This document shows positions 1-40,910 of a stretch of DNA of 40,910 nucleotides, one piece after another; the first letter of the stretch is position 1, and each line of letters begins with the position of its first letter. Origin of the DNA: Gammaproteobacteria bacterium (lineage in GTDB: Bacteria; Pseudomonadota; Gammaproteobacteria; DSM-19610); the NCBI GenBank assembly GCA_026197075.1, contig JAPHQV010000031.1, forward strand, positions 1 through 40,910, written 5' to 3'. The notes under the pieces are model-generated. The model was not told where the DNA came from. It saw only the letters and a list, made by a program, of their open reading frames with translations, and made no database searches. The position numbers and the translations under genes were made by a program.

Positions 1-67
1 GCCGCGTCCATGCGGCCGACACCCGCCGGCAGCCAGGCCACCCTCGCGCTGTCACGGTGAATAGTCA
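1..67. repeat. Left-edge spacer between nuoL and the expected nuoM, with a palindromic repeat
   Basis: Downstream of the nuoL stop the sequence holds a small hairpin (GCCGC, 6-base loop, GCGGC at 1-16) followed by CCGACACCCG. The same hairpin-plus-tail occurs inside the nested element at 34545-34648, so I read this as a cut-off copy of that repeat family. An ATG overlapping the nuoL stop (TGATG) opens a frame to the window edge. Its first residues ([16 protein letters not shown]) do not look like the hydrophobic start of NuoM and part of it is repeat sequence, so I do not call it a gene. nuoM is expected further left. Confidence 0.5.
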
Positions 68-2065
68 TCATCTCCCCGGCCACACGAACCAGGACAGCAA
101 CAGCAGCAGACCGATGATCATGCTGAAGGCATAGGTATAGAGGTGGCCGGTCTGGATATGGCGCACGATCCCGGCCACCGCGCCTACCAGGCGCGCACTG
201 CCATTGACCAGCAGGCCGTCGATCAGCAGTGCATCACCGGTCTTCCACAGGCGATTGCCCAGGCGCTTGGCGCCTCCTGCAAACACCGCCTGGTTGAAAT
301 CATCGGCCCCGTACTTGTTTTCCAGCAGACGGTGGATACCGCTGAAGCGCTGCGCCAGTGTCGTGGCGATGGCGGGGTTCTTCATATAGATGTACCAGGC
401 GGTGAACACGCCTGCCGCCGCCAGCCAGAAGGGCGGCACCATGACGCCGTGCAACACGAAACCAAGGATGCCGTGGTAACCGGCGCCGAGTTGGGCCAGC
501 ACGTCGCGCTCGGGGTTCACATGCAGTACACCGTCGAAGAAATCACCGAACAGCACCGGACCGATGGCGTAACCGGCGATCACCGAGGGGATGGCCAGCA
601 GGATCAGCGGCACGGTGACCACCCAGGGGCTTTCACGCAGGTGCTCGCGGGTGTGGTGGTCCATGCGCGGTTTGCCGTGGAACACCAGGAAGTACATGCG
701 GAAGCTGTACAGGGCGGTGACGAACACGCCGATCAGCACCGCCGCGTAGGCGTAGCCGGAACCCGGGATCTGCGAGGCGTGCACCGCCTCGATGATGCTG
801 TCCTTGGAGAAGAATCCGGAGAAGAAGGGTGTGCCGATCAGCGCCAGGGAGCCGATCAGGGAGGTGATCCAGGTGATGGGCATGTACTTGCGCAGGCCGC
901 CCATCTTGCGCATGTCCTGTTCGTGGTGCATGGCGATGATGACCGAGCCTGCCGCCAGGAACAGCAGCGCCTTGAAGAAGGCATGGGTCATGAGGTGGAA
1001 GATACCCGCGGCGTAGGCGGATGCGCCCAGGGCCACGGTCATGTAGCCGAGCTGGGACAGGGTGGAATAGGCCACCACCCGCTTGATATCGTGCTGCACC
1101 AGGCCGAGGAAGCCCATGAACAGGGCCGTGGTGGCGCCGATCACCAGCACGAAACTCAGTGCCGTGACGGACAGTTCGAACAGGGGCGACATGCGCGCCA
1201 CCATGAAGATGCCGGCAGTGACCATGGTGGCGGCGTGGATCAGCGCCGAGATCGGCGTCGGGCCTTCCATGGAATCGGGCAGCCACACGTGCAGCGGCAC
1301 CTGGGCCGACTTGCCCATGGCGCCGATGAACAGCAGGATGCAGATCAGCGTCATGAGCGACCAATCCACGTCCGGGAAGATGCTGATCTTCAGGTGGGCC
1401 AGGTGGGGCGCGGCGGCGAACACGTCGGCGTAGTCCAGGCTGCCGAAATACATCACTACCGCCGCGATCCCCAGCAGGAAGCCGAAGTCCCCCACCCGGT
1501 TGACCAGGAAGGCCTTCATGTTGGCGAATACCGCCGTGGGACGGTTGAGCCAGAAGCCGATCAGCAGGTAGGACACCAGGCCCACCGCCTCCCAGCCGAA
1601 GAACAGCTGCAGGAAGTTGTTGGCCATCACCAGCATGAGCATGGAGAAGGTGAACAGGGCGATGTAGCTGAAGAAGCGCTGGTAACCGTTGCGGCCGGCC
1701 TTGCTGTCGGCGGGCCAGTTGTGCAGGTCGTCCTTCATGTAACCGATGGTGTAGATGTGCACCATCAGGGACACGAAGGTCACCACCACCATCATCAGGG
1801 CGGTGAGGTTGTCCACCAGGAAGCCGATCTCGAAACGGATGCCGTCGGACACCATCCAGGTGTAGACCGACTCGTTGTAGACCGCGGCCCCGTCCAGGGC
1901 ATGGTGCTTGAACACGAACAGGGACAGCAGGCAGGAAATACCCACACCGAGGATGGTGACCGAGTGGGCCCCGACGCGGCCGATCCAGCCACCGAACAGG
2001 CCGGCGATGATGGCCCCCAGTAGCGGTGCCAGGACGATGAGGAGGTAAATGGTATCCATGCTCAT
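68..2065 (-). CDS. nuoL: NADH-quinone oxidoreductase subunit L
   Basis: Large antiporter-like membrane subunit at the distal end of the complex I arm; it couples quinone reduction to proton translocation. The 665-residue product is the usual length and has about 15 hydrophobic segments. Visible family signatures are [18 protein letters not shown] in the first third, with the conserved glutamate of the proton channel, and [20 protein letters not shown] followed by [13 protein letters not shown]. The start ATG overlaps the end of nuoK by four bases (ATGA), so translation is probably coupled. It is the last nuo gene in the window; nuoM and nuoN should follow to the left. No frameshift or missing key residue was seen. 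Confidence 0.97.
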
Positions 2066-2367
2066 CCTTTCATGCTGTCCAGGTCTTCGACATTGATGGT
2101 CTGGCGGTTGCGGAACAACACCACCAGGATGGCCAGACCGATGGCAGCCTCGGCCGCCGCCACGGTGAGGATGAAGAACACGAACACCTGGCCGGCGATA
2201 TCATCGAGGAAATAGGAAAAGGCGACGAAATTCATGTTCACGGCCAGTAGCATGAGCTCGATGGCCATGAGCAGGATGATGATGTTCTTCCGGTTGAGGA
2301 AGATGCCCGCCACGCTGATGGCAAACAGGATGGCGCCGATGATCAGGTAATCCGAGAGTGCGATCAT
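2062..2367 (-). CDS. nuoK: NADH-quinone oxidoreductase subunit K
   Basis: Small antiporter-like membrane subunit of complex I (101 residues, three transmembrane helices), homologous to MrpC. Two membrane glutamates needed for proton transfer in this family are present: Glu37 in [10 protein letters not shown] and Glu74 in [13 protein letters not shown]. The start lies 10 bases after the nuoJ stop and the stop overlaps the nuoL start. Length and sequence are typical, so the call is firm. Confidence 0.97.
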
Positions 2368-2377
2368 TCTTGTTATC

Positions 2378-2983
2378 CTATTGCTTCTTTTCCGCGGACA
2401 TCTTCACCACCCGCAGGCGATCCGCCTTTTTGGCCTGCACCTGTTTGGCAGGATCCTGGTAACGGGTCTCGGGCCGGCGCCGCATGGTCAGCACGATGGC
2501 GGCGATGATGGCCACCAGCAGGATGACCGCGGCGATTTCGAAGGGGTACACGTAATCGGTATAGAGCACGCGCCCCAGCTCCGCGGTGTTGCTGTAGCCC
2601 TCGGGATGACGCGCGGGAATGGCCACCTGGTCCGGACCGAAATAACGCACACCGACGATGGCGACCATCTCGAACAGCATCAGGGCGGCGACCGCCAGGC
2701 CCACGGGCAGGTAGCGGATGAAACCCTCACGCAGCGGTGCGCTGTTGATGTCCAGCATCATCACCACGAACAGGAACAGCACCATGACCGCGCCCACGTA
2801 GACCAGCACCAGCACGATGGCCAGGAACTCCGCCTCCAGCAGCAGCCACAGGCCCGCGCAGGTAAAGAAGGCCAGCACCAGGTGCAGGGCGGCATGCACG
2901 GGATTGCGCGCGGTCACCACCCGCCCGGCGGCATAGACCAGGATCGCGGCGAAGGCATAGAAAATGATACGTTCAAAACTCAT
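2378..2983 (-). CDS. nuoJ: NADH-quinone oxidoreductase subunit J
   Basis: Membrane subunit of complex I with about five transmembrane helices in 201 residues, lying between NuoH/A and NuoK in the proton-translocating arm. The conserved block [20 protein letters not shown], whose third helix changes conformation during turnover, is intact near residues 57-76. A charged cytoplasmic tail rich in Lys and Arg ends the protein. It sits 21 bases after nuoI and 10 bases before nuoK in an unbroken operon. Confidence 0.96.
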
Positions 2984-3004
2984 GTGGTACGCCTGTCAGA
3001 ATAA

Positions 3005-3493
3005 TCACCGGTATGCCGCATCTTCGGTCCTGTCCGCCGCGATCTGGGCTTCGTATTTGTCGCCAATGGCCAGCAGCTTGTCCTTGGTCATGATCTGTTC
3101 ACCGCGATTCTCGAAGTGGTATTCGAAAATACGTGTCTCGACGATGGAGTCCACCGGGCAGGATTCCTCACAGAAGCCGCAGTAGATGCACTTGAACAGG
3201 TCGATGTCGTAGCGGGTGGTGCGCCGTGTGCCATCCGCGCGCGGCTCCGCCTCGATGGTGATGGCCAGGGCCGGGCACACCGCCTCGCACAGCTTGCAGG
3301 CGATGCAGCGTTCCTCGCCGTTGGGGTAGCGGCGCAGGGCATGCAGACCGCGGAAGCGCGCCGACTGCGGAGTCTTCTCCTCCGGGTACTGCACCGTGAT
3401 CTTGCGGCGGAAGAAATGCCGACCGGTCAGGCGCAACCCCAGGAGCAATTCCCAGAGAAACAGGCTTTTAATGTATTGGGCGATCGCGTTCAT
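3005..3493 (-). CDS. nuoI: NADH-quinone oxidoreductase subunit I (two 4Fe-4S clusters)
   Basis: Ferredoxin-type subunit of the complex I peripheral arm that carries electrons over clusters N6a and N6b towards NuoB. In 162 residues it has two classical CxxCxxCxxxCP motifs: Cys63, 66, 69, 73 ([12 protein letters not shown]) and Cys102, 105, 108, 112 ([12 protein letters not shown]). The amphipathic N-terminus ([17 protein letters not shown]) fits attachment to the membrane arm. It starts 3 bases after the nuoH stop. All eight ligands are present. Confidence 0.97.
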
Positions 3494-3496
3494 GGC

Positions 3497-4531
3497 CTAC
3501 CCCGCTGTCCCGCTGAACCAGGGACCGATGCCGAGCACCACCGCGGCGCCTTCCACCAGCAGCCAGACGATGGTGATGGGAATGAACACCTTCCAGCCCA
3601 GGCGCATGATCTGGTCATAGCGATAACGCGGGAAGGTGGCGCGGAACCAGAGGAAGAACAGCAGGAACAGGCAGGTCTTGGCCAGCAGCCAGACCATGCC
3701 CGGTACCCAGGCGAACAGTCCTTCCAGGACGGGGATGCCCTCGAAGGGCGACAGGTAGCCGCCCAGGAACATGACCGCCGTCAGTACGGAGATCAGGATC
3801 ATGTTGGCGTATTCGGCCAGGAAGAAGATGGCGAAGGTCATGCCCGAATATTCCACGTGGAAACCGGCCACGATCTCCGACTCCCCTTCCGCCACGTCGA
3901 AGGGCGCGCGGTTGGTCTCGGCCACGCCGGAGATGAAGAAGATCACGAACAGCGGCAGCAGGGGCAGCCAGAACCAGTGCACCAGGCTGCCGCGCTGGGC
4001 CTCGACGATCTCCACCAGGTTGAGGCTGCCGCCGGCGATGAGCACGCCGACCAGGGCGAAGCCCATGGCGATTTCATAGGAGACGATCTGCGCCGCGGAG
4101 CGCATGGCGCCGAGGAATGCATACTTGGAGTTGGCCGCCCAGCCGGCGATGATCACCCCGTACACGCCCACGGAACTGAGCGCCAGGATGTACAGCAGGC
4201 CGGCGTCGATGTTGGCCAGCACCATGGTGTCACTGAAGGGGATCACCGCCCAGGCCGCCAAGGCCGGCGCGATGGACAGCACCGGCGCGATCACGAACAG
4301 GAAGCGGTTGGAATTGGTGGGGATGATCACCTCTTTCATCAACAGCTTCAGGGCATCGGCGATGGGCTGCAGCCAGCCGCGCGGCCCGACCCGGTTGGGG
4401 CCGATGCGCACCTGCATGTAGCCGATGATCTTGCGTTCGGCGAAGGTGAGGTAGGCCACGGCCAGCATCAGCGGACCCACGATGGCCGTGATCTTGGTAA
4501 GGGTCCAGGCGAGTTCCAGCAGGGTATCCAT
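3497..4531 (-). CDS. nuoH: NADH-quinone oxidoreductase subunit H
   Basis: Membrane subunit that forms most of the quinone-binding chamber where the two arms of complex I meet. I place the start at the ATG giving [13 protein letters not shown] (344 residues), because the longer open frame upstream only reads antisense-like sequence over nuoG. Family signatures are [19 protein letters not shown] near residue 35 and [20 protein letters not shown] with its run of acidic residues on the quinone path. It begins 4 bases after the nuoG stop and ends 3 bases before nuoI. Confidence 0.96.
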
Positions 4532-4535
4532 GGGC

Positions 4536-6908
4536 TCAGGCCTTCTCCATTTCCAGCGCCCCGAAGGACAGTCCCAGCCCGACGCTCGCCGGTCGTGCCG
4601 CGGGCAGCCAGACGGCGCCCATGGGCACCCGCTCGTCCAGCGCCACCTTGATGAGCACATGTGCCTTGCCCTGGGATACCAGGGCGGTATCGTCTTCCGC
4701 CAGTCCCAGGGCCCGCGCCTGTTCCGGTGCCAGCCGTGCCCGGGCATCGGCGCCATCGGCGGTCTGCTGCAGGGCGCTGGCACGGCGCACCAGGGCATCC
4801 ACGCCATAGGGGGACAGATCACCGATCCGTTCCAGGGATGGATTGGCCGCCTCGGCAACGGCGCCCGACTGCCAATGGGTGCTTGCCTTGTAATCACCAA
4901 GGCGTGCGCGCAATTCGTCACGTACCTGTTCCGAGGACTGGTAGTCGAAGCCCTCGCACTCCAGCAGATTACCCAGTACACGCAGGACCTTCCAGGCCGG
5001 CCGGGCCTCGCCCGGCGGCGTGCTGGCGCCGGGGAAACTCTGCCAGTCGCCGGCGGCATTGACATAGGTGCCGGAGGTTTCGGCAAAGCCGGCGATGGGC
5101 AGGATCACATCGGCATAGTGCAGGGTGTTTTCATTGGCATAGAGACCCAGGGCGATGACGAAGTCCGCCTGCTCCATGGCCTTCAGCGCCGCATGGGAGT
5201 CGGCACAATCGAATTCCGGTTCCACGTTCAGCAACAGGTAGGCACGCCGCGCCTGTTCCAGCATGGCGCGGGCGTGCAGGCCGACCTTGCCAGCCTGCGC
5301 GGCACCGGCCGTGCGATGGGGCACCAGGCCCGCCAGCCAGGCGCCGGCGCTGTTGGCACCATCGGTGAGGTAGCCCAGCTCGGCATCGGTTTCCCCGGCG
5401 ATGTACTGGGCCAGGGCCTGCAGTGCGGAAAAGGCGGGGTGATGCAGGGCGGTCAGGCCCAGCAGCAGGCGCGGCCGCTTGGCCTCCTTCAGCACATTGA
5501 CCATGGCCTGGTGGTGAGTGGCGCACTGCACACCCTCCACCAGCCCCTGCAGGGCGGCGGGTACGGTGCCATTGAGGCAGCGGGCCACGCCGGCCAGTTC
5601 CCGGACCATCTGGCCCGGTGGCACGATGCGCTTGTGGGCCACCGGGAAGGTAACGTCGTAGTCCACCGGGTTGAGGAACATCACCCGCGCGCCCTGCTGG
5701 GCCGCCTTGCGGATACGCAACCCGGCGATGGGTTGGTCCTTGCGCGGATTGGAACCGATGACGAGGAAGGCATCGTGCTGTTCCAGTGCCTCCACCGACG
5801 AACCGAGGCCGGGATACAGGGGCGCCCCTTCCTGGTTGGTGAAATCCTGCTGGCGCAGTCGGTGATCGCGATTGTGCCAACCCTGGGCCTCGCACAGGCG
5901 GGCCAGCAGGTGCAATTCCTCCAGGGTGGCGCTCGGCGAAGCCAATACGCCCAGGTCGTCACCACCCAGTTTGCGCAGGCCACCGGCGGCGAACTGCAGT
6001 GCCTCGTCCCAGCTCGCCTCGCGCCACTGGCCCTGGCTCTTCAACATGGGAACCTGCACCCGGTCCGGCGCATACAGTCCCTGGTAGCTGAAACGGTCAC
6101 GATCGGAGATCCAGACCTCGTTCACCGCTTCGTTCTCGCGCGGCACCACGCGCATCAACTGGCCGCGCCGGCTGTGCAACTGGAGATTGGAACCGATGCA
6201 ATCATGGGGAGAGACGCTCGGGCATTGGCCCATTTCCCAGGCACGAGCACGGAAGCGGAATGGCTTGGAGGTAAGCGCGCCCACCGGGCACACGTCGATG
6301 ATGTTGCCCGACAGTTCCGATTCCAGGTTGCGTTCGATGTAGGTGCCGATCTCCACCCGTTCACCGCGCCCCATGCCGCCCAGCTCCGGCTGTCCCGCGA
6401 TGTGCTCCATGAAACGCACGCAGCGGGTGCAGTGGATGCAGCGGGTCATGTCGCTGGCGATCAGCGAGCCGAAGTTCTTGTCCGCCACCACGCGCTTCTT
6501 CTCGGCGAAGCGCGACACGTCGCGGCCGTAGCCCAGAGCCAGGTCCTGCAGCTCGCATTCACCGCCCTGGTCGCAGATGGGGCAGTCCAGCGGATGATTG
6601 ATGAGCAGGAATTCCATCACCGCTTTCTGGGCATTGCGCGCATAGTCCGATTCGGTGCGGATCTTCATGCCGTCCATTACCGGTGTAGCGCAGGCAGGCA
6701 GGGGCTTGGGCGCCTTCTCCACCTCCACCAGGCACATGCGGCAGTTGGCGGCAATGGGCAGTTTCTTGTGATAACAGAAACGCGGCACATCGATGCCGTG
6801 GGCATCGGTGACCTCGATGATCATGCGCCCCTTCTCGGTGCGGTATTCGCGACCATCGATCTCGATGGTGATCAGATCATCGGCCGGCACGTTGGGCGTG
6901 GCACTCAT
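4536..6908 (-). CDS. nuoG: NADH-quinone oxidoreductase subunit G
   Basis: Largest peripheral subunit of complex I (790 residues), carrying electrons from NuoF/E through several iron-sulfur clusters. The N-terminus has a 2Fe-2S site ([15 protein letters not shown] and a later Cys in PACATP), then the His-plus-three-Cys 4Fe-4S site ([14 protein letters not shown]), then [10 protein letters not shown] with a distant CPVG. The C-terminal two thirds is a molybdopterin-oxidoreductase-like domain without obvious cofactor use, as in the family. Its start overlaps the nuoF stop by four bases (ATGA). Confidence 0.96.
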
Positions 6909-8206
6909 GCGGCCTCCCCTGACTTGCGTGCGCCGGGACCCACCATGCAGCGCTTGTGTTCCACGTGGTATTCGAATTCATGGCGGAAATGCTTGAGGAA
7001 GCTCTGTACCGGCCAGGCGGCGGCATCGCCGAAGGCGCAGATGGTATGGCCCTCGATCTGGCCCGCCGCACTGACCAGCAGGTCCAGGTCCTCGGGACGG
7101 CCCTGACCTTCCTCGATGCGCTTGATGACCCGGTACATCCAGCCGGTGCCCTCGCGACAGGGTGTGCACTGACCGCAGGATTCGGCGTAGTAGAAGCGCG
7201 AGATGCGCATCAACGCCTTGACCATGCAGGTGGAGTCGTCCATGACGATCAGGCCGCCGGAGCCCAGCGCTGAACCCGCCTTGGACAGGGAGTCATAATC
7301 GATGGTGCAGTCCATGATGACGTCGGCGGGCATCACCGGCATGGAACAGCCGCCGGGAATCACCGCCTTGAGCTTGTGACCTTCGCGCACCCCGCCGGCC
7401 ATCTCCAGCAACTCGGCGAAGGGCGTGCCCATGGGAATCTCGTAATTGCCCGGCCGGTTCACGTGGCCGGAGACGGACATGACCTTCATGCCGCCGTTGT
7501 TGGGCTTGCCCAGGTTCAGGAACCAGTCGCCGCCGTTGCGCATGATGGCGGGGATGGAGGCCAGGCTCTCGGTGTTGTTGATGGTGGTGGGCCGGCCGTA
7601 GAGGCCGAAGTTGGCCGGGAACGGCGGCTTGAAGCGCGGCTGACCCTTCTTGCCCTCCAGGGAGTTGAGCAGCGCCGTCTCCTCCCCGCAGATATAGGCG
7701 CCGGCGCCCAGGTGACTGTACAGGTCCACGTCCACGCCGGAACCGAGGATGTCCTTGCCCAGCAGGCCGGCTTCATAGGCCTCCTTGAGTGCGCCCTCGA
7801 AACGCTCGAAGGGCTCGTGGTGAAATTCACCGCGCATGTAGTTGTAACCCACCGTGGCACCCATGGCGTAACAGCCGATGGCCATGCCCTCGATCAGGGC
7901 GTGGGGGTTGAAACGGAGGATGTCGCGGTCCTTGCAGGTGCCCGGCTCCGATTCATCGGAATTGCACACCAGGTATTTCTGCACCGGTGCGCTGCGCGGC
8001 ATGAAGCTCCACTTCAGGCCGGTGGGGAAGCCGGCGCCGCCACGACCGCGCAGGGCGGATTTCTTGATCTCGTCGATGACCGCTTCCTGGCTGGTCTTCT
8101 CCTGCAGGATCTTCTTCCACGCCTGGTAGCCCCCGGTCTTGAGATAGCTCTCCAGGGTCCAGGGCTGGTCGTACTGCAGGGTGCCGAAACAGACGTGGTC
8201 GGTCAT
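6905..8206 (-). CDS. nuoF: NADH-quinone oxidoreductase subunit F (NADH and FMN site)
   Basis: Catalytic entry subunit: oxidises NADH with FMN and passes electrons to cluster N3. In 433 residues the glycine-rich nucleotide loop [10 protein letters not shown] lies at 54-63, the FMN/NADH region [19 protein letters not shown] follows near the middle, and the 4Fe-4S ligands are Cys344, 347 and 350 ([11 protein letters not shown]) plus Cys390. Its start overlaps the nuoE stop and its end overlaps the nuoG start, each by four bases, which suggests coupled translation of E, F and G. Confidence 0.97.
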
Positions 8207-8709
8207 GACAATTCATCCAGCAACCGGTCCACCTTCTCGATGGTCAGGTTCTCGTGGTAGTGGCCGTTCACCGCCATCATGGGCCCGCCGGCACAGGCGG
8301 CCAGGCATTCCTCTTCCAGCTTGAGGAAGATGCGCCCGTCGCTGGTGGTCTCGCCCAGCTTCGCGCCCAGCTTCTTCTCCACGTGGGCGACGATATCGTC
8401 CGCTCCACAAAGCATGCAGGAGATGTTGGTGCAGATGGACACGGTATTGCGGCCCACCGGTTTCGTTTCGATCATGGAATAGAAGCTGGCCACCTCGTAG
8501 ACCGCCACCCGCGGCATTTCCAGGTATTCCGCGACGGCATCCATCATCTCGGTGCTGACCCAGCCCTGCTCGTGCTGCACGGCATGCAGGGCCGACAGCA
8601 CCGCGGAGTTCTTCTGGTCCGGCGGATACTTCGCCACCCAGTGGTCGATCTCCTCGCGGACCTTGCCCGAGAGCTTGAGGGCATCACTTTTTTGATTCAG
8701 TTCGGTCAT
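8203..8709 (-). CDS. nuoE: NADH-quinone oxidoreductase subunit E (2Fe-2S)
   Basis: Thioredoxin-fold 2Fe-2S subunit that pairs with NuoF in the NADH dehydrogenase module and holds cluster N1a. The 168-residue protein has the four ligands Cys93 and Cys98 ([12 protein letters not shown]) and Cys135 and Cys139 ([10 protein letters not shown]). Its start is separated from the nuoD stop by about 170 bases filled by an inverted repeat, the only sizeable gap in the operon within this window. Expression of E, F and G therefore relies on read-through of that element or on a promoter I cannot identify there. Confidence 0.96.
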
Positions 8710-8721
8710 GGAAAACCTTTA

Positions 8722-8871
8722 TTCACCGCAAAGACGCAAAGGGCGCAAAGTAATCATTTTTCACGATGCACGGTGTCAACCATACTGCAAGGATTGGCCA
8801 TGATGATCGATCCCTATTGACAGGACTTTGCCCTACAAGGGTTTTCTTTGCGTCCTTTGCGTCATTGCGGT
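8722..8871. repeat. TTCACCGCAAAG inverted repeat, copy 1 (inside the nuo operon)
   Basis: The arms 8722-8750 (TTCACCGCAAAGACGCAAAG and on) and 8846-8871 are inverted copies with about two mismatches over 26 bases, separated by roughly 95 bases of unrelated sequence. Related copies lie at 19627-19746 and 39905-40046. It fills the gap between nuoD and nuoE. The middle parts do not look alike between copies, so only the ends define the family. No coding potential was seen. Confidence 0.85.
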
Positions 8872-8880
8872 TAAAAAACA

Positions 8881-10134
8881 TCACCGGTCGATCTCGCCAA
8901 ACACGATGTCCTGGGTGCCGATGATGGCCACCACGTCGGCCAGCATGTGACCACGGGACATCTCGTCCAGTGCCGCCAGGTGGGGGAAACCCGGGGCGCG
9001 CACCTTCAGGCGGTAGGGTTTGTTGGCGCCATCGGATACCAGGTAGACGCCGAATTCACCCTTGGGATGCTCCACGGCCGCGTAGGCCTCGCCCTTGGGG
9101 ATGATGAAACCCTCGGTGAACAGCTTGAAGTGGTGGATCAGCGCTTCCATGTCGGCCTTCATCTCTTCCCGGGGCGGCGGCGCGATCTTGTAGTCCTCGA
9201 TCATCACCGGGCCGGGATTGGTGCGCAGCCAGTCCACGCACTGCCTGATAATACGGTTGGACTGGCGCATTTCTTCCATGCGCACCAGGTAGCGGTCGTA
9301 ACAATCGCCGTTTACGCCCACCGGGATATCGAAATCCATGCGGTCGTAGACCTCGTAGGGTTGCTTCTTGCGCAGGTCCCATTCAACGCCCGAGCCACGC
9401 AGCATGGGCCCGGTCATACCCAACTGCAGGGCGCGCTCCGGCGACACCACGCCGATACCCACGGTACGCTGCTTCCAGATGCGATTCTCGGTCAGCAGGG
9501 TTTCGTATTCGTCCACGCAGGCAGGGAATCGATTGGTGAAATCCTCGAGGAAATCCAGCAGCGAACCCTGGCGGTTTTCATTGAGCCGGCGCACCGCATT
9601 CGCATCGTGCCACTTGGAGGGCGCGTACTGGGGCATGCGCCCGGGCAGGTCGCGGTACACGCCGCCCGGCCGGTAATAGGTGGCATGCAGGCGCGCGCCC
9701 GACACCGCCTCGTAGCAGTCCATGAGATCTTCCCGCTCGCGGAAGGCGTAGAGGAAAATCGTCATGGCGCCGATGTCGAGTCCATGGGCCCCGATCCACA
9801 GCAGGTGATTGAGGATGCGGGTGATCTCGTCGAACAACACGCGAATGTACTGGGCGCGCAGCGGTGCCTCGATGCCGAGCAGCTTTTCCATGGCCAGCAC
9901 ATAGCCGTGTTCGTTGCACATCATGGACACGTAATCGAGGCGGTCCATGTAGCCAATGCTCTGGTTATAGGGCTTGCTCTCGGCCAGCTTCTCCGTGGCG
10001 CGATGCAGCAGCCCGATGTGCGGGTCGGCGCGCTGCACCACTTCGCCATCCATCTCCAGCACCAGGCGCAGCACACCGTGCGCCGCCGGGTGCTGGGGAC
10101 CGAAATTCAGGGTGTAGTTTCTGATCTCAGGCAT
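8881..10134 (-). CDS. nuoD: NADH-quinone oxidoreductase subunit D
   Basis: 49-kDa-type subunit that lines the quinone-reduction pocket; related to the large subunit of NiFe hydrogenases but without the metal-binding cysteines. The 417-residue product begins [20 protein letters not shown], with the quinone-pocket GPQHPAAHG loop, followed by [14 protein letters not shown]. It ends at an intact C-terminus with VFGEIDR. The start lies within the last eight bases of nuoC. NuoC and NuoD are separate proteins here, unlike the fused NuoCD of E. coli. The stop abuts the inverted repeat that precedes nuoE. Confidence 0.97.
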
Positions 10135-10858
10135 CTTCAGCGTCCTGTACGGCGGGGGCGCCCGCGCCGTGTCGTTGCACGTCGTCGCGGATCACCTTGG
10201 GCACCAGCACGCGCGGTTGGATGCTGACCGGCTGGTATATCACCCGCTGCTTCTCCGGATCGTAGCGCACTTCCACGTTGCCGCTGAGGGGAAAATCCTT
10301 GCGGAAGGGATGGCCGACGAAGCCGTAGTCGGTGAGGATGCGGCGCAGATCCGGGTGACCCTCGAAGAGGATGCCGAACAGGTCGAAGGCCTCACGCTCG
10401 TACCAGTCGGCTCCGTTCCAGATCTCGATCACCGAGGGGATCACCGGCAGTTCATCGTCGGGCGCATACGCACGCACCCGCAGGCGGCGGTTGTGTTGCA
10501 CCGACAGCAGGTGATAGACGGCCGCGAAACGGCGGGCCGCGGTGGGTCGCGCCGTCGACAGTTCGTCATGGACCGCATCCAGGTACCCGGCCGTACCGAC
10601 ATTCACACCACGGCTGAAACCCTGCCCGCTGGCCTCGCTGGTACCCCATTCGGTCAGACCGTACTGGGAATAATCCACTCCGCACACATCGATGAGTTGC
10701 TCGAAACCCCAGTCATCACGCAGCGACCGCATGACCTCCAGCAGTTCCGTCACGGTCACCTCGATCGTCACCTCTCCCACGTCGACGATGCAGGCCGCCA
10801 GCCGCGACCCGAGGCGGGACTGCAGGTCAGTGGCGAAATGGTGGATGGCGTCGGTCAT
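10127..10858 (-). CDS. nuoC: NADH-quinone oxidoreductase subunit C
   Basis: 30-kDa-type peripheral subunit that packs against NuoD. The 243-residue protein carries the family signature [20 protein letters not shown] followed by [18 protein letters not shown]. It has no cofactor ligands, as expected. It starts 12 bases after nuoB and overlaps nuoD by eight bases. Length is slightly above the family's common 200-230 because of an insert around residues 75-105. Confidence 0.96.
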
Positions 10859-10870
10859 TGGCTAGTGTCT

Positions 10871-11347
10871 TCAGCGGGCAATGGTGTTGGTGCGACGGAT
10901 CTTGTTCTGCAGCTGGATGATGCCATACAGCAGCGCCTCGGCGGTGGGCGGACAGCCGGGTACATAGATATCCACGGGCACGATGCGGTCGCAGCCACGC
11001 ACCACGGCATAGGAATAATGGTAATACCCCCCGCCATTGGCACAGGAGCCCATGGAGATCACCCAGCGCGGCTCGGCCATCTGGTCGTATACCTTGCGCA
11101 GGGCCGGGGCCATCTTGTTGACCAGCGTACCGGCCACGATCATCACGTCGGACTGACGCGGACTGGGACGGAACACGATACCGAAACGGTCCAGGTCGTA
11201 GCGCGAGGCGCCGGCCTGCATCATCTCCACGGCGCAACAGGCCAGGCCGAAGGTCATGGGCCACATGGAGCCGGTACGCGCCCAGTTGATGAGCTTGTCG
11301 GCGTTGGTGGTGACGAAACCCTCTTCCAGAATGCCCTCGATACTCAT
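10871..11347 (-). CDS. nuoB: NADH-quinone oxidoreductase subunit B (cluster N2)
   Basis: Holds cluster N2, the 4Fe-4S centre that reduces quinone. I start at the ATG giving [19 protein letters not shown] (158 residues), 4 bases after the nuoA stop. A longer frame adds 13 residues that read back over nuoA and are not conserved in style. Cluster ligands are the adjacent Cys37 and Cys38 ([10 protein letters not shown]), Cys102 (MGSCANGGG) and Cys132 ([14 protein letters not shown]). All are present. Confidence 0.96.
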
Positions 11348-11351
11348 GACA

Positions 11352-11708
11352 TCACTCCCATTCCAGGGCCCCCTTCTTCCATTCATAGATGAAGCCGACC
11401 ACCAGGATGCCCAGGAACAGGGTCATGGCCAGGTAACCGAACAGGCCGATCTCCTCCAGCACCACGGCCCAGGGGAACAGGAAGGCGATTTCCAGATCGA
11501 AGATGATGAACAGGATGGCCACCAGGTAGTAGCGCACGTCAAAGCGCATGCGCGTGTCCTCGAAGGCCTCGAAGCCGCATTCGTAGGGGGAATTCTTTTC
11601 GCTGTCGGGCTTGTGGGGGCCCAGGACGAAGCCCAGCAGGATGGGCACCACCCCGACCAGCAGGCCGATGGTGATAAAAATCAGGATGGGTAGATAGTTA
11701 TCCAGCAT
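11352..11708 (-). CDS. nuoA: NADH-quinone oxidoreductase subunit A
   Basis: First gene of the nuo operon: a 118-residue, three-helix membrane subunit next to the quinone chamber. The conserved loop [20 protein letters not shown] is at residues 41-60, with the Cys44 that becomes exposed in the deactive form in some species. The second helix ([13 protein letters not shown]) carries the acidic pair of the family. A purine-rich GGAAG lies seven bases before the ATG. The leader from the proposed promoter is about 80 bases. Confidence 0.96.
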
Positions 11709-11770
11709 TCTCCCGCTTCCGCCGTCTTGTTATCGGGCTGGGTAAGGAACCCGCCGTTATGCACTACCCT

Positions 11771-11791
11771 GGTTCAGAGAAACCCTGAACC
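11771..11791 (-). promoter_or_regulatory. Hairpin at the start of the nuo leader
   Basis: A perfect 7-base inverted repeat, GGTTCAG and CTGAACC, with a 7-base loop, begins about where the transcript from the proposed promoter should start. It could stabilise the mRNA 5' end or be an operator. The sequence alone does not separate these. Confidence 0.45.
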
Positions 11792-11797
11792 CGCGCC

Positions 11798-11827
11798 AGT
11801 CTAGGGCAGAGTCTTGACGGGTGTCAA
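11798..11827 (-). promoter_or_regulatory. Sigma-70-type promoter of the nuo operon
   Basis: On the minus strand a perfect -35 TTGACA (11827-11822) is followed after 18 bases by TAGACT (11803-11798), four of six matches to TATAAT. Upstream, 11840-11890 is strongly AT-rich in an otherwise GC-rich region, as expected of an UP element. It is the only good promoter between the PEP-CTERM gene terminator and nuoA. The start point is inferred near 11791. Confidence 0.6.
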
Positions 11828-11865
11828 GTTGAGAGACATCTGTAATTACCTTTATTATTAATATG

Positions 11866-11889
11866 TTATACCAATTACTGGGGGTATAA
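11866..11889. promoter_or_regulatory. Inverted repeat upstream of the nuo promoter, candidate operator
   Basis: TTATACC and GGTATAA form a perfect 7-base inverted repeat around a 10-base spacer, roughly 40-65 bases upstream of the -35 box. That position suits a transcription activator. I do not recognise the site as that of a named regulator. Confidence 0.35.
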
Positions 11890-11924
11890 ATAAAACCATC
11901 GCTCGAAAGGGTTTGGCGCACATG

Positions 11925-11957
11925 AAAAAGCCGCGGGGGCGCTTTGCTCCTGCGGCT
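11925..11957 (-). terminator. Rho-independent terminator after the PEP-CTERM gene
   Basis: On the minus strand the arms AAGCCGC and GCGGCTT, with additional GC pairing inside, are followed by a short T run. It lies about 50 bases after the stop of the PEP-CTERM gene and upstream of the nuo promoter. It matches the terminator at 15992-16028 with about three differences over 34 bases, in the same orientation. Confidence 0.75.
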
Positions 11958-12002
11958 TCGGTAGGTCTGGAGTGAGCCTGGGCCCACCCCGCTTTTTTGG
12001 GA

Positions 12003-12758
12003 TCAGGCCCTGGCGCGACGGCGGCTCCAGGCCAGCAAGGGCAGGGTCAGGCCCAACAGGAGCAGGCTGCCCGGCTCCGGCACGGAGCCCGGGGGTTCAG
12101 GCATGGAGCCCGAAATGGACTTGATCTTGAAATAGTCGTTCCCGGAGGAGATGTTGGCACTGCTGACCTGGGGATTGAAGGCGCTGATCAGCCAGTAACT
12201 GGAGGTGTATACGGAACTGACATCCTTGTTGCTGCCCGTGCTGAGGTTGGTGTAGTCACCCACATGGGTCCAGCCGTTGCTGGCCAGGCTGGAATAGCTG
12301 TACCCGCCAGCCAGGTTCGGGGCGCCGACACCCGTGTAGGCCAGCAGCGTGATGTCGGCATCCTCGTACTTCCACCCGATCCTGACCTGTTCCAGGGTCA
12401 CCGCCTTGCCGTCGAAATCGAACAGCACGGAATCGATATAGCCGCTGTTATCGGTGGAATGGTTGGGAGAGCTGGTGCTTTCGCCGCGATTCTGCACACC
12501 CAGCCCGCTGCCGCTGTACTCGTGCAATTTTTGCGTCTGGAGCACGCTGCTGGAGCCCGTATTGGACCAGGCGGACGCGAACACGCTGTTACCCGCCGAG
12601 GAATATTCACGGACGTTGCCGTTAAAGGCGCTGCCGCAACCACTCACGCAACCACTGCTGAACACCCAGTCAATGGCGGCATGGGAGTTGACAGAGATAC
12701 CGGACAGCAACGCACCGAGCATCCCGACGGAGAAGAACCGATTCGTTATTTTCATCAT
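12003..12758 (-). CDS. PEP-CTERM sorted surface protein (exosortase substrate)
   Basis: Secreted protein of 251 residues. An N-terminal signal peptide (MMKITNRFFSVGMLGALLSG, with likely cleavage after SHA at about residue 27) leads a Ser/Gly/Asn/Tyr-rich mature part. The C-terminus is a complete PEP-CTERM signal: VPEP at about 226-229, a hydrophobic stretch (LLLLGLTLPLLAW) and a basic end (SRRRARA). A second PEP motif (MPEP) lies just before it. The mature start has a close cysteine pair (Cys37, Cys41). Exosortase is known to process such tails; no exosortase gene is in the window. The body resembles exosortase-dependent proteins with an IGW and LLAY core, but I cannot assign a function. Two adjacent ATGs are possible starts, and AGGTG lies just upstream. 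Confidence 0.85.
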   Translation of the reverse strand: MMKITNRFFSVGMLGALLSGISVNSHAAIDWVFSSGCVSGCGSAFNGNVREYSSAGNSVFASAWSNTGSSSVLQTQKLHEYSGSGLGVQNRGESTSSPNHSTDNSGYIDSVLFDFDGKAVTLEQVRIGWKYEDADITLLAYTGVGAPNLAGGYSYSSLASNGWTHVGDYTNLSTGSNKDVSSVYTSSYWLISAFNPQVSSANISSGNDYFKIKSISGSMPEPPGSVPEPGSLLLLGLTLPLLAWSRRRARA

Positions 12759-12882
12759 GGATCACCTGTGTGCTTACTGTTTTTCTGGCAACCCAGGCGA
12801 TCCCTTCCCGGCATGCTTCGTTTTTGTTGGGTCACTACCAGGGCCTTTCCCGCCCTTTGACACCTTCATTGTTCATTTACAT

Positions 12883-12899
12883 AGCAAATTTCATTCCAA
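12883..12899 (-). promoter_or_regulatory. Sigma-54 promoter of the PEP-CTERM gene
   Basis: Minus-strand TTGGAATGAAATTTGCT has the invariant GG and GC at the exact 10-base spacing and matches the sigma-54 consensus (TTGGCACG-N4-TTGCT) at most positions, including the whole -12 part. The start point would be about 12 bases further on, giving a leader of roughly 110 bases to the ATG. Known PEP-CTERM systems often encode the sensor PrsK and the sigma-54 activator PrsR, so the match makes biological sense. Neither gene is in the window. Confidence 0.7.
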
Positions 12900-12915
12900 T
12901 AAGAATTTCTTATTG
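12897..12915. promoter_or_regulatory. Perfect 19-base palindrome touching the sigma-54 promoter
   Basis: CAATAAGAATTTCTTATTG has 9-base arms around a single T. It overlaps the upstream edge of the -24 region by three bases. It could be a binding site for a regulator of the PEP-CTERM gene. It is too AT-rich and has no following T run for a convincing terminator. Confidence 0.45.
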
Positions 12916-12994
12916 AATAACATTCGATTAGTCGTGCAGGTCTTCCCCGCAGCTTTGGACCTGTAAATTTTATTGACAGCCGGCCCCACGGACC

Positions 12995-15799
12995 CTAGGG
13001 CCCAAGGCGCTCCAGCAAGGCCTTGGCCTGGGCGCGCCCCTCGAATGCCTGCCCATCCGCAAGGGCCTGCCGCAGCTCCGTGCGTGCCTCGGCATCCCGG
13101 CCCAGGGCCGCCAGGGCCGCGCCCAGATGGTAACGTATCTCCGGGTGATCGGAGATACGTAACTGGGCTTCGCGCAGAAAGCGCAGGCCCTCTTCGGCCC
13201 GCTCCATGCGCACCAGGGACCAGCCCAGCGTGTCGTTCACGAAGGGATTGCCGGGATCCAGGGCATGGGCACGCCGTGCGAGCGCCAGGGCCTCTTCGAA
13301 CTGGTCCTGGCGCAAGGCGATGTAAGCCAGGTTGTTCAGCACCCGCGGATCTTCCCCCTGGCTTGCCAGCAGATCCCCATAGCCGGCCGCGGCCGCGGCC
13401 AGGTCGCCCTTCTGCAGATGCGCCTCGGCAAGCGCCAGGCGTACCGGCACCTGGCCGGGGTAATCCCGCTCCCAGCGGGACAGGAAATCGATGGCTTCTT
13501 GCACGCGCCCCGATTGCCGGTAGGTACTGGCCAGCTGCAGGGCGATTTCCATGCTGGGTGCACGCGCCAGGGCGCGCCGAAACTGCTCCGCGGCCTTGTC
13601 AGGTTCACCCTCGCGGACATGGCGCATGCCCAGCAGGTAATAACCCTCGCCGGCATCGGGCCACTGTTCCTGGATGGCGAGCGCAAGGTCTTCGGCCTGC
13701 TTGAGCTTGCCGCGCGCCAATTCGATTTCCGCCATCATGACCCGGGCACGCAGGGAATCCGGCGCGACATTCACGGCCTTCTGTAACGACCAGGCTGCAC
13801 CATCGAGGTCCTCTGCGTCCACCTGCAACCGGGCGACGCGCAGCAACCGCGGCGCATCGAAGCCGGCCAGCTGGGAAAGTTTCTTGAAGCTCACGCGCGC
13901 CGCCAGGGTCTGGGCAAGACCCAGTTCGGCCAGACCCTGGCGTTCCAGCATCCGCTGGTTGTCAGGATCGTCCCGCAACACCCGGTGCGCCACCTTCAAG
14001 GCATCCTCCGCCCGATCTGACCGCAGCAACAAGTCGGACAAGTACGCCCCGACATAGGCCGAATCGGGCTCGAGGTCATGGGCCTTGCGCAGCCAGCGCA
14101 GGGCTCCCTCGAGGTCCTCCAGCCCCTCGGCGAGGCGCGCCATCTCCACCATTGCCTCGACATGCCGGGGATGCTGTTGCAGGAGGGCCTCCAATGCCGC
14201 GCGCGCGGCATCGGGGCGACCCTGGGCCCGGTCCAGCTTGGCCAGGTTGAGGCGCGCCGGCAGGAAATCGGCGTCGCGTGACAGCATGGCCAGGTAGATC
14301 CCGCGCGCGGCTTCCAGCTGGCCATTGGCCGTCAGGGCCGTGGCGTGCAGCGTCTGCAGGGTTTCGTTCCCGGGGTCCCGCGCCACCAGCCTCTGCGCCA
14401 CCTCCAGCCCCTGTTCCAGTTCACCGTTCTGCAAATACAGCACCCCGAGCATGATACCCGCCTGCTCATTTTCCTGACCCTGCTCGAAGATCCCGGCCAG
14501 CCCCGTCATGGCCGCGTCCTGGCGTCCCCGCACCAGGTCCAGGGTGGCCTGCTGCAGGCGTGCCTCGCTACTGAGCGGATTCAGGTCCAGGGCGCGTCCC
14601 AGTAATTCGGCTGCCTTGCCATGCCGGCCGAGCCGGGCCTGCACCGAGCCGAGCATGGTCAGCAGTGCCTCGTCCTCGGGTGCCATCGCCAGGGCCGGTT
14701 CCAGCACTTGCACCGCCTTTTCCAGTTCATCGTCGCGTACCAGCAGGGAGCCAAGCAACTTGCGCGCCCCCACCTGGCCCGGTATCTGCTGTACATAGAT
14801 CTGGAGCAAGGTAATGGCCTGCTCGTTGCGGTTCAGGCTGTAGTTCACCAAACCGCCCAGCAGCAGGCTCGGGGTATGTTGGTAGAGCAGTTCGCGGGGG
14901 ACATCGTCGAGAATGGCGGCAGCCTCCGACAATGCCTCGTGGGCCCCCTCTTCGTCACCGCCACGGGCCAGGACCACACCTTGCAGATACGCGGCACGGG
15001 GATCCCGCGGGTACTCTTCACGCAGGAAATCCAGGTCCTCCCGCGATTTATCCAGTTGCCCCAGATCCATGTACACCCCGGCACGGGCAATGCGCACGGC
15101 CAGGTGGCGCGGTTCCAGTTCCAGGGCACGGGCGTACTGTTCCAGCGCCTGCCAGGAGCGGCCACGGGCATGTTCGATGGCCCCGGCCAGGTACCAGACT
15201 TCGGGATTCTCGGGCGCCCGTTCGCGGGCCTGCCGGGCGAGTGGTTCAGCCTCTTCGAGCTCATTGCGCCGCAGCAGGATCGTGGCCAGACCGACCAGGG
15301 GTTCCGGCCGCGCGCTATCCAGGTCACGCGCGGCCACGAACTCCTTATCCGCCAGATCCAGGTGGGAGAGTTCCAGGTAGGCCTGTCCGCGCAGCAGATG
15401 CAGATCCAGTCGTGTGGAGACTGGATAGGCGACGGGCGGAAATTCCTCGACCACCTTCTGATATTCGTGTTGCATCATCAGCGCGCGCGCCAGGGGCACT
15501 GTCACCAGGACCGGATCGGCACCCAGCTTGCGCGCCCTCAGGAATTGCTTTTCCGCACCGGCCCCATCGCCGGTCTCCAGATAACACTTGCCCAACAGCA
15601 CGTGGGCAGGCAGGTGTTCAGGCGCGATCTGCAGGATGTTCTTGAGATGGATGATCGCTTCTGGAAATGCCTTCTGGTGATACAGGCCATTGGCCTGCTC
15701 ATAACGCGAGAAGACCGTCGCATCGTCTTCCGCCGGCAGACTGGCCGGCAGACCCAGGACAAACAGGCATAGCAGTGGTAACAGGTATCGGGTCAACAT
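12995..15799 (-). CDS. prsT: PEP-CTERM system TPR-repeat protein, PrsT-like
   Basis: Secreted 934-residue protein made almost entirely of tetratricopeptide repeats (repeated A..L...P and G...A...L patterns from about residue 30 to the end). Length and the opening repeat (FPEAIIHLKNILQIAPEHLPA, broken here as FPEAIIHLKNILQ then IAPEHLPA) fit the family usually called PEP-CTERM system TPR lipoprotein PrsT. A Sec signal peptide (MLTRYLLPLLCLFVLGLPAS) is clear, but I see no good lipobox, so it may be soluble in the periplasm. The family is found beside exosortase and exopolysaccharide genes; its exact role is unknown. Here it stands with one substrate gene only. A purine AGGA precedes the ATG. 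No convincing promoter was found upstream. Confidence 0.82.
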   Translation of the reverse strand: MLTRYLLPLLCLFVLGLPASLPAEDDATVFSRYEQANGLYHQKAFPEAIIHLKNILQIAPEHLPAHVLLGKCYLETGDGAGAEKQFLRARKLGADPVLVTVPLARALMMQHEYQKVVEEFPPVAYPVSTRLDLHLLRGQAYLELSHLDLADKEFVAARDLDSARPEPLVGLATILLRRNELEEAEPLARQARERAPENPEVWYLAGAIEHARGRSWQALEQYARALELEPRHLAVRIARAGVYMDLGQLDKSREDLDFLREEYPRDPRAAYLQGVVLARGGDEEGAHEALSEAAAILDDVPRELLYQHTPSLLLGGLVNYSLNRNEQAITLLQIYVQQIPGQVGARKLLGSLLVRDDELEKAVQVLEPALAMAPEDEALLTMLGSVQARLGRHGKAAELLGRALDLNPLSSEARLQQATLDLVRGRQDAAMTGLAGIFEQGQENEQAGIMLGVLYLQNGELEQGLEVAQRLVARDPGNETLQTLHATALTANGQLEAARGIYLAMLSRDADFLPARLNLAKLDRAQGRPDAARAALEALLQQHPRHVEAMVEMARLAEGLEDLEGALRWLRKAHDLEPDSAYVGAYLSDLLLRSDRAEDALKVAHRVLRDDPDNQRMLERQGLAELGLAQTLAARVSFKKLSQLAGFDAPRLLRVARLQVDAEDLDGAAWSLQKAVNVAPDSLRARVMMAEIELARGKLKQAEDLALAIQEQWPDAGEGYYLLGMRHVREGEPDKAAEQFRRALARAPSMEIALQLASTYRQSGRVQEAIDFLSRWERDYPGQVPVRLALAEAHLQKGDLAAAAAGYGDLLASQGEDPRVLNNLAYIALRQDQFEEALALARRAHALDPGNPFVNDTLGWSLVRMERAEEGLRFLREAQLRISDHPEIRYHLGAALAALGRDAEARTELRQALADGQAFEGRAQAKALLERLGP

Positions 15800-15991
15800 G
15801 GGGTGTCCTGGTGGCTAGCCGAGGCCCTGCGAATCGCGGAGCACGGATATCAATGCACAGACGTACAGGGTCTTGGTCCTCCGCCCCGTTTGCTGTCATG
15901 CCGAACAAGAATCACGCGAATGGCCGGCAATTGCAACCGTCATCCGGGGAGCCGGAGAAAGCCGGGCCTTTCCCGAAAACAGACCAGGCAC

Positions 15992-16028
15992 AAAAAAGCC
16001 GCGGGCGCGGTTCGCTCCTGCGGCTTTG
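15992..16028 (-). terminator. Rho-independent terminator of the secG-tRNA-Leu transcript
   Basis: On the minus strand AAGCCGC and GCGGCTT pair around a GC-rich inner stem and are followed by six T. It begins about 10 bases after the tRNA 3' end. A near copy in the same direction lies at 11925-11957, on the other side of the PEP-CTERM block. Confidence 0.85.
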
Positions 16029-16037
16029 ATGTCGATT

Positions 16038-16122
16038 TGGTGCCGACGGCGAGACTCGAACTCGCACAGCTTACGCCACTACCCCCTCAAGATAGCGTGT
16101 CTACCAATTCCACCACGTCGGC
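16038..16122 (-). tRNA. leuU: tRNA-Leu (anticodon GAG)
   Basis: An 85-base gene with encoded CCA. The acceptor arms GCCGACG and CGTCGGC pair fully, followed by discriminator A and CCA. The D-arm region GTGGAATTGGTAGAC is typical of tRNA-Leu, the anticodon loop TTGAGGG carries GAG between CTATC and GGTAG, a long variable arm follows, and the T loop reads GTTCGAGTC. It lies 17 bases after secG, the same neighbour as E. coli leuU. Confidence 0.96.
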
Positions 16123-16139
16123 TGAAACTTGTCTCCGTA

Positions 16140-16529
16140 CTAGCGGGGTAGGTCATCCTGCCCGGCCGGTGCCTCTTGCGCGGGCGCGCCCGGGACATCC
16201 GGCAGGTCCGGCAGGTCCGTATCCGGGCCGGGTCGAACCGGTTGCGCGGGTGACGTCTGCACGCGTTCCGTGACACTCGCCGTGCTGCCGGTGGTATCCC
16301 GCACCAGGGGGCTGGAGAGCAGCAGGCTGTTGATGAAAAAGGCCGTAGCCAGGATTCCGGTGGTACGGCTGAAGAAATTGCCACTGCCGCGCGCGCCGAA
16401 CACGGTAGAGGAGGAACCACTACCAAAGGCAGCACCCATGTCCGCGCCCTTGCCCTGCTGGAGCAGGATCAGCACGATGAGCGCGATACCCAGCACCAAC
16501 TGAATCACGAGAAAAAAGGTAAACATCAC
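16140..16529 (-). CDS. secG: Preprotein translocase subunit SecG
   Basis: Small inner-membrane partner of SecYE that helps SecA-driven protein export. The 129-residue product has two hydrophobic helices: FLVIQLVLGIALIVLILLQ near the start, ending in the family's QQGKGADMGAAFG turn, and TGILATAFFINSLLLS. The C-terminal 55 residues are Pro/Asp/Ala-rich and variable, as in other proteobacteria. It follows tpiA by 60 bases and precedes tRNA-Leu, with which it is probably cotranscribed. Confidence 0.96.
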   Translation of the reverse strand: MMFTFFLVIQLVLGIALIVLILLQQGKGADMGAAFGSGSSSTVFGARGSGNFFSRTTGILATAFFINSLLLSSPLVRDTTGSTASVTERVQTSPAQPVRPGPDTDLPDLPDVPGAPAQEAPAGQDDLPR

Positions 16530-16589
16530 ACTTCCCAGCGCCCTTGCGGGTCGCGTCTGCTCCGTCCTGCCCCTGGAACCCCCTGGTCC

Positions 16590-17336
16590 CTAGCCGGCAC
16601 GACAGATGGTCAAAAATTCCTCGGCCGCCAGCGAGGCGCCGCCGATCAGGCCGCCATCGATATCCGCCATGGCGAACAGTTCCGCGGCATTGCTTCCCTT
16701 GACGCTGCCACCGTAGAGGATCTGCACCTTCTCGGCGACCGCGGCATCCAGCGCGGCGATCTTGCCGCGGATGTAGGCGTGTACATCCTGGGCCTGCTGC
16801 GGACTGGCGGTCTTGCCGGTACCGATGGCCCATACCGGTTCGTAGGCGATCACCGCGTCGGCCAGGGCCGCCACGCCTTCCAGCTGAATCACGGCATCCA
16901 GCTGCCGGGATACCACCTGCTCGGTGATACCCTGCTCGCGTTCTTCCAGCAGCTCTCCCACGCACAGGATGGGGATCAGGCCGGCCTTGCGGGCAGCGGC
17001 GAACTTGCGCGCCGTGAACTCGTCGCCCTCTCCATACAGGCTGCGGCGCTCCGAATGACCGACGATGGCATACTTGCAGCCGAAGTCATTGAGCATCGGG
17101 GCGGATACCTCGCCGGTGAAGGCACCGGCGGTCTGGTCGCTCACGTCCTGGGCGCCATAGCCCAGCGAGGAGCCCTTGAGGAGCTGTGCCACCTCGGGGA
17201 TGTACACATAGGGGGGGCATACCGCCACATCGGCCTTCAGGTCACCGAGGCCGGCCTTGATGTCGGCCACCAGTTGCCGGACGCTCTGCAGGGAGCCGTT
17301 CAGTTTCCAGTTTCCCGCCACCAGTATCCGCCGCAT
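16590..17336 (-). CDS. tpiA: Triosephosphate isomerase
   Basis: Cytosolic TIM-barrel enzyme interconverting dihydroxyacetone phosphate and glyceraldehyde 3-phosphate in glycolysis and gluconeogenesis. At 248 residues it has the family length. Catalytic residues are visible: Lys11 in NWKLNG, His94 in IVGHSERR and Glu166 in AYEPVWAIGTG; the phosphate loop ILYGGSVKGSN is near the end. It lies 95 bases after glmM, with a possible own promoter in that gap. Confidence 0.97.
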   Translation of the reverse strand: MRRILVAGNWKLNGSLQSVRQLVADIKAGLGDLKADVAVCPPYVYIPEVAQLLKGSSLGYGAQDVSDQTAGAFTGEVSAPMLNDFGCKYAIVGHSERRSLYGEGDEFTARKFAAARKAGLIPILCVGELLEEREQGITEQVVSRQLDAVIQLEGVAALADAVIAYEPVWAIGTGKTASPQQAQDVHAYIRGKIAALDAAVAEKVQILYGGSVKGSNAAELFAMADIDGGLIGGASLAAEEFLTICRAG

Positions 17337-17372
17337 GCCACTCTCCCGTTATTCTTGAAAAAACAGCCCGCA

Positions 17373-17401
17373 AGCTTAGCCGCCGGACCGGCAAAAATCA
17401 A
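17373..17401 (-). promoter_or_regulatory. Possible promoter before tpiA
   Basis: Minus-strand TTGATT and TAAGCT are separated by 17 bases, giving four and three matches to the sigma-70 boxes. The position, 37 bases before the tpiA ATG, is sensible. The match is modest. A GC palindrome (CCCCGGATCCGGGG, 17412-17425) lies just upstream. Confidence 0.3.
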
Positions 17402-17431
17402 TGAGCAAGACCCCGGATCCGGGGCCCGGAA

Positions 17432-18766
17432 TCAGAAACTGCTGGCCACCACCGCGGCCAGGACCGCCACCTGCTCGCGCACCAGCACGTCGTCTTCGCC
17501 TTCCACCATCACCCGCACCACGGGCTCGGTGCCCGAGGGACGCAACAGCACCCGACCCCGGCCCTGCATGCGCGCCTCGGCGGCCTTGACCGCTTCCTGA
17601 ACCAGGGCGACAGTGCCCAGATCCACCCGGCTGGAGACCGGCACATTGATCATGTGCATGGGATATTTGCGCATACCCTGCTTGAGCTCGTGCAGGGAGC
17701 GGCCCGACTGCATCATTTCCGCCAACACCTGCAGGGCGGAGATGATGCCGTCACCGGTGGTGGTGCGGTCCAGGCAGATGATATGGCCGGAGGATTCACC
17801 GCCGATGACGCCACCCTCCTGTTGCAGCAACTCCATCACGTAGCGGTCGCCCACCTTGGCACGCACGAAGGGGATGGCCTGCTCGCGCAGGGCTACCTCC
17901 AGGCCGAGATTGCTCATCAGGGTGCCCACCACGGCGCCGCGCAGCTGGCCGGCCTGGTGGCGGGAACGGGCAATGATGAACAGCAGTTCATCACCGTCGA
18001 CGAGTTCGCCCATGTGGTCCACCATGATGAGGCGGTCACCGTCACCATCCAGCGCGATGCCCAGGTCGGCCTGCTGCTCCCGCACCAGGGCCTGCAACCG
18101 GGCCGGCTCGGTGGAGCCGCACTCGTGGTTGATGTTGAGGCCATCCGGGTCCACGCCGATGGCCACCACGTCGGCGCCCAGTTCGTCGAGCACGTTGGGG
18201 GCCACGTGGTAGGTGGCACCATTGGCACAGTCCACCACGATCTTCAGTCCGCTCAGGTTGAGGCTGGCGGGTACGGTGCTCTTGCAGTACTCGATGTAGC
18301 GTCCGCGGGCATCCACCACCCGCTCGGCCTTGCCGAGGCGGGAGGAGTCCACGGTCTTGATGGGCTGGTCCAGGGCATCCTCGATGGCCTGCTCCACTTC
18401 GTCGGGCAGCTTGGCGCCCTGGGCGGAAAAGAACTTGATGCCGTTGTCATAGTGGGGATTGTGGGAAGCACTGATGACGATGCCGGCGCAGGCATGCAGG
18501 GTACGGGTGAGATAGGCGATGGCCGGGGTCGGCATGGGCCCCAGCAGGCGGATGTCCACCCCGGAGGCGGACAGCCCGGCCTCCAGCGCCGATTCAAACA
18601 TATAGCCGGAAATGCGCGTGTCCTTGCCGATCACCACCGAGTTGCGGCGCCCGCAACCCAGCACCTGGCCGGCCGCCCAGCCCAGCTTGAGCATGAATTC
18701 CGCGGTGATGGGACCCTCCCCCACCCGGCCGCGAATGCCGTCGGTACCGAAATACTTGCGTGCCAT
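17432..18766 (-). CDS. glmM: Phosphoglucosamine mutase
   Basis: Converts glucosamine 6-phosphate to glucosamine 1-phosphate for UDP-GlcNAc, the precursor of peptidoglycan and LPS. I start at [13 protein letters not shown] (444 residues); the open frame extends 15 codons upstream into folP without conserved sequence. The phosphoserine is Ser101 in ISASHNP, the magnesium loop is [11 protein letters not shown], the sugar loop GGESSGH, and the phosphate site RPSGTEP near the end. It starts 2 bases after folP, so the two are surely one operon. Confidence 0.97.
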
Positions 18767-18768
18767 GA

Positions 18769-19614
18769 CTACTCCCAATCCCCTGTTTCCGCGTTCAGTA
18801 CCGCTGCGCACATGCCAATGGCCTCGACGGTGGCGCGCACGTCATGGGCACGCACGATGCGCGCCCCCTGCCAGACCGCCAGGACCGCGAGCGCCAGGCT
18901 CGGATGCAGGCGTTCACCGGTCTCCAGGCCCAGCACCTTACCAATCATGGACTTGCGCGAAAGGCCCACCAGTACGGGATACCCGGTAGCGGTCAGCCGC
19001 TCCAATTCCCGAAGCAAACGCAGATTATGACCCAGTGCCTTGCCAAAACCAAAGCCGGGATCGAAGAGGATACGGTGGGACGGGATACCGGCCGCCTCGC
19101 AGGCCCCCGCGCGGGCCAGCAGGAAATCACGCACCTCTTCCACCACGTCATCGTATTCCGGGGCCTCCTGCATGGTGCGGGGCTCGCCCTGCATGTGCAT
19201 GAGGCAGACCGGCACTCCGGCCGCCACCGCCGCCGCCAGGGCACCCGGGGCGCGCAGGGCGTTGACGTCGTTGATCAGGCCGGCACCGGCCGCCACGGCC
19301 GCCGCCATCACCTCCGGCTTGCGGGTATCGATGGACACGGGCACGGACAGATAGGGGCAGAGCGCCTCCAGCACCGGGATCACCCGCGCCAGTTCTTCCT
19401 CCACCGGCACCTCGGGGGCACCGGGACGGGTGGACTCGCCACCGATGTCGAGGATGGCGGCGCCCTCCTCCACCATGCTCAGGGCATGTTCCACCGCCGC
19501 CTCGCGACCGACGAATCGTCCACCATCGGAGAAGGAATCCGGGGTGACGTTCAGCACCCCCATCACCGCGGGACGGGAAAGGTCGAGAGGCTTGCCGCCG
19601 CAGTCGAGGATCAT
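18769..19614 (-). CDS. folP: Dihydropteroate synthase
   Basis: Joins p-aminobenzoate to hydroxymethyl-dihydropterin pyrophosphate in folate synthesis; target of sulfonamides. The 281-residue protein has the family blocks [52 protein letters not shown] and GLSRKSMIG in order. I choose the ATG giving [12 protein letters not shown]. The upstream in-frame start would add MRPLRLCGEKVLK, which is translation of the inverted repeat at 19627-19746 and not genuine protein. Confidence 0.96.
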
Positions 19615-19626
19615 TTTCAGAACCTT

Positions 19627-19746
19627 TTCACCGCAAAGGCGCAGGGGGCGCAAAGAAAATCAATATGGATGAATCTGATCGACTTTCCTGAGTAGCCAGC
19701 CGACACAATCTTTTCATTGTTTTGCGTACTCTGCGTCTTTGCGGTG
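19627..19746. repeat. TTCACCGCAAAG inverted repeat, copy 2 (between ftsH and folP)
   Basis: The left arm 19627-19655 and right arm 19721-19746 are inverted and related to copies 1 and 3, with more arm differences than copy 1. The middle, about 65 bases, is unlike the other copies. It lies between ftsH and folP and is followed on the ftsH side by a strong terminator. Confidence 0.8.
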
Positions 19747-19781
19747 GATACATAAGGTTGGATCAAGCAGCGAACAAAATC

Positions 19782-19808
19782 AAAACGCCCCGCATCGCGG
19801 GGCGTTTT
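19782..19808 (-). terminator. Strong terminator after ftsH
   Basis: Perfect 12-base arms (AAAACGCCCCGC and its complement) around a 3-base loop, with T runs on either strand, so it can work in both directions. It is 24 bases after the ftsH stop. It implies that folP-glmM is mostly transcribed separately from ftsH, unless there is read-through. Confidence 0.9.
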
Positions 19809-19832
19809 CCTGCAACAAGGCAGAACCTGCGA

Positions 19833-21740
19833 TCAATGCTGGCTGGCGGGCCCGCCGATGGCACCGTCGACGGGGCCTTCCTCGCGGCCACCCGCGGGTC
19901 GGGCGCCACCGGAACTCTGGCCTTCGTCCCAATCCTGGGGCGGACGCGGTGTCCTGCCCTCCATGAGGTCGCTGATCTGGTCCGAATCGATGGTTTCGTA
20001 CTTCATCAGGGCCGCCGCCATGGCATGCAGGATATCGATCTTCTCGCGCAGGATCTGCTCGGCGCGGGCATAGTTGCGGTTGATGATGTTGCGGATCTCG
20101 TCATCGATGGCATGGGCCGTCATGTCGGACACATTCTTGTGCTGCGACACACTGTGGCCCAGGAACACCTCGCCTTCATCCTCGCTGTAGGTGAGCGGGC
20201 CGAGTTTCTCCGACAGGCCCCACTTGGTCACCATGTTGCGGGCCAGTTCGGTGGAACGCTGGATGTCGTTGGAGGCGCCGGTGGTCACCATGTCCTCGCC
20301 GAAGATGATCACCTCGGCGATACGGCCCCCGAACAGGCTGGAGATCTGGCTTTCCAGGCGCTGCTTGCTGTAGCTGTAGCGGTCTTCCTCGGGCAGGAAC
20401 ATGGTCACACCCAGGGCACGGCCACGGGGGATGATGCTGACCTTGTAGACCGGGTCGTGGGACGGCACCGAGCGGCCGACGATGGCGTGACCGGCCTCGT
20501 GGTAGGCGGTCAGCTTCTTCTCGTCCTCGCTCATAACCATGGACCGGCGCTCGGCGCCCATCATGATCTTGTCCTTGGCCTTCTCGAGATCCTCCATTTC
20601 CACCAGGCGCTTGTTGCCGCGGGCGGCGAACAGCGAGGCCTCGTTCACCAGGTTGGCGAGATCGGCGCCGGAAAAGCCCGGCGTGCCGCGCGCGATGATG
20701 CTGGCCTTGACGTTGTCGCTCAAGGGCACCTTGCGCAGGTGCACCTTGAGGATCTGCTCGCGGCCGCGCACGTCAGGCAGCGGCACCACTACCTGGCGGT
20801 CGAAGCGGCCGGGACGCAACAGGGCCGGGTCGAGCACGTCGGGGCGGTTGGTGGCGGCAATTACGATCACGCCTTCGTTGCCCTCGAAGCCGTCCATCTC
20901 CACCAGCAGCTGGTTGAGGGTCTGTTCGCGCTCGTCGTGACCACCGCCCAGGCCGGCGCCACGATGGCGACCCACGGCGTCGATTTCATCGATGAAGATG
21001 ATGCAGGGAGCGTGCTTCTTGGCCTGTTCGAACATGTCACGCACGCGCGAGGCACCGACACCGACGAACATTTCCACGAAGTCGGAACCAGAGATGGTGA
21101 AGAAGGGCACCTTGGCCTCGCCGGCGATGGCGCGCGCCAGCAGGGTCTTGCCGGTACCGGGCGAGCCCACCATCAGCACGCCACGCGGGATCTTGCCGCC
21201 CAGCTTCTGGAACTTGCCGGGGTCGCGCAGGAATTCCACCAGCTCGGCCACCTCGTCCTTGGCCTCCTCGACGCCGGCCACATCGTTGAAGGTGACCTTG
21301 ATCTGATCCTCGCCCAGCATGCGGGCCTTGCTCTTGCCGAAGGACATGGCACCGCGACCGCCGGCACCGCCCTGCATCTGGCGCATGAAGAAGATCCACA
21401 CGCCGATCAGCAGCAGCATGGGGAACCAGGAGATGAAGATCTGCATCAGCACGGAATCCTGCTCCGGTGCCTGTGCCTTGACCTGCACCCCACTGCCCAG
21501 CAGGTCATCGATCATCTTGGGGTCGTTGGGGGTATAGGTGGAGAATTTCTCGCCACTGGCCAGTTCGCCCTGAACGGTGCGGCCATCGATCACCACCCGG
21601 TCCACGTTGCCGGCCTTCACGGCAGCAATGAAGTCGGAATAGGCCATGGCCTGGGCGCGCGGAGCGGGCGGACCGAAGCTGTTGAATACGGACATCAGGA
21701 CGACCGCGATGATCACCCAGAGAATCAGATTTTTTGCCAT
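19833..21740 (-). CDS. ftsH: ATP-dependent zinc metalloprotease FtsH
   Basis: Membrane-anchored AAA+ protease that degrades misfolded membrane proteins and regulators such as sigma-32 and LpxC. I start at [18 protein letters not shown] (635 residues), matching the family N-terminus; six further codons upstream are open. Two transmembrane helices flank a periplasmic domain (residues 5-22 and about 98-118). Walker A is GSPGTGKT at 192-199 (most homologues have GPPGTGKT), then [12 protein letters not shown], the second-region sequence GRFDRQV, and the zinc motif HEAGH at about 416. The C-terminus is Gly/Pro-rich. Confidence 0.97.
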
Positions 21741-21836
21741 GTCGTTCAAAACGCGCACCTCGATAAGCCCAGCGGCCGGACATCCGAAAACACCTGAATC
21801 ATAAGGGCATTTTCGGAATTCAATGATGAAACCTTA

Positions 21837-22457
21837 CTACAGTTTATACCCCCTCGCCAGCACGTATACCTCACGGCTGCGGGGACGGGAAGCTTTTGGC
21901 TTGCGGATCACCAGCTTGGTGAACCGGCCCCGCAGGCCCTTGATCAATTCATCGAAACCTTCGCCCTGAAAGGCCTTGAACAACAGGTCGCCTCCAGGGG
22001 CCAGCACCCGGCTCGCCAGGTCCACCGCCAGCTCCGCCAGGTACATGGAACTCGGCTGGTCCACCGCTTCCACACCGCTGATATTGGGGGCGATGTCGGA
22101 CATTACAAGGTCCACCGGCTTTTCCCCGATGGCCTCCAGCAGGGCCGCGAACACCGATTCCTCGCGGAAATCCCCCTGGATGAATTCCACATCGGGCAGG
22201 CTGTCCATGGGCAGGATATCGGTGGCAATGATGCGACCCCGGCCATCGAGCAGCCGGGTGGCATACTGGGACCAGCCGCCCGGGGCCGCGCCCAGGTCTA
22301 CAATGGTCATGCCCGGCCGGATCAGGCGGTCCTTCAGCTGGATTTCCTCCAGCTTGTAGACCGCCCGCGAACGATATCCTTCCCGCTGGGCCTTTTTGAC
22401 ATACTCGTCGGCGAAATGTTCCTGCAACCAGCGGCGGCTGCTCTTGCTACGGGCCAT
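21837..22457 (-). CDS. rlmE: 23S rRNA (uridine-2'-O) methyltransferase RlmE
   Basis: SAM-dependent 2'-O-methylation of the A-loop uridine (E. coli U2552) of 23S rRNA, late in 50S assembly. The 206-residue protein starts at [15 protein letters not shown]. The SAM loop is [11 protein letters not shown] at 54-64. The K-D-K-E catalytic set of the family is complete: Lys35, Asp121 ([10 protein letters not shown]), Lys161 and Glu196. It precedes ftsH, as in E. coli, and is divergent from yhbY. Confidence 0.96.
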
Positions 22458-22552
22458 GGGCGGCCTCCGGCACCGGCCGGGAGGCACGGGAAAAGGGGAA
22501 GTGCGTGGCCGCTACGGGTATACTGCTGCGCTCGCTGAATTCAGGATCTGCC

Positions 22553-22846
22553 ATGACACTCTCGGAAAAACAACGCAAACACCTCCGCACCCAGGGCCAT
22601 ACCCTCAAACCGGTGGTCATGATCGGTGCCAAGGGCCTGACCGAATCGGTGCTGCAGGAACTGGACCAGTCTATCGAACACCATGAATTAATGAAAATCC
22701 GGGTCAGCGTCGGCGACCGGGACACGCGTGACGCCGTCATCGCCGAGGCCTGCGAGCGCACTGGCGCCGAGCTGGTGCAGCGTATCGGCAATATCGCCCT
22801 GCTGTTCCGGGCGCGGAAGAAGAATTCCGCCATTGTCCTGCCCTAG
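22553..22846 (+). CDS. yhbY: RNA-binding protein YhbY (CRM domain)
   Basis: Single CRM-domain protein of 97 residues associated with pre-50S ribosomal particles. The start MTLSEKQRKHLRTQGH and the GxxG-type loop VMIGAKGLTESVLQEL fit the family; RIGNIALLFR closes the fold. I reject 16 upstream in-frame codons that run through the promoter region. A TATACT (22519-22524) upstream of the ATG is a plausible -10 box. It is divergent from rlmE, the usual arrangement. Confidence 0.95.
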   Translation: MTLSEKQRKHLRTQGHTLKPVVMIGAKGLTESVLQELDQSIEHHELMKIRVSVGDRDTRDAVIAEACERTGAELVQRIGNIALLFRARKKNSAIVLP

Positions 22847-22905
22847 GTCAGCACACCCTTGGCCTCAAGGCAGTAGTATTGAACCTCTGATGTTCAGATA
22901 GGCCC

Positions 22906-22970
22906 GTAGGAGCGGGCTCTGCCCGCGAACGCTCCGCCACCGCCCCTTCGCGGGCAGAGCCCGCTCCTAC
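22906..22970. repeat. REP pair in inverted orientation (BIME-like)
   Basis: Two perfect 24-base inverted arms, 22906-22929 and 22947-22970, separated by 17 bases. Each arm begins or ends with GTAG and contains its own hairpin (GCGGGC TCT GCCCGC). This is the structure of GTAG-headed REP elements known from Pseudomonas and relatives. It lies between yhbY and the thioredoxin-like gene. Confidence 0.9.
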
Positions 22971-22987
22971 CTGCAGAGGTCGCGCCA

Positions 22988-24016
22988 GTGCCGTTCACCA
23001 TCCTGTCCACAATTCGACTGCTGTCCCTCGTCCTGCTCAGCCTGCTGCTCCTGGCCCAGGGTGTCCAGGCCGACCAGGGCCAGGACCTGAATTTCGACGA
23101 CCGCCCTCTCGACGAACCCCTCACCCACCCCGACTGGTTCAAGCTCAGCTTCCTCGACCTGCAAGAGGACCTGCAGGACGCCGCACGGGCAGGCAAGCGG
23201 GGCGTGATCCTCTACTTCGGCCAGAAATACTGTGCGTACTGCAAGGCGCTGCTGGAACACAATTTCGGCAAGGCGGACATCCGCCGCTACACCCGCGAAC
23301 ATTTCGATGTCCTGGGCATCGACATCCATGGTGACCGGGGCGTCACGGACCTGGAAGGCCGGGAATGGACCGAGCGCAGCTTTTCCAGCGAACTCGGCAC
23401 CGTGTTCACCCCCACCCTGCTGTTCCTGGACACGGAGGGTCATGAGGTCCTGCGCCTGCCGGGCTACTACCCGCCCTACACCTTTCGTGCCGCCCTGGAA
23501 TACGTGGCCGACGGCCATTACCGGCGAGAGGATTTCCGCAGCTACCTGGCCCGCGCCGAGGTCCCCCTGGTGTTCGAGGCCGGCGGACTGAATCATCAGG
23601 ATTTCTTCAGCCCGCCGCCGCACGCACTGGACCGCAGTCGCTGGCCCGCCAGCCGCCCTCTGGTGGTGTTCTTCGAGCAGGGTGACTGCCACGCCTGTGA
23701 CATCCTGCATACCGGCCCACTGGAACAGGCCGCCATCCGTGAGCAGTTGCGGCGCATGGACACGGTACAACTCGACCTGTGGGGGAATACACCCGTGGTT
23801 ACACCGGGTGGGCAACGCACCACCGACGGCGCCTGGGCAACGGAACTGGGGCTGTTCTACGCCCCGACCCTGTTGTTCTTCGACGAACGGGGCCGGGAAA
23901 TCATCCGCGTGGATTCCGTTACTCACCTGCTGCGGCTGCGCTCGGTACTCGATTACATTCTCAGCGGTGACTACCGGGAACAGCCCGACTACCAGCGGTG
24001 GCGCGGGCGGCAGTGA
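22988..24016 (+). CDS. Secreted protein with two thioredoxin-like domains
   Basis: Exported 342-residue protein. A signal peptide (hydrophobic LLSLVLLSLLLL, likely cut after VQA at about 28) is followed by two thioredoxin-like halves. The first has CAYC at 82-85 and the cis-proline turn TPTLLFLD at 141-148; the second has CHAC at 234-237 and APTLLFFDERG later. Each half also carries a similar RxxLxY(V/I)xxGxY tail, which argues for internal duplication. Both CxxC pairs fit periplasmic disulfide or thiol exchange, as in the SoxW/thioredoxin_2 group, but substrate and partner are unknown. Start is GTG with AGAGG upstream, just after the REP pair. It is convergent with the DUF4149 gene. Confidence 0.8.
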   Translation: MPFTILSTIRLLSLVLLSLLLLAQGVQADQGQDLNFDDRPLDEPLTHPDWFKLSFLDLQEDLQDAARAGKRGVILYFGQKYCAYCKALLEHNFGKADIRRYTREHFDVLGIDIHGDRGVTDLEGREWTERSFSSELGTVFTPTLLFLDTEGHEVLRLPGYYPPYTFRAALEYVADGHYRREDFRSYLARAEVPLVFEAGGLNHQDFFSPPPHALDRSRWPASRPLVVFFEQGDCHACDILHTGPLEQAAIREQLRRMDTVQLDLWGNTPVVTPGGQRTTDGAWATELGLFYAPTLLFFDERGREIIRVDSVTHLLRLRSVLDYILSGDYREQPDYQRWRGRQ

Positions 24017-24043
24017 CCCGACCGGGATGATCGCACAACCCCG

Positions 24044-24070
24044 TTCGCGGCCGGAGGCCGCTCCTACAGG
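24044..24070. repeat. Single REP element
   Basis: Read on the minus strand it is GTAGGAGCGGCC, TCC, GGCCGCGAA: a GTAG head and one hairpin. It differs from the pair at 22906 in the loop and stem, with pairing kept. It lies in the short convergent gap between the thioredoxin-like gene and the DUF4149 gene and may act as a terminator for either. Confidence 0.75.
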
Positions 24071-24073
24071 GGT

Positions 24074-24511
24074 TCAGGCACTCCGTCCCCCTGAAGGCGC
24101 GAAGGCCACCAGGGCCAGCCCGGCCAGGCTGTTGAAGAGATACAGGGTCGAGGCGACGCCGTGCAGGCGGGCGAATTGCGCGCTCCCGGCCAGACCCTCG
24201 CCGCGCAGGTCGGCGATCATGGGCGCCAGCCACAGCCGGTCGACCAGGATGACCAGCAGCATCCCCGCCAGGACCCACAGGCGCCAGGAAGGGCGCCCGG
24301 GACTGAGCTTGTGGAATAACAACAGGAGGCTGCCGCACACCAGCCCGAGCCAGGCCAGGGCACGGAACATCTCGCCGGCCAGGGTACCGGCCAGGGTGCG
24401 GTCCTCGAGGACGGCAAAGAGGATGGGGGCGGCAATGAACCCGATGGCCCACAGGCCGCCCACCCAGAGGGTGAGCAGGATTCGTTCGCCGACCGGAATG
24501 GAAGGACTCAC
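24074..24511 (-). CDS. DUF4149 membrane protein
   Basis: Integral membrane protein of 145 residues with about four helices. The opening (LLTLWVGGLWAIGFIAAPILFAVLEDRTLAG, here broken as LLTLWVGGLWAIGF then IAAPILFAVLEDRTLAG) is the signature of the DUF4149 family; function is unknown. The start is GTG, 3 bases after the greA stop. The family often follows greA in gammaproteobacteria, so its place here is conventional. The C-terminus ends in a short Gly/Arg tail close to a REP element. Confidence 0.82.
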   Translation of the reverse strand: MSPSIPVGERILLTLWVGGLWAIGFIAAPILFAVLEDRTLAGTLAGEMFRALAWLGLVCGSLLLLFHKLSPGRPSWRLWVLAGMLLVILVDRLWLAPMIADLRGEGLAGSAQFARLHGVASTLYLFNSLAGLALVAFAPSGGRSA

Positions 24512-24514
24512 ACG

Positions 24515-24987
24515 CTACTCGTAGCGCACCGCGATGATTTCGAAGTTCTTGGCGCCGTTGGGCACCTGTACCTGCACCGGGTCTCCCTCCATCTTGCCGA
24601 TCAGGGCACGGGCGATGGGCGAATTCACCGAGATCAGTCCGGCCTTGATGTCCGCTTCGTCCTCGCCGACGATCTGGTAGGTGATCTCTTCCTCGGTATC
24701 CTCATCCATCAACTCGACGGTGGCACCGAAAATCACCTTGCCACCAGCATCCACGGTGGACAGGTCGATGATCTGGGCATTGGAGAGTTTGCCGTCGATC
24801 TCCTTGATGCGGCCCTCGATGAAGCTCTGCTGCTCGCGGGCAGCGTGGTATTCCGCATTTTCCTTGAGATCGCCATGGGCGCGCGCCTCGGCGATGGCCT
24901 CAATGACCTTGGGGCGATCAACCGTTTTCAGGCGCTGTAACTCAGCACGGAGCTTGTCGGCTCCGCGCACGGTCAAAGGAACTTTGC

Positions 24988-24991
<4 letters not shown>
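24515..24991 (-). CDS. greA: Transcription elongation factor GreA
   Basis: Rescues backtracked RNA polymerase by stimulating cleavage of the transcript 3' end through the secondary channel. The 158-residue protein has the N-terminal coiled coil (residues about 10-75, with [19 protein letters not shown]) and a C-terminal FKBP-like domain ([17 protein letters not shown]). Its ATG overlaps the carB stop (ATGA), and DUF4149 follows after 3 bases, so carAB-greA-DUF4149 form one unit. Confidence 0.97.
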
Positions 24992-28209
<3,218 letters not shown>

Positions 28210-28211
28210 TT

Positions 28212-29351
28212 TTACCTGGCTTTGATCATTTCAACGAAGCGGTCGAACAGCGGTGCCACGTCATGGGGACCGGGACTCGCCTCGGGGTGTCCCTGGAAAC
28301 TGAAGGCCGGCACGTCGGTGCGTTCCATGCCCTGCAGGGTGCCATCGAACAGGGAACGATGGGTGGCGCGCAGGTTCGCCGGCAGGGTCTGCTCGTCCAC
28401 GGCGAAGCCATGGTTCTGACTGGTGATCATCACCATGCCGGTGTCGAGGTCCTGCACCGGGTGGTTGGCGCCGTGGTGGCCGAACTTCATCTTCACCGTG
28501 CGCGCGCCACTGGCCAGGCCCAGCAACTGGTGACCCAGGCAGATGCCAAAGGTGGGGATGCCGTCACCCAGCAGGTCCTGGATGGCATCGATGGCGTAGT
28601 CGCAGGGTTCCGGGTCGCCCGGGCCGTTGGACAGGAACAGGCCGTCGGGCTTGAGCTTGCGCACTTCCGCGGCGGGCGTCCGGGCCGGCACCACGGTCAG
28701 GCGGCAGCCGCGATCCACCAGCATGCGCAGGATGTTGCGCTTGACGCCATAGTCGTAGGCCACCACGTGGTGGGGGAGTTTCTCCACGACGGGATGGGGA
28801 GCCTCGGGCAGGCCGCCGGCCAGGGTCCAGCTGCCCTGGGCCCATTCGTAGGGTTCGTGGGTGGTCACTTCCTTGGCCAGGTCCAGGCCCTTCAGGCCGG
28901 GGAAGGCGCGGGCCGCGGCGATGGCGGCGTCGGCGTCCAGGTCGTCGCCGGCCATGATGCAGCCGCCCTGGGCACCCTTTTCGCGCAGGATGCGCGTCAG
29001 ACGCCGGGTGTCGATGCCGGCGATACCCACGATCCTGTGTTCACGCAGGTGGCTTTCCAGGTCACCCTCGGAGCGCCAGCTGCTGGCGAGATAGGGGACG
29101 TCGCGCACCACCAGGCCGGCGGCCTGCACGTGGGACGACTCGGCATCCTCCACATTGACGCCGGTGTTACCGATGTGCGGGTAGGTCAGGGTGACGATCT
29201 GGCGGGAATAGGAAGGATCGGTGAGGATTTCCTGGTAACCGGTAAGGGCGGTATTGAACACCACCTCTCCGGTGGTCTGTCCGTCCATCCCGATCGACTC
29301 GCCTCGAAACAGGCTGCCGTCTTCGAGGGCCAACAGGGCCGCTTTCCTCAA
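28212..29351 (-). CDS. carA: Carbamoyl-phosphate synthase small chain
   Basis: Glutamine amidotransferase subunit that supplies ammonia to CarB. I choose a TTG start giving (M)[18 protein letters not shown] (379 residues), preceded at 5 bases by GGAGG; the family normally starts here. A GTG frame 24 codons longer runs through a leader hairpin and is not conserved. The N-terminal domain ends near GSW; the class-I amidotransferase domain has the nucleophile in [15 protein letters not shown] and His/Glu in GHPEASPGP. It starts the carAB-greA operon. Confidence 0.95.
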
Positions 29352-29378
29352 GGGAACCTCCACAGCTAGATGTGCAAA

Positions 29379-29403
29379 GCGGGAAGCCTTTTGGACTTCC
29401 CGC
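29379..29403 (-). promoter_or_regulatory. Hairpin in the carA leader
   Basis: Perfect 8-base arms GCGGGAAG and CTTCCCGC with a 9-base loop, 28-52 bases before the TTG start. Only three T follow, so it is a weak terminator at best. It could be a pause or regulator site; no known leader motif is recognised. Confidence 0.45.
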
Positions 29404-29450
29404 CTGGATTTGGGTGTGGACACCAGAACGGTGTGCCATGCTGGATCAGC

Positions 29451-29479
29451 ATTCTAGCGCATGGGGCCCGCACTGTCTA
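29451..29479 (-). promoter_or_regulatory. Sigma-70-type promoter of carA
   Basis: Minus-strand TAGACA and TAGAAT at a 17-base spacing, five of six matches in each box. The implied start near 29444 gives a leader of about 93 bases containing the hairpin at 29379-29403. It lies between carA and dapB. Confidence 0.65.
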
Positions 29480-29527
29480 CGCGACCCGCCCCCTCAAGGC
29501 GTCCCGGAATACAGGTAAAACAGCGCT

Positions 29528-30370
<843 letters not shown>

Positions 30371-30447
30371 CTACCACAGCTCGGCGATCCTGCCACGACA
30401 GGGGTCGGAGCCGTTTTTCCACCGTATGCACCAGACCGGTCGACCGC

Positions 30448-30513
30448 TTCGCGGCCAAGGCCGCTCCTACAGGAGGTCGGGCCGGCACCTGTAGGAGCGG
30501 CCTTGGCCGCGAA
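30448..30513. repeat. REP pair in inverted orientation (BIME-like)
   Basis: Perfect 26-base inverted arms, 30448-30473 and 30488-30513, with a 14-base centre. Each arm contains GTAGGAGCGGCC, TT, GGCCGCGAA. The stem differs from the copy at 22906 while pairing is kept. It lies between dapB and dnaJ, next to the dnaJ terminator. Confidence 0.9.
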
Positions 30514-30529
30514 CGGCATGGCGAGGTCT

Positions 30530-30552
30530 AAAAAGGGGTCTAACCCCTTTTT
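30530..30552 (-). terminator. Terminator after dnaJ
   Basis: AAAAAGGGG and CCCCTTTTT pair around a 5-base loop; it works on either strand. It begins about 7 bases past the dnaJ stop and ends the heat-shock cluster. Confidence 0.88.
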
Positions 30553-30558
30553 ATCTTT

Positions 30559-31716
30559 TTAGAACTTCATCCCTTCAAAGAACTTCTTCACCCCGTCCAG
30601 CCAGGAGGACTCCTGGGGACGATGACGGGAACCACCCTCATGCAGGGTCTGTTCGAAGTTGCGCAGCAATTCCTTCTGCTCGGCATTGAGATTGGCCGGC
30701 GTCTCCACCAGCACCCGGCACAGCAGGTCTCCGGTAGGGCCGCCGCGAACCGGGGACACGCCCTTGCCGCGCAGCCGGAACAACTTGCCGGTCTGGGTCT
30801 CCTCGGGGATCTTGAGCTTGACCCGGCCGTCGAGGGTGGGCACCTCCAGCTCACCGCCCAGGGCGGCGGCGGTAAAGCTGATGGGCACCTCGCAATACAG
30901 GTCCTGGTCCTGGCGCACGAAGATTGGATGCTCCTTGACCCGGATCTGCACATACAGGTCCCCGGGTGGCCCGCCGTTTTCGCCCGCCTCGCCCTCGCCG
31001 GCCAGGCGGATGCGGTCACCGCTGTCGACACCCGGCGGCACCTTCACGGACAGGGTCTTGGATTCCTTGACGCGCCCCTGGCCATGACAGGTGCCACAGG
31101 GATCGGCAATGATGGTGCCGGCACCGCGGCAGTTGGGGCAGGTCTGCTGGATGGAGAAGAAGCCCTGTTGCATGCGCACCTGGCCGTGGCCGCCGCAGGT
31201 GGTGCAGGTGACGGGCTTGGAGCCCTCCTTCGCACCGCTGCCACCACAGGTCTCGCACTTCACCATGGTCGGTACCCGGATCTTCACCGTGGTGCCGCGT
31301 ACGGCATCCTCCAGGCTCAGTTCCAGGTTGTAGCGCAGGTCGGCGCCACGATAGACGCGGTTGGCACCGCGCGCACCGCCCCCGCCGCCACCAAAGATGT
31401 CGCCGAACACGTCCCCGAAGATATCGCTGAAACTGGCACCGGCGGCGCCCGCCCCGAAACCACCCCCGCCCGGACCGCCGCCCATGGAGGGATCCACCCC
31501 GGCATGACCGAACTGGTCATAGGCGGCGCGCTTGCGCGCATCGGTGAGCACCTCGTAGGCCTCCTTGGCCTCCTTGAACTTCACCTCGGATTCCTTGTCG
31601 TCGGGATTGCGGTCCGGATGGAATTTCTGGGCCGCCCTGCGGTAGGCCTTCTTCAGTTCCGCCTCGCTGGCATTCTTCGCCACGCCCAGGACTTCGTAAT
31701 AGTCGCGCTTCGCCAT
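30559..31716 (-). CDS. dnaJ: Chaperone protein DnaJ
   Basis: Type I J-protein that delivers unfolded clients to DnaK and stimulates its ATPase. In 385 residues: J domain with HPD at 33-35, a Gly/Phe-rich linker with [21 protein letters not shown], four zinc-finger repeats ([32 protein letters not shown]), and the client-binding C-terminus. All eight zinc cysteines are present. It follows dnaK by 98 bases that contain a terminator, so its level may be set by read-through. Confidence 0.97.
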
Positions 31717-31735
31717 GTGTCTTGTTCTATCCCGC

Positions 31736-31752
31736 CTGTAAACTGCTTACAG
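31736..31752 (-). other. Small hairpin before dnaJ
   Basis: CTGTAA and TTACAG pair perfectly around a 5-base loop, directly after the T run of the dnaK terminator and about 20 bases before the dnaJ ATG. It might affect read-through or initiation of dnaJ. Confidence 0.4.
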
Positions 31753-31753
31753 C

Positions 31754-31787
31754 AAAAAGTCCGGGATCAGTTACGCCGATCCCGGAC
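31754..31787 (-). terminator. Intra-operon terminator between dnaK and dnaJ
   Basis: Perfect 10-base arms GTCCGGGATC and GATCCCGGAC with a 9-base loop, followed on the minus strand by five T. It is a complete terminator about 27 bases after the dnaK stop, yet dnaJ follows on the same strand. Confidence 0.85.
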
Positions 31788-31814
31788 CTGCATTACCCGA
31801 GGGTGTCCGAGCCT

Positions 31815-33755
<1,941 letters not shown>

Positions 33756-33814
33756 AATGCTGAATCTCCGTACGTTAAATCTGATGAATTCGATCAAGGA
33801 ACCGTCGAATCATT

Positions 33815-33847
33815 CGTCATTCCGGCGTATGCCGAAATCCATGAATG
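33815..33847. repeat. CGTCATTCC repeat, degenerate copy in the dnaK leader
   Basis: CGTCATTCCGGCGTATGCCG, followed by AAATCCATG, resembles one arm of the inverted repeats at 36834-36976 and 38800-38868 (CGTCATTCCCGC, hairpin, GGGAATCCA). The inner hairpin (CGGC, loop, GCCG) is kept. No second arm was seen. Confidence 0.55.
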
Positions 33848-33883
33848 GATCAGGGTTTCCTTACATTAATCGTCTGATCCCCT

Positions 33884-33911
33884 GTATGGGGGCAGGTATT
33901 TACAATTCAAG
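33884..33911 (-). promoter_or_regulatory. Sigma-32 (heat-shock) promoter of dnaK
   Basis: Minus-strand CTTGAA (33911-33906), 14 bases, then CCCCATAC (33891-33884). Both boxes match the RpoH consensus (CTTGAAA, CCCCATNT) well and the spacing is in the usual range. It starts 10 bases after the grpE stop and gives a leader of about 120 bases. Confidence 0.75.
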
Positions 33912-33920
33912 GCCCCGGGT

Positions 33921-34493
33921 TCAGGAAGCCGCCTTGGAGACCATGACCATGGCCGGGCGCACCAGGCGGTCGTTGAGCCGGTACCCTTTCTGGATCACCG
34001 CCACCACGGTATTGGGCTCGACATCGGTGCGCTCCTGCATGGACATGGCCTCGTGGAACTCCGGGTTGAAGCGCTCGCCGGCCGGATCGACTTCCTGGAC
34101 GCCAAACTTCTCCAGCGCCGCTGCCAGCATCTTCAGGGTCAGCTCGCTGCCCTCACGCAGCTTGACGGGGTCCACCTTCTCGCCTTCGGCGGCGGCGGAA
34201 ATGCCCATTTCCAGGCTGTCCTTCACCGGCAGCAGCTCCTGCACGAAGCGGTCCAGGGCGTACTTGTGGGCATTGGCGAGGTCACGCTCACCGCGCTTGC
34301 GCAGATTCTCGATCTCCGCCTGCAGGCGCAGGCACTGGTTCCAGTGCTCGTCGGCCTTGGCGCGGGCATCCTCGAGCAGCGCCCCCATCTGGACCGGATC
34401 TCCGGTGGTGGCGCCCTCACCGTCCACATCCTCATCCATGTCGAGTTCCGCGTCGTTCACGGCCTCGGTCACCGGCTTCTGTTCTTCCGCCAT
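33921..34493 (-). CDS. grpE: Nucleotide exchange factor GrpE
   Basis: Homodimeric factor that releases ADP from DnaK. I start at MAEEQKPVTEAVNDAEL (190 residues) with GGAG seven bases upstream. The N-terminus is acidic and disordered, a long coiled coil follows (ADEHWNQCLRLQAEIENLRK), and the C-terminal beta domain has FNPEFHEAMSM and NTVVAVIQKGYRLNDRLVRPA. It lies between hrcA and dnaK. No clear promoter was seen in the 50 bases before it. Confidence 0.96.
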   Translation of the reverse strand: MAEEQKPVTEAVNDAELDMDEDVDGEGATTGDPVQMGALLEDARAKADEHWNQCLRLQAEIENLRKRGERDLANAHKYALDRFVQELLPVKDSLEMGISAAAEGEKVDPVKLREGSELTLKMLAAALEKFGVQEVDPAGERFNPEFHEAMSMQERTDVEPNTVVAVIQKGYRLNDRLVRPAMVMVSKAAS

Positions 34494-34544
34494 GCAATAC
34501 TCCAAATTTTCAATTAGTTAACAACTACCCCGGGGGTGAAGCAC

Positions 34545-34648
34545 GACCCTGCCCCATACCCTACGACGGGACGCCGTGAATACATCCCTGTAGGCTTGAC
34601 GGCCGCATCCCTGCGGCCGACACCCGTCCTAGGGTATGGGGCAGGGTC
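34545..34648. repeat. Nested-palindrome element between hrcA and grpE
   Basis: The outer arms 34545-34570 and 34623-34648 are inverted 26-base copies with one mismatch (GACCCTGCCCCATACCCTA core). Inside lies GTAGGCTTGAC and a hairpin GGCCGCA, TCCC, TGCGGCC, then GACACCCG. The inner part recurs at the left edge of the window. It has no coding potential. Confidence 0.85.
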
Positions 34649-34703
34649 TTGCAAGCCGGTGGCAGGCTTCGCGCCGCCTATGGCTCGTCGATCTATTTGG
34701 GGC

Positions 34704-35750
34704 TCATTCCCGCGGATTCAAGGCCGCGCCCATGATGCGGGCGGTGGCGTCGACGATGGGGATCACCCGCTCGTAGGCCATGCGGGTGGGGCCGATCACC
34801 CCCAATACCCCCACCACCCGGCCGTCTACGGTATAGGGCGCGGTCACCACGCTGCATTCATCCAGCATCTGGTAGCCGGATTCCTCGCCGATGAAGATCT
34901 GCATGCCCGCGCCGTTCACACACTGGTCGAGGAGATGCAGGATGTCACGCTTGCGATTGAAACCCTCGAACAGCTGGCGCAGGGTGGCCGGGTTGCACAG
35001 TTCCTCGAACTCCATGAGGTTGGTTTCCCCGGCCATCACGAAATCATCGCCCTCCTCGGCGGCGTTGAGGGCCGAGTCGGCCATCTCCACGGCCGTGCGC
35101 ATCATGCGATCCATATCCGCACGATCGCTTTTCATGTCCCGGATCAGGCTGCGGCGCACCTCCTCGAGATTGCGGCCGGCAAACTGCGCGTTGAGATAAT
35201 TGGACGCCTGCTGCAGTTCGGATGCCGTGTAGGGGCGCTCCACATTCAGGATCCGGTTCTGCACCTCGCGGTCACTGATCACCAGTACGGCCAGCACCCG
35301 GTGTTCCGACAGGGGCAGGAACTCCACCCGTTTCAGGGAGGCATGTTCCCGTCGCGGCAGGGTCACGATGCCCGCCAGGTGGGTGATGCCCGACAACAGC
35401 GACGAGGCCGTGGTCACGAGACTCTTGGAATCGTGATCCGTATCCAGTTCGGTGCGCATGCGATCGACGGTGGATTCATCCAGGGGCTTCACCGTCAGCA
35501 GGGTATCCACAAACATGCGGTAACCCTGCACCGTGGGGATGCGGCCCGCGGAGGTGTGGGGGGAACGGATCAGGCCCAGGTCCTCCAGGTCCGCCATCAC
35601 GTTACGGATGGTGGCCGGGCTGAAGTTCAGGCCCGACTCCCGCGACAGGGTGCGTGAGCCCACCGGCTGCCCCTCGCGGATATAGCGCTCCGTCAGCGCC
35701 TTGAGGAGCTGCAGGGCCCGTTCCGATATGTCTGGCTTGTTCGCATTCAT
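34704..35750 (-). CDS. hrcA: Heat-inducible transcription repressor HrcA
   Basis: Repressor that binds CIRCE operators and silences chaperone genes at normal temperature. I start at MNANKPDISERALQLLKAL (348 residues); a much longer open frame upstream runs over the CIRCE site and is not protein-like. The winged-helix DNA-binding part includes RTLSRESGLNFSPATIRNVM and SPHTSAGRIPTVQGYRMFVD. The C-terminal domain has GEESGYQMLDECSVVTAPY. It heads hrcA-grpE-dnaK-dnaJ, the usual order. Confidence 0.96.
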   Translation of the reverse strand: MNANKPDISERALQLLKALTERYIREGQPVGSRTLSRESGLNFSPATIRNVMADLEDLGLIRSPHTSAGRIPTVQGYRMFVDTLLTVKPLDESTVDRMRTELDTDHDSKSLVTTASSLLSGITHLAGIVTLPRREHASLKRVEFLPLSEHRVLAVLVISDREVQNRILNVERPYTASELQQASNYLNAQFAGRNLEEVRRSLIRDMKSDRADMDRMMRTAVEMADSALNAAEEGDDFVMAGETNLMEFEELCNPATLRQLFEGFNRKRDILHLLDQCVNGAGMQIFIGEESGYQMLDECSVVTAPYTVDGRVVGVLGVIGPTRMAYERVIPIVDATARIMGAALNPRE

Positions 35751-35807
35751 GATGACAACGTACCCACTTGGAGGCCATCCGCCGCCCGATCTGGATCCTG
35801 GCGGTTT

Positions 35808-35836
35808 GCTGGCACTCGTCATTATGGAGTGCCAGC
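35808..35836 (-). promoter_or_regulatory. CIRCE-type HrcA operator before hrcA
   Basis: CTGGCACTC, 9 bases, GAGTGCCAG: the arms match the CIRCE consensus (TTAGCACTC-N9-GAGTGCTAA) at seven of nine positions each, with exact 9-base spacing, and extend to 10-base arms. The centre holds CATAAT on the minus strand (35826-35821), a good -10 box, so HrcA binding would block the promoter. The site is about 58 bases before the hrcA ATG and points to autoregulation. Confidence 0.85.
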
Positions 35837-35877
35837 GTCTCCCGATCCAGCCCCTTGGCCGGGATTGCGGCCGAAAA

Positions 35878-35889
35878 GGCTGTACAGCC
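35878..35889. promoter_or_regulatory. Palindrome GGCTGTACAGCC between hrcA and nadK
   Basis: A perfect 12-base palindrome flanked by A runs on one side and T runs on the other strand (AAAAGGCTGTACAGCCAAAA), about 70 bases before the nadK ATG. It could be a regulator site. It is not long enough for a LexA box of the CTGT-N8-ACAG form. Confidence 0.3.
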
Positions 35890-35959
35890 AAAAGCTTAAA
35901 GGCTTGGCGCCAACTCCGCGCCATGATAGCGTTGCCAGCATCACCCGGAAGCGGACCCC

Positions 35960-36829
35960 ATGACGGCACATTTTCAGAATATCGGGATCATCAGCAAATC
36001 CGCCGATCCCAGCGTGGCCGAAACCCTGGCGACCCTGCTTTCCTTCCTGGAACAGCGCGGCATCCCGGCGCTGCTGGACGAGAGTGCCGCCGCCTCGGTG
36101 CCCAACCCCACCGCCCCGGTGGTGAGCCGGGAGGAACTGGCGGCCCGTTGCGACCTGGCCATCGCCGTGGGCGGCGACGGCACCCTGCTCAATGCCGCCC
36201 GCAGCCTGGCGGATGCCGGGGTACCGCTGCTGGGCATCAACCGCGGCCGACTGGGCTTCCTGGCGGATGTGTTGCCCGCGGACATGACCGGCTGTCTGGA
36301 CCGGGTATTGGCCGGCGAGTACCAGGAAGAGGAACGTACCCTGTTGCACGCCGAGGTGCTGCGCAATGGCGAATGCCTGCACCGCAGCGATGCCCTCAAT
36401 GACGTGGTCGTTCACAAGTACGACATCGCGCGCATGATCGAGCTGGAGACCCATATCGACGGCCGCTTCCTCAACACCCAGCGTTCCGACGGCCTGGTGA
36501 TGGCCACGCCCACCGGCTCCACCGCCTATGCCCTGTCCGGCGGCGGCCCGATCCTGCATCCCACTCTCAGCGCCATCGTGCTGGTGCCCATCTGCCCGCA
36601 CACCCTCACCAACCGCCCCATCGTGATCAACGACCACGCCACCATCGAAGTGATCCTGCATGGGGGCAGCACCACCGAGGCCCAGGTGACCTGCGATGGC
36701 CAGGTGAAGTTCCCCCTCGACCGTGGCGACCGGGTGCGGGTGTGCAGGAAGGAAAAGACCATCCGTCTGTTGCATCCGCCCGGCCACGATCATTACGAAG
36801 TGCTGCGGGAAAAATTGCGCTGGGGGTAA
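35960..36829 (+). CDS. nadK: NAD kinase
   Basis: ATP-dependent phosphorylation of NAD to NADP. The 289-residue protein has GGDGTLLNAAR at 71-81, NRGRLGFLADV, NDVVVHKYDIARMIELE, DGLVMATPTGSTAYALSGGG and the C-terminal QVKFPLDRGDRVRV. The ATG is preceded by CGGAAGCGGA at a normal distance. It is divergent from hrcA and precedes recN, a common order in gammaproteobacteria. Confidence 0.97.
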   Translation: MTAHFQNIGIISKSADPSVAETLATLLSFLEQRGIPALLDESAAASVPNPTAPVVSREELAARCDLAIAVGGDGTLLNAARSLADAGVPLLGINRGRLGFLADVLPADMTGCLDRVLAGEYQEEERTLLHAEVLRNGECLHRSDALNDVVVHKYDIARMIELETHIDGRFLNTQRSDGLVMATPTGSTAYALSGGGPILHPTLSAIVLVPICPHTLTNRPIVINDHATIEVILHGGSTTEAQVTCDGQVKFPLDRGDRVRVCRKEKTIRLLHPPGHDHYEVLREKLRWG

Positions 36830-36833
36830 AGAA

Positions 36834-36976
36834 CCCGTCGTCCCCGCGAATGCGGGGATCCATGATTGACTGGGCAGTGGGCAATGGATGACTCGCTACG
36901 CTCGCCCTTCGGGCCGCCCCTGCGGGCGTTCAACGCGCTTCACGCGCTTTTGTCCCGCATTCGCGGGAATGACGGG
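36834..36976. repeat. CGTCATTCCCGC-type inverted repeat between nadK and recN
   Basis: Arms 36834-36857 (CCCGTCGTCCCCGCGAATGC and on) and 36954-36976 are inverted with about two mismatches. The interior, about 95 bases, has further small hairpins (GCCCTTCGGGC and others). It starts 5 bases after the nadK stop and occupies most of the gap before recN. Confidence 0.8.
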
Positions 36977-37060
36977 GTATTGTTCGGCTGGCTTGAATAC
37001 TCTGATTCGACCTCGACTTTTTATTGCAGCCCATCGCGCCTTGGCGTTAAATCCACCCCT

Positions 37061-38782
37061 ATGCTCACCCACATCCACATCCGTGACTTTGTCCTCGTCG
37101 ACGAACTGGAACTCGAACTCGATGGCGGCATGACCGCGCTCACCGGTGAGACCGGCGCCGGCAAGTCCATCCTCGTCGATGCCCTCGGGCTGCTGCTCGG
37201 CGATCGCGCCGAGGTCAGCTGGGTCCGCCACGGCAGCGAACGGGCCGAGATCAGCGCGAGCTTCCGCCTCGATGGCCTCGACCAGGCCCGGGACTGGCTG
37301 GCGGAACAGGAGCTCGACAGCGGCGAGGAAGAATGCCAGCTGCGCCGCGTCATCTCCCGCGAGGGACGTTCCCGCGCCTTCATCAATGCCAGCCCCGTAC
37401 CCCTGCAGTCCCTGCGCGAACTCGGCGACCGCCTGGTGGACATCCACGGCCAGCACGAGCACCAGTCCCTGATACGCCAGGACGTACAGCGCGACCTGCT
37501 GGACGGCTTTGGCGCGCATGGGGAGGCGCTCGCCGCCGTGGGCGCGGCCCATGGCCGCTGGCGCGCCCTGCAGGAGGAGCTGGAAGGGCTGCGGGCCATT
37601 ACCGCGGAACGGGATTCCCGACTCGAGTTCGTGCGCTTCCAGGTGGGGGAAATGGAAGGCCTGCAACTGCGCGCGGGCGAACTCGGTGAACTGGAAGAGG
37701 AACATGCCCGGCTGGCCAACGCCGGGCAGTTGCTGGAGAGCTGCGCCTCCAGCCTGCAACGACTCTACGAGGCCGATGACGGCTCCGCCCACGACCAGAT
37801 CAGCCTGGCCCTGCGGGAAGTGGAGGAACTGGCGGGTCTGGATGCGAGCCTGCAGCCGGTGCGCGAACTGCTCACCGAGGCCCGGATCCAGGTACAGGAA
37901 GCGGCCGACACCCTGCGCCGCTATACGGACCGGGTGGAACAGGATCCACAGCGGCTGCAGGATGTGGAACTGCGCCTCGGCACCCTGCACGATCTTGCCC
38001 GTAAACACCGCGTGGAGCCCGACGCACTGCCGGCATTGTTCGAACGCCTGGCAGAGGAACTGGCCACCCTGGAACAGGCGGACCAGCGCCTGGATCAGCT
38101 GGAAACCCAGGTGCGGGAATCCGCCGGGCAGTACCGCGAGGCGGCCGCGCGCCTACACCAGGCCCGTGCCAAGGCGGCCCGCGAATTCGGTACGCGGGTG
38201 AGCGCGGCCATGCAGGACCTGGGCATGCCGGGCGGGGTCTTCACGGTGGAGGTGACGGCGCGCGAGGACGGGCGCTTCACGGCCCGGGGCAGCGACCGCA
38301 TCGAGTTCCGGGTCAGCGCCAACCCCGGCCAGCCGCCCATGGCCCTGGGCAAGGTGGCCTCCGGCGGCGAACTGTCCCGTATCAGCCTGGCCATCCAGGT
38401 CATCGCCACCGACAGCGCGGCCATCCCCACCCTGATCTTCGACGAAGTGGATACGGGCATCGGCGGTGGGGTGGCGGAAACCGTAGGCCGGCTGTTGCGC
38501 GCCCTGGGGGAACAGCGCCAGGTGCTGTGTGTCACCCATCTTCCCCAGGTGGCCGCCCAGGCCCACCAGCACCTGCAGGTGAGCAAGCTGGCGGGACCCA
38601 ACAGCACCCGCACCAGTATCCGCGGGCTGGGGAAAACGGAACGGGTGGACGAGATCGCCCGCATGCTGGGCGGCATTGAGATCACCGAGTCGACGCTGCG
38701 TCATGCGGGGGAGATGCTGGAGCGGGTTGGGGCCGGTGACAAAAAGAAGAAGCGCTCGAAGAAACAAGGGGGACAGACTTAA
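37061..38782 (+). CDS. recN: DNA repair protein RecN
   Basis: SMC-like ATPase acting in double-strand break repair. I start at MLTHIHIRDFVLVDELELEL (573 residues), because the upstream frame runs through the repeat; no clear Shine-Dalgarno is present (TAAATCCACCCCT). Walker A is GETGAGKS at 29-36, a long coiled coil fills the middle, then the signature ASGGELSRISLAI and Walker B TLIFDEVDTGIGGG. The C-terminal tail is Lys-rich (DKKKKRSKKQGGQT) and its last four codons lie in the outer arm of a repeat. I see no LexA-type box upstream. Confidence 0.95.
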   Translation: MLTHIHIRDFVLVDELELELDGGMTALTGETGAGKSILVDALGLLLGDRAEVSWVRHGSERAEISASFRLDGLDQARDWLAEQELDSGEEECQLRRVISREGRSRAFINASPVPLQSLRELGDRLVDIHGQHEHQSLIRQDVQRDLLDGFGAHGEALAAVGAAHGRWRALQEELEGLRAITAERDSRLEFVRFQVGEMEGLQLRAGELGELEEEHARLANAGQLLESCASSLQRLYEADDGSAHDQISLALREVEELAGLDASLQPVRELLTEARIQVQEAADTLRRYTDRVEQDPQRLQDVELRLGTLHDLARKHRVEPDALPALFERLAEELATLEQADQRLDQLETQVRESAGQYREAAARLHQARAKAAREFGTRVSAAMQDLGMPGGVFTVEVTAREDGRFTARGSDRIEFRVSANPGQPPMALGKVASGGELSRISLAIQVIATDSAAIPTLIFDEVDTGIGGGVAETVGRLLRALGEQRQVLCVTHLPQVAAQAHQHLQVSKLAGPNSTRTSIRGLGKTERVDEIARMLGGIEITESTLRHAGEMLERVGAGDKKKKRSKKQGGQT

Positions 38783-38906
38783 AGAAGCTCTGATTTCCTC
38801 GTCATTCCCGCAAAGGCGGGAATCCAAGTATTTCAAAATCATGGATTCCCGCCTTTGCGGGAATGACGTACAGGACATTAATGGGAACTTCCTTGGGTCT
38901 GTCCCC
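38768..38906. repeat. Nested inverted repeat between recN and fur
   Basis: The inner arms 38800-38826 and 38842-38868 are perfect 27-base inverted copies (CGTCATTCCCGCAAAGGC and on) around 15 bases. The outer arms GGGGACAGAC (38769-38778) and GTCTGTCCCC (38897-38906) flank them. The outer left arm overlaps the recN end. The element fills the convergent gap and may stop transcription from both sides. Confidence 0.88.
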
Positions 38907-38915
38907 TTTTCGGAG

Positions 38916-39338
38916 CTACGCCTTGCCGCGGCAGTCCGGGCAGATGCCGTAGATGTACAGGGAGTGATCGGTGATTTCGTAACCGGCATCCTGGGCGATC
39001 TGGCGCTGGCGTTTTTCGATGGTTTCATCCATGAACTCATCCACCCGACCGCATTTCACGCACAGGATGTGGTCGTGATGATCCCCTTCGTTGAGCTCGA
39101 ACATGGAGTGCCCGCCCTCGAAGTGGTGGCGTGCCACCAGACCCGCGGTCTCGAACTGGGTCAGTACCCGGTATACCGTGGCCAGACCGATCTCCTCGCC
39201 CGATTCCAGCAAGGATTTGTAGACATCCTCGGCACTCAGGTGGCGGGTTTCACTGTTTTCCAGCATTTCCAGGATCTTCATCCTGGGCAGGGTGACCTTC
39301 AGGCCGGCCTTGCGTAAGTGATTGGACTCTGTACTCAT
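38916..39338 (-). CDS. fur: Ferric uptake regulator Fur
   Basis: Iron-responsive repressor, 140 residues from MSTESNHLRKAGLKVTLPR. The winged helix includes LATVYRVLTQFETAGLV; the regulatory metal region is HHDHILCVKCG (His87, His88, His90) and the structural zinc cysteines are Cys93, Cys96, Cys133 and Cys136 (CPDC). A frame 11 codons longer is open but unlike Fur. It is divergent from bamE, the conserved arrangement. No Fur box was evident at its own promoter. Confidence 0.96.
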   Translation of the reverse strand: MSTESNHLRKAGLKVTLPRMKILEMLENSETRHLSAEDVYKSLLESGEEIGLATVYRVLTQFETAGLVARHHFEGGHSMFELNEGDHHDHILCVKCGRVDEFMDETIEKRQRQIAQDAGYEITDHSLYIYGICPDCRGKA

Positions 39339-39354
39339 AGGGACTCCGACTCTC

Positions 39355-39383
39355 GTGTCATTCGCCACCATCTGGGGTATGAT
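39355..39383 (+). promoter_or_regulatory. Probable promoter of bamE
   Basis: GTGTCA and TATGAT at 17 bases spacing, four and five matches to the sigma-70 boxes, 38 bases before the bamE ATG. The fur start is on the other strand close by, so the region is shared. Confidence 0.45.
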
Positions 39384-39420
39384 GCCGCCGGCCGACCACT
39401 TAATTGCGCTTCAACTACGG

Positions 39421-39897
39421 ATGCAAAAGCTTCTCATTATTATCCTTGGTTTTTCAACCCTGATTTTCACAGGCTGTGCCTCGGACCGGATCGCGGACCA
39501 CATTTCGGAGCGCCTGCCCTGGGTCTATAAGATAGACGTGCAACAGGGAAATGTGATCACCCAGGAACAGGTGGACCTGCTGCAGCCGGGAATGGAGCAG
39601 CGCCAGGTGCAACACATCCTCGGCACCCCCCTGGTCACCGACCCCTTCCATCCGCAGCGCTGGGACTATCCCTACCAGTTCAAGCCCGGCGGCAAGGAAG
39701 CGGAAACCACCCGCTTCACCGTCTTTTTCGAGGATGGCCGCCTGCAACGCACCGAGGGCCACCTGCATCCCCGTCCCGATGCGGCCCCCGTGGATCCCGT
39801 GTCACGACAGATGACGGTGACGGTACCGGAACAGGAACACCAGAGTCAGGGCCTGATCCCGCGTCTGTGGCGCTGGATCACTCGGCAAGACAAATAA
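39421..39897 (+). CDS. bamE: Outer membrane assembly lipoprotein BamE
   Basis: Small lipoprotein of the Bam complex that inserts beta-barrel proteins into the outer membrane. The ATG gives MQKLLIIILGFSTLIFTGC, a lipoprotein signal with lipid-bearing Cys19. The mature SmpA/OmlA domain has KIDVQQGNVITQEQVDLLQP, GMEQRQVQHILGTPLVTDPF and RWDYPYQFKPGG, the family's core. The C-terminal tail beyond about residue 120 is longer than in E. coli (158 residues in total) and of low complexity. Confidence 0.95.
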   Translation: MQKLLIIILGFSTLIFTGCASDRIADHISERLPWVYKIDVQQGNVITQEQVDLLQPGMEQRQVQHILGTPLVTDPFHPQRWDYPYQFKPGGKEAETTRFTVFFEDGRLQRTEGHLHPRPDAAPVDPVSRQMTVTVPEQEHQSQGLIPRLWRWITRQDK

Positions 39898-39904
39898 CAG
39901 CTGT

Positions 39905-40046
39905 TTCACCGCAAAGACGCAAAGCACGCGAAGGAAACCCCTTCCACTATGACGCGCACCCGATCTCTGTGAAGGAACCCCGGTAACGGCGACATTCCCT
40001 GTAATAACCCTGGGATTCTCGGCGTGCTTTGCGCCTTTGCGGTGAA
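39905..40046. repeat. TTCACCGCAAAG inverted repeat, copy 3 (between bamE and rnfH)
   Basis: Arms 39905-39933 and 40023-40046 are inverted with about two mismatches. Here the inner arm reads AAAGCACGC opposite GCGTGCTTT, differing from copy 1 on both sides together, so pairing is kept. It fills the convergent gap between bamE and rnfH. Confidence 0.85.
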
Positions 40047-40066
40047 TCCCGAATGAGCGCGAGCCG

Positions 40067-40396
40067 CTAGGCCTCGTCCTCCAGTTCTCCCCCGCCCTTC
40101 TTCATACGCTTGCCCTCGGCGGCACGCTGCTTGCGCACCTCCTTGGGATCGGCGATCAGTGGCCGGTAGATCTCCACCCGGTCACCGGGGCGCAGCACAT
40201 AATCGGGCTTGTTGAGCTTGCCGAAGATCCCGATCTTCTGGGTCGCCAGGTCGATGCCGGGGAAGCGCTCCAGCACACCGGAACGCTCGATGGCTTGCCC
40301 CGCCGTGGTGCCCTGCGGCACCTCCAGGGAAAAGATGTGCTGCTGCTCGGGCAGGGCGTAGGCCACCTCCACCTTCAGGGTATCAACGCTTGCCAT
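40067..40396 (-). CDS. rnfH: RnfH family protein
   Basis: Small ubiquitin-like (beta-grasp) protein of 109 residues; function not firmly known. Family features are VEVAYALPEQQHIFSLEVPQ near the start and PGDRVEIYRPLIADPKEVRK, followed by a basic tail. It overlaps ratA by 14 bases; the ratA-rnfH pair is conserved in gammaproteobacteria, where smpB is usually divergent on the other side (beyond the window). Confidence 0.92.
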   Translation of the reverse strand: MASVDTLKVEVAYALPEQQHIFSLEVPQGTTAGQAIERSGVLERFPGIDLATQKIGIFGKLNKPDYVLRPGDRVEIYRPLIADPKEVRKQRAAEGKRMKKGGGELEDEA

Positions 40397-40820
40397 ATAC
40401 GCTCACCGCCCGTTGCTGGAAGGAATCCACCAGGGTATTGACCGCCTGGTGAAACACCGGCCCCACCACCAGGTCCAGCATGCGGCTGGAGAACTCGAAC
40501 TCCAGATCCAGGCTCACCTTGCAACCATGGTCGCCCAGTGGATCGAAGCGCCAGTATCCCTCCAGTCTGCGGAACGGGCCTTCCAGCAGACGCATCTCGA
40601 TCATTTTATTGCGCTGGTGACGGTTGAGGGTGGTGAAGGACTTGTGCACCCCGCTCTTGGACAGTTCCAGGCTGGCGCGTACCTCGTCCTCGCCCCGCGA
40701 CAGGATCCGTGCCCCGCTGCACCAGGGCAGGAATTCCGGATAGCTGGGGATGTCACTCACCAGGGCGAACATTTCCGCCGGTGTATAGGGCACCAGGGCC
40801 GACTTACTGATGGTGGTCAC
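40383..40820 (-). CDS. ratA: Ribosome association toxin RatA / START-domain protein
   Basis: SRPBCC-fold protein of 145 residues with VPYTPAEMFALVSDIPSYPEF, broken here as VPYTPAEMFALVSD and IPSYPEFLPWC, the family signature. E. coli RatA blocks joining of ribosomal subunits; the same fold in COQ10 binds coenzyme Q, so both roles are discussed for the family. It precedes and overlaps rnfH. A REP element begins about 45 bases upstream. Confidence 0.92.
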   Translation of the reverse strand: MTTISKSALVPYTPAEMFALVSDIPSYPEFLPWCSGARILSRGEDEVRASLELSKSGVHKSFTTLNRHQRNKMIEMRLLEGPFRRLEGYWRFDPLGDHGCKVSLDLEFEFSSRMLDLVVGPVFHQAVNTLVDSFQQRAVSVYGKR

Positions 40821-40863
40821 TTGTGAATCATCCTGCTCGTAAAACTCGACTGGTGGCGGTGTT

Positions 40864-40910
40864 GTAGGAGCGGGCTCTGCCCGCGAACGGATGCTGGCAA
40901 CCCCGTTCGC
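40864..40910. repeat. REP pair cut by the right window edge
   Basis: GTAGGAGCGGGCTCTGCCCG followed by CGAACGG is the same arm as at 22906. After 12 bases CCGTTCGC begins an inverted second arm that is cut off at the end of the window. Confidence 0.85.

Follow-up and report, generated by a model that had tools for sequence, protein, structure and literature searches.

At IHF-assisted sigma-54 promoters such as that of nifH, an IHF site lies between the enhancer and the -24 box. The closest described system is the PEP-CTERM box of Haft et al. 2006 (PMC1569441), which reports proteobacterial PEP-CTERM genes with a motif 1 of 17 nt that has TTTACA at its end, followed after a spacer of 62.8 nt on average (range 32-92) by a sigma-54 motif 2, and proposes PrsR as the protein binding motif 1. 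In Aquincola tertiaricarbonis, transcription of pepA depends on RpoN1, and its start has been mapped, with TGGCAC and CTGCTT boxes (PMC9850573).

The window analysed here, meaning the whole stretch of 40,910 nucleotides, carries a promoter of this kind between prsT, which lies directly upstream, and xdp1 just downstream of it. A preliminary description of this DNA had placed a sigma-54 site with exact GG-N10-GC spacing in front of a PEP-CTERM gene, with a 19-base perfect palindrome overlapping the upstream edge of the site, and these three points were confirmed. The downstream product matched the XDP1 family NF041927 with 206.9 bits in a family profile search (cut-off 125) and was also over the cut-off for PF07589 (PEP-CTERM). 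The features of the locus are as follows:

12003-12758, minus strand: XDP1, exosortase-dependent PEP-CTERM surface protein of 251 aa, with an alternative ATG start one codon on
12883-12899, minus strand: sigma-54 -24/-12 promoter (motif 2), TTGGAATGAAATTTGCT, with 0 mismatches to TGGMAYGNNNNTTGCW
12897-12915, no strand assigned: 19-base perfect palindrome CAATAAGAAATTCTTATTG, exact, with no other copy in the genome when up to 3 mismatches are allowed, probably incidental
12918-12930, minus strand: IHF-like element TAATCGAATGTTA, agreeing with YAANNNNTTGATW at 7 of 9 specified positions and placed where the element most often lies, 31 nt upstream of motif 2
12962-12978, minus strand: TGTCAATAAAATTTACA, the predicted enhancer site for PrsR (motif 1), separated by 62 bp from motif 2 downstream
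12995-15799, minus strand: PrsT, TPR-repeat protein of the XrtA/PEP-CTERM system (TIGR02917, 589.9 bits, cut-off 312)

With regards to the sigma-54 box, the GG-N10-GC core of TTGGAATGAAATTTGCT, read on the minus strand from 12899 to 12883, is accompanied by TGGCAC/TTGCW-like flanks, as is characteristic of a sigma-54 promoter. No other site in the window matches TGGMAYGNNNNTTGCW without a mismatch; with up to 2 mismatches allowed, 19 matches were found against 21 expected, which is chance level. Position weight matrices (PWMs) were built from 64 homologous promoters with the window left out, and motif 2 reached a score of 19.8, corresponding to the 92nd percentile of these promoters. From the usual distance of 12 nt, the xdp1 transcript is predicted to start near 12872. 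A riboswitch or other known RNA in the xdp1 leader was rejected, as no Rfam family scored over its gathering score near the promoter site, the only match being a tRNA elsewhere.

Upstream of this box, TGTCAATAAAATTTACA matches the published 17-nt motif ending in TTTACA, and its spacer of 62 bp lies inside the range of 32-92 and close to the mean of 62.8 given in PMC1569441. While the score of motif 1 falls in the lower third of the family, the motif 1-motif 2 pair reached a joint PWM score of 39.0, and the best score in 12 shuffled (Markov) windows was at most 15.9. Motif 1 is thus the predicted enhancer site of the xdp1 promoter and the predicted target of PrsR. Motif 1 had been overlooked in the preliminary description, which therefore sought the regulator at the palindrome. 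An inverted repeat, CAGGTC...GACCTG, was also observed at 12937-12963 of the window; it runs from the end of motif 1, which it overlaps, into the spacer, and the stretch containing it folds slightly better than shuffled sequences.

The own genome was searched by pattern and by family. Motif 1 with a sigma-54 box precedes three of its five PEP-CTERM genes over the cut-off (the gene in the window, C19:77578 and one on C20), and the standard box was not found in the sequence examined for the other two. The expectation of the preliminary description that a shared motif stands before other PEP-CTERM genes was therefore borne out for the motif 1/sigma-54 unit, and not for the palindrome, which occurs once in the genome. 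The genome encodes one RpoN, the IHF alpha subunit (IhfA) and two PrsK/PrsR pairs, on contigs C3 (L130) and C19 (L128). Each pair is located near a PrsT-like gene, that on C19 beside a second PrsT, so that prsK, prsR and prsT, the gene set associated with the PEP-CTERM box, occur together in one genome, with PrsT in the window and on C19. The suggested link of sigma-54 and PrsK/PrsR to this gene is supported, both by the predicted PrsR motif at the canonical distance and by the genes for the two PrsK/PrsR pairs and the single RpoN.

For comparison, 80 XDP1 loci were taken. An acceptable motif 1 with a sigma-54 box was found upstream of 64 of these homologues, and in 56 of the 80 loci the next gene upstream, in the same orientation, encodes a PrsT homologue. 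Judging by these loci, the order prsT - box - xdp1 is old and widely retained. An exact-pattern search detected the motif 1/sigma-54 unit in 38 of 369 genomes of the class, with zero hits for the reversed-pattern control among the matches listed. Within the family, XDP1 over the cut-off was not found in the 19 other genomes, and a sequence search found no relatives of the intergenic DNA.

Aligning the promoters on motif 2 revealed a conserved element of the AA-N4-TTG type, YAANNNNTTGATW, which starts approximately 31 nt upstream and is the reverse complement of the IHF consensus. Of 65 promoters, 51 matched YAANNNNTTGATW in at least 7/9 positions at -33 to -28 (mean of shuffles 6.9, maximum 14), compared with 7 for the reverse-complemented and 4 for the reversed pattern. 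Among 30 promoters forming an independent set, 15 had the element (mean of shuffles 3.3, maximum 10). Set against the IHF consensus WATCAANNNNTTR, the element is strong at the level of the promoter family, whereas the window copy matches at 7/9 positions, which is weak alone (about 10% by chance) and is supported by the retention of the element at this position in 51/65 promoters. PEP-CTERM sigma-54 promoters carry this fixed-position IHF-like element as a third part, and IHF would be its probable ligand.

In both the XDP1-homologue and the independent set (L048-L164), the spacers between motif 1 and motif 2 are not spread evenly and cluster at 49-52, 60-64 and 70-76. The cluster centres near 50, 62 and 73 bp are about one helical turn apart. 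The Rayleigh test gave p <1e-10 in both sets, a value that serves as a guide only, given the relatedness of the sequences and the large share that comes from one main cluster. This clustering fits a contact of PrsR and polymerase on the same face of the DNA and suggests helical phasing of the enhancer spacing. The IHF-like element and the spacer clustering are new here as additions to the 2006 architecture, and both go unmentioned in the available part of PMC1569441. A search of the available literature found no paper devoted to IHF at PEP-CTERM promoters, a weak sign that the element is new.

The sequence directly shows the elements with their spacing, how far they are conserved among relatives, and that PrsK, PrsR, RpoN and IHF alpha are present; binding, looping, phosphorylation and the start site at this promoter are what we infer from them. 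Sigma-54 RNA polymerase would sit at 12883-12899, while PrsK would phosphorylate the response regulator PrsR. Phosphorylated PrsR would bind motif 1 at 12962-12978, and the 62-bp spacer would be looped, probably aided by IHF at 12918-12930, allowing PrsR to activate xdp1 transcription. The sigma-54/PrsR reading is supported and is of a kind already described in 2006. Taken as a whole, the xdp1 promoter is very probably a standard PEP-CTERM-box promoter of the sigma-54/PrsR type, with a palindrome that has no demonstrated role.

This palindrome is of odd length, with nine pairs around one base (CAATAAGAA-A-TTCTTATTG, 9+1+9), and shares the three bases 12897-12899 with the -24 box. The preliminary description had considered it a repressor site or a second control layer, a proposal that found no support in the comparison: the palindrome was found in none of the 64 homologous promoters, where the longest perfect palindrome has 8-base arms, and in none of 30 promoters picked regardless of XDP1, where the longest arms have 6 bases. 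In the own genome, it was absent from the other sigma-54/PEP-CTERM boxes, and no second copy was detected even at 3 mismatches. In a column-pair test at its centre, complementary pairs were not consistently commoner than expected across the 64 promoters, and a family-wide site was rejected on these grounds. An operator of a dimeric repressor would be kept in orthologous promoters or be common to several genes, and in the promoters and the genome compared here the palindrome was neither.

The window contains two palindromes with 9-base arms, the second of which sits within a gene. The chance of an arm of at least 9 bases in a promoter of such composition is approximately 0.0015-0.0018, before correction for the post-hoc choice, and a chance origin is plausible because the site was picked out of 41 kb. 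The palindrome is located between the IHF-like element on one side and the -24 box on the other, in an A-rich/T-rich region where the A/T composition of the whole family is 0.47/0.29 upstream and 0.32/0.47 downstream. This change from A-rich to T-rich favours an accidental symmetry. It can be concluded that the palindrome is real, is without support as a functional element, and may well have arisen by chance. It would gain importance only with proof that a regulator binds it.

The alternative that survives best, and which we nevertheless consider unlikely, is a lineage-specific operator, at which a dimeric regulator, e.g. of the LysR type, would recognize AATAAG-N5-CTTATT and block sigma-54 polymerase at -24, so that xdp1 would be under a second layer of control. 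The exact symmetry (a chance of about 0.002 per promoter) and the coverage of the -24 box edge fit such an operator, whereas the missing second genome copy at up to 3 mismatches and the absence from every homologous promoter argue against it. Family-wide, copies at up to 3 mismatches are few, and the best one precedes a CbbR-like LysR gene: in genome L169, AATAAG-N5-CTTATT stands about 47 nt before the gene start, and three orthologues (L170-L172) have similar AATAAG sites in the same place, so that this type of site exists in the family. In L169, the gene adjoins a sulfide quinone reductase-like gene. Before the CbbR-like LysR genes of L169-L172, the inverted repeat is a probable autoregulatory site. 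For the operator proposed at xdp1, it is a lead toward a LysR-type regulator that falls short of evidence. The protein of the own genome closest to this LysR protein shares only 46% identity with it, and the site is missing upstream of its gene; a link of CbbR to the xdp1 palindrome was rejected for want of a close orthologue. The broader model, in which PEP-CTERM sigma-54 promoters combine a PrsR site, a fixed IHF bend site and a sigma-54 box, the spacers being tied to the helical turn, plus a lineage-private repressing operator over -24, seems quite improbable in this full form.

The palindrome is very unlikely to mark the end of the prsT transcript, in the form of an RNA hairpin or terminator. 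It does lie downstream of the prsT stop codon, and as RNA it folds better than shuffled sequences (-8.1 kcal/mol, z -2.6), but the stem is nearly all A/U, a U run after it is absent, and the palindrome is not kept in syntenic prsT-xdp1 gaps. That it is itself the PrsR enhancer site can practically be discarded: it is upstream of a sigma-54 box and PrsR-type proteins bind as dimers, yet it abuts -24, too near for looping, is missing from homologues, and a well-scoring motif 1 already stands at the canonical distance.

The standard PEP-CTERM-box reading assigns the xdp1 promoter to the PrsR/sigma-54 regulon known since 2006 and identifies its predicted enhancer. Among the new findings, the third element and the spacing across the promoter family are the most useful. 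With the IHF-like element and the helical phasing, direct tests become possible of how promoters are built in this regulon of biofilm- and floc-forming bacteria, on which hardly any tests exist. As with Aquincola pepA (PMC9850573), a PEP-CTERM gene adjoins prsT and has a sigma-54 promoter with an upstream enhancer motif. RpoN dependence was demonstrated there. The two loci differ in that the gene is pepA and not xdp1, that prsT is located downstream of it, and that a palindrome is unmentioned. The xdp1 promoter resembles that of nifH in an IHF-type site between the enhancer and the -24 box, here recognized from sequence conservation only. Compared with the box in the available part of PMC1569441, the xdp1 promoter differs in that its spacer also contains the 19-base palindrome, and it agrees in the 17-nt motif ending in TTTACA, the spacer of 62, the sigma-54 box, the large gap before the PEP-CTERM gene and the presence of PrsK, PrsR and PrsT.
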